A stretch of DNA of 64,000 nt from Bacteroidota bacterium (GTDB lineage Bacteria > Bacteroidota > Rhodothermia > Rhodothermales > UBA10348): NCBI GenBank assembly GCA_029262855.1, contig JAJCYP010000114.1:1-64000 (forward strand), given 5' to 3'. Positions within the stretch are counted from its first letter, which is position 1; every line of letters starts with the position of its first letter. Below the pieces are notes generated by a model. It saw only the letters and a list, made by a program, of their open reading frames with translations. It searched no databases and was not told the DNA's origin. Shown one piece after another: positions 1 to 64,000 of the stretch. The position numbers and the translations under genes were made by a program.

Positions 1-144
1 GCCACCCTGCGCCAGGAAGAGCCAGGATGTCAACTCTTCCAGCGACTCCAGGGCAGCCATGGTCGTGTGCTCGGGGTCCAGACTCTCGGCCAGCGAGTCC
101 ACGGGCGAAAGCTGGAGGGCGAGGACGATGAGAATCAGCCCCAT
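1..144 (-). CDS. N-terminus of a secreted protein, truncated by window edge
   Basis: Minus-strand frame starting at 144 reads MGLILIVLALQLSPVDSLAESLDPEHTTMAALESLEELTSWLFLAQGG and stays open to the edge; signal-peptide-like N-terminus; start overlaps the stop of the 135..869 CDS. Confidence 0.55.
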   Translation of the reverse strand, partial: MGLILIVLALQLSPVDSLAESLDPEHTTMAALESLEELTSWLFLAQGG

Positions 145-869
145 CCGATTGCGAGGCCGCTTGTCCATCCGAGAACCAGGTGTCGTTCGAGCCCGATCAG
201 GACGGACCACCGGGAAATTTGCACCCGGGTTCCCAGGCCGAGTCTTGCCGGGTTGGTCGAGGCACCGCCGAGAAGGGATAGGGCTTCGGACGCGCCGAAC
301 TCCCAGCCCAAGCCTGCCGCCAGCCCATTTGGCGTAGTCCGCAGGTCCACCGCCAGCGTCCAGGACTCTCTCATCGCAGACCATCCAAGACCGAGACTCT
401 CGCGGGTCAGCGCAACACCTACGTCGCTATCGCCGAGGGAGATGAGTGCGCCGAGCGTCACCTCGGTATCCCAGCGAGTTCGAAAGCCGGCGGGGCGCAC
501 CCAGGTTTCCAAGATTCGTGCGCCTATCCTCCATCGCGGGACGGAGAAGGAGCCCGAGAGCGTGAAGGCTGACTCTGAGTAGTTCGAAAACGCAAGATGC
601 CGCATGCCGACAAGGACAAACGGACGGCTGACGAGGAGAGTGGAAGACGTCAACTCGGCCAGGGAGAACTCCCGGATGACGCCTGTCATCACGAGGGAGC
701 GTCCACGTGAAGCCGGGTTTGGGCCATGCGTGGCGTTCGGGAGGCTAATCCCGACACCGGCCAGGGCCAATTGATCGGGCGACATCCAGGGCTGTGCCGG
801 CAAGGAATGTGGATGGAGACAGGTCACACACATCGTGAGACCTCCGAGGATGTATCGCAGACGGGTCAT
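135..869 (-). CDS. Predicted outer-membrane beta-barrel protein, PorV/PorQ-like
   Basis: 244 aa, signal peptide, LALAGVGISLPNATHGPNPAS motif typical of PorV/UPF0164-like barrels, alternating beta-strand pattern. Confidence 0.6.
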   Translation of the reverse strand: MTRLRYILGGLTMCVTCLHPHSLPAQPWMSPDQLALAGVGISLPNATHGPNPASRGRSLVMTGVIREFSLAELTSSTLLVSRPFVLVGMRHLAFSNYSESAFTLSGSFSVPRWRIGARILETWVRPAGFRTRWDTEVTLGALISLGDSDVGVALTRESLGLGWSAMRESWTLAVDLRTTPNGLAAGLGWEFGASEALSLLGGASTNPARLGLGTRVQISRWSVLIGLERHLVLGWTSGLAIGWG

Positions 870-947
870 GCATCTGGAGGCAATGACCCCGGAAACCGTA
901 ACGCGGTCGCCCTGTAGGAATCGGAATCGCAGCCAACTCCCTTCCGT

Positions 948-1832
948 ATGCGGACCGCTCTCGCGCTACTCGCGGCGCTCATTCTGGCCACGCCTGCCGC
1001 CTCTCAGGAGCTCAATTGCTCCGTCACGGTCAACTACTCGAACCTCGCCGGGTCGGATTACACGTACCTGAGCGAACTCCGGGAGCGGGTGACCGAGTAC
1101 ATGAACGACCGTCGCTGGACCGACGATCTGTTCGAGGAGATGGAGCGCATCGACTGCACCATGCAGATTGTGATGATGGAGGCGATTTCGCTGACCAGCT
1201 TTCGGGCCAGGCTCATTGTGGCCAGCCGGAGGCCGATCTACGGGACGGCGCAGCAGTCCACCGTGGTCCAGTTTTCGGACGAGGAGTGGCGCTTCGAGTA
1301 TCCGCAGGGGACGCCCCTCACCTGGGAGCCGGATCGGTACCACCCGCTGACATCCATGCTCAATTTCTATGCGTTCACGCTCATTGGCTTCGATTACGAC
1401 ACGTTCTCGGAGTACGGGGGCACGCCCCACTTTGAGAAGGCGCGTCGTGTGGCGGAGCTGGCGCAGTCTTCGGGGGCGCTCGGATGGCAGAGTCTGGGCG
1501 GAGATCGGAGCAAAGGCGAGCTGATCTCACAGATCCTGGATCAGCGCTACCGCGATCTGAGGAAAACCTACTACGACTACCACTACCACGGCCTTGACCG
1601 ATTTGTGACAGCCACGGACCGCGCCCGGGCATCCATTCTGCAGAACATGCAGGATCTGATGCCGCTCTATACCGGAGCGTCACGCGGGTATTTCCTGGAC
1701 CAGTTCTTTTCGACGAAGTACCAGGAGTTGTCGGCGGTGTTCAAGGGGTCAAGCGTGGCGAGCCAGGCGTTTGATGTTCTGCAGGAGATGGATCCGAGTC
1801 ATTTGAGTGACTATACGCAGATGATGCAGTAG
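948..1832 (+). CDS. porD: DUF4835 family protein, type IX secretion system PorD-like
   Basis: Signal peptide then ELNCSVTVNYSNL..., YMNDRRWTDDLFEEMERIDC, and TSMLNFYAFTLIGFDYDTFSEYGGTPHFEKA, characteristic of DUF4835/PorD. Confidence 0.85.
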   Translation: MRTALALLAALILATPAASQELNCSVTVNYSNLAGSDYTYLSELRERVTEYMNDRRWTDDLFEEMERIDCTMQIVMMEAISLTSFRARLIVASRRPIYGTAQQSTVVQFSDEEWRFEYPQGTPLTWEPDRYHPLTSMLNFYAFTLIGFDYDTFSEYGGTPHFEKARRVAELAQSSGALGWQSLGGDRSKGELISQILDQRYRDLRKTYYDYHYHGLDRFVTATDRARASILQNMQDLMPLYTGASRGYFLDQFFSTKYQELSAVFKGSSVASQAFDVLQEMDPSHLSDYTQMMQ

Positions 1833-1903
1833 CGTACATCGAAAACGCTTGAAACCGATGCGTTTTCGGCCGATGTAAGGAGATATTCGCCTCTCGATTT
1901 TCC

Positions 1904-2551
1904 ATGCGCCAAATCCTGCTTCTCGTTGTCCTGCTGATGACGCTTGCACACCCCGCGGCAGCCCAGTGGTCAGTGGGCCCGCAGGTGGGAGGTCTTGGAG
2001 TCGGCGGGTCGGTCACACGAACCGCGTTTTTCGGATATCTGAGCCTGTCGGGCGAGATCGGATTGGCGCCGGTCGGTACGACCAACGCTACGATTAAGGG
2101 AGTTCAGTACGCATTGGAGCCCACTGTGATCGGCGGGCTGCTCATGGCGAATCTCCACCCGTTTCAATCGTCGTTTTCTGTAGGCGCGGGATATCTCCTC
2201 GGGGGATATCAGGCGGCCGCCCGGACCCCGGAGACAGAAGGTGCTTATGCGCTGGACGGGACGACCTACACTGTCGATCAGTACGGCCCGCTAACGGGTA
2301 GCATGGAGCTTAAGGGCCCGGTTCCGGCGTTTCTCATTGGCTGGCGCGGCACCGGTTTCAACTTTGGCATTGGCGTGGCACTCACCGAACCCTTTGTTTC
2401 GCTCTCAGCAGACGGTGCCCGTTCCGGGGAAGCCGGGTTTCAGAGTGCGCTCGCAGCCGAGCGAGCGGAGGTGGAGGAGGCCTTGCAGCTTGATTTGTTC
2501 GGATTTAGAGGGATTCCCCTCATCCGGCTGGGCTGGGAGCTGGGGCTCTAG
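1904..2551 (+). CDS. Secreted/outer-membrane beta-barrel-like hypothetical protein
   Basis: 215 aa ORF with signal peptide (MRQILLLVVLLMTLAHPAAAQ), Gly/aromatic-rich strands, directly downstream of porD. Confidence 0.55.
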   Translation: MRQILLLVVLLMTLAHPAAAQWSVGPQVGGLGVGGSVTRTAFFGYLSLSGEIGLAPVGTTNATIKGVQYALEPTVIGGLLMANLHPFQSSFSVGAGYLLGGYQAAARTPETEGAYALDGTTYTVDQYGPLTGSMELKGPVPAFLIGWRGTGFNFGIGVALTEPFVSLSADGARSGEAGFQSALAAERAEVEEALQLDLFGFRGIPLIRLGWELGL

Positions 2552-2824
2552 CGCAAAAGAGACGCTCCTCGCGGCCGGGCGGCGACGTCGCTTTCAGTGC
2601 AGTAAGAAGGACGCCTCCCAAACGGTTAAAAACGCCCAGTTGGCGTGATATGGGCCGATCAAGAGGCCCCAGTCTCACTCTGAGACCGCGTCGGACATCG
2701 GTTGACGCTTTCCCGTCGCGGATTATCTCGATTGTGCCTCAGACTGGTGCAAATCGGCCTACAGTGACGGTATCCCGGCTCGCAAAGATGGCCCACGAGA
2801 GCACAGATCGGTCGGACGACCAGT

Positions 2825-2843
2825 ACAAATCGGACATGGGTTG
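2825..2843 (+). promoter_or_regulatory. Recurrent intergenic motif ACAAATCGGACATGGGTTG
   Basis: Shares the AAATCGGACA core with the copies at 7781 and 28133; upstream of the 3006 gene. Confidence 0.4.
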
Positions 2844-3005
2844 CCCCATTCCGGACAACCTGCACCACAATACCGCCGAAAGGCCGAAATCTGGCGATTG
2901 CGTCCGTTTCCCACTTCTGGTTAGCGGTGCGGAGTGTCGCCTCCCGACAAAGGGAACGTGGCAGCCGCCCGGCAATGTTGTCCCAACATCAGCAGGTAAG
3001 CTGTC

Positions 3006-6000
3006 ATGAACTCTGTTACTTTCAAATCGCGCGCTGGAACGCTGTTCAACTCCCTCGTGGTGTTGTCCTTTTTTGCGTTGGCGGCAGTCTTGCCGGCCAG
3101 TGCGCAGTCTCTCGCACTTCCGGCTGACGCTGCAATAGTCGAGGGCAATTCCCTTTCGGTTGCCGTCACCTATACGGGCGCAACCACCACGGCAATCGGT
3201 ACCGTAGACTTCCAGGTTCTGGGTGGCGCCACGTGCGCCGCCAGTCAGAATCAGGCTACTGCCGGAGACGATTTCGTGGTCTCCTCGGGAACGCTGAGTT
3301 TCCCGAGTGGCACAACGACTGGTACCACCAAGTCCTTTACGGTGCAGACCGTCGAGGATACCATCCGTGAAAACGCGGACCAGCTGGTTACCAATAGTGA
3401 GTGCTTTCAGGTAACGCTCTCCAATCACACTGCAACGGTCTTCACCGGAGGCGTCACCGATGCCACTCAGATTCTGAGCATTACAGATGATGAGTCGAAT
3501 CCATCCCTGTCCATCGCGGACGCCTCGGGGGCGGAGAACGCTGGTACCATTGGTATGACGATCACGCTCACAGGAGCCATCGACGAGGACCTGGATCTCG
3601 GTGCTCTGGATTCCTACACTGACGTGAGTACAGAGGGAGCCGCAGACTACACTGCAGCATCCGGAGCGGGCACACTCTCGGCTGGTGCCACATCGGGCAC
3701 CCTAAGCGTAGCCGTCGTGGATGACGCGGTCTATGAGGGCACTGAGGTCGTCAATGTCCAGATCGCGGCGGATCCACGCTACACGGTGACAGATGGAGTG
3801 GGGAAACTCACCATCGCGGACGACGAAGGTGTTCCGGAACTGAGCATCAATGATGCGTCCTCGGCCGAAGGCGCGAGTGCGTCGTTCACTATCACCAAGA
3901 GCCATGCTGCTGAGGCCGCGTACAATATCGCGCTCAGCTACTCCGACATCACCGCAACCTCTGGCTCAGACTACACCCCTGTTCTCAGTGTTGCGGTAGC
4001 CGCTGGCGACGCGACGACGGAATCTGTGGCCGTGGCCGCGATAGACGATGCGCTGGTAGAGTCGACCGAGAACTACATCGTGTCGATCACCGATGGCGCT
4101 GCGTATGATGTCGATGCTGGCAACGGAAGCGGACTTGGCACGATCACCGACAATGATGGGATTGACATTTCGGTTGCTGTCACTCTTGGCGACGCCTCGA
4201 TCGACCTGGACGGCACGCCCGCGACGACTGTGACCGTGGTGCTGACGAACAACGGCGTCGAGACACCCGGCACCGACATCACAATGGCCATTTCGGACAC
4301 AGGGTTCGATCTGGGCGCTGCGACGTTCACGTCATATACTGGCACTGCAATCACGTGCGCCACCGCGAACATCCAGGCTGGATCGTGTGTAGTCGACAAC
4401 GCTGACTTCACTGCTGGTGCGAGCGAAACTCTGGTCTTCGCCATCAGCGCCGACGGCGCGGCGGGAACCACCGCCTCTGTCACAGTCTCGGAATCAGGAA
4501 ATACCGAGACCGACGACTCGAACAACGCCGACTCCGCGTCAGCACTTCTGGTTGGTCTGGACTTCGGTGACTACAGCGATTTCGCTTCGGGATCCCACCG
4601 GATACAGGGAACGCTCTTTCTCGGCGATGTCGGGCCCGACGCTGAGACCTCAGATGCGTCAACACTCGCCGGAACCGTTGACGACCTAGCCTCAACTGAT
4701 GACGAAGACGGTCTGATCCTTCCGTCACAGCTCCTTCAGCAGGACGCGACGACCACCACCAACTACATTGGTGTCAGGAGTTCGGGAGCAGGGTATCTAA
4801 CCGTAATTGCCCGCTATGGCGTTGGTGGAGTGGGCGATGGTGCGGTTGTCGAGTTGAACGACCAACCGGTCGTTGCTGGTGTCAACTGGTTCGCTATCGA
4901 TTTGAACAGGTCTTACACGGTTACCGGTGTGTTCGACAACGTACTGAGGTCGATCCGCTTGCGCCTTTGTGATACCGTCGATACATGCGATAGCGCAGGT
5001 GCGACGCTCGTGAACGGCGGAGAGATCGAGGACTTCGAGGTCAGCGCCTCCGTTACGGACCTGGGAGCTGGCGCTCTGCCGACGACGGCAACGGTGACCC
5101 TTCCTTTGGGGACTGTCGAGCCCGTCGTGCTGTCTAACGACAACACAACAATCACGCTGGTAGATGGCAACGGCAATACGATCTTTGCCCAGACCGAGGC
5201 GACCCTGACGGGCGGCATCACCATTACCGGCAACGCCAGCCCTAACACACTGGTCGTTGATGTCGCCAACTTCGATGGTGCATTCGACCTGGACTACGAT
5301 GGCGGTGCTGGCGCGGATGCGATGGAATTGACGGATAGCGGCGCGACCGTTCATGGGACGATTACGCACACATTCACCAACGCTACTGATGGGACTATCG
5401 TTGATTCGGGTGGACTGTTCGACATCTCCTACAGCAACCTTGCGCCAATCCTGGACAACCTCGATGCTACGAACCGCGTCATGACCTTCGGCGCTGGCGA
5501 CGACACCATCGTCCTAAGCGACAACGGCTCAAGCGTCGACGGCATGTCGTTCATCGACTCCAACAATTCGGAGCAGGTGACCTTCGCCAACCCCACGACA
5601 TCGCTGACCATCAACGCCGGAGCAGGCGCGGATACCATCGACTTCCAGGGCGTTGACGAGACGGCACCGAACAACTCGTTCACGATCACCTTCAACGGTG
5701 ACGCCGGTGCTGACACGTTCACGATCCTGCCGATTCCGAACACGAGCAGCCTCGGCGCTCTGACGGTGGCCGGTGGCGCTCCTGCCACGTGCTCAGGCGA
5801 TGTTCTTGATATCAACACCTCGGGTGGTGCTGTCATCGACAACCTGTCGCCGACGCCGGTCACGTTCACGGCTGGCTCACACAACAGTATCGCGTTCAGC
5901 GGTATCGAGGCCTTCGCCGACCAGTCAGCAGACGTTGCGCTCAGCGCCACATCTACTGCCGGAACGGACCTGAATGCGGGTGACATCACCACCATCACGC

Positions 6001-7613
6001 TGACCGTGACCAATAGCGGTCCGGACACAGCGAGCTGTGTCGTGGTCGCTGACATCCTTCTGGATGGCGCGTTCACCATCACCTCCGGTCCGACGTTCAG
6101 CGTTGGCTCGTTCAACAGCCCGCAGTGGAACATCGGCGCCCTCGCCTCTGGCGATTCGGCCACGCTGACCTACACCGTGACGGTTGGACAGACATTCAAT
6201 GGTACGGCTTCCATCACCGCTTCTTCTCCGGAAGGCGATCCGAACCTTACCAACAACTCTGTCTCATTCGGCATCGAGCCCGCCTTCCCGTTCCCGACAA
6301 AGGCACAGGCAACGGCGGCTGAGTGGTTCGGAAGTGGTGCCAATGAGCACCTGGTGGTTGGCCTGGCCAACGGCTTCTCCGGCCTCAGTAGCTCTGTGCT
6401 GTGCCGTGTGCCGCCGTCAGCAGGCTTCCCAGAAAACCTGTACCGTGAGTGCGGCGACGGCCTCCCGTACCCGCTCTACGTCAACGACCTCTTTCTGGAC
6501 GATCAGGGCACGCCTGCTGACTCCACGGACGACAAGCTCTACCTGGCCTCCTGGGGCTCAGCGGGCCTGTACGTATCCGAGGACGGTGGCGAGAACTTCA
6601 CGGCAGCGGAGCCTGCGCTCGGACCGAAGGGTGGATGGGCGAACGTTTACGCGATCGTCGAGGACGCCAGCGGTTTCCTCTACATCTCGGCCAACAACGG
6701 CCACGTCTTCCGGTCGCTGAACAACGGTACGACGTGGCAACAGGTTGGCAGCCTCCCAGGCGTCGCCTCGGATACCCCATGGTCGCTGTCGGCCCACGGT
6801 ACGCAGGCTGGACGCCTCTACGCTGGCACGTTCGGAAATGGGGTCTTCACATCAGATGACTTCGGATTCACCTGGACCAAGCTGGGTGGTGACGCGGTCA
6901 ACGCGCTGCTGATCGCCGATGACGGCGGGCACGCCTTCGACCTCGAGCTGCACTCAACGGATAGCCACCTGTTTGCTGCCACCGCCGGTGGTGTCTTCCG
7001 GATGGCCCTCAACGCCGACGGCACCGCTGCCGGCCTCTGGGACATGATCGACACCGACGTCGTCCTCGACTCGGGCACGGTCACACCGGAAGCGCGCTCG
7101 ATGGCGTTTGACTCGAACGATGACCTCTACGTCACGACTTGGGGACACGGCGCCTTCCTGGCGACCTCCCCGACGACGGCCACGGCAATGACGCAGATCG
7201 CTCTGCGTGGTGCTAACGTAGCCTTCGTAGCCGTGAACCCTGCGGGTGACGAAGTGGTCTTTGGTACGGGCGCTGAGGGTCTGGTCTTCATGGCGGCTGG
7301 CTCTTCCTCCACCGATGTGGAAGACGAATCGGCAGAGACGGAGATTCCCTCCGGCTACGTCCTCAATCAGAACTACCCCAACCCGTTCAACCCGGTAACC
7401 ACGATCTCCTTCGCGCTTCCGCAGACAGGCCAGGCTCGCCTCGCCGTCTACGATGTGCTGGGTCGTGAGGTGCAGGTCCTGATTCAGGGTACGGTTCAGG
7501 CCGGACAGCACGAAGTGCAGTTCGACGCCGCCGGTCTCCCGACGGGAACGTACATCTACCGTCTGGAAACGGATAAGGGGAGCTTCACCAAGCAGCTGGT
7601 TCTGATGAAATAG
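3006..7613 (+). CDS. Giant T9SS-exported surface protein (Calx-beta repeats, DUF11-like, GEVED-like, Asp-box propeller, T9SS CTD)
   Basis: 1535 aa; repeated LSIxDASxAE...DNDG Calx-beta units; VNGGEIEDFEV; Asp-box SxDxGxxW; C-terminus NQNYPNPFNPVTTISFALP...LVLMK. Confidence 0.9.
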   Translation: MNSVTFKSRAGTLFNSLVVLSFFALAAVLPASAQSLALPADAAIVEGNSLSVAVTYTGATTTAIGTVDFQVLGGATCAASQNQATAGDDFVVSSGTLSFPSGTTTGTTKSFTVQTVEDTIRENADQLVTNSECFQVTLSNHTATVFTGGVTDATQILSITDDESNPSLSIADASGAENAGTIGMTITLTGAIDEDLDLGALDSYTDVSTEGAADYTAASGAGTLSAGATSGTLSVAVVDDAVYEGTEVVNVQIAADPRYTVTDGVGKLTIADDEGVPELSINDASSAEGASASFTITKSHAAEAAYNIALSYSDITATSGSDYTPVLSVAVAAGDATTESVAVAAIDDALVESTENYIVSITDGAAYDVDAGNGSGLGTITDNDGIDISVAVTLGDASIDLDGTPATTVTVVLTNNGVETPGTDITMAISDTGFDLGAATFTSYTGTAITCATANIQAGSCVVDNADFTAGASETLVFAISADGAAGTTASVTVSESGNTETDDSNNADSASALLVGLDFGDYSDFASGSHRIQGTLFLGDVGPDAETSDASTLAGTVDDLASTDDEDGLILPSQLLQQDATTTTNYIGVRSSGAGYLTVIARYGVGGVGDGAVVELNDQPVVAGVNWFAIDLNRSYTVTGVFDNVLRSIRLRLCDTVDTCDSAGATLVNGGEIEDFEVSASVTDLGAGALPTTATVTLPLGTVEPVVLSNDNTTITLVDGNGNTIFAQTEATLTGGITITGNASPNTLVVDVANFDGAFDLDYDGGAGADAMELTDSGATVHGTITHTFTNATDGTIVDSGGLFDISYSNLAPILDNLDATNRVMTFGAGDDTIVLSDNGSSVDGMSFIDSNNSEQVTFANPTTSLTINAGAGADTIDFQGVDETAPNNSFTITFNGDAGADTFTILPIPNTSSLGALTVAGGAPATCSGDVLDINTSGGAVIDNLSPTPVTFTAGSHNSIAFSGIEAFADQSADVALSATSTAGTDLNAGDITTITLTVTNSGPDTASCVVVADILLDGAFTITSGPTFSVGSFNSPQWNIGALASGDSATLTYTVTVGQTFNGTASITASSPEGDPNLTNNSVSFGIEPAFPFPTKAQATAAEWFGSGANEHLVVGLANGFSGLSSSVLCRVPPSAGFPENLYRECGDGLPYPLYVNDLFLDDQGTPADSTDDKLYLASWGSAGLYVSEDGGENFTAAEPALGPKGGWANVYAIVEDASGFLYISANNGHVFRSLNNGTTWQQVGSLPGVASDTPWSLSAHGTQAGRLYAGTFGNGVFTSDDFGFTWTKLGGDAVNALLIADDGGHAFDLELHSTDSHLFAATAGGVFRMALNADGTAAGLWDMIDTDVVLDSGTVTPEARSMAFDSNDDLYVTTWGHGAFLATSPTTATAMTQIALRGANVAFVAVNPAGDEVVFGTGAEGLVFMAAGSSSTDVEDESAETEIPSGYVLNQNYPNPFNPVTTISFALPQTGQARLAVYDVLGREVQVLIQGTVQAGQHEVQFDAAGLPTGTYIYRLETDKGSFTKQLVLMK

Positions 7614-7686
7614 GTACCCTGCGCGACTTCAGGCAGCCGGTTAGCTCCGCTATGTAGCTTCTGCCAAGCCGGTTTTCTGATCGCCG

Positions 7687-7723
7687 AACCCCCGGTCTCC
7701 ACACGGAGACCGGGGGTTTTTTT
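7687..7723 (+). terminator. Rho-independent terminator downstream of 3006..7613
   Basis: 12-bp perfect stem CCCCCGGTCTCC acac GGAGACCGGGGG then TTTTTTT. Confidence 0.9.
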
Positions 7724-7780
7724 GTTTCAGTCGCCCGCCGGGAAGCGGTCGGTTCAGGCCGTGGAAGCGGCACCAGCGTT

Positions 7781-7800
7781 GCAAATCGGACACGTGTTGC
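7781..7800 (+). promoter_or_regulatory. Recurrent intergenic motif GCAAATCGGACACGTGTTGC
   Basis: Same core, GCAA/TTGC inverted arms, upstream of the 7952 gene. Confidence 0.42.
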
Positions 7801-7951
7801 TCCACTCGGACCAAATGTATAGCCAAACGGACAGCCGCTCCCAAACCCATATGTGGCCCCGTAATCCATCTCTGTCTGGGAGCCGAAGTCGCGCAGGGTA
7901 AATCGTGACAGAAGCCCCTCTCGTTGTATAAACAACAGCAGGTAAGCTGTC

Positions 7952-10900
7952 ATGAACACTGAAACTCGCACAATCTTGCGAGACCGAGAGAACCCCTTTA
8001 TAAGCGGGCTATCTCGACTCTCCTCCGTCTTCCGGCGTACTGCCGCGTTGACGGTTCTCGCGTTCATATTCGTCGGTTCGGCGTATGCGCAGGCTACCTT
8101 TAGTGGCGCATATGCTGTAGATGAAGATGCGGGCTCCGTCCTGGTGACGATCAATTTTGTCTCGCCCGTGGGTGATGACCTTGTTGTTTCGTACTACACC
8201 TCGAACGGGACCGCTCTGGACGCTGAAGACTACTCGGAAACGACCGGGGGCTTCACAATTCTCGCCGGAACCGCCGCAGGCTCCAGGAACTTCAGCATTC
8301 CCATCGTGAATGACGGGATTGGTGAAGACTGGATCACCGGCGCAGGTACCGAAATCTTTAACGTCAATTTGGACTGGAACAAGGGCGCCACGAACGGCAG
8401 CGATACCAACGTGGTCACCGTCACCGACGATGAGACGATTGGCGAACTGTCAATCAACGACGCTTCAGCGGCTGAGGGTGGAAGTGCCGTCTTTACCGTC
8501 ACCAATACCATCCCCCAAGACGAGGCCTTCATGGCTACGTTTGGTTGTGCTTTGGGCACGGCAGAGGCCGTTGACTTCGATGGAGCGAGCTGCACGGCCA
8601 CGGCCGCCAGTTTCCTCGTCGGTCAGACTTCGACCTCCAGCGTCGTCGAGTACGACGATGACAATTCCTATGAAGGCGACGAGTCGTACGAAATCACGAT
8701 CGACGGGTCTCTTGACTACACGATTGGCGATGGCGTCGGCGCAGGCATCATCGTTGACAACGATGCTTTTCCGGTTGTCTCCATCAATGACTCTTCCGCA
8801 GATGAGGACGCGGGCACGATGGCATTTGTCATCACCGCCGATCGTCCTGCGGAGGCCGACTACGACATCGACCTGAGCTACGTTGATCTCACGGCGGTTG
8901 CCGGAGATGACTACAGTGCAGCTCCGGTGATGGTGACGATGCTCGCCACGATGACGACGACCGGTGTTGCTGTTCCGATTGCCAATGACCTCCTGATCGA
9001 GGGCGTGGAGATCTTCGCCATTCGCATTGTGGACGGTGCTCTCTACAACCTGGGCGATGAGACTGGCTCCGGCATCATCAACGACAATGACGGCATTGAT
9101 CTGGCTATCACGGCCAGTCTGGACGTTACCGAGTTGGATCTGGACGCTACGTCTGCTGCCATTCTCACAGTGACGGTAACCAACAACGGTGCTGCCGACG
9201 CTACGGCTCACGCAACGGTTGGCTTTACCAGCTCTGGCTTCGATGTTGCGACGGTTACTACTGTGAGCGACGGAAGTGCGCCCGCCAGCTGTAACGCGCT
9301 GACCGATCTGAGTGGAACTTGCGTTGTGGACCTCACCGACCTCGAAAGCGGCGAGACCGTCACGTTGACGATCTCCGGCATCGAAGGAAGCGGGGCTCCC
9401 GGCACGGCTGGAAGCATCACAGCATCAGTCTCGACCACCGAGACCGACTCAGACCTGAGCAACAACGCCGCTACCGATACGGCTGCGCTGGTTGGTCTGG
9501 ACTTTGGTGACCACGGTGATGGTGGCGACACGGCCCTCCCGCTTGGAGCGTACCATCGTTTGACCAACGGCATGAGGCTCGGAGCCTCAGTTGACGCTGA
9601 AACCAATGGTGTCATAACAGCAGGAGCAAATGGCGATGACCTCGCAGGCGTTGACGACGAGGATGGTGTAGTAACACTAACCGGATCAACCCTGACCGAG
9701 AGCGCTGTCAACTACTTCGGCGTCACCGCCTCCCATGGTGGATATCTCAGCGCTTTCTACGGGGACACTGGAACGGCCCTTGGAGCTCTCTTGGACGACA
9801 TGCCTGTCGTGCCAGGGATGAACTGGATCGGTATCTCGCTTCCAGCAGGAACAGGTACGAAGCACATCCGCTTCCGCTACTGCGCGCTGGAGAACAGCTG
9901 TGACACGGCGCGGGGCGTCGCACAGAACGGTGAGGTGGAAGACCACCAATACACGCTCATCGCGGCAGCAGCTCCGATCACCCTGACCATCCCAGTCGGA
10001 ACCACGGAGCCAACCATCGTCACCGCAGCCGCCAACCTGGTGACTGTCTCTGACGGAAACGGTGACGTGATGTTCGTCGGCCCCGCGGCCGGTACCGCGC
10101 TGACCATCGACGGTAACGAGAATCCAAACACGTTCGTTGTGGACGTTGCCGGCTTCTCTGCCGACTTTCAGCTCACGCTGGACGGACTGGACGGCTCAGA
10201 CGCTCTCGAACTCAATGACAGCGGGGCAAGCACCTTTACCACGATCACACACGTGGCAGACAACGCTTACAACGGTGAGATCGAGATCGACGCGCTCATG
10301 GACATCTTCTATGACAACTTCGAGCCGATCCTTGATAACCTGGACGCCAACAACCGCGTGTTCACGTTCTCAGCCAACGACGACGACATCGTCCTCAGCG
10401 ACAACGGCTCGCTGATCGACGGTCTGTCGTTTATCGATTCTGGTTTCGCCGAAGCGTACACCTTCTCCAACCCGAACCTGACGCTGACTGTCAACGCCGA
10501 GGACGGCGATGACACCATCGACTTCCAGGGAGTGGATGAGTCCAATGCCGCGGCCTTTGCGATCACCTTCAACGGTGGCATGGGACGCGATCACTTCAAC
10601 GTGGTGCCTTTCGCCAACACGGCGGCCGTCAGCATCGCGTCTGTGAACGGAAACGATCCTTCAGTTTGCCAGGGCGACGTACTCGACGTCGTCACCTCCG
10701 GTGGCGCGGTGATCGACGCCTCGACCTTGGTTGCGGGTGCCGGTTCTGTGGTCTTCACCTCAGCCCACCCGCCGCTGGCGTACACGGGTATCGAAGGCTT
10801 CGCCGATCACGTCGCTGACGTTCAGATGGTGATGACGTCTCCGACGTCCACCAGCACCAATCCTGGTGACAATCTGACGATCACCCTCGTGGTGACCAAC

Positions 10901-12511
10901 AACGGTCCTGACGTGGCCAGTTGTGTGGTTGTCGACGACATCTTCATGGGCGGCTCGCTCGGCCTGAAGATTGGTGGTGGCCCCACGTTCTCTCAGGGTT
11001 CCTTCAACGACCCTGAGTGGGAAGTCGGACCGCTTGCCTCTGGCGCATCGGCCACGATCACGTACACCGTGGTTGTTGGTCCCGTGTTCAACGGCACCGC
11101 CACGATCACGGCGCTTTCTCCCGAGAGCGATCCTGATCTGTCCGACAACACGGTTTCTCTCCAGATTGACCCGGCCTTCTTCTTCCCGATCAAGGCGCAG
11201 GCAACTGCAGCCGTCTGGTTTGACCAGGGACTGGGCGAGAATCTGATCGTGGGTACCGCAAACGGCTTCGCTGGGCTCAACAGCTCCGTGCTCTGCCGCG
11301 TGGACACCTTCGGTGGTATCTTCCCTGAGAACCTGTGGCGCGAGTGCGGCGACGGCCTTCCGTACCCGCTCTACGTAAACGACATGTTCGTTGACACGCA
11401 GGGCACGCTGGACAATGCCGACGATCTCATGTACCTGGCCTCATGGGGCTCCGCTGGCCTCTATGTGAGTGCTGACGGCGGTGAGAGCTTCACCGCAGTC
11501 GAACCCAACCTGGGTACGAACACCGGGTGGGCCAGCATCTACGCCATCACGCAGGATGTGGACGGTTTCCTCTACATCTCAGCCAACCACGGCTTCCTGT
11601 ACCGCTCGCTGAACAACGGTCTCAGTTGGCAGCAGATTGGCAGCCTCCCAGAGGTTGATGCCGATACGCCGTGGTCCTTGACTACGCACCCCACCGAACA
11701 GGGACGTCTGTACGCAGGCACCTTTGGTCGTGGCGTGTACACGTCAGATGACTACGGCTTCACCTGGTCCTTCCTCGGTGGACAGGGCGTGAATCAGCTG
11801 CTCATCAACGCAGATGGCGGACACGCCTTTGACCTGGAGCTTGACCCAACCGGCGGTTACATCTTTGCTGCCACGGCAGGCGGTGTCTTCCGGATGGAGC
11901 TTGATGCAGATGGCGATGCCGTCGGTATCTGGCAGATGCTGGAGACCGAAGTGACTCTGGATGACGGCAGCGTCGTTACCCCTGAGGCACGCTCGCTCTC
12001 CTTCGACGCATCCGGTCAGCTCTATGTGACCACCTGGGGCTTTGGAGCCTTCTTCAGTGCTGCGCCGACCGTGACCAACGTCATGGCCGAACTTGCCCTG
12101 CGCGGCGAAGAAGTCACCTTTGTCTCCGTCTCGCCCTCCGGTGAGCAGGTGGCATTCGGAAGTGTGACCAGCGGTGTCTCTGTGATCGCGGCTCCAGCTG
12201 CGTCCGCAACGGACATCGAGGACGAGACGCTCGAAGGCGAACTGCCGACCGGTTACTCGCTCGAGCAGAACTACCCGAACCCGTTCAACCCTGTGACGAC
12301 CATCGGCTTCTCCCTCCCGGAGACTGGTAGCGTCCGGTTGTCGGTCTTCGATGTCCTGGGCCGCGAGGTTGCGGTACTGGTCGACGGTCGCCTGCAGGGC
12401 GGACAGCACAACGTGCAGTTCGACGCCCAGGGACTCACCACCGGTACTTACATCTACCGACTCCAGACGGATAAGGGTGCCTACGCCAAGCAGCTGGTTC
12501 TCATGAAGTAG
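7952..12511 (+). CDS. Giant T9SS-exported surface protein, paralogue of 3006..7613
   Basis: 1519 aa, same domain order; NGEVEDHQYTL; LPYPLYVNDMF propeller; C-terminus EQNYPNPFNPVTTIGFSLP...KQLVLMK. Confidence 0.9.
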   Translation: MNTETRTILRDRENPFISGLSRLSSVFRRTAALTVLAFIFVGSAYAQATFSGAYAVDEDAGSVLVTINFVSPVGDDLVVSYYTSNGTALDAEDYSETTGGFTILAGTAAGSRNFSIPIVNDGIGEDWITGAGTEIFNVNLDWNKGATNGSDTNVVTVTDDETIGELSINDASAAEGGSAVFTVTNTIPQDEAFMATFGCALGTAEAVDFDGASCTATAASFLVGQTSTSSVVEYDDDNSYEGDESYEITIDGSLDYTIGDGVGAGIIVDNDAFPVVSINDSSADEDAGTMAFVITADRPAEADYDIDLSYVDLTAVAGDDYSAAPVMVTMLATMTTTGVAVPIANDLLIEGVEIFAIRIVDGALYNLGDETGSGIINDNDGIDLAITASLDVTELDLDATSAAILTVTVTNNGAADATAHATVGFTSSGFDVATVTTVSDGSAPASCNALTDLSGTCVVDLTDLESGETVTLTISGIEGSGAPGTAGSITASVSTTETDSDLSNNAATDTAALVGLDFGDHGDGGDTALPLGAYHRLTNGMRLGASVDAETNGVITAGANGDDLAGVDDEDGVVTLTGSTLTESAVNYFGVTASHGGYLSAFYGDTGTALGALLDDMPVVPGMNWIGISLPAGTGTKHIRFRYCALENSCDTARGVAQNGEVEDHQYTLIAAAAPITLTIPVGTTEPTIVTAAANLVTVSDGNGDVMFVGPAAGTALTIDGNENPNTFVVDVAGFSADFQLTLDGLDGSDALELNDSGASTFTTITHVADNAYNGEIEIDALMDIFYDNFEPILDNLDANNRVFTFSANDDDIVLSDNGSLIDGLSFIDSGFAEAYTFSNPNLTLTVNAEDGDDTIDFQGVDESNAAAFAITFNGGMGRDHFNVVPFANTAAVSIASVNGNDPSVCQGDVLDVVTSGGAVIDASTLVAGAGSVVFTSAHPPLAYTGIEGFADHVADVQMVMTSPTSTSTNPGDNLTITLVVTNNGPDVASCVVVDDIFMGGSLGLKIGGGPTFSQGSFNDPEWEVGPLASGASATITYTVVVGPVFNGTATITALSPESDPDLSDNTVSLQIDPAFFFPIKAQATAAVWFDQGLGENLIVGTANGFAGLNSSVLCRVDTFGGIFPENLWRECGDGLPYPLYVNDMFVDTQGTLDNADDLMYLASWGSAGLYVSADGGESFTAVEPNLGTNTGWASIYAITQDVDGFLYISANHGFLYRSLNNGLSWQQIGSLPEVDADTPWSLTTHPTEQGRLYAGTFGRGVYTSDDYGFTWSFLGGQGVNQLLINADGGHAFDLELDPTGGYIFAATAGGVFRMELDADGDAVGIWQMLETEVTLDDGSVVTPEARSLSFDASGQLYVTTWGFGAFFSAAPTVTNVMAELALRGEEVTFVSVSPSGEQVAFGSVTSGVSVIAAPAASATDIEDETLEGELPTGYSLEQNYPNPFNPVTTIGFSLPETGSVRLSVFDVLGREVAVLVDGRLQGGQHNVQFDAQGLTTGTYIYRLQTDKGAYAKQLVLMK

Positions 12512-12571
12512 CCCTGCGGCTAAGCGCCCGATCTGCTCCGTTTCGCTAACCAAGCTACGGCGCTTGGTGAA

Positions 12572-12607
12572 CCCCCGGTCTCTGCAAAGAGGCCGGGGGT
12601 TTCTGTT
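12572..12607 (+). terminator. Rho-independent terminator downstream of 7952..12511
   Basis: CCCCCGGTCTCT gcaa AGAGGCCGGGGG then TTTCTGTTT. Confidence 0.85.
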
Positions 12608-12728
12608 TGTTGTGACTCGGACGAATCGAGAAACAAACCGGACCCGGTGCACGAATGGCAGCCTTTTTCTCGCTCTTATCAGTCGGATAGGTGAATAAAT
12701 TCGACACGGTGGGAGCCGAGTACGATCT

Positions 12729-15700
12729 ATGAAACGACTGCTTCCAGTGTTCTGGCTGCTTGGGACTGTGGGTCTTGGGCTGTCCAGCCAAGAGGCCCAG
12801 GCTCAAGATTATTGCATAGTGTTCTTTGACCAAGACGGCGCGGTCACAGAGGGGACGAATAATCGCGCGTTGGTAGTAGCCAAGGAATGGGCGGGGGCCT
12901 GCACCGCGAACGATTTCACGACTCCGGTCAGCTTCACCTACGCGACCTCGTCCGGATCCGCCACCAGCGGGAGTGACTTTACAGACACAAGTGGATCAAC
13001 GGCTTCCGCGACCGGCAATCAGTTCATCTCGGTCCCAACGAATGCAGATTTGTTGCATGAGGGTACCAGCGAGACGTACACGCTCAGCATCACCGGGTCC
13101 ACATCAGTTGGAACGCTACAGGGAGGCCTTCCGGGGGCGGTCACGTTCACGATCAACGACGGGGACGCAGCGCCAACAGTCCAGTTGCCGGCCACCACGA
13201 CCCAAACGGTCGCCGAGGGTGCTGCCCCGACGGTCACTGCCTCGCTCTCCCATCAAAGCGTCTTCACGGTAACGGCCCCCTTCACGCTGGGCGGCACGGC
13301 AACGGCAGGCGCCGGTAGCGACTATACGGCTTCTCCAACTGCGTCATTCTCCTTCGCGCCCCTGGCAACGGCGAGTGTGCTCACGCTCACGTCGAATGAC
13401 GATGTTATCGATGAATTCGACGAGACCATAACAGTCACTCTCGGAGCTCCTACCAACGCCACGCTCGGCGCAGTCACCAGCCATGAGGTGACCCTCACGG
13501 ATAACGACGCCCTGCCGAACGTCAGCTTTACATCCGCCGCGCAGAGCGAGCAGGAATCCGTAGGTACGATGACGGTGACCGCGACAATGGACCGTCTTAG
13601 CGAAAAGGGCGTGACGGTTCCGTACACGCTGGGCGGCAGCGCTACGGAAGGCGCTGGTGATGACTACACCATCACCGCCAGTCCGCTGTCGTTTGGTTCA
13701 ACTTCCACATCGGAAGACATCACCATCACCGTCAATGACGACGGTGCGGACGAAAACAACGAGGATGTCGTCATTACGATGGGCGCCCCCACAAATGCGG
13801 CCACGTTTGGCACCACGGTTCATACAGCCACCATTGAGGACAATGATATCCCGCAGGTGGACTTCACTTTGGCCTCCTCCAGCGGTGATGAATCGATACT
13901 GACGCCATCTCTGGCTATCACGATCAGCCCCGTTCCGGTAAGCAATATCACGCTGGGGATTTCCTATGCAGGAACTGCCACCGGTGGGGACTACTCCGCA
14001 TCGGCCACGCTGCTCGTTTCCGCAGGCTCACCGACGGCGAGTCTCCCGCTAACAATCGTCAACGATATTTTCGATGAAGCTGACGAGACCATCATCGCAA
14101 CCATTTCCAGCGGAACGGGCTACCAGGCGGCGGGACAGACTTCGCACACCTACACGATCCTGGATGATGACGCAGACCTTGCGGTCTCGAAATCTGCAGG
14201 CGCTACTTTCGATCCAGATGCGGGTACCCTCACGTACACCATCGGCCTGACAAATACGTCAGCGACCACGGACGCCACCGGCGTCACGGTACAGGACCTG
14301 AAGCTTACGGCAGGAGACTATGCGTCCGTAACCTCGACCGAGTTTGGCGCTGGCACTGACTGGACCGGGATCTCGGTCGGGCAGGGCGCAACAGTCAACG
14401 CCACCGTGGCTGCAACGCTGAATGTGGAACACAGCATCACCAACACGGCTACCATCACGGCCGCCGGTCAGAGTGATGACGATGGGACAAACGACTCGGT
14501 TACAATCACGGTCAATCAGTACGACTACGGCGACGTTCCCGCGACGTTTAACACCGGGAGCAAGGCGGCTCGTCACGAGATTCTCTTGGGTGGCCCCGTA
14601 TTGGGCGCTTCGGTAGACTCCGATTCGGGCAACCAGGACTCCGCAACGGCAGTGGGAGATAACGGCGATGCCGATGGTGACGATGAAGACGGCATCGCGA
14701 CACTCCCGTCCTTCTTTGCACTGGGAGCCACCGAGAATCTGACGGTTGCAGTGACCGGCGCGGTGGGCACCATACACGCCTGGGTGGACTACAACGGCGA
14801 TGGTGATTTTAGCGAGGCCAACGAATTCGAGGGCGCAGTTGCCGCGGTCGTCGGCAACAACACTGTTTCCATTACGCCTCCAAGCGGATCGGTCAGCATG
14901 ACCTTTCTGCGCCTACGACTCTGCACAACCGCCTCTGAGTGCGACAATCCGGAAGAATTGGCCGCCGATGGTGAGGTGGAAGACTACGAGATCATGATCG
15001 TGGGAATGGACTTCGGGGATGCAGACGGCACAATTTACGATACCAAGTTTGCGGACGATGGTGCCCGCCATCAAGTTGCGGGCACGATTACGCACCGACT
15101 GGGCGCTCAGATTGACGCGGACCTGGGTGCTCAGGACAACGCCAACGCAACGGGAGATGACTCGAATGGGCTGGACGATGAAGACGGGATCACGTTTCTC
15201 ACCACGCTGGTGGATCCAGCAACGGGGACATCCGATGCATCCATAGATGTTTCTGCCCTGGGTACCGGCGTGCTGTACGCCTGGCTGGACATGAATGGCT
15301 CTGGAGGCTTCGATGACGCAACGGAGGAGGTGATCACCGGGGCTGCCGTGGGGGCCACTTCCATCACGACGGTATTGTTCTCCATTCCGAGTACAGCTAC
15401 CTCCCCGTTGACCACGTACATGCGCTTTCGCTTCTGCAGCGCGGCGACCACGTGTGATACGCCCACGGGTTATGCCACCGATGGAGAAGTGGAGGACTAC
15501 GAAGTGCAACTCGTGGCCGCCTCCGCCAGCACAGACGCTACAGTCCAGCTGCCGTCCGGAGCAAACGTTGGGGCGACCTTTACCCTATCGCGGAACGGCA
15601 CCAGTCTTCTCCTGTCCGACGGTGCGCTGGATCTCTTCAAGGTGCCAGATATCGCTGGCCTGCAGACGCTAACCATCAATGGTCGAGATGCGTCTGACTT

Positions 15701-18341
15701 GGTGATCATGGACTTCACCGGGGGAGATCTCATTCCGGCGTCCGGGTTCACCTTCAACGCAGGTGCCGGCGCAGATGAGCTGAGACTTGACCTGGCGGAT
15801 GTTGTCTTGGTGGCAACGAAAAGCATCACCTACAACGGAGATGATCCGACGACGGGTACCGGGGACTTTCTGACCATTGGGAATTCTGCTGGGGCTGAGT
15901 TCTATGGCTTCCTTTCCACGCATGTGGATGAAGATTCAGGGACCTTCATCGTTGACGATGACGTCACCTCCATGCCGTCCGACTACGATGACCTGGTCAT
16001 CACGTACGACGGCCTTGAGCCCATTTTCTTCACCGCCACTCCGACCGATGCCGAATTCCACTTCAATGACGATGCGAACTCCATCATCCTGAATGCGGAT
16101 GGAGACGCGGGCGGGGCCGGCAACGGGTTCTCGTTCATCGATTGCATCACGTGCGGCGAGTCGGTGACGTTTGTCACCCCGACGGACTCCCTCATTGTCC
16201 GGCCCGGTGCCGGTGATGACACCATCACGTTCACGGGGCTGGACGTGGCTGCCGCCGTCACCCTGGGTGTCCTGATCGAAGGCGATGCCGGTGCAGACCG
16301 CTTCATTGTGACACCGAGTCCGTTCTACGATCCTCACATCGATGGGGAGGATCCAGTCCTGCCGCTGTGCTACGGCGACATTCTGGATATCGTCACGGAA
16401 GGTGGAATAACCGATCACTCGCTGGTGTACACGTCGATCGGGAACGGCCGGTGGGAATTCACTGGCGGGTCGAACGACCTGGTGACGTTTCAGAGCATTG
16501 AGTCTCAGTTGGACGCGAGGACCGATATTTCCGTCCAGGTTACGGCCTCCGGCACGCAGTTCTACCCGACCGATCCGGTCACGCTGACCTACAGCGTGTC
16601 AAACACTGGGTTTGAGCATGCGACCTGTGTGGGAGTGGACATTAACCTTCCTGACGCCGTCAATCCAACCTCGGCCATCGTCCCGGACCGGGGTCTGTTC
16701 TATGATGACACAATCCCGACACTCTCCCTGCCGACGCGCACCGTGGAGAAAATGTGGCTGATTCCCTGGCTCCAATCGGGTGTGACGGCGACCATGAACG
16801 TAGACGGCATCATGGATGCCCACATTCAAGACACGTTCCTCGCGGCGGCCTCCGGAATTGTCCCGGCCACAGGTGACGATCCTCCGGGCCTCGTCATATC
16901 AGTGGACTCCATAGAGGTAAACGACGCCGACAGTGTATTCATCAGCTTGCTGCCAACTTTCCCCTTCCCGGCCAAGGGGCACGGAATTTCGGCACTTCAG
17001 GTGAACCTCCCGAACGGCCTCGAACGGGTGCTCGTCGGTCTGGCCCAGGGCAGTCCCGGCCTGAATACCGGGGTCCTCTGCCGAATCCCAGATCCCGATG
17101 GTGTTCTGTTCACACAAGTGGGCGTTGGCGATCGCTGGAGACCGTGCGGTGCGGGATTACCTCATCCCATCTATGTGAACGACCTGTTCCTGGACAGCCG
17201 TGGAACGCCGGCGGACTCGACAGATGACCGGGTGTGGCTCGCAAGCTGGGGCAGTGATGGCCTGTACTACTCGGATGACTTTGGCGTGACGTTCGAAAGT
17301 GCAGCGGCCTTGTTGCCGGGCGAAAACCCAGGTTGGGCGACCGTTTATGCAATCGCGGAGGATGCTTCAGGGATTCTGTACATCTCGGCCAACTCGGGGA
17401 CCGTGTACCGATCCTTCAATCGGGGCGACAGCTGGCAAAAGGTGAAAACCCTGCCTGGAGGCTCAGCCGACACGCCGTGGTCGCTGACATCGCACCCAAC
17501 GGAGGCAGGTGTCCTGTATGCCGGCCTTTTCGGAGGTGGCGTGTACCACACGGACGACTATGGCTTTAGCTGGGAGCCTCTCGGTGGCGAGCAGGTAAAC
17601 CGCCTGCTCCTCATGGAAGACGCAGGGCACGTATTCGATTTGCAGTTCTCACCGGACTCGGCAGAATACCTCTTTGCGGCCACGGGCCGGGGTGTGCATC
17701 GCATCCGCCTGGAGAGCAGTGGAGGCATCGCCGGGCTTTGGGATCAGATATCACTGACCGTCACCTTGGACGATGGATCCGTGGTGGTGCCGGAAATCAG
17801 GACCATCGCCTTCGATCCAGACCTGGGTGACCCGGACGACAACCTCCTGGTCGGGAGCTGGGGTTTTGGCGCCTTCTTGCACGAGGCGCCTCTGACCATG
17901 CCCGGCGCCAGCTTTGTCGAATTGGCTCTCCGAGGCTCTGACGCCGAGATCACCGTACTGCTTCCGCTTTCGTCAGGCGGAGTTCTGGTGGGCACCAAGG
18001 GCGGCGGAGTCGAGATCATCGCCGACGCGGCAGTCATGGTATCGACCGCCAGCGAAGAAGAGGCCGTGAGCCTTCCCACGGCGTACGCCCTCTCCCAGAA
18101 CTACCCGAATCCGTTTAATCCGGTGACCACGATCGGATTCGACCTCCCAACGAGCGGAAGCATTCGGCTGGCCGTCTATGATGTCCTGGGACGAGAAGTG
18201 GCGGTCCTGGTGGACCGGCACATGGAAGCAGGACGCCAGCAGATGCGATTTGACGCAACGAATCTTCCGAGCGGCAGCTATCTCTACCGCCTGGATACGG
18301 ACAAGGGAAGCTTCACCCGTCAGCTGGTGCTGATGAAGTAG
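12729..18341 (+). CDS. Giant T9SS-exported surface protein, third paralogue
   Basis: 1870 aa; Calx-beta repeats, two GEVEDYE domains, SFID/DTITF module, Asp-box propeller, C-terminus SQNYPNPFNPVTTIGFDLP...RQLVLMK. Confidence 0.9.
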   Translation: MKRLLPVFWLLGTVGLGLSSQEAQAQDYCIVFFDQDGAVTEGTNNRALVVAKEWAGACTANDFTTPVSFTYATSSGSATSGSDFTDTSGSTASATGNQFISVPTNADLLHEGTSETYTLSITGSTSVGTLQGGLPGAVTFTINDGDAAPTVQLPATTTQTVAEGAAPTVTASLSHQSVFTVTAPFTLGGTATAGAGSDYTASPTASFSFAPLATASVLTLTSNDDVIDEFDETITVTLGAPTNATLGAVTSHEVTLTDNDALPNVSFTSAAQSEQESVGTMTVTATMDRLSEKGVTVPYTLGGSATEGAGDDYTITASPLSFGSTSTSEDITITVNDDGADENNEDVVITMGAPTNAATFGTTVHTATIEDNDIPQVDFTLASSSGDESILTPSLAITISPVPVSNITLGISYAGTATGGDYSASATLLVSAGSPTASLPLTIVNDIFDEADETIIATISSGTGYQAAGQTSHTYTILDDDADLAVSKSAGATFDPDAGTLTYTIGLTNTSATTDATGVTVQDLKLTAGDYASVTSTEFGAGTDWTGISVGQGATVNATVAATLNVEHSITNTATITAAGQSDDDGTNDSVTITVNQYDYGDVPATFNTGSKAARHEILLGGPVLGASVDSDSGNQDSATAVGDNGDADGDDEDGIATLPSFFALGATENLTVAVTGAVGTIHAWVDYNGDGDFSEANEFEGAVAAVVGNNTVSITPPSGSVSMTFLRLRLCTTASECDNPEELAADGEVEDYEIMIVGMDFGDADGTIYDTKFADDGARHQVAGTITHRLGAQIDADLGAQDNANATGDDSNGLDDEDGITFLTTLVDPATGTSDASIDVSALGTGVLYAWLDMNGSGGFDDATEEVITGAAVGATSITTVLFSIPSTATSPLTTYMRFRFCSAATTCDTPTGYATDGEVEDYEVQLVAASASTDATVQLPSGANVGATFTLSRNGTSLLLSDGALDLFKVPDIAGLQTLTINGRDASDLVIMDFTGGDLIPASGFTFNAGAGADELRLDLADVVLVATKSITYNGDDPTTGTGDFLTIGNSAGAEFYGFLSTHVDEDSGTFIVDDDVTSMPSDYDDLVITYDGLEPIFFTATPTDAEFHFNDDANSIILNADGDAGGAGNGFSFIDCITCGESVTFVTPTDSLIVRPGAGDDTITFTGLDVAAAVTLGVLIEGDAGADRFIVTPSPFYDPHIDGEDPVLPLCYGDILDIVTEGGITDHSLVYTSIGNGRWEFTGGSNDLVTFQSIESQLDARTDISVQVTASGTQFYPTDPVTLTYSVSNTGFEHATCVGVDINLPDAVNPTSAIVPDRGLFYDDTIPTLSLPTRTVEKMWLIPWLQSGVTATMNVDGIMDAHIQDTFLAAASGIVPATGDDPPGLVISVDSIEVNDADSVFISLLPTFPFPAKGHGISALQVNLPNGLERVLVGLAQGSPGLNTGVLCRIPDPDGVLFTQVGVGDRWRPCGAGLPHPIYVNDLFLDSRGTPADSTDDRVWLASWGSDGLYYSDDFGVTFESAAALLPGENPGWATVYAIAEDASGILYISANSGTVYRSFNRGDSWQKVKTLPGGSADTPWSLTSHPTEAGVLYAGLFGGGVYHTDDYGFSWEPLGGEQVNRLLLMEDAGHVFDLQFSPDSAEYLFAATGRGVHRIRLESSGGIAGLWDQISLTVTLDDGSVVVPEIRTIAFDPDLGDPDDNLLVGSWGFGAFLHEAPLTMPGASFVELALRGSDAEITVLLPLSSGGVLVGTKGGGVEIIADAAVMVSTASEEEAVSLPTAYALSQNYPNPFNPVTTIGFDLPTSGSIRLAVYDVLGREVAVLVDRHMEAGRQQMRFDATNLPSGSYLYRLDTDKGSFTRQLVLMK

Positions 18342-18426
18342 TCACACCCGATTGACCCAGATCGTTCCGCAAGGCTAACTACCGCAACGAAACACCGATC
18401 GGCGGATCGAATTGGGCCTCTACGCC

Positions 18427-18464
18427 ACGCCCCGCTCGCCATAATATGGTGGGCGGGGCGTTTC
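18427..18464 (+). terminator. Hairpin terminator downstream of 12729..18341
   Basis: ACGCCCCGCTCGCC ataatat GGTGGGCGGGGCGT then short T-run; stem includes G:U wobbles. Confidence 0.65.
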
Positions 18465-18594
18465 AGAGTGGGAGGAGTGCGCGCGCGGTCGATCCTGCAG
18501 TACCTGCGGCACCCCCGTCCGCCAGACCCCAGCGTGAGGCCATGATCGGAAACCGAATGGAAAATATTCGGACCCGGCATACCACAAATCACAG

Positions 18595-18614
18595 CACAAT
18601 TCGGACACATGGTC
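18595..18614 (+). promoter_or_regulatory. Recurrent intergenic motif CACAATTCGGACACATGGTC
   Basis: Variant core ATTCGGACA, about 80 bp upstream of the first small ORF (18693). Confidence 0.35.
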
Positions 18615-18692
18615 CCAAACGCGCCGCATTCCCCGTTCTCACTACCTGTAACACGTCCTTAACCACGCCTATACAGACACGCTACTACCCCG

Positions 18693-18803
18693 ATGCAAAA
18701 GTCTACGAACGGACTGGCCGATCTCATGACGGCCGTCCTGCTCACTGCGATGTTGGCTGTACCAGCCTTTATGGCCGCTGAGCGCTCTCTCTTTCTCTTC
18801 TGA
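18693..18803 (+). CDS. Small single-pass membrane protein candidate
   Basis: Read by hand: MQKSTNGLADLMTAVLLTAMLAVPAFMAAERSLFLF stop; hydrophobic segment; lies in a large intergenic gap. Confidence 0.4.
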   Translation: MQKSTNGLADLMTAVLLTAMLAVPAFMAAERSLFLF

Positions 18804-18905
18804 TCCTCTTATTCTCGAACTGACGCCCGCGCCCCCTCGATCGCTCGCGCCAGTATTCTAGTTGTTGTCGCCGCTTTTCAGGAGATAACGACGGGAGTAT
18901 TCGCC

Positions 18906-19103
18906 ATGCACCCACTGATACCAGAGGATCCCGGGGCTCGATCCCTGCCAGTCGGCTTTCCTTATTTGGATGCTGTATTGGCGGCTATTTGCGCCGCCAT
19001 TCTCGTCATTGCACTCATGCTCGCGCCCAGCGCAGAACGATATGAATCAGGCCTACCAAAAGGAACGACAACGACAGGAAGCGTCGAAACTGCATCTCGG
19101 TGA
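18906..19103 (+). CDS. Small single-pass membrane protein candidate
   Basis: 65 aa ORF with FPYLDAVLAAICAAILVIALMLAP transmembrane segment; purine-rich sequence upstream of ATG (aggagataacgacgggag). Confidence 0.4.
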   Translation: MHPLIPEDPGARSLPVGFPYLDAVLAAICAAILVIALMLAPSAERYESGLPKGTTTTGSVETASR

Positions 19104-19161
19104 CCTCCTGGTGGTCCTCATGACCGCAGGGGCGCTTGCCCTGACGGTATTCATGCGCTGA
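19042..19161 (+). CDS. Small single-pass membrane protein candidate
   Basis: Internal ATG of ORF 18970..19161: MNQAYQKERQRQEASKLHLGDLLVVLMTAGALALTVFMR; hydrophobic C-terminal half resembles the 18693..18803 ORF. Confidence 0.4.
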   Translation: MNQAYQKERQRQEASKLHLGDLLVVLMTAGALALTVFMR

Positions 19162-19219
19162 TCCCACTTTTTGCGTCCTGAGCGGGTCTCCGGCCCACCT
19201 GCAGGACCCTCAAGTACCC

Positions 19220-19266
19220 CGAAAGCCGGGCTTCTCCATGCGAGAAGCCCGGCTTTCGCGCGTTTT
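19220..19266 (+). terminator. Strong hairpin, likely terminator of small-ORF cluster
   Basis: 17-bp perfect stem CGAAAGCCGGGCTTCTC catgc GAGAAGCCCGGCTTTCG followed by cgcgtttt. Confidence 0.7.
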
Positions 19267-19512
19267 GGGCCCTCGGCCTGAAATCAGACAGACACATGCC
19301 ACCAGACCGCCGTCCGATCCGTCCGATTCCGACATGTCCGGCCCGGCTTGCCAGTCCAGCGGACGTCCGATAAAGACCCGTCCGACAATTCGGGATTGAC
19401 AGCAGACACCCCCTGAGAAGGCTCCAAACGGCTCCGTTATCCGTGTCTGGAAGATCGCGCTGCACAGTAGCCGGTCGCCTTGCACCAACCAACGGATAAC
19501 CCGTCTGCTCAC

Positions 19513-22500
19513 ATGTACGCAGTGAACACACCTCGCAGCACTTACCGCGACGTCAGCCACCAGGCCTTCGTCCCGGTCCGGGCGCCTCGCTCCAGCAAGT
19601 CCTCCGGACCCAGCTGGATCATCCCGGCCCTCTCCTTTCTCGTCTCCGTCTTTCTGACGCTGCTCCTTACGGCCGATGCGGTCTTCGGTCAGTATTACCA
19701 GAAGCAGGCGGACGTGAAGGTCGAGATCACCAGCAACCGCGAGCGTGCGGAGAACGGTCAGCAAGTGACCTTCACCGTCACGGCCACGAACCTCGGGCCC
19801 GATGCGGCGCCGACGGTCTGGGTCTGGTTCGACACCTATGACACGGAGCAATGCTTCGAAGTCACTGAGGTAGACGGCGTTCCGGTGGGCTATGGGTTCA
19901 ACCTTCCCATCAAGTGGGGTGCGTCTCTGGGAGCCCCTGTGCCCTCGGGGAACGACTGGATTTTTGCCTCCCAGACCTTCAAGGTAAAGGGGAAGGTCAA
20001 GTGTGATCCCAAATTCTGGTTCTCCGGAAACGCGCGCATTACCGAGATAACGGGTGCCGTGGATCCAGACCTTTCAAACAACGGTCCTGCAGTTGCGGAG
20101 GTGCACAACACAAAGGCGGACCTGGATTTGATGGTGTTCACCACCCGGTCGAAAATCGGCATGCTGATGCAAAACACCGATCGCCTGGACCTGGAGAGCG
20201 GCGACATTTTGGCAAACAACAACCCGCCCGCAGACTTCCGTTTCCCAGCCGGCGGTACACCTCAGCGTCTTGAGCCACTCAACGGTGCGACAACCGCGGT
20301 GCTGTTGGATACGCCATTTGAAGACGTCGCCTTCGGGGACATCGCGGCGCAGACCTTTGCAGCCGGAACACTCAGCGGCCTCGACGCGGATGACACGGTG
20401 CTCATCCAGACGTCAGGCGGCAACACATTCAAGATCGGCAACATCGTTGAAGCCGGCGGCAAGGTCACATTCGAATACGAGCTCCTCCTGGAGGAAGAGC
20501 CCAAGGTCAACGACCTCGTCCACTTCCGGGTCAAGCTGACCAACAAGGGCCCCGACCGCAGCAGGAACATCAAGGTGCTCATCTCTGAGGATGACCCCCA
20601 CGGATGTTTCGAGCTCGTGGATGCCCAGTTCCCGTACACGTTCGCAGGGGACCAGCCGCAGCCGGTCAACCCCTTCAGCGATCCCATCGACGGGACGCTG
20701 TCTATTCAGGATCCCACCTGGTTCCCCCTGCCGGTCATTTGGAAACTGACGCTCGCAAAGCCCACTGGTCCGCACAATGACATCTTCGACATGGAGTTTG
20801 TCGATGTGGTTGGACGCGCCGTCTGTGGCGACTCATTCGGCCTCAAGGCGGAAGTGATCGACACGGGTTCGGCCGCCGATCACAGCCCGCAAGGCATCGT
20901 GAAGGCTACGGTCAAGGGCATCGGCAACGCTGACCTTCAGATCACGAAGGAAGTGGTCTACTTCGACGCCGACAAGGATCGCGGCGTGGTTGAGTTCGTC
21001 ATCAAGGTGAAGAACCTCGGCCCCGACCCGGCCACCTGGGTGCAGATCAAGGATCTGTATGACCCCAACAAGATGACCTTTGACCGGGCCTACTGGAATT
21101 TGGACAACGAGCAGTTTGCGTTTACCCCGCCGACGGCTGGCGACCTGACCGCCGGAGAGCACATCGCCATCTGGAAGATCGACAAGATCCTTCGCGGCGA
21201 GACCCGCGAGCTGCGTATCAAGTTCTTCTGTGACATCAAGGATGATCTGGTCAACACGGCCATGCTGCTCAGCCTGGACCAGTTCGATACGAACGCAGAC
21301 AACGACATGTCCGTTGCGACCGTCGTCAAGCTCGACTTCGGTGATGCGCCCGCTCCCTACAAGACCCTGCTGGAGGACAATGGTGCGCGTCACCGTCTGA
21401 TCCCGACCGGGCCGATGCTCGGCAGGCTGGTTGATGCCGACAATGACGGTGTACCCAGTGACGAAGCGCTGGGAGATGACGACCTGGACGGTACCGATGA
21501 CGAAGACGGCATCGTGTCGCCGAACCCGATATCAGTAATTGCGGGCAAGACGGAAAAATTCCGGATTCGCTACGCTGCACCGGACTCAGCGGCCCTGCTC
21601 AACCTCTGGTTCGACTTCAACGACGATGGCGACTGGGACGATTGGGGCGAGCACCCGATTCATAACCAGGTCTTGGCAGTCACGGGTCGTGACACGGGCA
21701 CCGGAGCCCCCCTGACGGCCATTGAAGACGTATTCGTCCCGGTCCTGCCGACCAGCGTCAACACCAAGCAGACCTTCATTCGCCTGCGTATCTGCTCCAA
21801 CAACATGGAGTGCAACGCCTACATCGGCCTGGCTCAGGACGGTGAGGTAGAAGACTACCAGGCGGAAATCGTCTCTCTGGACTTTGGTGATGCCAAGACC
21901 ACCGGCCAGACGCAGTTGCCGAACGGTGCCATGCACCCGGTTACCACGCTGACTCTCGGCCAGATGATCGATTCCGATCCGAACGGTCAGCAGTCTGTAG
22001 ATGCCGACGGCGATGACACCGATGGTGACTTCGACGGCGACGGCGATGACGAAGACGGCATCACGTTCCTGATCAAGAACGCACACGGGAAGGATTCCTT
22101 CTACAAGGGCGCGTTCAACACGCTTGTTGCCAATGTTGGTGGCAATCATGGCGGCTATCTGAGCGTCTTCCTTGACTGGAACATCGACGACAACCTGTTT
22201 GGAACGGGCGGTGAGATCGTGGTCAACGACCTGTGGGTCAATCCCGGCGACAACCTGGTGGGCTTTGACCTCCCAGACACCGGCGCGGTGGATGAGAACG
22301 CCTATGTGCGATTCCGTCTGTGCGCCAAGCCCGACGAGTGCAATATCCCGACGGGCAAGGCCAAGTCAGGTGGTGAGGTTGAGGATTATGTGGTTTGCCT
22401 CCTCGAGCCTGGCGATGACCTCATCGTCAAATCAGACGGCCAGCTCGGCTCTGTGACCCTGACCGGGAACGACGAGGTACGCGTAGCCAACAAGGATGAT

Positions 22501-25110
22501 GATACGCTCTTCCTGAACGAAATCGTGGACATCGGCCGCCTCACGGTCATGGGTACCAAGGCCGACGACTACCTGTACGTCGATCCGGACGCCATCCCTG
22601 CGGGTACGCTCATGGCGATGCTGGGCGACGGGCACGACACGATCGAGCTCGGTGACAACAACGACGTCTGGACGCAGGTCAAGCACCTCTTCGATGGTCC
22701 GAATGACGGTTCCATTGAACTCAGGGATCGGAAGACCACGGGAGTCAACCGCACGCTGTTCTACAGCGGTCTGGAGCCGATCTTCGACAACGTCAAGCCT
22801 GAGACCCGCATCTTCGCCTTCAACGGCGGCGCAGAGGACATCGTCCTTCGCGACGATGACTACTACGGCGATGGGTACTCCTTCATTGATTCCGATCAGG
22901 CAGAGGAAGTCACGTTCTACGGACCCAAGAAGGACATCCAGGTGATGGCTGGGACGGGCGAAGACACCATCGACTTCCGCGGACTGGACAAGACCCTCGG
23001 AGACGGTCAGACGGGGAACCCGTTCAGGAACTTCTCCTCCGTGGTCCTTTCCGGAAACGATGATGCCGACTATATCCTCGTCACGCCGATCAAGAAGGAT
23101 CTCTACGGCGTGAGTGTGCAGGGTGATCATCCGCAGATGTGCTACGGTGACGTCCTGGATATCCGGGAAGACTGGAAGGGCACCATCGCAAGCCTCGGTG
23201 AGATGAACGGTGGCATGGGTACGGTAACCTTCACCCCGTACTCCAACCTTGGCGACATTCCGTACACGGGCATCGAGGCGCTGGCCGACTACAAGGCTGA
23301 CCTCTCGATCGCCACCATTGTGGACCCTGAATGGAAGATGTTCTACCCGGGCGATGCCGTCGAGGTGACGGTCAAGGTGACCAACCTCGGCAAGGACAAG
23401 GCGCAGTGTGTGGCCGTTCCGGACATCCTGGATCCCAAGCTCTCGCTCTACGGCGATCCCAACCCGGGTGCGGGCATGTTCGCAGCCGCAGCTCCGCGCT
23501 GGTTCGACGGCAAGTCTGGCCAAAACGATCCTGATCGTGACGATTGGGTCCTCCGCAAGCTGCTCCCGGGCGACATGGCCTCCTTCCAGGCCTGGGCTGT
23601 GGTCAACTCGCAGATCGTGGGCTCGCTGGACATCCAGCAGGTGACCTCCTTCACCACGGATCCAGAGCTCTGGAACAACGCTGCCGAATTGGGCGAAATC
23701 AAGCCGACCTTTGCCTTCCCGGCCAAGGCTCTAGCCCAGGCCGCGCTCTTCTACAAGACCAACCTCGGCAAGGTCGGCCCGAACATGCACCTGGGCAGCG
23801 ATGTGCAGTTGGAGCGCATGATCGTGGGTCTCTTCCAGGGCACCCCGGGCATCGATGCCGCCGTGCTCTGCCGTATCCCGGATACGACCAACCCGATGAC
23901 GGGTGAGCTCTACTTCGAGGGATACGACATCGTCGGGCTCGGCAACCGCTGGCGTCCGTGTGACGACGGCCTCCCGTACCCGCTCGTGGTGACGGACCTC
24001 CATCGTGACCCGGAGACGGATCGCGTGTGGCTGTCAAGCTGGGGCTGGAATGGTCTCTACTACAGCGACAACGGTGGTCTCACCTGGCACAAGGCGCACG
24101 CCCAGCTGGGTGCCGGCAACGGTCCCTGGAGCTCGGTCTACGCCATCACCCAGGATGTGGACGGTTTTCTCTACATCTCGGCCAACAATGGCAATGTGTT
24201 CCGTTCGATGGACAAGGGAGACACCTGGCAGCAGGTCAGCTCGCTCCCGGGTGTGTCTGCGGACACTCCATGGTCGCTTGTGGCTCACCCGATGGAGCCG
24301 GGCGTGATCTACGCCGGTACCTTCGGCAACGGAGTCTTCGTGTCCAACGACTACGGCTTCACCTGGAACGAGCTCACAGGCAACAGCTTCTTGCTGGCCA
24401 ACAAGGCTGGTCACATTTTTGATTTGGAGTTCGATCCGGACATGATGACGCTGTTCGCAGGAACGGGCAAGGGCGTCTACCGCCTGGATGATCCGTCGCC
24501 GACCAGCGTAGACATCTGGAAGTTTGTCAACTCCAACATCCCGAATCCTCAGAACACGTGGGTGGGACGTCCGGAGATTCGCGACCTGGCGTTCGACATG
24601 ATGGGCAACCTCTACGCCGCCTCCTGGGGTCAGGGAGTGTTCGTCAACACGAACCCGACCCAGTCCTGGCCACCGGATTTCGAGCAGTACACGCTCCGTG
24701 AGCAGCAGGTGAGTTTCCTTGCCGTGTCTACCACGGGACAGGTGTACGCCAACTCCGCCAGCGAAGGCATCGTCAGCTTTGACCTGGCCGCCTCCGGCAC
24801 GTCAACTGCAACCGAGGATGAGATAGCCAGCGATGCGGTTCTGCCGGACGGCTTCGAGCTCCAGCAGAACTACCCGAACCCGTTCAACCCGGTGACCACG
24901 ATTGGATTCTCGGTCCCAGAAGGCGGTAGCGCCCGACTGAGCGTATTCGATGTCCTTGGCCGCGAAGTGAGCGTTCTGGTCGACGGCCACATCAACGCGG
25001 GTCAGCACCAGGTGACCTTCGATGCGGCCGGTCTCCCGACCGGGACGTACATCTACCGGCTCGAGACTCCTGGCTTCGCGATGACGAAGCAGCTCGTACT
25101 GATGAAGTAG
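19513..25110 (+). CDS. Giant T9SS-exported surface protein, fourth paralogue (DUF11-like N-terminal half)
   Basis: ORF called from 19480; MYAVNTPRS start preferred. DUF11-like repeats (VTFTVTATNLGPDAAPTVWVW), two GEVEDY domains, Asp-box propeller, C-terminus QQNYPNPFNPVTTIGFSVP...KQLVLMK. Confidence 0.9.
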   Translation: MYAVNTPRSTYRDVSHQAFVPVRAPRSSKSSGPSWIIPALSFLVSVFLTLLLTADAVFGQYYQKQADVKVEITSNRERAENGQQVTFTVTATNLGPDAAPTVWVWFDTYDTEQCFEVTEVDGVPVGYGFNLPIKWGASLGAPVPSGNDWIFASQTFKVKGKVKCDPKFWFSGNARITEITGAVDPDLSNNGPAVAEVHNTKADLDLMVFTTRSKIGMLMQNTDRLDLESGDILANNNPPADFRFPAGGTPQRLEPLNGATTAVLLDTPFEDVAFGDIAAQTFAAGTLSGLDADDTVLIQTSGGNTFKIGNIVEAGGKVTFEYELLLEEEPKVNDLVHFRVKLTNKGPDRSRNIKVLISEDDPHGCFELVDAQFPYTFAGDQPQPVNPFSDPIDGTLSIQDPTWFPLPVIWKLTLAKPTGPHNDIFDMEFVDVVGRAVCGDSFGLKAEVIDTGSAADHSPQGIVKATVKGIGNADLQITKEVVYFDADKDRGVVEFVIKVKNLGPDPATWVQIKDLYDPNKMTFDRAYWNLDNEQFAFTPPTAGDLTAGEHIAIWKIDKILRGETRELRIKFFCDIKDDLVNTAMLLSLDQFDTNADNDMSVATVVKLDFGDAPAPYKTLLEDNGARHRLIPTGPMLGRLVDADNDGVPSDEALGDDDLDGTDDEDGIVSPNPISVIAGKTEKFRIRYAAPDSAALLNLWFDFNDDGDWDDWGEHPIHNQVLAVTGRDTGTGAPLTAIEDVFVPVLPTSVNTKQTFIRLRICSNNMECNAYIGLAQDGEVEDYQAEIVSLDFGDAKTTGQTQLPNGAMHPVTTLTLGQMIDSDPNGQQSVDADGDDTDGDFDGDGDDEDGITFLIKNAHGKDSFYKGAFNTLVANVGGNHGGYLSVFLDWNIDDNLFGTGGEIVVNDLWVNPGDNLVGFDLPDTGAVDENAYVRFRLCAKPDECNIPTGKAKSGGEVEDYVVCLLEPGDDLIVKSDGQLGSVTLTGNDEVRVANKDDDTLFLNEIVDIGRLTVMGTKADDYLYVDPDAIPAGTLMAMLGDGHDTIELGDNNDVWTQVKHLFDGPNDGSIELRDRKTTGVNRTLFYSGLEPIFDNVKPETRIFAFNGGAEDIVLRDDDYYGDGYSFIDSDQAEEVTFYGPKKDIQVMAGTGEDTIDFRGLDKTLGDGQTGNPFRNFSSVVLSGNDDADYILVTPIKKDLYGVSVQGDHPQMCYGDVLDIREDWKGTIASLGEMNGGMGTVTFTPYSNLGDIPYTGIEALADYKADLSIATIVDPEWKMFYPGDAVEVTVKVTNLGKDKAQCVAVPDILDPKLSLYGDPNPGAGMFAAAAPRWFDGKSGQNDPDRDDWVLRKLLPGDMASFQAWAVVNSQIVGSLDIQQVTSFTTDPELWNNAAELGEIKPTFAFPAKALAQAALFYKTNLGKVGPNMHLGSDVQLERMIVGLFQGTPGIDAAVLCRIPDTTNPMTGELYFEGYDIVGLGNRWRPCDDGLPYPLVVTDLHRDPETDRVWLSSWGWNGLYYSDNGGLTWHKAHAQLGAGNGPWSSVYAITQDVDGFLYISANNGNVFRSMDKGDTWQQVSSLPGVSADTPWSLVAHPMEPGVIYAGTFGNGVFVSNDYGFTWNELTGNSFLLANKAGHIFDLEFDPDMMTLFAGTGKGVYRLDDPSPTSVDIWKFVNSNIPNPQNTWVGRPEIRDLAFDMMGNLYAASWGQGVFVNTNPTQSWPPDFEQYTLREQQVSFLAVSTTGQVYANSASEGIVSFDLAASGTSTATEDEIASDAVLPDGFELQQNYPNPFNPVTTIGFSVPEGGSARLSVFDVLGREVSVLVDGHINAGQHQVTFDAAGLPTGTYIYRLETPGFAMTKQLVLMK

Positions 25111-25117
25111 CAACGTC

Positions 25118-25151
25118 AACCCCCGGGGCCTTCGGGTCTCGGGGGTTTGTT
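25118..25151 (+). terminator. Rho-independent terminator downstream of 19513..25110
   Basis: AACCCCCGGGGCC TTCG GGTCTCGGGGGTT: 13-bp stem with two G:U pairs and UUCG tetraloop, then TGTTGT. Confidence 0.8.
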
Positions 25152-25209
25152 GTATCTGGCCGGCAGCCGCCGGCCTCGTCCGAATCGGCTCTGGATAAGC
25201 CCCTGAAGC

Positions 25210-27828
25210 ATGCACGCTGCACCCGTCGGCCACGCCGCCGCTCCTCCACATCCTGACGAGTTTCGCGCCATCTGGCGCATGGGAGGCATCCTCCTGGCCG
25301 CATTCACCGTGTGGGCGGCGCTCTTCAACCCATCTCGCTCCCAGTTCGATCAACAGACCGCCTCATTCGGCGGCGAAGGCTCAGGTTCTTCGAATTCTGG
25401 CCCTGCGTTCGTGGCGCCACCCCCGGACCTCAGCGCGCACATCGTCGCGGCGTCTGATTCTCCGGCCGATGTGTTCTGGGAGGACGGCTTCATGTTTCCC
25501 TACAAGGGAGTCTCAGGGGCGGTTCATGCGATGGTTCAGGCAACAGATGGGACCGTCTACGTCGGGGGCGCCTTCGAATTTGCCGGTGACGTCCGGGCCG
25601 GGAACGTGGTGCGCTGGAATCCGGTCACCAACGAATGGGCACCGCTTGGCGCCGGAGTGAACGGCCTGGTCTCGGCGCTGGCCCAAGGCTCAGACGGCAG
25701 GGTCTACGTGGGCGGATCGTTCACCGAGGCGAGTGGGGAGACGGCGATCGGCCTCGTGGCCTGGGATCCCATCCTGGGACAGTGGCAGTCGCTAAATGGA
25801 GCGCCCAATCAAGGCGTGAGCGCCCTGCAGCCCATGCTGGATGGCCGCCTGGCGGTCGGAGGCGCCTTCACGCTGGTCGACGGCCTGCCATCCCACGGGG
25901 TGGCGTTCTTCGATCCACTGTCCGACAGATGGGAGTCTGCGTCGGGGGGCGTCGGTGGTCCAGTGAATGTGCTGCACCGCGCAGCCAACGGTGACCTCAT
26001 TGCGGGTGGTTCGTTTGAGACCTTCGGTCACATTGCTCAGCTCCGGACCGGGGCATCCGCCTGGGAGGGTATGGGCGCTGGGGCGCCCGGTCCCGTCCAG
26101 ACCTTTCTGACGGTCCCTCTCGCCGAGGGTGTCCTCCTCGCGGGGGGACGATTTTCGTCCGGCCCGAATCCGGAGGAGTACCTCATTCGATGGAATGAGG
26201 GTGATGGCGAGTGGATCTCCACGGCCGCCGGGCTGAACGGAGCCATCGATGGGTTGATGGTGCTGCCGGGCGGTGACCTTCTGGCCGTTGGATCGTTCAC
26301 GAAGGCAAACGGGAGCGAAGCGCGCGGAGCCGCCGTCCACGACGGCCAGAGCTGGAAGCACATCGCCAATCACAATTCCAGAGTGCAGGCCCTGCTTGAG
26401 CTTTCGGACGGACGGGTTCTCGTTGGGGGAGCATTTACCACGCTGAATGGCCAGCACGCCGATGGGCTCGCCGCGCTATTGCCGGACACTGGCAATTGGA
26501 TACCTCTGGAGGCACCAGTAGACGGTGTGGGGGTCGACGGCCCAGTGTTTGACGTCGTGGCCCGGCATGATGGAGCCGCCTTCGCCTCGGGCGTCTTCAC
26601 GCGTGCGGGGGGAGATTCCATGGCCTCGATTGCCGCCTGGGAGGCGTCCTCAAGAACGTGGAAACCGCTTGGCGAGGGTCTGAACAACCTCGTAAAGACG
26701 ATGGCAGTAGATGACACCGGTGGGCTTTACGCGGGTGGGTACTTCACCGCTTCAGGTTCCACGGACCTGGCGTACGTAGCCTACTGGGATGGCTCGACGT
26801 GGAATGCACTGGGCGCCGGCCTGAATGGCGCCGTGGAGGACATCGCGATTGGACCTGACGGGATGGTCTATGCCGCCGGATACTTCTCGCTGGCCGGTGG
26901 AACGCCGGCCGACGGGGTCGCGCGGTGGGACCCCTCGACGAGCGAATGGATAGCCATTGGAAGCGGGATGAACTCGGGCGTGGATGCCATCGCGGTTGCG
27001 GCAGACGGTACGGTCTACGCTGGAGGCTCATTCACCCTCGCGAGCGGAAGGGCCGCCTCTGGCATTGCCGCCTGGAGTCCTTCGTCCGGGGTCTGGAGGC
27101 CGCTCGGATTCGGCAAGAACAGCATCGTCCGGGCGTTGACCATAGCGAAAGACGGCGACCTCTACGCCGGGGGCCTCTTCACGCGGGCAGGTACTGTTGC
27201 TGCAGACTACGTGGCCAGGTGGAATCCTGCGCAAGAGATGTGGCACCCGCTCGGGCTCGGATTGAACAGCGCGGTACGTGCGCTCGAATCCGCACCCGAC
27301 GGCAGCGTTGTCGTGGGAGGTGTCTTTACCCGGGCCGGTGCCGAGGACGTGCCACATATCGCAAGATGGATCCCGGGCGACTCCAGGTGGGAGGGACTCG
27401 GAAGTGGAACGAACGCCTCGGTGCGCGGCATGGCCCACGGGCCTGACGGCACGCTGTATCTCGGCGGCTTCTTTACACGCGCAGGGGACAAGGACGCTGC
27501 ACACTTCAGCATCTGGACTGGCGAGGCCGTGAGCACCGCCACCACTCCAACGCCCGAAGTGCCAAGTGGGGTTGAGCTCCATCAGAACTATCCGAACCCA
27601 TTTAATCCCGTCACGACCATCGCCTTCGATCTCGCGGAGGCCGGTCACGTGAGGCTTTCGGTCTTTGACCTCCTGGGTCGCGAACTCCAGGTACTGGTCG
27701 ATGGCAGGGGAGAGGCCGGTCGGAATGAGGCCGTATTCGATGCCTCCGCCCTGGCCACCGGGACCTTCATTTACCGCCTGGACACCCCAAACGGGTCCGT
27801 GGCGAAGACGCTCACCGTAATCAGGTAG
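25210..27828 (+). CDS. T9SS-exported protein with 14 VGGxFTxAG repeats (predicted double beta-propeller)
   Basis: 872 aa; ~48-aa repeats DGxVYxGGxFTxAGG..VAxWDPxxxxWxxLGxGLN; C-terminus HQNYPNPFNPVTTIAFDLAEAG...KTLTVIR. Confidence 0.88.
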   Translation: MHAAPVGHAAAPPHPDEFRAIWRMGGILLAAFTVWAALFNPSRSQFDQQTASFGGEGSGSSNSGPAFVAPPPDLSAHIVAASDSPADVFWEDGFMFPYKGVSGAVHAMVQATDGTVYVGGAFEFAGDVRAGNVVRWNPVTNEWAPLGAGVNGLVSALAQGSDGRVYVGGSFTEASGETAIGLVAWDPILGQWQSLNGAPNQGVSALQPMLDGRLAVGGAFTLVDGLPSHGVAFFDPLSDRWESASGGVGGPVNVLHRAANGDLIAGGSFETFGHIAQLRTGASAWEGMGAGAPGPVQTFLTVPLAEGVLLAGGRFSSGPNPEEYLIRWNEGDGEWISTAAGLNGAIDGLMVLPGGDLLAVGSFTKANGSEARGAAVHDGQSWKHIANHNSRVQALLELSDGRVLVGGAFTTLNGQHADGLAALLPDTGNWIPLEAPVDGVGVDGPVFDVVARHDGAAFASGVFTRAGGDSMASIAAWEASSRTWKPLGEGLNNLVKTMAVDDTGGLYAGGYFTASGSTDLAYVAYWDGSTWNALGAGLNGAVEDIAIGPDGMVYAAGYFSLAGGTPADGVARWDPSTSEWIAIGSGMNSGVDAIAVAADGTVYAGGSFTLASGRAASGIAAWSPSSGVWRPLGFGKNSIVRALTIAKDGDLYAGGLFTRAGTVAADYVARWNPAQEMWHPLGLGLNSAVRALESAPDGSVVVGGVFTRAGAEDVPHIARWIPGDSRWEGLGSGTNASVRGMAHGPDGTLYLGGFFTRAGDKDAAHFSIWTGEAVSTATTPTPEVPSGVELHQNYPNPFNPVTTIAFDLAEAGHVRLSVFDLLGRELQVLVDGRGEAGRNEAVFDASALATGTFIYRLDTPNGSVAKTLTVIR
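25525..27500 (+). repeat. 14 tandem protein repeats (VGGxFTxAG type) encoded in 25210..27828
   Basis: Counted by hand: VYVGGAFEFAGD, VYVGGSFTEASG, LAVGGAFTLVDG, LIAGGSFETFGH, LLAGGRFSSGPN, LLAVGSFTKANG, VLVGGAFTTLNG, AFASGVFTRAGG, LYAGGYFTASGS, VYAAGYFSLAGG, VYAGGSFTLASG, LYAGGLFTRAGT, VVVGGVFTRAGA, LYLGGFFTRAGD. Confidence 0.85.
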
Positions 27829-27873
27829 CGTGTCCACACAGCGGAAGGCTCTCACCACCGAAGTGGCACTTGA

Positions 27874-27911
27874 GCCCCGGCTCGCTGACACGGCGGGTCG
27901 GGGTTCTTTCT
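27874..27911 (+). terminator. Rho-independent terminator downstream of 25210..27828
   Basis: CCCCGGCTCGC tgacac GGCGGGTCGGGG (with wobbles) then TTCTTTCTT. Confidence 0.6.
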
Positions 27912-28061
27912 TGTCGGCGGCACCGGCCACGTGAGGTCGACAACGCAAATGTCTGTTTTCTGATCGTAATCATCCTCAAGCGGCACGCGACTTTCCCACG
28001 GACGGTCGCGCTGCCTGACACATGAAGGCTGACTGAACCACGGTTCTGGCAAGCAGCCCTA

Positions 28062-28101
28062 CGAGGCCTCTGGTTGGCGGACTGGAGGCCTCGGTCTTTT
28101 T
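28062..28101 (+). terminator. Second terminator in the same intergenic region
   Basis: CGAGGCCTC tggttggcggactg GAGGCCTCG then gtcTTTTTat. Confidence 0.7.
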
Positions 28102-28132
28102 ATATGACCCGCGGTTGGCAACCGCTGGGAGC

Positions 28133-28149
28133 ACAAATCGGACATTTGT
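28133..28149 (+). promoter_or_regulatory. Recurrent intergenic motif ACAAATCGGACATTTGT
   Basis: Same core with perfect 6-bp inverted arms ACAAAT/ATTTGT; upstream of the 28266 gene. Confidence 0.45.
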
Positions 28150-28265
28150 TCTCGTATTAGATAATCGGAGCTTCGGATTAAGAGGCGCACCGCTTGTCCG
28201 TCTGGCACCCACCAGGCTGGTCACGGCAGATAGCCCTCGCTTCCATTCATGATCATGCCCACAAC

Positions 28266-30800
28266 ATGCGCCGCTTCCACTGGCTGTTGCCACTTGCTTG
28301 GCTAATCACCATAGCAGGGGCCCGGCCGGCTGACGGCCAAACCCCGCCATGGCAGGATGCTCCAGAGCGCCCTGCTGTACTCGAACTCGTATCGGAGGAG
28401 ATACCCGCGTTCGCCGACCCGATGAAGGCCGCTGCCCAAGGGGAGTGGTCTCCGGGATTCGCATTTCCGTATCGCGGCGTGTCGCGAATGGTGACGGCCG
28501 CCCTATCGGAGGGTGACAATGTCTACCTCGCCGGCACCTTCAGGATGGCCGGGGGCATTCCAGCGGAGTATGTTGTCCGCTGGCACAGGCCCTCAGCGAC
28601 GTGGCATCCGCTCGGAGGGGGGCTGAATGGGCCCGTCGAGGCCATGCTGTACGCCTCAGACGGGCAACTTTACGTCGCAGGATCCTTCACTCGCGCCGGA
28701 AGTGGGTCGGCTACCGCGATTGCCCGGTGGAGTCCTCAGACGGAACAGTGGAGTTCCCTGGGCGATGGGCTGGACAACGTCGCCACCGCCCTGGCAGAGG
28801 ATCCTCAGGGACGAATCCTGGTCGGCGGGTTCTTCAACCGGGCGGGTAGCGTCACCGTACAACGGGTTGCCCGCTTCTCGCCCCTCGATGAATCGTGGGA
28901 GGCCCTGGGGCAGGGCTTCAACAACCTCGTGCTGGGTCTGACGGTGTCGGCGGCCGGGGACATCTACGCGACAGGTGACTTTACGAGTTCAGGTGGGATC
29001 AGTACACCCGGGATCGCGCAATTCCACCCGGCCGAGCAAGCATGGAAGACCCTGGGCGCCGGGATTTCAGGGATGGGGCGTGCCGTCACGATTGACGCGG
29101 AGGGCCACCTTTGGGTTGGCGGACTATTCAGCCACGTCGATGCCCGACCTCAGCCCTACCTCGGCCGATGGGATCCCACCGAGTCGCGCTGGGAGAATCT
29201 TGAGGGCGGGCCGGCTGGTCGGGTCGACGTGCTTACAGCCACCGCCGATGGTCGATTGCTGGTTGGCGGAGGCTTTCAGACGGCTGATTCAAAAAGTGCC
29301 TCGGGAGTCGCCGAGTTGGACCTCGCCACGTGGAGATGGTCGGGACTGGACCGCGGCGTGAATAGCGCAGTTACTGCGATCGCTGAGGCTTCCGACGGCT
29401 CGCTGGTGATAGGAGGCGCTTTCAGTCAAGCGGGCACTGAGCCCGCCGATGCCGTGGCCTTGTGGTCGAACGAGGGCCGCTGGCGCCACATCGAGCCGGC
29501 CCATCGCGAAAACGGACTCGATGGTCCCGTTCTTGCGCTTGCCGGTTCGCCGGAGGGACGCCTTTACGCCGCCGGAGTCTTTGGCCGAGCCGGCGGGCAA
29601 GAGGCCTTCTACGTTGCAGAATGGGATCTTCAGCGTCGAGAATGGCGGCCACTGGGAGCAGGAACGAATGCGCCGGTCCGAGCTCTCGCCCTGGACGCCC
29701 GCGGTAGGCTACTTCTCGGAGGCAGCTTCACCGAGGCCGGTGAATCGCAGGCTCGATTTGTGGCCCGCTACGACCCATCCACGCAGTCCTGGGACGATCT
29801 GGGGGCTGGGCTGAACAACGTGGTCTACGCCATCGCGGCCGCTCCTGACGGTTCTGTTTACGTCGGCGGGCAGTTCACGGAGGCCGGAGGAAGCGACGCA
29901 CACTACGTCGCCAGACTGGACCCGTCAGGAAAATGGGAGCGGCTGTCGTCCGGGACGGATAGACCGGTTCTGACGCTCGCCGCTGCGTCTGACGGCAGCG
30001 TCTATGCTGGCGGTGACTTCGTCGAGGCGGGCGGCGTGGGCGTAAACGGCATCGCCCATTGGGCCCCGGACCAGGGTCGCTGGTATACACTGGGAGAAGG
30101 GGTAAACAGCACAGTCCGCTCGGTGGCCGTCGCGGAAGACGGGCGCGTCTACGCGGGTGGAATGTTTACCCGCGCGGGCTCGCAGGAAGCGCGGTTTGTG
30201 GCAACATGGGATCCGCGGTCCTTTCGCTGGAGTCCGCTCGGATCTGGCGTCGACAACATGGTCCGTTCTGTATATCCGGGGCCCGCCGGGCAGATATTTG
30301 TTGCCGGCACATTTCGGACGGCCGGTGGCGTCGAGAGCGCGGGGGTGGCCGTGTGGAGCGCAAACGATCGGGCCTGGTCGACGCTGGGAGCGAGCGCTGA
30401 TGCCACCGTGACCTCTGTGGCCGGAGTCCAGACCAAGGGTGGAGACCTGAAGGTCTATGTGGGAGGGTATTTCGGCCGGATGGGCACTCGGGTCTCCAGC
30501 CACCTGGCTGAGTGGGTCCCCGCAGCAGGAACGGGGGCCCCGAACCCAAGGGAGGCGGTTCGGCAGTGGGAGATCTACCCGAACCCCGCCACGACCATGC
30601 TCAGCCTGCGAGGGCCAATCGAGGGAGGTACCACGGCTGAGCTTCATGACCTTCTGGGGAGGCAGGTCGGCCGCTGGGAACTGCCGGCGAGTGGAGATAC
30701 GAGGTCCCTGAGACTCGGCCCTCTTGCCCCGGGAGTCTATGTGCTGAGGCTTTCTTCGGGTGACGCGGTCTCGACCCGGCCCGTCACCATTGTCAGATAA
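28266..30800 (+). CDS. VGGxFTxAG repeat protein (14 repeats) with alternative T9SS-type CTD
   Basis: ORF called from 28194; MRRFHWLLPLAWLITIAGARPADGQ start gives a signal peptide; C-terminus WEIYPNPATTMLSLRG...LLGRQVGRWEL...VYVLRLSSGDAVSTRPVTIVR. Confidence 0.87.
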   Translation: MRRFHWLLPLAWLITIAGARPADGQTPPWQDAPERPAVLELVSEEIPAFADPMKAAAQGEWSPGFAFPYRGVSRMVTAALSEGDNVYLAGTFRMAGGIPAEYVVRWHRPSATWHPLGGGLNGPVEAMLYASDGQLYVAGSFTRAGSGSATAIARWSPQTEQWSSLGDGLDNVATALAEDPQGRILVGGFFNRAGSVTVQRVARFSPLDESWEALGQGFNNLVLGLTVSAAGDIYATGDFTSSGGISTPGIAQFHPAEQAWKTLGAGISGMGRAVTIDAEGHLWVGGLFSHVDARPQPYLGRWDPTESRWENLEGGPAGRVDVLTATADGRLLVGGGFQTADSKSASGVAELDLATWRWSGLDRGVNSAVTAIAEASDGSLVIGGAFSQAGTEPADAVALWSNEGRWRHIEPAHRENGLDGPVLALAGSPEGRLYAAGVFGRAGGQEAFYVAEWDLQRREWRPLGAGTNAPVRALALDARGRLLLGGSFTEAGESQARFVARYDPSTQSWDDLGAGLNNVVYAIAAAPDGSVYVGGQFTEAGGSDAHYVARLDPSGKWERLSSGTDRPVLTLAAASDGSVYAGGDFVEAGGVGVNGIAHWAPDQGRWYTLGEGVNSTVRSVAVAEDGRVYAGGMFTRAGSQEARFVATWDPRSFRWSPLGSGVDNMVRSVYPGPAGQIFVAGTFRTAGGVESAGVAVWSANDRAWSTLGASADATVTSVAGVQTKGGDLKVYVGGYFGRMGTRVSSHLAEWVPAAGTGAPNPREAVRQWEIYPNPATTMLSLRGPIEGGTTAELHDLLGRQVGRWELPASGDTRSLRLGPLAPGVYVLRLSSGDAVSTRPVTIVR
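28470..30510 (+). repeat. 14 tandem protein repeats (VGGxFTxAG type) encoded in 28266..30800
   Basis: Counted by hand, from VYLAGTFRMAGG to VYVGGYFGRMGT, with the same linker break after repeat 7. Confidence 0.85.
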
Positions 30801-30841
30801 AGCCACCGAATCAAGAGTCCCGTGGCGGCTACCAACAAAAT

Positions 30842-30868
30842 GGCCCGAACAGCTCAGCTGTCCGGGCC
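30842..30868 (-). terminator. Hairpin between convergent genes, probable terminator of minus-strand 31020..32641 operon
   Basis: GGCCCG a ACAG ctcag CTGT c CGGGCC; minus-strand 3' side continues ATTTTGTTGG. Confidence 0.5.
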
Positions 30869-31019
30869 GCGCCCTCGATCCTATGACGGGAAGCGAGTGC
30901 CGATGTACAGGAGGGGGAACGGAGCACTTTCAAGCAGTCGTTGATACTGGGCGAAAATGTCCGAATCGTGCTACGAAGTACGCGCTACGTCCAATCTGTG
31001 CCATCGGGAAGCCCAAGAC

Positions 31020-31769
31020 TTATCGTTTCGCCATCTCGAACCGAAGGGTACCCGGAGCCCTCGGTTGGCTCGCGCCGCTGCCAGCGTGCGAAAATCCAGA
31101 CCAACGCTCCTGAACCGCGGATGGCCGGTGCGTGAGCGGAATCGAGACGTGGCTCGATGAATCGGCATCCCAGGACTCGACGTGGAGCCAGTAATCTGCT
31201 GCGGCGGGACCGCGCCTCAAACTCAGAATCGCCCAGCTGGAATCCGGGATAAAGCCCAGTCGTCGCGACAGGGGTCCCACCGAGTCGGGAATGGCCACGT
31301 CTCTTGATCCGGAGATCCCGCCGTAGCCGGAGCGGTACGCATAGGCGGAGACCCAGACACCGCGCGCCTCGCCGTCGTGCCCCACGGAGCCCACAAACCG
31401 GTCGGAGTCCTCGTGGGTCATCGAAGGCGCCTGACTCCAGCCGTACAGCCTCACGCGGTTCATCCTCGTAGAGAGGTCGGAAAGCCCGATGATCTTGAAG
31501 GCCATGCCGTCCGGTGCCTCGGACAGGTCGAACCTGACCCGAAAGTCCCAATCGCGGCGATCGGTGGGTGCACCCCAGAACGTAGCGCGCTTCCACAAGG
31601 GGCCCGCCCATATATCGCCCTTCTGGATGCTGAAGTTCCAGGCCCGACCGAAGGGCCCGGGGGTGTCCTGTGGTGAAGGCTCGTTATTCAAGAAGACGAT
31701 CCCCGAAAGGACCAGAACAAGTCCGCCCAAACCGGCGCCGATGCGGCCGGGCAAGGACAGGCCCATCAT
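31020..31769 (-). CDS. Membrane-anchored hypothetical protein
   Basis: Frame of ORF 31020..31991; start MMGLSLPGRIGAGLGGLVLVLSGIVFLNN overlaps the upstream stop (ATGA), giving 249 aa with an N-terminal TM. Confidence 0.6.
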   Translation of the reverse strand: MMGLSLPGRIGAGLGGLVLVLSGIVFLNNEPSPQDTPGPFGRAWNFSIQKGDIWAGPLWKRATFWGAPTDRRDWDFRVRFDLSEAPDGMAFKIIGLSDLSTRMNRVRLYGWSQAPSMTHEDSDRFVGSVGHDGEARGVWVSAYAYRSGYGGISGSRDVAIPDSVGPLSRRLGFIPDSSWAILSLRRGPAAADYWLHVESWDADSSSHVSIPLTHRPSAVQERWSGFSHAGSGASQPRAPGTLRFEMAKR

Positions 31770-32641
31770 CCCCGATCCGCGACCACGGCCAGGAGTGTTC
31801 CATCCGGACTCACCGACAAGCGAGTGGTACCGGCCAGCCCCAGTTCGGCCACCTGCTCCCAGTCGAGGCCGGGCGCATACCGGTAAAGCACACCATCCAC
31901 CGCCATGAGCACCGAGCCATCCGGAGCCACGGCGAAGTCCTGTCCACCCTCGATCGGGACGGCGAAGGCCTCTGACCCCCCCGTGTCCCAATCGTACGTC
32001 CGGAGTTCCCTCGACTCATCGGACAGATTGATCAGATAAGCGGAGGCCCGCTTCCCGGGGACCCGGTTCAGGGATCGGCCCACGTTCTCGGCAACAATGG
32101 TCGTGTCGGCAGTTCCTACGGTGACCAACTGCAGGGTAGCCGGACGTCCGAGCCGAAAGAAGAGGACGCGGTCCGATCCAACCCACGTGTGGTATCCGAC
32201 ACGGTCAATCATCGCCACCTTGCTGGCCGCGCCCGATCCGCTAAGGGGATATTGCCACAGTTCCTGAACCTGATTCAGGTCCATCCTTATCACACTGAAG
32301 GTTGTGGACCTCGGGGTAACCGTCGGCGAATATTCACCTTCCTCGGTAGTAGTCACCTGGCGGATGGATCCGTCCTTCACGTTGTAGGCAAACGTGTCCA
32401 TGTTGCCCGTCCGGTCAGATGTGAAGAGGACGGTCGATCCGTCTGGCGTGAAATGGGGCTGGTTGTCGTAGCCCTGCCGGTCTGTGATGTGGGTCACGTG
32501 GCTGGCGCCGTCACTCGTCAGGTCGTAGAGGTGAATGTCGGTTCCAGGCGGAGCCTCGGCCGCTGTTTCCGGTTCGTTTGTCTCGGCGCCGCAGGCGGCG
32601 AGGAGGAAGAGGAATAGCGAGGCGATGAGATATTGGCGCAT
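31766..32641 (-). CDS. TolB-like (PD40) beta-propeller lipoprotein
   Basis: Lipobox MRQYLIASLFLFLLAACGAE; YDNQPHFTPDGSTVLFTSDRTGNMDTFAYN is a TolB/PD40 repeat. Confidence 0.75.
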   Translation of the reverse strand: MRQYLIASLFLFLLAACGAETNEPETAAEAPPGTDIHLYDLTSDGASHVTHITDRQGYDNQPHFTPDGSTVLFTSDRTGNMDTFAYNVKDGSIRQVTTTEEGEYSPTVTPRSTTFSVIRMDLNQVQELWQYPLSGSGAASKVAMIDRVGYHTWVGSDRVLFFRLGRPATLQLVTVGTADTTIVAENVGRSLNRVPGKRASAYLINLSDESRELRTYDWDTGGSEAFAVPIEGGQDFAVAPDGSVLMAVDGVLYRYAPGLDWEQVAELGLAGTTRLSVSPDGTLLAVVADRG

Positions 32642-32725
32642 TTTCGGGGCGTCTTGTGCCTATGGTGTAACTCAAAGTACCGTTGCCGACTCTAGGGTTC
32701 ACGGCTCCCATCAAACACGTCCCTC

Positions 32726-33484
32726 ATGAAAACGTCCGAGGTCTCATTTCCCGGCAGCCAAGGGGCGACGCTGACCGGCCTGCTGGATCTTCCGGATGCC
32801 GGAGTCGACCTGCGTGCGTGCGCCGTATTCGCACACTGCTTTACCTGCTCGAAGGACCTGCGCGTCGTCCGCGGCGTCGCCCGGGAGTTGACCAAGGAGG
32901 GTCTGGCCGTTCTTCGGTTCGACTTCACGGGTCTCGGCCACAGTGAGGGCGATTTCGCGGAGACCACATTCAGCACCAATGCTGGAGACCTGGAAGCCGC
33001 CGCCGACTGGTTGGCCGCGAACTACGAGGCACCGAAGCTGCTCGTCGGCCACAGCCTGGGAGGTGCTGCGGTGTTGCTTGCTGCTGGCAGCATGCCCTCG
33101 GTCGAAGCAGTCGCGACCATCGGGGCACCCTGTGATCCGACTCACGTGAAGCACCTGCTGAGTGGCGCGGAGTTCGACGAGGAGGATCGAGCAGAGGTGG
33201 TATTGGCGGGGAGGGCCTTTACCATCAGCAAAGCCTTCCTGGAAGACCTCGACGATCACAACATGCAGCGCCGGATCGCCAATCTGAACCGGCCCCTGCT
33301 CATTTTCCACTCGCCAGTCGATACGGTTGTCGGCATCGACAATGCCGAGCGGATATACAACGCGGCGAAACATCCGAAGAGCTTCGTCTCACTTCATGAG
33401 GCGGATCATCTGGTCACGGATGCGAAGACCGCAGCCTACCTCGGTCACATTCTCTCGGCGTGGTCGCAGTTGTACCTGTCCTGA
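32726..33484 (+). CDS. Alpha/beta hydrolase
   Basis: LRFDFTGLGHSEGDF, nucleophile elbow VGHSLGGAAV, catalytic Asp/His context HSPVDTVV...HEADHLV. Confidence 0.88.
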   Translation: MKTSEVSFPGSQGATLTGLLDLPDAGVDLRACAVFAHCFTCSKDLRVVRGVARELTKEGLAVLRFDFTGLGHSEGDFAETTFSTNAGDLEAAADWLAANYEAPKLLVGHSLGGAAVLLAAGSMPSVEAVATIGAPCDPTHVKHLLSGAEFDEEDRAEVVLAGRAFTISKAFLEDLDDHNMQRRIANLNRPLLIFHSPVDTVVGIDNAERIYNAAKHPKSFVSLHEADHLVTDAKTAAYLGHILSAWSQLYLS

Positions 33485-33552
33485 CGTAGCCCGGATGAAG
33501 GCTACGCGTCATACCTGACTGAAGAAGGCACCGAGAGATCACCTGTAGCCGT

Positions 33553-34203
33553 CTACTCTTCTGCCAGTCCATTTCGCCACACCCACGCGATCGTCTGCGC
33601 GCGCGTGGCCACATCAAGCTTCTCGTAGACGCTGTTGGCGTGCTTCTTCACGGTGCTGTCGGAGATGAACAGCTTGTGGGCAATCTCCATGTTCGAGTCG
33701 CCGGCCGCGATGCGCTGCAGGACCTCGCGTTCGCGCTCGCTCAGCTTGTGCAGCAGGTCATTACTTGCTCGGTTTCCTGACCGGTTACTCTTCACGAACA
33801 GGGCCGCGATCCGGCGACTGAGCCAACCAGACTCGCCTACAGCAATCCCCCGAACCGCCTCGACAATGGTCGCCAGCGGCTCCTGCTTCGTCAGGTAGCC
33901 GGCTGCCCCTGCGTCCAATACCGAAAATATGTAGTCTTCATCCTCGTAGGCACTCAGCACCAGCACTTGAGTGCGCGCCTGCTCCTGGAAGAGACGGCGT
34001 GTCACTTCGACCCCGTTTATGCCGGGCATCTCAAGATCGAGAACGAGAACGTCGGGATCCTGCGCCCGTACAAGCTGAAGCGCTCCCTCACCGTTCACGG
34101 CCTCCGCCACGACCTGCATGCCGGGCTCGCGGTTCAGACGTCCCGCTACCCCCTCGCGAAAGGCTGGATGGTCGTCGGCCAGAACGATACGTATGGGATT
34201 CAT
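33553..34203 (-). CDS. NarL/FixJ-family response regulator
   Basis: Receiver domain (LADDHPAFREG, LVLDLEMPGINGVEV, K at LTKQEP) plus LuxR HTH (LSEREREVLQRIAAGDSNMEIAHKLFISDSTVKKH). Confidence 0.93.
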   Translation of the reverse strand: MNPIRIVLADDHPAFREGVAGRLNREPGMQVVAEAVNGEGALQLVRAQDPDVLVLDLEMPGINGVEVTRRLFQEQARTQVLVLSAYEDEDYIFSVLDAGAAGYLTKQEPLATIVEAVRGIAVGESGWLSRRIAALFVKSNRSGNRASNDLLHKLSEREREVLQRIAAGDSNMEIAHKLFISDSTVKKHANSVYEKLDVATRAQTIAWVWRNGLAEE

Positions 34204-34421
34204 GATGATAATTAAGTCCGGAAACCCGGACTTCAGTCCAGAGGAGTATCAAGGTATATTCCACATGGCACGGGTGTCGGTCGCCCGCGGACAAAATTCG
34301 GAGCTCAGCCAGCGTCAGGTTAACCCGGCGATGCGTAATTATGGAAACTCCGGAATTCAGGGTTCGCACGCAGTGTACCCAAGTACCAATCTTCGTCTGA
34401 CCGAGACTTCCTCAAGCCCCG

Positions 34422-37400
34422 ATGCCCTACCACCCAACCGTTTTACGCCGCCGAGGACGCCGCCTGCTCGGCGTGGCCGCGTTATGGGTCCTGATCGGAC
34501 TCGTTCCTACCGGAGTGGGGGCCCAGCCGACATCGCCTGCGTTCGATGTCATTCGTATCGGTGTGGAACAGGGCCTCTCGCACCGGCTGGTATATGACCT
34601 ACTCGAGGACCGACAAGGTTACATGTGGTTCGCGACGCGGGAGGGGTTGAATCGTTTTGACGGCCACCGCTTCGTTGTCTACATGCACGAACCGGGCGAC
34701 TCTCTTTCAATACCCGAATCGAAGGTCACGCGTGTCTTCGAGAGTGCGGATGGCACGCTGTGGATCGGGACCGATGTCGGCCTCGTCCGGTTTGATCGGT
34801 TCACCGAGACGTTTCGCCGCGTCCCGTCCCGGACAGGGGCTACACCGCAACTCCTTTCCGAGTCCGTCACTGACATAGCCGAAACCCCGGATGGCACGCT
34901 CTGGGTGACGACGGGAGAGCTTCGGCTTTTCCGGTTGCCCCCCAATGTCTCGGAGTTGGAGCTCGTTCCCGTGACCGTCGCTGGCAACAAGGGCTTGATG
35001 CTCACCCGTAGGATCGGCGTCGATCCAATGGGCCGAATCGTCCTCTTCTGTGCTGCGGCAGGAGCAAGAGTGTCCTTTCTGGGGCGGCTGGATCCGGCGA
35101 CTGCAGATTGCTCCATGGAACAGCATCTGCCGGACACAGGCGCGCTGGACGCCATCGGTTTCGAATCGGACGGATCGGCTATTGTCAGCGCATCCATTCA
35201 GATCGCTTCAGGCAGCGATAGAGTCAGAGTGGCACGGTGGGATGGCCAGTTGAGATGGTCGGTAGCCCTCGATGCCTCACCGCCCCGGGATCTCCTCGTA
35301 GACGTCCGCGACCAGATCTGGCTGGCCACGCACAGCGGCGTCTTTTTGCTTGCCCCGACCGGCCGAGTCATCACCCACTTCACCCGAAGCCCCGTGGACG
35401 ACAAGACCCTTTCGGACGACCGGGCGAACGCCGTGGCGCTCACTCGCGACGGTTCGGTGTGGGTTGCCACCGATGACGGGGTAACGGTATTCCTGCCCAC
35501 GGGGACTCCCTTTCGGGCCATCCGGCATCGTCCCGGTGATCCTACGTCCCTGGGCGATCCGCGCGTGAATGCAATCCGGGAGACGAGCGATGGCACGCTC
35601 TGGGTCGGCACGTCCAGGGGTCTCTACAAGCGCTCCAGGGGCACCGAAAAATTCGAATCCATCGATCTGCCCGACCTGCCCAGTGCGGCCTCGGGCACGC
35701 AGGAAAGGATCTGGTCCTTGATTGAGGCAGCCCCGGGGGTCATCTGGTTCGGGACGGCCGGGGCCGGGTTATACCGACTCGACACGGCGTCAGGGGATCT
35801 CCGTCACCTGTCGACCCCCCTTCACGTGCTCCTCGATCGGAACGAAGTTGAGCGCTCGTCGATCGACAGGACGTCGATCCCCTACATCGGCCGAGATCGG
35901 GTCGGTAGCCTCTGGTTGACCACCAGGCGAGGGGTCCTGCGGGTCGACTCGCTCGAAGTCTTCACGCTCGTTGCGTCCGGGACGGCGAACTCCCCACCGG
36001 CCGATAGACTCGTCAACGTAATGCTACAGGACCGCCGCGGCGGTTACTGGGCAGGCAACGACTCGGGCCTGCGGGCCTTCGACCCGGACGCTGGGGAGTT
36101 TCGGGTCGTAGGAGAGACCGGGCTCCGGGATCGTGGACTCAGCTTCCGGTCGGTCTGGACCCTCGCCGAGTCCCCGCTCACTCCTGACGCGCTCTGGGTG
36201 GGTACGATCGGGGGAGGCCTCAACCGGTATGACGCGAAGACCGGTCGCTTCACCTGGTATACCATGGCCGAAGGGATGCCGAGCAATGGTATCTACGGCA
36301 TCCTCGTAGACGATAAGGGACTCCTTTGGATGAGCACCACGAACGGGCTTGCCCGGTTCGATCCGTTGACGGGATTCGTGGAATCCTTCACACGTCACGA
36401 CGGGCTGCACGACGACGATTTCGACCTCATGGCCTACCACAAGGGGCAGGTCTCAGGGAAAATGTGGTTTGGGGGTCCAACCGGCCTGACGGAGTTCCAC
36501 CCGGACTCCATCGCGATGAGTGCGTCTGACTTCCAGGTCAACATATCGAGCATCAGCGTGCTCGACCGGCCGTATCCCGGTATCGTGGCAGACGGGGACA
36601 CGCTGCGGCTGGCGCACACACAGAACTCGCTGGGATTCCGTTTCTCCGCGCCCGACCTGCTGCACCCGGACGATGTCGGGTTCCGCTATCGGCTCGCCGG
36701 ATACGATGAGGACTGGCGCCTGAATGACGCCTCCCGGCCCGAGGTCTCGTACACGCGCCTGCCTCCGGGGTGGTACACCTTTGAAGTGCAGGCCGCCGGA
36801 CCGGGCTCTGGCCTCGGCAGACGCACGACCCGACTCTTGGTCTCGATCGTGCCGGCGGTCTGGCAAACAGCATGGTTCCGTTTACTCTACCTTACCCTCG
36901 CTGTCGGTGCGTTCGCCTGGGGCATCTCGTCGGTGCAGCGCCGCCGAGGAAGACTGGCGATCGAGACCGCACGCCGGGAGGTGGAGCTCAAGCGCCTGCT
37001 AGCCGACCGGGAAGAGCAGGAACGGGGCAGGCTTGCGCGCGAGATTCATGACGGGCCCATCCAGACCCTCTACAGCGTCAACCACCGGTTGGAGGAGGCA
37101 TCGCCGGACGGACTTGCGGCCAGCCGCCGCGATGTGCAGGAACTCGCCTCGGAGTTGCGCGCTATCTGCGAGCACCTGCGACCGGCGCTCGTTGCCAATA
37201 TCGGACTGGAAGGAGCGCTTCGGGCGCGTGTTCGAACACTGTCAAGGAGGTACCCAGGACTGACGATTTCGCTCATGTTCGATCCCAAGTGTTCCGATCT
37301 CGAAGAGGCGACCGGGCACGCCTGCTACCGAATCGTCCAAGAGGCGCTGAGCAACGTCATCCAGCATGCCCAAGCGTCACAGATCGAGGTCCGGCTCGCC

Positions 37401-37622
37401 CGCGAACACGCGGCGTGTCGACTGCTCATCACGGACGACGGGCACGGGTTCGATCTGCCCAGGGACTGGCTCGCTTTCGTTCGCGACAGCCACTTCGGGC
37501 TAGTGGGCATGCAAGAGCGGGCCGAGATGCAGGGGGGTATCTGTCGCATCGACTCGGGACCAGGCAAGGGTACGCGAATTGAGGTGGAGTTCCCCATGCC
37601 GAGCCTTCAACCGGCCCGCTGA
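34422..37622 (+). CDS. Sensor histidine kinase with periplasmic Reg_prop propeller, Y_Y_Y domain and HisKA_3/HATPase
   Basis: 1066 aa; DRQGYMWFATREGLNRFDG, DGTLWIGT repeats; Y_Y_Y-like RYRLAGYDEDWRL...YTRLPPGWYTFEVQA; TM; LAREIHDGPIQTLYSV (HisKA_3 H-box); HATPase DDGHGFD. Confidence 0.92.
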   Translation: MPYHPTVLRRRGRRLLGVAALWVLIGLVPTGVGAQPTSPAFDVIRIGVEQGLSHRLVYDLLEDRQGYMWFATREGLNRFDGHRFVVYMHEPGDSLSIPESKVTRVFESADGTLWIGTDVGLVRFDRFTETFRRVPSRTGATPQLLSESVTDIAETPDGTLWVTTGELRLFRLPPNVSELELVPVTVAGNKGLMLTRRIGVDPMGRIVLFCAAAGARVSFLGRLDPATADCSMEQHLPDTGALDAIGFESDGSAIVSASIQIASGSDRVRVARWDGQLRWSVALDASPPRDLLVDVRDQIWLATHSGVFLLAPTGRVITHFTRSPVDDKTLSDDRANAVALTRDGSVWVATDDGVTVFLPTGTPFRAIRHRPGDPTSLGDPRVNAIRETSDGTLWVGTSRGLYKRSRGTEKFESIDLPDLPSAASGTQERIWSLIEAAPGVIWFGTAGAGLYRLDTASGDLRHLSTPLHVLLDRNEVERSSIDRTSIPYIGRDRVGSLWLTTRRGVLRVDSLEVFTLVASGTANSPPADRLVNVMLQDRRGGYWAGNDSGLRAFDPDAGEFRVVGETGLRDRGLSFRSVWTLAESPLTPDALWVGTIGGGLNRYDAKTGRFTWYTMAEGMPSNGIYGILVDDKGLLWMSTTNGLARFDPLTGFVESFTRHDGLHDDDFDLMAYHKGQVSGKMWFGGPTGLTEFHPDSIAMSASDFQVNISSISVLDRPYPGIVADGDTLRLAHTQNSLGFRFSAPDLLHPDDVGFRYRLAGYDEDWRLNDASRPEVSYTRLPPGWYTFEVQAAGPGSGLGRRTTRLLVSIVPAVWQTAWFRLLYLTLAVGAFAWGISSVQRRRGRLAIETARREVELKRLLADREEQERGRLAREIHDGPIQTLYSVNHRLEEASPDGLAASRRDVQELASELRAICEHLRPALVANIGLEGALRARVRTLSRRYPGLTISLMFDPKCSDLEEATGHACYRIVQEALSNVIQHAQASQIEVRLAREHAACRLLITDDGHGFDLPRDWLAFVRDSHFGLVGMQERAEMQGGICRIDSGPGKGTRIEVEFPMPSLQPAR

Positions 37623-37799
37623 CAACTGGGGGGCGCACGGGGGCATGGCTGCCGGTGAACGCCCGCAGGCGAGTCTCCCCTCATGGGCCAAAGGTTCTAG
37701 TGAGAAGTCGCCTTTCGGGCCGACGGTATGCACCTGGGGCTACGTTGCCGTGTTTCGGCAGGCCCTATCTAAGGGAGAACTTCCCAATTAGTGCACGCC

Positions 37800-40700
37800 A
37801 TGAATCGTCTAATCTGTATCTGGGCCGTCCTGATCTTCGTCACCGATGGCGCACAGGCGCAAGTGGCTACGGCGAAATGGGCGTTGGATTCTATGACTCT
37901 GCAGACGGCGGTGACATCGGGCGCCCTTACGGCCTCGGATGAAATCATCAGCGGTGGGAATGCGCCGACCGTATCGGTGTTTGACTATCAGGCAACAGGT
38001 CAACGCCTCAATGCCGGCCAGGGCGGAACCTGGTTAGCCGGTCAGGAAGACTTGACGCGGTTCCTCGAGTTTAACGCGGCGCCGACGACCGGAAATACGC
38101 TGATCGTGACCAGCGTCTCGTTCGAGTACGGAGCGGCGGGTCTCGACGGACATGTCGTCTCAAACGTTTGGGTGTCCAAAGACAACTGGGTCTCGAGGAC
38201 TCAACTCAACGGGCCAGTTCTCGGGTACCCGGGGTCAGGCATGAATGTTTTTTCGCAAAACACGAGCATCAACGTCGCGCAGGGGGACCATTTCTCCCTG
38301 AGGATCTACCCCTTTGCGATTCTCGATCAGCGTCCGGGAAGCCCCCAGTTTGCCGTGCACAATACGGTCGTGATCAGCGGCACTACACAGCCCGAATTGA
38401 TTGGCAGTTGCGTGCCTGCGCCAGCGGGCTTGGTCGGATGGTGGCCCCTGGATAATTTCGGGAATGACCTTTCGCCTTACCAGAACCCTGGGTCGCTCCA
38501 AGGAGCGGCGGCCTATGCTGCCGGCGAAGTTGATGACGCTATCAGCCTTGCAAACGTGGCTGACTACGTGACCGTGAACGATGCGCCCGAACTTAACTTC
38601 GTTGCCGGCCAGAGCTTCTCGATGGATGTGTGGGTCAAGACCGACGATGCCGCCGGTTGGTTGATCGGAAACGCCGCGGATGGGGCAGTCATACTTCACA
38701 AACAGATTTACTCCCCTGGTGGTAACTACGGCTATGCGCTCCAGATCGTGAATGGTCGGCCGTACTTTCAGATGGCGACCGGTAGTGGCTTTGCGGCCCT
38801 CCACTCGAACCACCAGATCGAAGACGGCCTGTGGCATTTCATTGCCGTGACCGTTGATCGGTCGGGAGGTGCAACGGGCGGGAAAATCTACGTTGACAAT
38901 TTCCCGGCCGAGACGTTTGACCCTACTCCGGCGTCAGGAACGCTCGCCAATCCTTCACCTCTGGCTATCGGGCAGCGGTTTCCCGCAGGTCCATATACAC
39001 AGAGCGCCTTTGGCGGACAGATTGATGAGGTAGAGCTCTTTGACGTGGATCTTGCCGCCAATGACGTCTCCTCGATATATACGGCCGGAGCCGCCGGCAA
39101 GTGCAAGGATGAAATCACCACCGGCACCATCGAGGGATTCAAGTTCAACGATGTCGATGAGGACGGCGAGTGGGATCAGGATGGCACCGAGGTAGGCCTG
39201 CCCGGTGTTACAATCGAGCTAGTTTCGTCAAGCCTGCTGACGCCGACCCAATCGGTGGAGACGGGAGCGGATGGTAGCTATACGTTCGTTGCATCGGCCG
39301 GTACGTTCACGGTGCAGGAAATAGCGCCGACCGGATCCATCCAGACAGCGCCGGTAGGAGGGACGTTCACGGTAACCGTTCCGTCAGCAATTCCGAATTC
39401 GGGTCTGAACTTTGGGAATCACCTGACCTGCAGTTCCCTGTGCAATGGCGATTTCGAAAACGACCAACTCGTTGCTCCTGGCGCGGTGGGCTTCTTCGAT
39501 GCGGATGACGTTCTTTGCTGGAATACGACGGCAACAGACAACCTCATCGAAGTATGGGGAGACGGATTTAACGGCATAACCTCCTATTCTGGTGGCCAGT
39601 TCGTGGAGGTGAATGCCCGCGAGACCAGCACGCTATATCAGACATTTTACGCGGTTCAGGGTAACTCGGTGACGATTTCCTGGGCCCACCGAGGACGCTA
39701 CACGAACCCGGACGTGATGGCGTTTGAAATTTGGTCGGTGGCTCCGAGTGCGTTGGTCGCTTCGTTTGGTCCGTATGTCGCGACCAGTGCCGCTTGGGTA
39801 CCTCACAGCGAAACGTATACGTTCGGGATCACAGGAGAGATGGAATTGAGATTCAAATCCGTCTCCTCAAACGGAGGCCAACTGAATCCGGACGGAGGCA
39901 ATTTTCTGGATGCGGTGGCCATCAGCTGTCCATCAGAAATTTGCGGGCTGAAATTCAACGACGCCGACGGAGACGGTTTTCAGGTGGGTCCGCTCGAGAT
40001 CGGCATTCCCAATTGGACCTTCAATCTGACGGGCGCGGCCACCGAAACGACCATGACGGATCCGGACGGCGGCTTCTGTTTCAGCGAACTCGCGCCGGGC
40101 AAGTACTTCCTGGCCGAAGCGCAGGTCGACGGATGGATCCAGACGGTGCCGTTGGCACCGGAGACGTATGAGATCGATGTCGTACCAGACACGACGATGG
40201 CGGGTTACGTATTCGGCAACATGGCCGAGCCGGCTAATTCAACCGGTTCGATCTGCGGCGTGAAGTTCAACGATTCGAACGGTAACGGCGATCAGGACGA
40301 TGGAGAATTGGGTCTGGGAGGCTGGACGATCGAATTGGGCGGTTCCGCCACAGGCACAGGAACCGAGGTCACCAAGGAAGATGGGTCCTATTGCTTCACC
40401 GACCTGGAAGCGGGTGTTTACGTCCTTTCTGAGGTGAACCAGGAGGGCTGGGTCCAGAGGTTCCCGGCGCTCCCGGGTACGCACGAGGTCACGCTGGAGT
40501 CGGGAGTCGACCTGGAAGGCATCGATTTCGGCAACCAGGAAATCCTAGGAATGTGCTATGCAATAGAGCGCGTTGGGATGTTTGGATGGTGGAACGCTCA
40601 AGGACATGCGAATGATGTATCTGGTCATGGGAATGATGCGACATTTAGCGGCTCCTATGCCCAAGGATTGGTGGGGCAAGCGTTCGCAGTCAATGCGCCT

Positions 40701-43058
40701 GGCGATATCGCAGTTGTCCCCCACTCGCCGACGTTTGACCTGCCTGGTGGTCAGGACTTTGCCTTCGACTTATGGTTCAAAACCGATTTCCAGGGCCTAC
40801 AATATCTTGTGTCCAAGTACGACAGCCAGATCAATGGGAATGGATTTCGCATGTTACTTGATGGTGCAGGTATACTCAGCATCACGATCGCCGGCCCAGG
40901 CGTAAACGCCAACCTGTCATCGGGTATTGGCCTGAATGATGGTGTGTGGCACTTCGCGTCGGTGTCGGTGGATCGCGACTCGCCTACCGGATTCAGGCTC
41001 AAGGTAGATGCGCTCCCGACCGTGGCTGTCACTCCAATGGCCTGGCAACTCATTTCGCTAAGTACCCCAACGACGTTTCAAATCGGAGGCAGCACCGAGT
41101 CCGCGGCCAGGACCCATTTCAGAGGTCTTCTCGACGAGGTCGAATACTTCACTCGCGCTGTCGGAGATGAAGAGTTCGAGGCAATTTTCGAGGCTGGGGC
41201 GAGCGGGAAGTGTCCGTTTGAACCGGGCGATGGTAGTTGCGACGAGAAGGTTACGACGCTCTCTGTGAATACGGGTTACGACCATCCATCCTCGACTACC
41301 TATTCGGCTGGCACCCACGACGCTTTCTGGTCAATTACCGCAGATCCCGACGGAGGCCAAACCACGCCGCGTCCGGCAACGGTTACTGCCCCATACGTCA
41401 TGTGGGCCGGAGCGCAAACTAATTCCGTTTGGATCGCCCCCGCCGAAGTGCTGCCCGACCCAGCTAGTCCGCCTGATCAATACCAGGCGGCCGTCGGGGT
41501 GGGACTCTATGAATACACACTCGAGTTCTGCATCGTGGGAGAGGCAGCAGAGACCTTGGAATTCAACCTTGGGGTGCTTTCCGACAACGATGCGGAGCTG
41601 ATCCTGTACGACACCCAGGGGTTGCCGCATCCGATCGGGTCAGTACCGGCCAGTCCCAATCCCTTCGCCGCGCCGCCGACGCCGGTTGTGGCAGTACTCC
41701 CTGGCAACTGGGTGGCCGGCACGTACCGTTTGGTCGTAGAGGTGACCAACGATGGGCTACCGAAGGACTTCACCGGTCTCAATATCTCGGGTACCATCAG
41801 CGGCGGAAACCTGTTCATGCAGAAGCACGAGTGCTGCAATTCCGATGGTCACATTACCGGCACGAAGTACATCGACTACGACGGTGATGGGGAATACGGG
41901 GAGCCAGACGTCATGGGTGGAGTGACTATCCACGCCAAGAATACCCAGACTGGGCAAATCTACACCTTCATCACGGATACCTACGGCAACTACTACTTTG
42001 AGGTGCCGCCCGGAACCTATGTCGTGACCGAAGAGGAGCCTGATGGCTTCAGCCAATCGATCCCGACGTCGGGCTCCTACGAGATCACCGTGGGACCGGG
42101 CGGAATGGCCTCGGATATCGATTTCGTCAACACGCCGATTCCATGTCTGAGTGCAGAGGGAACGTGGCTCTGTGATACGCAAGGACGTGCCTACCTGCAA
42201 CTGACCGTCACGAACAACACCATCGTCCCGGTATACTCCATCGAAGTTGCAAGTCTGACGTCGGGTGTGACGGCAGCGTTGGGCGGTACGTCGCCTCCTT
42301 ATCCGATTGTACCGGGAGGGCAGGTTCTACTCAACGTTTACGTTACCGGGCTAGCTCCGGAAGATGCCGTTCAAATCAGGATCGACATGAGTGGCCAGCC
42401 GGATATTACCGGCCTGTCCGAGAAGTGCTGTACCCAGACGGTGAGTTTCGAGTTGCCAGGTGGATTCCGATGCCCATACGTCATCTACGGACAAGTCAAA
42501 TTTGACGGGGTCATCGACGACTCGTCGCCGACGGAATGGGTTGTTCGGGCGAGTGGGGCCGGTGATGCACCACGGACGTCCGTGACGGGTGACAAGGGCG
42601 AATATTCGCTGCAAGGACTTATGGCGGGTCAGTACACGGTTTCTGTCGACCAGCAGCGAGGGTTTAGAACGATGAGCCCCGATATGGGCGCATTCGTCGT
42701 AGACCTGGATGCGCGAAATCCTGAAGTCATGCTTGATTTCACCGTGTCGATTGATGCGAGCCAAACGGCCACAGAGGAGGGCGGGGACATTCCGACCGAA
42801 TACTCCCTTGACGTCAATTACCCGAACCCGTTCAACCCAACCACGCAGATCTCGTATCAGCTGCCCGAGGGTTCACAGGTACAGATTGTGGTCTATGATA
42901 TGCTCGGGCGTGTCGTAGAAACGCTGGTCGATACCGCACAGCCAGCCGGGACGTTTACGGTGTCGTTCGATGCCGGTGATCTGCCCAGCGGGCTGTACCT
43001 CTATCGTATCACCGCCGGATCGTTCGTCCAGTCCCGCAAGATGATCCTGATGAAGTGA
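37800..43058 (+). CDS. Giant T9SS-exported protein with two LamG-like and SdrD B-like repeats
   Basis: ORF called from 37791; signal peptide; LamG-like GLVGWWPLDN...IDEVELFD and FGWWNAQ...LDEVEYFT; GxKFNDxDxDG B-like repeats; C-terminus DVNYPNPFNPTTQISYQLP...RKMILMK. Confidence 0.87.
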   Translation: MNRLICIWAVLIFVTDGAQAQVATAKWALDSMTLQTAVTSGALTASDEIISGGNAPTVSVFDYQATGQRLNAGQGGTWLAGQEDLTRFLEFNAAPTTGNTLIVTSVSFEYGAAGLDGHVVSNVWVSKDNWVSRTQLNGPVLGYPGSGMNVFSQNTSINVAQGDHFSLRIYPFAILDQRPGSPQFAVHNTVVISGTTQPELIGSCVPAPAGLVGWWPLDNFGNDLSPYQNPGSLQGAAAYAAGEVDDAISLANVADYVTVNDAPELNFVAGQSFSMDVWVKTDDAAGWLIGNAADGAVILHKQIYSPGGNYGYALQIVNGRPYFQMATGSGFAALHSNHQIEDGLWHFIAVTVDRSGGATGGKIYVDNFPAETFDPTPASGTLANPSPLAIGQRFPAGPYTQSAFGGQIDEVELFDVDLAANDVSSIYTAGAAGKCKDEITTGTIEGFKFNDVDEDGEWDQDGTEVGLPGVTIELVSSSLLTPTQSVETGADGSYTFVASAGTFTVQEIAPTGSIQTAPVGGTFTVTVPSAIPNSGLNFGNHLTCSSLCNGDFENDQLVAPGAVGFFDADDVLCWNTTATDNLIEVWGDGFNGITSYSGGQFVEVNARETSTLYQTFYAVQGNSVTISWAHRGRYTNPDVMAFEIWSVAPSALVASFGPYVATSAAWVPHSETYTFGITGEMELRFKSVSSNGGQLNPDGGNFLDAVAISCPSEICGLKFNDADGDGFQVGPLEIGIPNWTFNLTGAATETTMTDPDGGFCFSELAPGKYFLAEAQVDGWIQTVPLAPETYEIDVVPDTTMAGYVFGNMAEPANSTGSICGVKFNDSNGNGDQDDGELGLGGWTIELGGSATGTGTEVTKEDGSYCFTDLEAGVYVLSEVNQEGWVQRFPALPGTHEVTLESGVDLEGIDFGNQEILGMCYAIERVGMFGWWNAQGHANDVSGHGNDATFSGSYAQGLVGQAFAVNAPGDIAVVPHSPTFDLPGGQDFAFDLWFKTDFQGLQYLVSKYDSQINGNGFRMLLDGAGILSITIAGPGVNANLSSGIGLNDGVWHFASVSVDRDSPTGFRLKVDALPTVAVTPMAWQLISLSTPTTFQIGGSTESAARTHFRGLLDEVEYFTRAVGDEEFEAIFEAGASGKCPFEPGDGSCDEKVTTLSVNTGYDHPSSTTYSAGTHDAFWSITADPDGGQTTPRPATVTAPYVMWAGAQTNSVWIAPAEVLPDPASPPDQYQAAVGVGLYEYTLEFCIVGEAAETLEFNLGVLSDNDAELILYDTQGLPHPIGSVPASPNPFAAPPTPVVAVLPGNWVAGTYRLVVEVTNDGLPKDFTGLNISGTISGGNLFMQKHECCNSDGHITGTKYIDYDGDGEYGEPDVMGGVTIHAKNTQTGQIYTFITDTYGNYYFEVPPGTYVVTEEEPDGFSQSIPTSGSYEITVGPGGMASDIDFVNTPIPCLSAEGTWLCDTQGRAYLQLTVTNNTIVPVYSIEVASLTSGVTAALGGTSPPYPIVPGGQVLLNVYVTGLAPEDAVQIRIDMSGQPDITGLSEKCCTQTVSFELPGGFRCPYVIYGQVKFDGVIDDSSPTEWVVRASGAGDAPRTSVTGDKGEYSLQGLMAGQYTVSVDQQRGFRTMSPDMGAFVVDLDARNPEVMLDFTVSIDASQTATEEGGDIPTEYSLDVNYPNPFNPTTQISYQLPEGSQVQIVVYDMLGRVVETLVDTAQPAGTFTVSFDAGDLPSGLYLYRITAGSFVQSRKMILMK

Positions 43059-43128
43059 TGCGGTAGGACGCCTGGTATTGACGCGAAGCGGGATACTGTA
43101 GATGTGGCCTTCCCGGGTTGCCCCCTCA

Positions 43129-43215
43129 TGGTGCGAAAGGGGGGACTCGAACCCCCACGTCCTTACGGACACTAGATCCTAAATCTAGCGCGTCTACCAA
43201 TTCCGCCACTCTCGC
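43129..43215 (-). tRNA. tRNA-Leu (anticodon UAG), CCA encoded
   Basis: Minus strand GCGAGAGTGGCGGAATTGGTAGACGCGCTAGATTTAGGATCTAGTGTCCGTAAGGACGTGGGGGTTCGAGTCCCCCCTTTCGCACCA; loop TTTAGGA; long variable arm. Confidence 0.95.
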
Positions 43216-43359
43216 AAGGCCGCAAATATAGCATTCTCTCCACAATGCACGTCTGAACAAATCGTGGAGTTGTTGGGGGGACCGGGGTTGTGTCGCGTGT
43301 GAATGGTGGAACCGCCCCAAACAGCCCCGGTTTGCTGAGCACTCCAACGACGCGACTCT

Positions 43360-44253
43360 ATGAAGAGAATTCCGGCGCTTCTATTCCTTGTCCTCTCGGC
43401 TGTCCTCAGCGCACCGGCCGTGGCACAGGAATCGGATGAGGTGCCAGCGTCATTGGCCGGCCCGGCGCTGTTCAGAGTCGGGGATTGCGTGGCGTTCTTC
43501 GTGTCGGACAGTGGGCTCGCCCTGACCACGCGATCCTGCGTCAGCGCGGCCGTGTCGGATGAGGCCACCGCGGGAATGGAGCTTGACCTTTCCATCGACA
43601 GCCCCTTCCTGAACGGATTCGATGGACTCTCGCTGCATTTTGTCTCCGCGCCTCCGGCCGCTGTGGCTGAGTTTGGTGTCGATGCAGTCTTCCCCAGCCG
43701 TCGCTTGGATTTTGCCTTTGTCCGCGTCAACCGGGAGGGGACCGGGCTCAAGACGGAGCGATTTCTGCCCATGGCTCCCTCAGGCCTTGAGGGCCTTCCG
43801 GACCTGCGCGTTCTTGGGTTCGAGTCGGCGGCGGACTCCGCGAGGGTTCGGAGCACGCAGGTAACTCCGAAGGGCTTCGAGTACGGCGGAAGAGTGGTGC
43901 CGTCGTCAACCAGTCTGTTTGACCTCATGGATGCCCACCACGGCGGCGGGGGCCTTCCGGGTCAAACGCTGCCTGGCCCGTGGAGTACTATTGAAAGCGA
44001 AAAGCTGCATGCCAAGCTTAACATGGCTCTGGAGGTGGAAGGCACGGTGCAGAACGGCTCGCCTCTGGTGACCGAGCACTTTGAAGTGGCGGGGCTTGTC
44101 TTCGGCCAGACAGGCCCCGGGCCACCGCCCAGAAGTTTGGCGGTGTCTATCTCCGCCATTCAGGCAGCGCTGAACCAATGGCTGGAGGGGTCTGCAATCC
44201 TCTCCGAATTGCGTTTGGGTACACGTACTACCAAGTCAGGAATCGAACGATGA
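43360..44253 (+). CDS. S46/trypsin-like degenerate peptidase homologue (predicted pseudoprotease)
   Basis: 297 aa, signal peptide; DCVAFFVSDSGLALTTRSCVS aligns by eye to S46 SYCSASFVSGEGLVMTNHHCAR; LDFAFVRV aligns to LDMSFFRAY; VQNGSPLVTEHFEVAGLVFGQ aligns to GGNSGSPLVNRDLEVVGLIFDS. Confidence 0.6.
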   Translation: MKRIPALLFLVLSAVLSAPAVAQESDEVPASLAGPALFRVGDCVAFFVSDSGLALTTRSCVSAAVSDEATAGMELDLSIDSPFLNGFDGLSLHFVSAPPAAVAEFGVDAVFPSRRLDFAFVRVNREGTGLKTERFLPMAPSGLEGLPDLRVLGFESAADSARVRSTQVTPKGFEYGGRVVPSSTSLFDLMDAHHGGGGLPGQTLPGPWSTIESEKLHAKLNMALEVEGTVQNGSPLVTEHFEVAGLVFGQTGPGPPPRSLAVSISAIQAALNQWLEGSAILSELRLGTRTTKSGIER

Positions 44254-46475
44254 GTCGAGTTTTCAGAGCTGGTTGGTCGCTGATCTTTGTCCTGGCAGCC
44301 TGCGCGCCCCCCGTGCAGATTGTCCCGGTTACAACGGCTCCCGTCAGGCCGGCGGTTCGCACCGAGGCCGAGGTTACGCCCGCGGCGCCCCGGGTCAATC
44401 CCTACGCCGGAATCGAAACGGGTCGATTCGACTCGGGCAAGATGTGGACGTTTGACAACCCCCCGACGGCGTACTTCGGGGAGGAGTACGGGCTGGATGC
44501 TGATTCCGCCTGGTTCGCCCGCGCCCGGGCAGCGGCTCTTCGATTCAGTTCGTATTGCTCAGCCAGTTTTGTCTCCGGTGAGGGCCTGGTCATGACCAAC
44601 CATCACTGCGCGAGGGAAAGCATAACCGAAGTTCAGGAGGACGGCGAGAACTTGCTGAAGGAAGGTTTCCTCGCATCCACCAGAGCCGATGAGCGAAAAG
44701 TAAAGGACCTGTACGTCGACAAGCTGGAGCTCATCCGGGATGTCACAGACGAGATCTATGCGGCCGACCGCAAGGACATGCCCGCCGGCGCCCGGGCCGC
44801 GGACCGGGATCGGCGGGCGACGGACCTTGGGACCAAGCTGACCAGGGAGGTCAAGGCCGCCGACTCGACCCGGTTCGTGGAGGTGGTCCCGCTCTACAAC
44901 GGCGCCCGCTACGCGGCCTACACCTTCAGGCGCTATGGCGACGTCCGGCTGGTCATGGCGCCGGAGCTGCAACTCGGTTTCTTTGGCGGCGACGCGGACA
45001 ACTTCACGTATCCGCGCTACAACCTCGACATGAGCTTCTTCCGAGCCTATGATGCCGCGGGGGCTCCTGTCGTGCCCGAGCATTTCTTCCCGTGGTCCTC
45101 CGCCGGTGCGTCCGTGGACGAGGCCGTATTCGTGGTAGGCAATGGCGGGAGCACGAGTCGTCTCAATACGGTCAGCCAACTCGAATATCTGCGCGACAAC
45201 GAGCTCCCGGTAACGGTCAATCTGCTCCGCACCCGATCCGCGGTGTTCGAGCAGTACATCGCAGAACACCCCGAGGAGGTGGAGGAATTCGACCTCGAGA
45301 ACGCCCACTTTTCCCTGCAAAACACGCTCAAGTCGCTCGAAGGTCAGTTGGCTGGACTGCAGTCTGACTGGCTGATCCCGCGCCGTGGGGCCGCCGAGGA
45401 GATGCTGAAGGCCCGCCTCGCCGAGTCGGACTCGCTGTCAAAAGCGTATCGGGGTCTGTTTCAGGAAATCACGGCCGTCCAGGGATCCAAGAAGGCCTCG
45501 ATCGGAACCGCTGGTGCCTTTGCCTTTTTTCTTCATCCTACGATGGGCTCCCGAATTCTTGCGCGGGCCATGTATGGGTATGTGTACACGCTGGTTCGCC
45601 AGCGGGGTGCGCCGCCGGAGCAGCGAAAAGAGATTCGAGACGAGGCTCTGGAGATCAAGAGCTTCCCGGCTGGCCTGGAAAAGGAGCTGATTACCCTTCG
45701 ACTTCAGGAATTGGAGAAAGCCCTGGGCAAGTCGGACGCGAGCATCAAGCGACTATTGGCGGGCCGAACTTCGGCAGAAGTGGCCTCGGCCATGGTGGAC
45801 AGCACGGTTCTGGGTGACTCGACGGCGTTCCGCAAGCTGCTTGACGACAACTACCTCTCGAGTGGCGATGCCACGGTCGAGCCTATCGAGGTAATTGGGC
45901 CGCTGTACTTCACCCAGAGTCAGCAGTTGTCCAGTTTTGAGGAGCGCGAAGACGGGTTGAATGCTCGTTTGGGTCGCGCCCGTTTTGCGGTCTACGGACA
46001 CGCAGTGGCACCGGACGCCACTTTCTCGCCGCGGATGTCCGATGGTGTTGTCAAGGGATATGAAGTGGGGACTACGCTGATTCCTCCGTTCACAACGTTT
46101 TTCGGCCTTTACGGGCGTTACCAGGCGTTGGGCCACCAAAAAGACTGGGCCCTGCCGGAACGCTGGATCGATCGGCCGGAGACGATGAACCTCGACATAC
46201 CGTTGAATCTGGTATCCACCAATGACATCACAGGCGGCAATTCAGGCTCCCCGCTGGTCAACCGGGACCTTGAGGTAGTCGGACTCATCTTCGATTCGAA
46301 CCTCGAGGCGCTGCCCAACGAATTTGTATACACCGACACCCGGGCGAGGGCCGTTTCGGTGGACAGTCGGGGGATTATCGAGGCGTTGAGAGAGATCTAT
46401 GGGGCGGCGGCGCTTGTCGAGGAAATCACCCGTGGCAAGTCGACAGGAACGGAGCGGAATGCGGTAGACGGCTAG
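44250..46475 (+). CDS. S46 family peptidase (dipeptidyl-peptidase 7/11-like)
   Basis: ORF called from 44178; MSRVFRAGWSL start overlaps upstream stop (ATGA). GKMWTFDNPPTAYF, GLVMTNHHCA, FFGGDADNFTYPRY, DITGGNSGSPLVN. Confidence 0.92.
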   Translation: MSRVFRAGWSLIFVLAACAPPVQIVPVTTAPVRPAVRTEAEVTPAAPRVNPYAGIETGRFDSGKMWTFDNPPTAYFGEEYGLDADSAWFARARAAALRFSSYCSASFVSGEGLVMTNHHCARESITEVQEDGENLLKEGFLASTRADERKVKDLYVDKLELIRDVTDEIYAADRKDMPAGARAADRDRRATDLGTKLTREVKAADSTRFVEVVPLYNGARYAAYTFRRYGDVRLVMAPELQLGFFGGDADNFTYPRYNLDMSFFRAYDAAGAPVVPEHFFPWSSAGASVDEAVFVVGNGGSTSRLNTVSQLEYLRDNELPVTVNLLRTRSAVFEQYIAEHPEEVEEFDLENAHFSLQNTLKSLEGQLAGLQSDWLIPRRGAAEEMLKARLAESDSLSKAYRGLFQEITAVQGSKKASIGTAGAFAFFLHPTMGSRILARAMYGYVYTLVRQRGAPPEQRKEIRDEALEIKSFPAGLEKELITLRLQELEKALGKSDASIKRLLAGRTSAEVASAMVDSTVLGDSTAFRKLLDDNYLSSGDATVEPIEVIGPLYFTQSQQLSSFEEREDGLNARLGRARFAVYGHAVAPDATFSPRMSDGVVKGYEVGTTLIPPFTTFFGLYGRYQALGHQKDWALPERWIDRPETMNLDIPLNLVSTNDITGGNSGSPLVNRDLEVVGLIFDSNLEALPNEFVYTDTRARAVSVDSRGIIEALREIYGAAALVEEITRGKSTGTERNAVDG

Positions 46476-47488
46476 CGGCCCTCGGGCCCGGCGTCGTGTG
46501 CGCTGCCGGGCCCGGCGTCGGGCAAGCTGCCAGGCGCGCCCGTGGCCCCGGTTCCACCGGCCAACACAGCCTCCATGGCGGGGACAACCCCGACCAGATC
46601 CCGGACGTCGCGAAAATGGGGCGCTCCCGGCCCGAGAACGGCCAGTGGCACCTCGTTGCGCGTGTGGGTCTTGACCGACAGGTCCTCCAAATTGCCGTGA
46701 TCCGAAGTGATGACGATGGTCAGTTCGGGAGGCCTCTCCGCCGCCAGATGACTGAAGAGAGCGTCCAGCTGCTGCAGGATCCTCCGAGCCATATCCCGGC
46801 TTCGGGCATGCCCTGCCTTGTCGGTCTGAAAGACCTCCATGAGCGTGAATCCGTGCGGGTCGGCAATAGAAAGGAGGCGGTCGCCCGCCGTTTGAGGCGA
46901 GACCACACTCACCGGCAAACCCAGGTCCGCCAGTCCCAAACCTGTCACGTCTGCCGCGATTCCATTTCCGGCCTCGAGGTCTTCAATCGTCCGGATGTGC
47001 ACAGCGGCATCGAGACACGCTCGAGTCGTGGTTGGCCAGCGGCCCGTTCGATTCACCCACTCAAAGAACCGCGGCGGGTACGCATTGGCAAACGCGACTC
47101 CGAGCTGCCGAAAACGCTGAAAGACGCTCTGATCACGAATGGTTTGACGCGTGGCCGAGTGGGGGTAGGGACCGTAATGTCGGCCGGCCAACTCGGCGCA
47201 GTTGACCCCGGTGAAGAGCGTCGCCTGACCGGTCCCTGACTGCGGGAGACCTTCGAGACCCAGGCAGGCATCGATGCCGGAGAAGTGAATCTGCGGACCC
47301 ACGCGCGCGGCACCGCGAACCCAGTCGGCACCTCCAGAGAGAGCACGAAAGCCCGGCCAACTGGCGGCCATGGGGTTGGTTGCGAAATCCATCGCCCCGA
47401 GGCCGACGCCGTCCAGGAAGACCATGAGAACGCGATTCGTCGCCACCGCTCCGGAATCAGTTGGGAGCTCCTCCGGTACATCAGACAT
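46472..47488 (-). CDS. Alkaline-phosphatase-superfamily metalloenzyme (phosphopentomutase/iPGM-like)
   Basis: VLMVFLDGVGLGAMDFATNP, LPQSGTGQATLFTG (active-site Thr), QTDKAGHARS, VITSDHGNLED. Confidence 0.82.
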   Translation of the reverse strand: MSDVPEELPTDSGAVATNRVLMVFLDGVGLGAMDFATNPMAASWPGFRALSGGADWVRGAARVGPQIHFSGIDACLGLEGLPQSGTGQATLFTGVNCAELAGRHYGPYPHSATRQTIRDQSVFQRFRQLGVAFANAYPPRFFEWVNRTGRWPTTTRACLDAAVHIRTIEDLEAGNGIAADVTGLGLADLGLPVSVVSPQTAGDRLLSIADPHGFTLMEVFQTDKAGHARSRDMARRILQQLDALFSHLAAERPPELTIVITSDHGNLEDLSVKTHTRNEVPLAVLGPGAPHFRDVRDLVGVVPAMEAVLAGGTGATGAPGSLPDAGPGSAHDAGPEGR

Positions 47489-47520
47489 CGGTCGTGAACC
47501 TGGGGAAGGGAAAACGTATC

Positions 47521-48714
47521 ATGGCTGGTATGAAGCGAATCATTGAGTCCATTCGGGACAAGATATTGCCGGGGCTGGCTGAGCGGGGCGAGGTCAGGCA
47601 AAACGGGCTGGTCCTCTCCGGCGGGGGCGCCCGGGCGGCCTACCAGGCAGGGGTTCTGCGGTTCATTGCCGATGAGTTTCCAACTGCTGAATTCCCTGTC
47701 CTGACCGGCGTTTCGGCGGGTTCGATCAATGCGGCCGGCCTGGCGAACGACGAAACCTCTTTCAACGCAGCAACATCGAAACTCGTCCACTGCTGGAGTA
47801 CGATTCGATCGGAGGATGTATTTGAGGCGCCGTCCTCGTTGAGCTACTTGTGGCGAGCCGTCACCGGCGGCCCTGACGAGAACGTCGGAGAGATAGTCCC
47901 CAGACACGGGATCGTCGATACGGCGCCGTTGCGGCAGTATCTCCGCCGGATTCTGGACGCGCCGGATGGAAATCTGGAGGGCATCGCCGAGAACCTGGCG
48001 AGCGAGCGGCTGCGGGCTCTGGCACTCATCACGACCAACTACGCCACCGGGCAGACCATATCCTGGATTCAGGGGCATATGACGAAGGGCTGGGAGCGTC
48101 CCAATCGCGTCGGTGTCCCGGCCCAACTCACGGTGGACCACATCATGGCCTCCACCTCGCTGCCCTTTCTCTTCCCGGCCATTCCACTCGGCCCTGCCTT
48201 TTATGGCGATGGCGGTATTCGTCTGGCCGAGCCTCTCAGCCCGGCCATTCACCTGGGAGCCGACAGAATCATTGCGGTCGGAACTCGCTACGGAAGATCC
48301 CGGCAGGAGGCTGATGTCCCGGCCACGTCCGGTTATCCGCCGGCTGCGCAGATCTTCGGTATTCTCCTGAACGCCATTTTCCTCGATCGAATCGATCAGG
48401 ACGCCGCCACCCTGTTTCGGTACAACAGCCTTCTTGATCTCCTGCCGCGACGCGAGTGGGGAAGCATGCGGAAGATCAAGCTGGTGCTCGTGCGTCCCTC
48501 GCAGGATCTCGGCCGAATCTCGGGAGAGTATCAGGCGGATCTCTCCGGCATTCTGAAGCTATTTGCACGAGGCCTGGGTTCCAGCGATACCAAGAGTCCG
48601 GATTGGCTCTCGATGATTCTCTTCGAGCCCGCCTACACGGAGCGTCTGATCGACATAGGCTACGCTGACGCCAGAGCGCGGCGGGACGACTTCAACCGGT
48701 TTTTCGAAGACTGA
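47521..48714 (+). CDS. Patatin-like phospholipase family protein
   Basis: ORF called from 47461; GLVLSGGGARAAYQAGVLRF, GVSAGSINA (GxSxG), YGDGGIRLAEPLSPAI (DGG). Confidence 0.92.
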   Translation: MAGMKRIIESIRDKILPGLAERGEVRQNGLVLSGGGARAAYQAGVLRFIADEFPTAEFPVLTGVSAGSINAAGLANDETSFNAATSKLVHCWSTIRSEDVFEAPSSLSYLWRAVTGGPDENVGEIVPRHGIVDTAPLRQYLRRILDAPDGNLEGIAENLASERLRALALITTNYATGQTISWIQGHMTKGWERPNRVGVPAQLTVDHIMASTSLPFLFPAIPLGPAFYGDGGIRLAEPLSPAIHLGADRIIAVGTRYGRSRQEADVPATSGYPPAAQIFGILLNAIFLDRIDQDAATLFRYNSLLDLLPRREWGSMRKIKLVLVRPSQDLGRISGEYQADLSGILKLFARGLGSSDTKSPDWLSMILFEPAYTERLIDIGYADARARRDDFNRFFED

Positions 48715-48717
48715 GAA

Positions 48718-49260
48718 TCAGTCCTCCGCGTCGAACTCGCCGAGGAACGGGAAGACGTCCCGGATAGCCACGTTGGCCAGCGGTGCACCGTCAATGAGCA
48801 CGGATACTTCGTAGAACTCCGCGTGCTCGAGGACGGTGTGACAGATTTCGGTATAGGACGGGAAGCGGACCGGGACTTCCAACCGGCTGTCCTTGTCCGC
48901 GACAATGGCTAGGCCCTGGCTGTTGACATCCACGCCAACCGCATCGATCCAGTCAATGCGTATGCGCCTCCTCCGGTAGTCGTATCCCACCACCTCTCGG
49001 TCGGAGATCTTGAGGCACCAGACCTGACGCCTGAGCCTACTCCATATTCGGAAGAGAGCGGCACCGGCCCAGCCCCAAAGCCCGGCCAGCGCGACAACAA
49101 CTGGATATATAGACACCGTGCCTACGATTGAGGCAAAGAGCGCAGCCCCGGACACCAGTCCAAGGGCTACTGCGCCAGCCGCGTGACGGCGTGCCGCAGA
49201 CCGGGTCACAAGATTGACCCGCTCATCGTCAAAAACCTGGTACCATCGACCCATTTGCAT
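48718..49260 (-). CDS. Membrane hypothetical protein, possible PH-like domain
   Basis: Frame of ORF 48718..49554, trimmed to MQMGRWYQVF (49260) because the longer ORF runs into the tRNA gene; hydrophobic stretch then beta-rich C-terminus. Confidence 0.6.
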   Translation of the reverse strand: MQMGRWYQVFDDERVNLVTRSAARRHAAGAVALGLVSGAALFASIVGTVSIYPVVVALAGLWGWAGAALFRIWSRLRRQVWCLKISDREVVGYDYRRRRIRIDWIDAVGVDVNSQGLAIVADKDSRLEVPVRFPSYTEICHTVLEHAEFYEVSVLIDGAPLANVAIRDVFPFLGEFDAED

Positions 49261-49320
49261 CCCTCCAACTGATCTACGACCGGGAGGCAGGGAATGATAC
49301 ACGGTCGCGCTGGGCACACA

Positions 49321-49355
49321 AAAAAAGGCCCTCAGACGGTTGCCTGAAGGCCTTT
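49321..49355 (-). terminator. Rho-independent terminator downstream of tRNA-fMet
   Basis: Minus strand AAAGGCCTTCAG gcaaccgt CTGAGGGCCTTT followed by T-rich TTTTTGTG; stem 49324-49335/49344-49355 with one mismatch. Confidence 0.75.
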
Positions 49356-49361
49356 CGGTTG

Positions 49362-49434
49362 TAGCGGGGGCAGGACTCGAACCTGCGACCTTCGGGTTAT
49401 GAGCCCGATGAGCTACCAGCTGCTCCACCCCGCG
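49362..49434 (-). tRNA. Initiator tRNA-fMet (anticodon CAU)
   Basis: CGCGGGGTGGAGCAGCTGGTAGCTCATCGGGCTCATAACCCGAAGGTCGCAGGTTCGAGTCCTGCCCCCGCTA; three G:C pairs at base of anticodon stem, A11:U24, unpaired 1:72, as in initiators. Confidence 0.93.
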
Positions 49435-49581
49435 ATCAAGCAAAGAACATAGGCACGATAGGGGAGCGTTTCCAAGCCAACCAGGGCCGGGCAGCGAACA
49501 TTCACTGATGTTCCATGTGGAGGGAAGAAGTGGAACGCGATTTGGACGGCGCACCCGTGAACACCGGCCAAGCTCTGCCTC

Positions 49582-50466
49582 ATGAAACGACTAGTTCCTC
49601 TCTGCACGCTGCTCCTGTGCGTTTTCGGCTGCTCGAAGTCGCCCGGACCACGACTGATTGCCATTACCATAGACGATGCGCCGGTCACCAAGCCGCTCAG
49701 TTATTCCGACAACTGGGAAAGAACGGTCGTCACGGACTCCTTGACCAGAGCGCTGGTGCGCCACGCGGCTCCCGCCACCGTCTTTGCCATCGGCAGTGAT
49801 CTGGAGAACCCCGACCTGGCCACCCTGGTGCGGAACTGGACGGACGCCGGATTCCTCATGGCAAACCACAGCATGTCCCATCGTTCATTCAATCAACTGA
49901 CGCGAGAGGCCGGCGTGTTGGAGATTGGACAGGCCCAGGCCGTCCTGTCGCGGGTTGCTCCGGTTGACCACAGAAGTCGCTACTTCCGGTTCCCGTTCCT
50001 CGAGGAGGGCGTTAGCCTGAACGATCGGGCGTTCTGGTACGGGGTGTTGGATTCAATGGCGCTCGAAGCGGCTCCGGTCACGATCACAACCGATGATTGG
50101 CGATTCGACAACGAGTATGCAGAAGCCGAGGCCGCCGAGGATTGGGATCGGAGATACCGCATCGGACAGGAGTATGTGGCGCACGTTCGGGAGTCCGTTC
50201 GGCATTGGGATGGCCTTGGGGGTCAACTCTACGGCCGAAACGTCCGGCATATTCTGATGCTGCACGCCAATCGAATCAACCGGGACTACCTCGGTGTCAT
50301 TCTGGAGGGGCTCGCCGAAGACGGGTTCGCTTTCATTTCGCTGCCGGCCGCCCTGGAGGACAAACTGTATGCGGAGAACGTCACCTGGATTGGACCAAGC
50401 GGCGTCTCCGTTCTGGAGAGCATCAAGCAGTCCCGGCTGGTGGCCGGGTCATTCGCTACACGCTGA
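49582..50466 (+). CDS. Polysaccharide deacetylase (NodB-like) lipoprotein
   Basis: Lipobox LLLCVFGCSK; AITIDDAPVT, ATVFAIG, MANHSMSHRSFNQL. Confidence 0.85.
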   Translation: MKRLVPLCTLLLCVFGCSKSPGPRLIAITIDDAPVTKPLSYSDNWERTVVTDSLTRALVRHAAPATVFAIGSDLENPDLATLVRNWTDAGFLMANHSMSHRSFNQLTREAGVLEIGQAQAVLSRVAPVDHRSRYFRFPFLEEGVSLNDRAFWYGVLDSMALEAAPVTITTDDWRFDNEYAEAEAAEDWDRRYRIGQEYVAHVRESVRHWDGLGGQLYGRNVRHILMLHANRINRDYLGVILEGLAEDGFAFISLPAALEDKLYAENVTWIGPSGVSVLESIKQSRLVAGSFATR

Positions 50467-50572
50467 AAAGTCTTTGCCCTAAAGTCACGAGCGGGAGCCC
50501 ACCGGGCAGGTCGCAGGAGGGGAGGCCGTGCGTATTATTCGGACCGCCCAGGCAATCCTACCTTCTGCTTCC

Positions 50573-51778
50573 ATGGCCATCCTGCACCCTTTTCGGGCTG
50601 TGCGACCCCTTTCAGACGCCGCTGAGCGCGTTGCGTCGGTCCCTTATGACGTCATAAACAGCGCCGAGGCCCGCGCTTTGGCCGAGGGCAATTCCCAATC
50701 GTTTCTGCACGTCATCCGGCCTGAGATTGATCTCCCGCAGGGCGTCGATGAGCATGCCGACGAGGTCTACCAGACCGGTGCGGCAAATCTGAAGGCCTTC
50801 GTCGCCTCCGGCTATACCCTGCAGGAAGAAGAGCCCAGTCTGTATCTCTACCGACTCGTGATGAACGGGCGGAGCCAGACCGGGATTTTCGGGTGTGTGG
50901 CGGTAGCGGATTACGACGGAGACGTCATTCTGAAGCATGAGCTCACACGGCCCAGCAAGGAAGATGACCGGACCCGGCATATCCTGGAGCAGCGCGCCCA
51001 CGCCGAGCCCGTCATGCTCACATTTCGGGACTCCCCTGCGGTCGAAGCGCTGATGGCTGAGTGTCAGGGGCAGGCGCCCCTGTACGATTTCGAGGCGGAA
51101 GACGGAGTTCACCATACCGTGTGGCGTTTCGAGCGGCCTTTGGAGGTCGTCGAGGCCTTCGGCCGGGTATCCAGCGTGTATGTGGCGGACGGCCACCACC
51201 GCTGCAAGGCTGCCTCCCGGGCGGCGGCAGAGGTGGGAGCGACCCCGAGCGACGAGGCGGCGTACTTCCCGGCCGTTCTCTTTCCGATGGGGCAGATGCG
51301 CATCCTGGCCTACAACCGGGTCATTCGCCATCTGCCCGTTGCCCCGAGTCAGTTTATGGCGCAGCTGGAGATTCGGTTTGGACTGAAGCCGAACGTGGCT
51401 CCGGTGCCCACGCGGCGGGGCGAAGTGCGCCTCTACATAGAAGGTACCTGGTTCGGGCTTGAACTGCCGGAGTCCGAGGGCTCCTCGGCGGCGGATGCGC
51501 TGGACGTCGGACGCCTCACGGAGCACATTCTGGAGCCGATGTTGGGCATCACTGATCCGCGGCGCGATCCAAACATCGACTTTGTTGGTGGCATCCGGGG
51601 TACCGAAGAACTGGAACGCCTCGTGGATGGGGGTCATGCGCAGCTGGCTATATCCATGCACCCCACAAGTATAGAGGAGTTGGTTGATGTGTCAGACGCA
51701 GGCTTGCTGATGCCTCCCAAGTCCACATGGTTCGAGCCGAAGTTGCGTTCGGGGCTGCTGATCCATCTATTCGACTGA
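50573..51778 (+). CDS. DUF1015 family protein
   Basis: ORF called from 50528; MAILHPFRAVRPL...VASVPYDVINSAEAR, YVADGHHRCKAAS; located upstream of serA/serC. Confidence 0.87.
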   Translation: MAILHPFRAVRPLSDAAERVASVPYDVINSAEARALAEGNSQSFLHVIRPEIDLPQGVDEHADEVYQTGAANLKAFVASGYTLQEEEPSLYLYRLVMNGRSQTGIFGCVAVADYDGDVILKHELTRPSKEDDRTRHILEQRAHAEPVMLTFRDSPAVEALMAECQGQAPLYDFEAEDGVHHTVWRFERPLEVVEAFGRVSSVYVADGHHRCKAASRAAAEVGATPSDEAAYFPAVLFPMGQMRILAYNRVIRHLPVAPSQFMAQLEIRFGLKPNVAPVPTRRGEVRLYIEGTWFGLELPESEGSSAADALDVGRLTEHILEPMLGITDPRRDPNIDFVGGIRGTEELERLVDGGHAQLAISMHPTSIEELVDVSDAGLLMPPKSTWFEPKLRSGLLIHLFD

Positions 51779-51810
51779 TTGATTTTAATCCTCTCCAGTG
51801 CCGATCCGTC

Positions 51811-53013
51811 ATGACCATACTGGTAGCCGATAAGCTCTCCCAATCCGGCCTCGACGAGATGTCGGGGGCAGGGGCCGAGGTGGTGTCCATTCCCGAACTC
51901 ACGGGGGAAAGTCTCGTGGCCGCGCTCACCGAGCACAATCCGTCGGTGCTCATTGTCAGGTCCACCAAGGTGCCGGACGAGGCGCTCGCTGCCGCTGCAG
52001 ACCTCCAGCTCGTGGTGCGAGCCGGGGCGGGGTACGACACGATTGACGTTGCCGGCGCGTCCGCCCGGGGCATCTTCGTGGCGAACTGCCCGGGAAAGAA
52101 CGCCGTGGCCGTGGCGGAGCTTGCTGTCGGTCTGATGCTCGCGGTTGATCGTCGTATCCCTGATAACGTCCTCGATGCGCGGGAGGGGCGATGGGCGAAG
52201 GCCACCTACTCGAAGGCCTCCGGAATCAAGGGCCGCCGACTTGCGCTGATCGGGATGGGAAACATCGGGCAGGCCGTAGCGACGAGGGCTTGCGCCCTGG
52301 AGATGGACGTGTGCGCCTGGAGCCGGTCGCTGACCCCGGAGTCGGCAGAGAAGATGGGCGTCTCCTACCGGGATTCGATCCTGGCGGCAATCGACGGCGC
52401 CGATGTGGTTTCCCTCCACTGCGCCGCGACTGCGGACACCGCCGGTCTCGCCGATCGCCCATTCTTCGAGGCCTTGAAGGATGGGGCGACGTTCATCAAC
52501 ACCACCAGAAGCAGTGTCGTGGACGAAGACGCGCTCCTGTGGGCGCTGGACAACAAGGGCATCCGGGCAGGACTGGACGTTTTCTCGGAGGAACCCGCAT
52601 TCAAGTCCGGCCCCTTCGAGAGCCGGGTGGCAACGCACCCTTCGGTCTACGTAACCCACCACATCGGCGCCTCGACAACCCAGGCCCAGGAGGCCATCGC
52701 CGATGAAGCGGTCCGTGTGGTCCTGGCCTTTGCGCGTACCGGTGAGGTGGCCAACTGCGTAAACATGGCGGCCGGGAGTGACGCCACGCACCAGCTTACC
52801 GTTCGTCACCTGGACCGTGTCGGCGTTCTGGCGGCCGTGTTGGACGAAATGCGGAGGGCCGAGTGGAACGTCCAGGAAATGGAAAACCTGCTGTTCCTCG
52901 GGGGCGACTCCGCGTGTGCCTACATCCGTTTCCAGGGAAACCCGGACTCTGAGACGCTCGACCGGATCGGTCGTCATCCAGATATCCTGGCGACTTCGGT
53001 CGTCAAGCTCTGA
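51811..53013 (+). CDS. serA: D-3-phosphoglycerate dehydrogenase with ACT-like C-terminus
   Basis: ORF called from 51727; MTILVADKLSQSGL, RAGAGYDTIDVAGASARGI, LALIGMGNIGQAVA, YVTHHIGASTTQAQ. Confidence 0.88.
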   Translation: MTILVADKLSQSGLDEMSGAGAEVVSIPELTGESLVAALTEHNPSVLIVRSTKVPDEALAAAADLQLVVRAGAGYDTIDVAGASARGIFVANCPGKNAVAVAELAVGLMLAVDRRIPDNVLDAREGRWAKATYSKASGIKGRRLALIGMGNIGQAVATRACALEMDVCAWSRSLTPESAEKMGVSYRDSILAAIDGADVVSLHCAATADTAGLADRPFFEALKDGATFINTTRSSVVDEDALLWALDNKGIRAGLDVFSEEPAFKSGPFESRVATHPSVYVTHHIGASTTQAQEAIADEAVRVVLAFARTGEVANCVNMAAGSDATHQLTVRHLDRVGVLAAVLDEMRRAEWNVQEMENLLFLGGDSACAYIRFQGNPDSETLDRIGRHPDILATSVVKL

Positions 53014-53042
53014 TCACACCAACATTTTCAAAGGTCTGCACC

Positions 53043-54113
53043 GTGCGCGCCCATAATTTTTCTGCCGGCCCAGCCGCGCTCCCCGAATCGGTCATCAACC
53101 AGGTCAAGGAAGAACTGCCGGTCTACAAGGACGCTGGCGCCTCGATTCTGGAAATCAGCCACCGTTCCCCCCAGTACACTGCCGTGGCTGAGTCCGCACG
53201 CCGAGCGATTCGGTCACTGCTCGGTATCGGAGAGGAGTGGCACGTCCTCTTTCTCCACGGCGGAGCCTCGACGCAGTTCTACCAGGTACCCTTGAATTTC
53301 CTCCCAGAGGGCGGCGCGGCAGACTATGTGGACACCGGGGCCTGGGCGGCCAAGGCCGTCAAGGAGTCGCAGTACGTGGGCAACACGAACGTCGCCGCAT
53401 CCTCAAAGAGCGACAACTACACCCACATCCCGGCTCGGGACACCTGGTCACTTTCCAAGGACGCCGCCTACCTGCACTTCACGTCCAACAACACCATCCA
53501 CGGTACCGAGTACCACGCCGATCCGGTGGTTGACGCGCCGTTGGTCTGCGATGCCTCCAGCGACTTTCTGAGCCGTCCCCTGGACATGTCGGGATACGGA
53601 TTGATCTACGCTGGTGCGCAGAAGAACCTCGGACCGGCCGGGGTGACGGTGGTCCTGGTCAGGGACGAGTTTCTGGCGAAGCGCAACTCAGGGTTGCCGA
53701 CCATTCTCGACTACGGCACACACGCCTCCAAGCTGTTCCACACCCCGACCGTGTTTGCGGTCTATGTTGTGGAAAAGGTGCTCCGGTGGATCTCCGAGAA
53801 CGGCGGACTCGCGGGGATGGCCAAACGAAATCGGGAGAAGGGTGCCGCGCTCTACGGGGCGATTGATGCCTCCGGTTTCTTCAGCGGCACGGCCGCTGAA
53901 GCGTCCAGGTCCCTGATGAATGTGACCTTCCGTCTTCCTTCCGAAGAACTCGAGGCCCGGTTTGTCTCCGAGGCGGCCAGTCAGGGGCTTCTGGGCCTCA
54001 AGGGACACCGAAGTGTAGGTGGAATAAGGGCTTCGACCTACAACGCGATCGGCATCGATTCCGTCGGTGCATTGGTTTCGTTTATGGAGGATTTCGAAAG
54101 ACGACACGGGTAG
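53043..54113 (+). CDS. serC: Phosphoserine aminotransferase (GTG start)
   Basis: HNFSAGPAALPESVI, ILEISHRSPQY, LHGGASTQFYQVPLN, YAGAQKNLGPAGVTVVLV. Confidence 0.95.
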   Translation: MRAHNFSAGPAALPESVINQVKEELPVYKDAGASILEISHRSPQYTAVAESARRAIRSLLGIGEEWHVLFLHGGASTQFYQVPLNFLPEGGAADYVDTGAWAAKAVKESQYVGNTNVAASSKSDNYTHIPARDTWSLSKDAAYLHFTSNNTIHGTEYHADPVVDAPLVCDASSDFLSRPLDMSGYGLIYAGAQKNLGPAGVTVVLVRDEFLAKRNSGLPTILDYGTHASKLFHTPTVFAVYVVEKVLRWISENGGLAGMAKRNREKGAALYGAIDASGFFSGTAAEASRSLMNVTFRLPSEELEARFVSEAASQGLLGLKGHRSVGGIRASTYNAIGIDSVGALVSFMEDFERRHG

Positions 54114-54200
54114 GCCTGATAGGGCAGTGTTCTCGTTGCGCGGTCAGACCTCCGGGTCTACATTCCGTCGCAACTCGGAAATCCGGACACAAGAAACGGC

Positions 54201-55334
54201 ATGTCCTATACGATCGGTGTACCCAGGGAAACATACCCTGGAGAACGTCTCGTCTCACTCACACCGGAGGTCGTCGGACGTCTCTCCAAAAGCGGAGCCT
54301 CCGTACGGGTCGAGCGCGGTGCCGGAGATACCGCATTTCACAGCGATGCCGACTACGAAGCCGAAGGGGCCTCAATCGTCGATCGTAATGGCGCCTTCGG
54401 ATGCGACATTGTGACGAAGGTCCGGCCTCCGAGCACGGAGGAGATCGGTCTGCTGCACGCCGGGTCCGTTCTGGTGGGCTTCCTCAGCCCCCTCGACGAG
54501 CCGGAGATTTGTAAGGCCCTTGCCGATCAGGGTGTGACCGCGCTGTCAATGGAGCTGGTACCCCGTATCTCGCGCGCCCAAAAGATGGATGCGCTCTCGG
54601 CTCTCAGTGGCATCGCCGGTTACAAGGCGGTCCTTGTCGCGGCCAACCTGTTGCCCAAGTTCTTTCCACTGCTTACCACTGCAGCAGGCACGGTGAGGCC
54701 GGCGAACGTCCTGGTACTGGGGGCTGGAGTCGCCGGCCTTCAGGCCATTGCGACGGCTCGCCGACTGGGGGCGCGCGTCTCGGCCTATGATATCCGGGAG
54801 GTGGTCCGCGAAGAAATCCAGAGTCTTGGCGCCACGTTCGTGGAGCTTGAAATTGCCATGGACGAGATGCAGGATTCGGGCGGCTATGCGAAGGCCCTGA
54901 TGGCTGAAAAGGCGCAGCAACAGACCAAACTGCTTGTTCCGTTCATTGGGAAGAGCGACGTTGTCGTCACGACCGCGTTGATTCCCGGCCGGCCGGCTCC
55001 CCTGCTGATTACACGCGAGGCCGTCGAGGCCATGAAGCCAGGCTCCGTGGTCATCGATATGGCCGCTCCCAACGGGGGCAACTGTGAGCTGACCAGGCCC
55101 GGCGAGACGGTGGTGCATGGCGGGGTCTCCATTGTAGGCTCGACCAACCTCCCGGCCGGGATGCCCGTTCACGCAAGCCAGCTCTACGCTCGCACCGTAC
55201 TGGCCATTCTGCAGGACTTCACCTCCGAGGCCGGGTTTTCTCCCAATTTCGAGGACGAGGTCTTCGCCGGTGCCTGCGTTAGCCACGATGGCAACGTGGT
55301 CCATGAGCGCGTCAAGGCGCTGCTCCAATCCTGA
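54201..55334 (+). CDS. pntAA: NAD(P) transhydrogenase subunit alpha part 1
   Basis: IGVPRETYPGERLVSLTPEVV, LSMELVPRISRAQKMDALSA, LVLGAGVAGLQAIATARRLGARV. Confidence 0.93.
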   Translation: MSYTIGVPRETYPGERLVSLTPEVVGRLSKSGASVRVERGAGDTAFHSDADYEAEGASIVDRNGAFGCDIVTKVRPPSTEEIGLLHAGSVLVGFLSPLDEPEICKALADQGVTALSMELVPRISRAQKMDALSALSGIAGYKAVLVAANLLPKFFPLLTTAAGTVRPANVLVLGAGVAGLQAIATARRLGARVSAYDIREVVREEIQSLGATFVELEIAMDEMQDSGGYAKALMAEKAQQQTKLLVPFIGKSDVVVTTALIPGRPAPLLITREAVEAMKPGSVVIDMAAPNGGNCELTRPGETVVHGGVSIVGSTNLPAGMPVHASQLYARTVLAILQDFTSEAGFSPNFEDEVFAGACVSHDGNVVHERVKALLQS

Positions 55335-55340
55335 TATCCC

Positions 55341-55616
55341 ATGCTAGAGAACATTATCGTCTTTGTACTTGCTGCCTTCGTCGGTAGGGAGGTCATCAGC
55401 AAGGTGCCGCAGACGCTGCACACGCCGCTGATGTCCGGCTCGAATGCCATCAGTGGGATCACTGTTGTCGGCGCCCTCGTGGTGGCCGGTATGGTGGAGG
55501 GCAGTCCCTGGGCCACCTGGATTGGCTTCGCAGCACTCGTGTTTGCCACGGTAAACGTGGTGGGCGGCTTCCTGGTCACAGACCGGATGCTGCAGATGTT
55601 CAAGAAGAAGGGCTGA
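55341..55616 (+). CDS. pntAB: NAD(P) transhydrogenase subunit alpha part 2 (membrane)
   Basis: 91 aa; VPQTLHTPLMSGSNAISGITVVGALV, FLVTDRMLQMFKKKG. Confidence 0.93.
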   Translation: MLENIIVFVLAAFVGREVISKVPQTLHTPLMSGSNAISGITVVGALVVAGMVEGSPWATWIGFAALVFATVNVVGGFLVTDRMLQMFKKKG

Positions 55617-55623
55617 GGGCGCT

Positions 55624-57048
55624 ATGAACATCATTGCAATCGTTGATGTCGCTTATCTCGTAGCGGCCATTCTGTTTATTTCCGGGCTCAAGCAGCTCAC
55701 CTCGCCAGCTACCGCCCGTCGCGGGAATCAGCTGGCGGCAGTTGGCATGCTGATAGCCGTCGTTGCCACGCTGTTTGTCAAGGACATCCTGACGCCGGCT
55801 GAAATGCTGGGCGGCCTGGTTCTCGGAACGGGCATCGGCGTGCTGTTGGCCAAGCGTGTAGAGATGACGGGGATGCCCGAACTCGTCGCGGCCTTCAACG
55901 GGTTTGGTGGAATCGCATCCGCCCTCGTGGCCGGTGCGGAAATTTCCAGGCTAATCGCCGACGGAGAGCCTCTGGGCGCGGCAAGTGCCGTCACCATCGC
56001 CCTTTCTGTCCTGATCGGAATGATCACGTTCACGGGTTCGTTTGTTGCGTTCGGCAAGCTCTCCGGGCGTATCAATGGGAACCCGATCTCCTTTCCGGGA
56101 ATGCGGTTCATCACCGTCCTGGCAGCGGCCGCCGCCATTGGCGCGGCGGTCTGGATGGCCCTCGAGTCGGGTGCTTTCCCCGCTCAGCCGGATGGCGTAA
56201 TCGATGGGGCTCTCGCCGTCACCATTGCAGCCTTTGCACTTGGCATTCTGCTGGTGATCCCGATTGGCGGCGCGGACATGCCGGTCGTGGTGGCCCTCCT
56301 CAATTCGTACTCGGGATTGGCGGCGTCGGCTACCGGCTTCGTGCTCGACAACACCGCCCTCATCGTCTCCGGCGCGCTGGTTGGAGCCTCCGGGCTCATT
56401 CTGACCAACATCATGTGCGTGGCCATGAACCGGTCCTTGCTGAACGTGCTGGTCGGTGGCTTTGGCGGAGACTCGGCCACTGCCATCGAAGGCACCAAAT
56501 CCATGGAGGGCAAAACGGCCACGTCCACGAGCGCGGATGACACCGCCATCCTCCTGGCCTATGCCGAGAAAGTGATCGTCGTGCCCGGCTATGGGATGGC
56601 CGTGGCGCAGGCTCAACACGCCGTCCGCGAAATGGGGGACGAACTCGAAAAGCGGGGCGTGACGGTGAAGTACGCGATACATCCCGTTGCCGGACGCATG
56701 CCGGGACACATGAACGTGCTCCTCGCAGAGGCAAACGTCTCCTACGATCTGCTTTTTGAGATGGATGACATCAACGGCGAGTTCGATACCTGCGATGTAG
56801 CCATCGTAATCGGAGCCAATGATGTGGTGAATCCGTCCGCAAGGCACGACAAGTCCAGCCCGATCTACGGAATGCCCATCCTGAACGTGGACAAGGCCCG
56901 GACATCCATTGTCCTCAAGCGGTCGATGCGGCCGGGCTATGCGGGCGTCCAGAACGAGCTGTTCTTCAACCACAACAACCGGATGCTCTTCGGCGATGCC
57001 AAGGCCTCAATCACGGCCGTGGTCAACGAATTGAAGGCGATGGACTGA
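55624..57048 (+). CDS. pntB: NAD(P) transhydrogenase subunit beta
   Basis: GLKQLTSPATARRGN, LLNSYSGLAASATGFVL, VIVVPGYGMAVAQAQHAVREM, HPVAGRMPGHMNVLLAEA, IGANDVVNPSA. Confidence 0.95.
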   Translation: MNIIAIVDVAYLVAAILFISGLKQLTSPATARRGNQLAAVGMLIAVVATLFVKDILTPAEMLGGLVLGTGIGVLLAKRVEMTGMPELVAAFNGFGGIASALVAGAEISRLIADGEPLGAASAVTIALSVLIGMITFTGSFVAFGKLSGRINGNPISFPGMRFITVLAAAAAIGAAVWMALESGAFPAQPDGVIDGALAVTIAAFALGILLVIPIGGADMPVVVALLNSYSGLAASATGFVLDNTALIVSGALVGASGLILTNIMCVAMNRSLLNVLVGGFGGDSATAIEGTKSMEGKTATSTSADDTAILLAYAEKVIVVPGYGMAVAQAQHAVREMGDELEKRGVTVKYAIHPVAGRMPGHMNVLLAEANVSYDLLFEMDDINGEFDTCDVAIVIGANDVVNPSARHDKSSPIYGMPILNVDKARTSIVLKRSMRPGYAGVQNELFFNHNNRMLFGDAKASITAVVNELKAMD

Positions 57049-57063
57049 TGTAGCCGACTTGGG

Positions 57064-58152
57064 TCACCGTCCTATTTCAACCGAGACACGCGTACCCTTT
57101 TCTGGCGAACTCTTTATCGTGAGGGCGCCCCCATGCATTGCCGCAATTTTCCGGGCAAGAGCAAGGCCCAGGCCCAGCCCTGACTGGCCATACTCCAACC
57201 GCTCGAATTGGACGAAGGCGTCGAGCGTGGCCGATTGCTGCGGACTCATCCCCTTCCCACGATCGGTAATGGACAGGCCAAACCTGGTCCGGGTAAAAGC
57301 CGTCCGGACTTCCACGTCGGAGTCCGGGGGAGAGAACTTGAAGGCGTTGTCTACGAGCTCATCCACGATCTTCAGTAGATATTCTGGAGCCATTCGTACG
57401 CTCCCTTCCCGAAGGCGCAAGACGAGATCTGAATCGCGACCATAGAACCGGGCATGCTCCCTCGTGCGCTCCTCGATCAGGGATTCGGTATCCGGTGTGG
57501 CCTGTTTTCCCAGTCGCGCTCGTTGATCCTCGTCCTGTTCCACCGCTTGAAGTTGGGCAAAGAGGAGGTAGTTCTCAATACTCTTGAGCACTCGCTGGGC
57601 CGATATCCCGATCTGGAGGCCCATGTCCCGAATCTCGTCCTTGGTTAGATGGGCGAATCGAGTCCGGAGCATCTCGGCATAGCCGCCAATTGTCCTCAAG
57701 GGCAGGAGCAACTCGCTGGGAAACAACCTGGTTACGCTTGTGACCGCTACGAGGGGATCGGACCCAATTCTGGTTTCAAGTTGCTCACGTTTTCTTAGCT
57801 GAGCAGAAACCGAATCCAGCAGCTCAGTCGCGTTGAATGGTTTCGCCAGATAATCGTCCGCGCCCATGGACATCCCCTGACGCTGGCCCCCTTTCGTTGA
57901 CCATCCGGTGATCATAATGAAGGGGATATGTGCGGTGGTGGGCTCACTCCTGAGTGTGGACAGCACCTGATAGCCGTCGGCTCCCTCCATCAAGATATCG
58001 CTGATGACCAGGTCTGGTCGATAGGCCCTGGCCCGCTCAATGCCGACGAGGCCGTTCTCGGCGACCACTACCTCGTAGCCGTCCGTAGACAGGGCCTCGT
58101 TCATCATGTCCCGATAGACGGGATCGTCTTCAATGATCAAGACTTGGGCCAT
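57064..58152 (-). CDS. Response-regulator receiver plus HATPase_c protein with degenerate H-box
   Basis: Receiver LIIEDDPVYRDMMN...LVISDILMEGADG...AKPF; pseudo H-box FPSELLLPLRTIGGYAEML; HATPase DELVDNAFKFS...DRGKGM...SGLGLGLALARKI. Confidence 0.88.
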   Translation of the reverse strand: MAQVLIIEDDPVYRDMMNEALSTDGYEVVVAENGLVGIERARAYRPDLVISDILMEGADGYQVLSTLRSEPTTAHIPFIMITGWSTKGGQRQGMSMGADDYLAKPFNATELLDSVSAQLRKREQLETRIGSDPLVAVTSVTRLFPSELLLPLRTIGGYAEMLRTRFAHLTKDEIRDMGLQIGISAQRVLKSIENYLLFAQLQAVEQDEDQRARLGKQATPDTESLIEERTREHARFYGRDSDLVLRLREGSVRMAPEYLLKIVDELVDNAFKFSPPDSDVEVRTAFTRTRFGLSITDRGKGMSPQQSATLDAFVQFERLEYGQSGLGLGLALARKIAAMHGGALTIKSSPEKGTRVSVEIGR

Positions 58153-58165
58153 GATGTAGTGGGCT

Positions 58166-60463
58166 CTAAGCGCGAATAAATGCTATCTGGCCATCGAGAA
58201 CCGCCAATCGCCAAGTGGGGTGCGCCCCGAGATCTCCGGAAAGGACCAGGGTGCTGAGAGGCACCTGAACTCTCCGCTCCAGAGTCCTACGGAGTTCTCG
58301 CGCCCCGTACTCCGGATTGTAGCCTTCGGAGGCCAACATGGTCAGGGCCTCATCAGAGGTCGACAGTTCCACACCATGGCGCTTCCACAGCACCTCTCTA
58401 AGTTCGGCCAAATGACCCTTCAAAATTTGTTCAATGCTTTCCCGGGAAAGATGATTGAAGCTGATGATTTCATCGATGCGGTTGATCAGCTCGGGTCTGA
58501 ACCAGGTTTTCAGTGCGGTATTGATTGCGGTCCTGTCGTTGGGATCCGCGTCGGGGCGGACGTTGGTTGTCAGGACAAATATGCAATTTCGCGCGTCAGC
58601 CAGCCGCCCCTTGGAGTCGGTGAGTCGACCCTCGTCAAAAACTTGGAGGAAGACATCGTAGATACGTGGATGTGCTTTCTCGACCTCATCCAGGAGCACG
58701 ATTGAATAGGGTTTTCGCCGAATCTGGCCTGTCAGTTGGCCCTCCTGATCACTGCCGACATACCCCGGTGGAGACCCAATCAACTTGGAAATGGAGTGTT
58801 CTTCCTTGAACTCGGACATGTCGAGCCGGATCAGGTTCTTGTCCGAACCAAAGAGAAAGAGCCCCATCTGCTTGGCTAATTCAGTTTTTCCAACTCCACT
58901 GGGCCCAAGGAACAACAGCGTTGACATGGGTCCCCTGCGGTCCATCACCGAAGCATGCGCGAGAATCATTCGCTGAGACACGGCAGATACCGCGTGCTCC
59001 TGGCCTTTGATGGACTGAAGCAGGAACTCCTCCAGTTCGAGGATGCGACGTGCTCCCTGTGCCTCCAGGTGGCCCGCCACGATCTCGGCGGGCATCCCCA
59101 TTTTCTCAGCCAGGACCTCGGCTATGTCCTTGGGCGAGACCCATGACCCTGATTCTGGACCGTCGGTCGGCTGTCCGCCGAAACGGACGGGATACATGCT
59201 CAGTTCAGAGACCTTGGCCCGGGCCCCCGCACGATCCAGCAAATCGATGGCCTTGTCGGGAAGGCGATGGTCGACATCGATCCGCATGGAGAGGTCTACG
59301 GCGGCCTCGACCGCCTCGTCTTCGAACAGGGTGCCGTGGTGCTTGGCCAGCGACGACCTCAACCCGAGGAGCATCTCCACAGCTTCTTCTCGAGACGGCT
59401 CATCGACGATTATCTTTTCGAAGCGTCGCTCCATCGCCGGGTCCTTCTCAATGTAACGACGGTACTCGTCGAGCGTGGTGGCCCCGATCAACTTGATGGC
59501 CCCCCGGGACATGGCAGGTTTCAGGAGTTGCGCGGCATCTTGGGCACCCCCACCGGCCCCCATGATGGTGTGGATTTCGTCTATGAAAAGGATGAGGTTC
59601 TCATCTTGGGATGCTTCCTCAATCAGTGAAGTGAGCCGTTCCTCAAACTGTCCCCTCAGTGTCGTGCCCGAAAGAAGGGAGCCCATATCAACCTCTACGA
59701 TACGCTTTCCGCCCAGAACCTGTGGATCCTTGCCCTGGACGGCCCGCAAGGCAAGGGCTTCCACAATCGCCGTCTTCCCGACACCCGCATCCCCCACCAG
59801 AACGGGGTTGTTCTTCTTTTTTCGCGAGAGGGCCTGCAGGGTTTGAAGGATCTCTGTCCTTCGCCCGATGATGGGAGGGATGCGCCCCTCGCGCGCGGCC
59901 TGGGTCAGATCCTTTCCAAATGACTCCAGCGCGCTGGTTTCCTCGGCGTCCTGGGGCGCACTGAGGGATTGCTGGGGCGAATCGACGGATTCCTGAGCCG
60001 GTCGGGGGGCGGATTGCTCCGGAAATACGAGGCATCCACGGATCGTGTCGGCCTTGGAACCGCCCCGGCCAAGTGCTTTCCGGAGTGTTCGGTTGGGATG
60101 TTCGAGGGAAGCCGCAAAGAGATGGGTGGCGGACGCCGGGAGACCTCGACTCAGCCCAATGGCACGCTCGAAGAGTTCCCTGGTCTCTGTGCTCCGGTGA
60201 ATTGTCTGTCCTACTATCGCTGTACGACCAGACGGAAGCATGCTTCTGATGGCCGCCCTGAGCTTGGCCAACTCGACCTGGGCCCTGGACAGGCTCTCCC
60301 TGAGTTGCGACCACTCGGGAGTAGTCTCGGCACCGCCTCGCTCAACCAAAGACAGGATAGCGTGGACGATGTGAATCGGCTCGATTTCCGGACACCCTGT
60401 TCCGGCGGCGTCGCGGGCGGCCTGGTTCCAGGCCTCTCGGGCGGAAGTAGTCAGTTCAGACAT
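58166..60463 (-). CDS. ClpA/B-like Hsp100 AAA+ ATPase (two AAA modules)
   Basis: Clp N-like domain; Walker A GDAGVGKT and GPSGVGKT; Walker B LILFIDEIHT and IVLLDEVEKAHP; GYVG D2 pore loop; D2-small RELRRTLERRVQVPLS. Confidence 0.92.
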   Translation of the reverse strand: MSELTTSAREAWNQAARDAAGTGCPEIEPIHIVHAILSLVERGGAETTPEWSQLRESLSRAQVELAKLRAAIRSMLPSGRTAIVGQTIHRSTETRELFERAIGLSRGLPASATHLFAASLEHPNRTLRKALGRGGSKADTIRGCLVFPEQSAPRPAQESVDSPQQSLSAPQDAEETSALESFGKDLTQAAREGRIPPIIGRRTEILQTLQALSRKKKNNPVLVGDAGVGKTAIVEALALRAVQGKDPQVLGGKRIVEVDMGSLLSGTTLRGQFEERLTSLIEEASQDENLILFIDEIHTIMGAGGGAQDAAQLLKPAMSRGAIKLIGATTLDEYRRYIEKDPAMERRFEKIIVDEPSREEAVEMLLGLRSSLAKHHGTLFEDEAVEAAVDLSMRIDVDHRLPDKAIDLLDRAGARAKVSELSMYPVRFGGQPTDGPESGSWVSPKDIAEVLAEKMGMPAEIVAGHLEAQGARRILELEEFLLQSIKGQEHAVSAVSQRMILAHASVMDRRGPMSTLLFLGPSGVGKTELAKQMGLFLFGSDKNLIRLDMSEFKEEHSISKLIGSPPGYVGSDQEGQLTGQIRRKPYSIVLLDEVEKAHPRIYDVFLQVFDEGRLTDSKGRLADARNCIFVLTTNVRPDADPNDRTAINTALKTWFRPELINRIDEIISFNHLSRESIEQILKGHLAELREVLWKRHGVELSTSDEALTMLASEGYNPEYGARELRRTLERRVQVPLSTLVLSGDLGAHPTWRLAVLDGQIAFIRA

Positions 60464-60467
60464 GGTC

Positions 60468-62840
60468 TCAGGTCAGCATACTCGGTACATACCGAGCAAG
60501 GTGGAGGCTGGGTGGCCTTAGGAACCTTTCCAGGGCCGTTTCTGCCGAAGCAGATTGGCTTCGCCGAAGGTTGACGACCGGCTCAACGGCCGTCTGCCGG
60601 TCCGGAACGAGTATAATGTCCGGCACATCTCCATCTCTACCGGAGTTCCAATACGCAGCATGACTGCGTTCGTACTCCCATGCCCAGGCAAACGCGCTCA
60701 GAGCGTCGGCAGTCCGACCGCTGGCATCATGGCAGACCCCCAGGTTGTGCCACGCCTTGGTCATATAGGGCTCATGCTCGAGTACGGCCTCGAACTGCGC
60801 GATGGCTTCCGCAATTCGGCCGGACATAGCCAGCGCGACGCCTCGGTTGTAGAGTATATCCCCGGCCGACTTCCCGGACACATGGGGTTTCAGAACCTCA
60901 GCTGCGGCATCAAACTGACGGACGGCTATCTGGGAGCAGGCCAGGTTTGTGGCGGCGATTCGATCTTCCGAATCTTGTTCCAGAAGGCTACTCGAGACCG
61001 AGATCGCCTCGTGGTACTTGGCATCAAAATGCAGGAGCACAGCCTGAAGTCTCATCAGATCCGGTCGGTCACTGGTGGAGCCCACCTCTCTCAATTCCGC
61101 CACCGCCAGTCCAAATCGGTTCAGGTGGAAATAGACCAGTGCAAGACCAACCCGGGCCTCAGCCCTGACGGCTTCGGTCTCTCCTGCCCGAAGAAACGCT
61201 CGCTGCGACTCCGCCAATCGGAGGAGATAGAGGCAGGCAAACCCTTGTCCAAGCCACCCGGCTGGCGACAGGCTCTTTTGCTTCTCCAGGGTCAGGTAGT
61301 CAGTCCGGGCCAGCTCGTAGCTTCCCAGATGGACCCGGCACCCGGCCCTGCCCTGAAGCGCAAAGGGAAGTGACGGGCTCCGAGCCAGCGCTGCGTCAAA
61401 GGAAGCCAGCGCGTCGTCAAATTCGCCAATAGACGCCAGGATGTGGCCACGGTTTGCGTGCGAGTTGGCTCGAGTAGGATCCAGTCCCAGTGATCGCTGG
61501 TAACTCTTGATAGCGCCTCGGATGTCACCCGCCTGGAACTGGAGGTTTCCCTTGTTGGACCAGGCTCCAGCCTGGGAGGGGTCGAGCCGTAGCGCACTCT
61601 CGAATTCGGCGAGCGCATCGTGATGGCGGCCGAGTGCCTGTAGACACGTGGCCCGGTTTGTGCGGGCCTTGGCGTTGTCGGGCTCGAGTACCAGAACACG
61701 GTCGCATGCCCTGAGCGCCTCCTCATGGCGGCCGAGCCGGGCCAGGCACACTCCGACTCCATTCCAGGCCGACGCCAGGGTGTCATTCTCGCTCAGCGCG
61801 TTTTCGAACTCCGAAAGAGCATCCTCGAGTCGCTCCAATCGCTGGAGACTGATCGCGCGATTAACCCTTTCTCGAGGGGTTGGCGGGGGAGTCGCTGGAC
61901 TGACGACCGGTCTCCCGCCGACCTGTTGCATCAACCTGGTCAGGTCCTGCCTAAGGTCGCCAAACCCGGGATAACGATGTTCAGGATTGGTTTCCAGACA
62001 GCGCGCCAGCACGGAATTCAAAGGATGGTCGATGTGCGGCATCTGAAACGAGCGATGTGCCTCCTCCATGTCCTTCCAGAAGGTAAGGCGGGCCTCCAGT
62101 GTATTTGCCTGAGGAAACGGAGCGATCACCGGCGGACTACCGGTCACCATCTGATACAGCATGACCCCGGTTGCATAAATGTCGGTTCGCTCGTCACAGG
62201 CGGCGGCGTCCTCGAACTGTTCGGGTGGCATATATATGGGCGTGCCGAATCCGATTCCGCGCATGGTCTGCCCCTTGAAGTCGGGCTCTGCACTGGAATC
62301 GATGGTGCCCACTTGACCAGGCTCTTCGTAGCGACCAGGCTGGCTTGCCAACCCGAAGTCGGTAATCTTGACGTGTCCATCCGGGTCAATCATGACATTG
62401 GCCGGCTTGAGATCTCGGTGACTTCGGACTCCTCGGGAGGCCGCGAACTCCATTCCGTGACTCAGTTCGATCCCCCATCGCAGGATCTGCTCAAGCCCCG
62501 GAGGCTGTACACTCAGGTAACCGGCCAGATCGTTCAAACCACTGGCCCCAGGTCGGACGCACTCCATTCCGATGAAGAGGCGACCCTCCACCTCATCCAC
62601 AAAGTACGCCTGGACAAGAAACGGGTGAGCACCGAGCGCGACCCAGACGTCGGCTTCCTGCCTGAAGCGAGCCATCGCTCTCCGGTCCGAAAAATCCCTC
62701 AGCGAGGTCTTCAGGGCGTATTCGCGCTCGTCGTGGTGGGCCTTGACCAGATAGACTACACCAAATCCTCCCTGGCCCAAGACTTTCAATACGGTGTAAC
62801 GACCGCCGATGACTTCGCCGGGCCCGGCGTTCGCATTCAT
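60468..62840 (-). CDS. Ser/Thr protein kinase with C-terminal TPR array
   Basis: ORF called from 62939; preferred start MNANAGPGEVIGGRYTVLKVLGQGGFGVVYLV; catalytic SHRDLKPANVMIDPDGHVKITDFGLA; many TPR units (AWNGVGVCLARLGRHEEALRACDRVLVLEPDN). Confidence 0.93.
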   Translation of the reverse strand: MNANAGPGEVIGGRYTVLKVLGQGGFGVVYLVKAHHDEREYALKTSLRDFSDRRAMARFRQEADVWVALGAHPFLVQAYFVDEVEGRLFIGMECVRPGASGLNDLAGYLSVQPPGLEQILRWGIELSHGMEFAASRGVRSHRDLKPANVMIDPDGHVKITDFGLASQPGRYEEPGQVGTIDSSAEPDFKGQTMRGIGFGTPIYMPPEQFEDAAACDERTDIYATGVMLYQMVTGSPPVIAPFPQANTLEARLTFWKDMEEAHRSFQMPHIDHPLNSVLARCLETNPEHRYPGFGDLRQDLTRLMQQVGGRPVVSPATPPPTPRERVNRAISLQRLERLEDALSEFENALSENDTLASAWNGVGVCLARLGRHEEALRACDRVLVLEPDNAKARTNRATCLQALGRHHDALAEFESALRLDPSQAGAWSNKGNLQFQAGDIRGAIKSYQRSLGLDPTRANSHANRGHILASIGEFDDALASFDAALARSPSLPFALQGRAGCRVHLGSYELARTDYLTLEKQKSLSPAGWLGQGFACLYLLRLAESQRAFLRAGETEAVRAEARVGLALVYFHLNRFGLAVAELREVGSTSDRPDLMRLQAVLLHFDAKYHEAISVSSSLLEQDSEDRIAATNLACSQIAVRQFDAAAEVLKPHVSGKSAGDILYNRGVALAMSGRIAEAIAQFEAVLEHEPYMTKAWHNLGVCHDASGRTADALSAFAWAWEYERSHAAYWNSGRDGDVPDIILVPDRQTAVEPVVNLRRSQSASAETALERFLRPPSLHLARYVPSMLT

Positions 62841-62844
62841 GGGA

Positions 62845-63999
62845 CTACCAGTCTTCTCCACCAAGGAGATCCCGGAAGTCATTGTCAGAAACCACGGAGG
62901 CATCCGGAGAGGCGCCAGGGCTGCCTTGCGGGTGCTCATTTTCCAGGTTATGGGGGCCCAATTGATCCCGAATGGCCTGAAGAAGCTCGTCCATGGCGTA
63001 CGGCTTGGTCAAGATCTGAATGTCCCCCAGGCCAGTACCCTCCATGGTATGGCGATGCTCGGGAAGCCCTGAAACCGCAATCACTGGAATCTCTGGATGG
63101 ACCTTTCGAATTTCTGCCACCATGGATGGACCGTCCATGACTGGCATGTTGATGTCCGTCACGATCAGGTCTACGGCGGCGGGGTCACCCAAAAAAATGT
63201 CGAGTCCTTTGCGGCCATCCTCCGCGCCAAGGGTATGATAGCCAGACGCCTCGAGCATGTCGATGTTCATCTCCAGCATGAGTGGCTCATCATCTACGAC
63301 GAGGATCGTCTGCGCGCGACCAGGCTGTGATTCAACGGCTGGAACTGACTTCGGAGCCAATTCCGCATCCCCTGCATCCTCAGGCTCCGCTGGCAGATAG
63401 ACTGAGAACGTCGCTCCCAGGCCGAGTTCACTCTGAGCTACCATGAACCCTCCGTGGCTACGGACGATGGTCATTGACGTAGACAGCCCCAGGCCGGTAC
63501 CCTGCCGGCGCGTCTTTGTCGTAAAGAACGGCTCAAATATGCGGTGTATGACGTCGGGATCAATGCCGTGACCCGTGTCGGTCACAGAGATGTGCACGAA
63601 CTCACCCTCGGTGGCATGTGGAGAGTGTTCGGTCGCCTCAGCTTGGGAGAGCCGCCTACAGACCGCAGAGATCGTCAGCGTGCCACCTTCCGGCATGGCG
63701 TCTCTGGCATTGATCATGATATTGAGAATCATCTGCCTGAGTAGGGCGGCATCTCCTCGAATAGGCAGCAAATCCTGCGGGATATTTGAGTAGATTTCGA
63801 TTGCCTTGGTAAAGGTACGCCGAGCAAAGGCCACCACGTCCTTCAGCAGATAGCGAAGCTGCAGAGAGATGAACTCGCCTTCTACGCCGCGGGAAAAATC
63901 CAGCACCTGCTTTACAATTTCCGCACCTCTTCGGGCACTGTGCTCGATAGCGTCCAGCTTGCTTTCTACCCAGGGATCTTCTACGCGTCTCTTGATCAT
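62845..63999 (-). CDS. Hybrid sensor histidine kinase with C-terminal receiver, truncated by window edge
   Basis: HATPase NIMINARDAMPEGG, DTGHGIDPDVIHRIFEPFFTTK, GTGLGLS; receiver LVVDDEPLMLEM...VTDINMPVMDG; open to the right edge. Confidence 0.9.
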   Translation of the reverse strand: MIKRRVEDPWVESKLDAIEHSARRGAEIVKQVLDFSRGVEGEFISLQLRYLLKDVVAFARRTFTKAIEIYSNIPQDLLPIRGDAALLRQMILNIMINARDAMPEGGTLTISAVCRRLSQAEATEHSPHATEGEFVHISVTDTGHGIDPDVIHRIFEPFFTTKTRRQGTGLGLSTSMTIVRSHGGFMVAQSELGLGATFSVYLPAEPEDAGDAELAPKSVPAVESQPGRAQTILVVDDEPLMLEMNIDMLEASGYHTLGAEDGRKGLDIFLGDPAAVDLIVTDINMPVMDGPSMVAEIRKVHPEIPVIAVSGLPEHRHTMEGTGLGDIQILTKPYAMDELLQAIRDQLGPHNLENEHPQGSPGASPDASVVSDNDFRDLLGGEDW

Positions 64000-64000
64000 T

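Follow-up and report, generated by a model that had tools for sequence, protein, structure and literature searches.

A probable lineage-conserved pseudo-histidine kinase with its own receiver domain, encoded beside a Clp unfoldase and a Ser/Thr kinase in Rhodothermales

The stretch of DNA analysed here (64,000 nt, hereafter the window) encodes on its minus strand, at 57064..58152, a protein of 362 residues in which a receiver domain is fused to a histidine kinase core (pseudo-Rec-HK). The phosphoacceptor His is replaced, the histidine kinase fold is kept and the replacement is conserved in the lineage, which marks the protein as a probable pseudo-histidine kinase, DivL-like in mechanism. Both chemistries of the DHp domain are predicted to be lost, neither the acceptor His nor the phosphatase-motif Thr at H+4 being present; the receiver, the DHp hairpin and the ATP site of the CA domain are retained. 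The protein is probably a lineage-conserved pseudokinase that arose from a receiver-controlled histidine kinase, i.e., an LvrB-like hybrid response regulator, and that signals by binding partners under the control of its receiver.

The gene was delimited by its open reading frame, its Pfam domains and orthologues at 56, 50, and 48% identity. The coordinates given in an earlier note on this DNA proved exact, stop codon included, though the minus strand had been left unstated. The protein comprises, in this order, a receiver (residues 4-115, 57808..58143; Pfam PF00072, 91 bits), a degenerate HisKA/DHp region (residues 133-205, 57538..57756) and a HATPase_c or CA domain (residues 257-360, 57073..57384; 73 bits), all on the minus strand; Pfam detects no PAS domain. 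The two outer domains are as intact as the note had read them: the receiver carries D9/D10, D52, T82, and K104, and the N, G1, and G2 boxes of the CA domain preserve N269, D297, G299, G301, G325, G327, and G329, consistent with a predicted nucleotide site. The HisKA match (PF00512, residues 148-203) stays below threshold at 19.9 bits versus a cut-off of 26.9, which alone is weak evidence, as the apparently normal partner kinase of one orthologue (G004) reaches just 24.1 bits.

The acceptor position is occupied by Ser146 (57715..57717), and the AGC codon reported earlier is correct; minus-strand positions 57735-57691, with ttt ccc AGC gag ttg around the site, translate as VTRLFPSELLLPL. A single sequencing error is an unlikely origin of this residue, since at least two base changes separate a His codon (CAC or CAT) from AGC. 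Three further genera of the family contribute syntenic orthologues (G010, G018, and G004, respectively 56, 50, and 48% identical to the window protein) with the H-boxes LPAEISKPL, LPAELSEPL, and LAAEIHDPV, and a protein 38% identical from another family of the same order (G044) has LPATIRQPL. The acceptor residue in the five His-less members is therefore Ser, Ala, Ala, Ala, and Ala: the loss of His is conserved across the orthologues and G044, but the change to Ser described in the earlier note is not, being found in the window protein alone. His is present, in contrast, in all 30 aligned wider Rec-DHp-CA homologues and in 39 of 40 further ones (69/70). Since the three closest homologues and the 38% identical relative lack a residue that 69 of 70 wider homologues possess, the loss is beyond chance. 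As judged from this comparison, it is a lineage-conserved property and not an isolated mutation, which the earlier note would have recognised by His in close homologues; all three carry Ala. A separate single loss occurs in one wider Rec-HK (L182, G247:C1:15499-16563), which reads IPTDLRTPV, with Thr at the acceptor position and the H+4 Thr retained. Other histidines of the window protein were considered as acceptors and rejected: H168 is not conserved in the other operon members, and H340 sits in the CA domain.

The Thr at H+4 is the phosphatase residue of HisKA kinases (E/DxxT/N motif). The window protein has Leu150 at this position (57703..57705), and the Thr is absent from all five His-less members versus present in 30/30 His-bearing relatives; the H+3 Arg is likewise found in one of the five, compared with 22 of 30. 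With its HisKA match below the curated cut-off and this Thr gone, as in 5/5 members, the window protein is predicted to fall outside the active HisKA sensor kinases. A tree inferred with the H-box columns excluded unites the four operon members in one clade (support 100/99), which G044 joins at 55/61 support only; a single origin of the His loss, G044 included, is possible and is favoured, though weakly supported. Clear members in the genomes searched number only four, or five with G044.

An alignment of 35 sequences contains 19 invariant columns, including D52, K104, and P105 of the receiver and E265, N269, G299, G325, G327, and G329 of the CA domain, and all 35 place the acceptor position 42 residues from the receiver Lys. 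Among the operon members, of which there are four, mean identity is 69% in the receiver, 51% in the CA domain, 40% in DHp helix 1 and 21% in the linker. ATP binding may vary among members, because two orthologues have another residue (T or M) in place of the N-box Lys. An AlphaFold model (mean pLDDT 87, pTM 0.61) comprises the receiver, a long helix region, a full two-helix DHp hairpin (helices 133-164 and 171-205) and the CA domain, so that the window protein shows the LvrB-type layout, in which a receiver at the N-terminus leads through a helix into DHp-CA. Confidence is low in the linker (pLDDT about 53-62 near residues 121-140), and receiver-to-core coupling is not assured, as the linker is both weakly conserved and uncertain in the model; scoring its helix propensity gave no distinction between proteins with and without the acceptor His. 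Foldseek against the PDB returned full-length LvrB as the best match (E 1e-23), followed by DivL (E 2e-16). Globally, the model superposes badly on LvrB (TM about 0.35, rmsd about 23 A), which a different arrangement of the domains would lead one to expect.

The gene lies in an operon whose order is hybrid kinase, Ser/Thr protein kinase with TPR repeats (STPK), Clp, and pseudo-Rec-HK, with gaps of 4, 4, and 13 nt, and the same four genes stand in the same order in the window and in G010, G018, and G004 (4/4 loci), with the hybrid kinase on the same strand. The hybrid histidine kinase is represented in the window by its C-terminal part (HisKA-HATPase-Rec, 62845..63999, minus strand); the H-box, GGIAHDINN, is encoded immediately past the window's edge, and the end of the contig at 64337 then cuts the gene off. 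Its HisKA domain scores above the cut-off (34.8 bits) with His present, the G004 orthologue has a recognisable PAS fold, and the best NCBIfam model is CckA, far below its cut-off. The G010 hybrid kinase (L055:2-1732) has the H-box GVAHQINN and may also be altered, because Gln replaces the acidic residue after its His. The STPK (60468..62840, minus strand), whose presence in the operon the earlier note had reported, has intact HRD and DFG motifs and probably begins at an ATG at 62840, separated by 4 nt from the stop codon of the hybrid kinase. Between it and the pseudo-Rec-HK, a ClpA/B-like double-AAA+ unfoldase (58166..60463, minus strand) carries both Walker A/B pairs, without an M-domain or an IGF/IGL-type ClpP loop. 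Its alignment with ClpA is uninterrupted, and that with ClpB passes over the M-domain, giving a ClpA layout with a ClpB-like loop region; the missing loop makes a ClpP-independent unfoldase more likely. A conserved tail forms the C-terminus of the hybrid kinase (62845-62900; also L055, L056, L057, and L176; consensus about [ST]DxxFxxLxGGxDW). It is present in each of the five loci that contain STPK and Clp, is absent from the kinases of the two-gene loci (G044, G108, and G110), and is a candidate docking peptide or Ser/Thr phosphosite.

The fifth of these loci (G009; L176, G009:C24) has hybrid kinase, STPK, and Clp genes, and since no pseudo-Rec-HK adjoins Clp there, the three can do without it in that genome. 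Conversely, G044, G108, and G110 have a hybrid kinase and a Rec-HK with no STPK or Clp gene in between, and a same-strand kinase lies directly upstream of the Rec-HK in 13 of the 29 His-bearing relatives scanned. Likely, a kinase/Rec-HK pair gained the STPK and Clp genes in a lineage whose Rec-HK lost its catalytic residues. This ancestral pair, the Clp unfoldase, the loss of the H+4 Thr and the identity of LvrB and DivL as the closest proteins go beyond the earlier note. A literature search for this operon type found none.

The distribution of the protein is patchy. The window's genome belongs to the same Rhodothermales family as G010, in which a full-length orthologue occurs in 4 of 27 genomes; the two other genomes of the window's genus have none, and G026 has a 3' fragment alone, at a contig end. 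A scan of genome contigs yielded an orthologue (L085) in a Rhodothermales MAG, most other matches being to the receiver only. Of 114 genomes from the order, only five, each belonging to this family, have the Clp type, and a phylum sample of 396 revealed none outside the family.

Under the preferred reading of a receiver-switched pseudokinase, the operon hybrid kinase would phosphorylate D52 of the receiver, which is feasible for a His-less protein because LvrB H161A, an engineered His-to-Ala version, is still phosphorylated by LvrA, as is LvrB itself (PMC5863495). The signal would then run through the fixed-length helix into a dimeric DHp-CA core, which would respond with a new conformation and an altered ATP state. 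When the LvrB receiver is phosphorylated, a coiled coil forms and the CA domains are released (PMC13269768); the same movement could expose a binding surface on the pseudokinase. The output would be protein binding in place of phosphotransfer, its target most plausibly being the Clp unfoldase, the STPK or the hybrid kinase.

Two narrower readings assign the protein a specific partner, and each is tentative. An RssB-like adaptor, in which D52 phosphorylation governs the docking of the dead enzyme domain to a substrate or to the partner Clp unfoldase, would fit the adjacent Clp gene in 4/4 operon-clade loci and has a precedent in RssB, a receiver fused to an inactive PP2C-fold domain that acts as ClpXP adaptor (PMC7226468). 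We nevertheless consider it unlikely: it draws on gene neighbourhood only, RssB is not among the listed fold matches, G009 carries Clp without the pseudokinase, and a Clp lacking the ClpP-type loop does not imply degradation. It is similarly doubtful that the pseudokinase heterodimerises with, or binds, the hybrid kinase to tune its kinase/phosphatase balance in the manner of DivL or ChrS. CckA, the best model of the partner kinase, is the partner of DivL; DivL is the second best fold match; the kinase and Rec-HK are paired without STPK or Clp in G044, whose Rec-HK is also His-less; and inactive ChrS signals through heterodimers (PMC9491836). The partner is, however, of a general hybrid histidine kinase type for which the CckA match is weakly informative, and DivL has PAS domains and no receiver.

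The remaining readings fare worse against the same data. The earlier note had proposed Ser146 as a Ser/Thr phosphorylation site, and an STPK with intact HRD and DFG does share the operon with a protein bearing Ser at the site; Ala in the other four His-less proteins makes phosphorylation of Ser146 by that kinase extremely improbable. Its other suggestion, an anti-sigma-like (RsbW/SpoIIAB type) Ser kinase acting on another protein, finds intact HATPase motifs and a HATPase_c_2 match in its favour, but this match is below threshold (20.3 bits versus a cut-off of 27.4) and far exceeded by HATPase_c (73 bits), so that the domain is best read as the histidine kinase type. HATPase_c_2 also matches 27 of the 35 members, mostly His-bearing ones, and the conserved operon genes include no anti-anti-sigma gene; the suggestion is thus disfavoured as very unlikely. 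Decay towards a pseudogene, with the H-box lost by drift, would agree with the patchy presence of the full-length orthologue (4/27 family genomes) and the poor conservation of DHp helix 1 and the linker. It is nonetheless highly improbable, given that the open reading frame, the receiver and the ATP-site residues are retained in four lineages at about 50% identity and that the receiver keeps 69% mean identity within the four operon members.

To our knowledge, few pseudo-histidine kinases have been studied, DivL being the best worked example. The protein described here would represent another natural, lineage-conserved route to this state, in which a Rec-HK was the point of departure and the residues for kinase and phosphatase activity disappeared jointly, and its His-bearing sister proteins in similar gene contexts are ready controls. 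The system lets one ask whether a response regulator can use a histidine kinase core as an output domain without enzymatic function, and it bears on the way in which a Clp unfoldase might be coupled to both histidine and Ser/Thr signalling.

Among known systems, LvrB of Leptospira is the closest in architecture: it shares the Rec-helix-DHp-CA order, a length of about 360-380 aa, a cytosolic location and an adjacent hybrid kinase gene (lvrA), and is the best full-length fold match. His161 of LvrB is functional, and the protein phosphorylates LvrC, whereas the window protein and its orthologues have Ser or Ala at the acceptor position and no H+4 Thr. The lvrA-lvrB arrangement is matched by the hybrid kinase and Rec-HK pairs of relatives, while here the STPK and Clp genes sit between both kinase genes. 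Caulobacter DivL, a proven pseudo-histidine kinase that works by binding without kinase activity (PMC4211667), resembles the window protein in its histidine kinase fold and its replaced acceptor (Tyr; Ala in Magnetospirillum) and, as predicted for the window protein, signals without kinase activity and works with a hybrid kinase. DivL differs in carrying PAS domains at its N-terminus and in responding to a receiver on another protein by binding free DivK~P, where the window protein carries its own receiver and no PAS. RssB of E. coli likewise joins a receiver to an enzyme-fold domain without an active site and is tied to a Clp unfoldase; its fold is that of PP2C rather than a histidine kinase, and the Clp link of the window protein is genomic only. 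The ChrS pseudokinase of evolved C. glutamicum is also an inactive histidine kinase that signals via heterodimerisation, although it derives from a laboratory-selected frameshift in the CA domain and not from a natural lineage, and is a sensor kinase without a receiver. Anti-sigma kinases of the RsbW/SpoIIAB type, finally, are recognised by a stand-alone HATPase_c_2 domain above the cut-off, the corresponding sub-threshold match in the window protein being embedded after a receiver and DHp.
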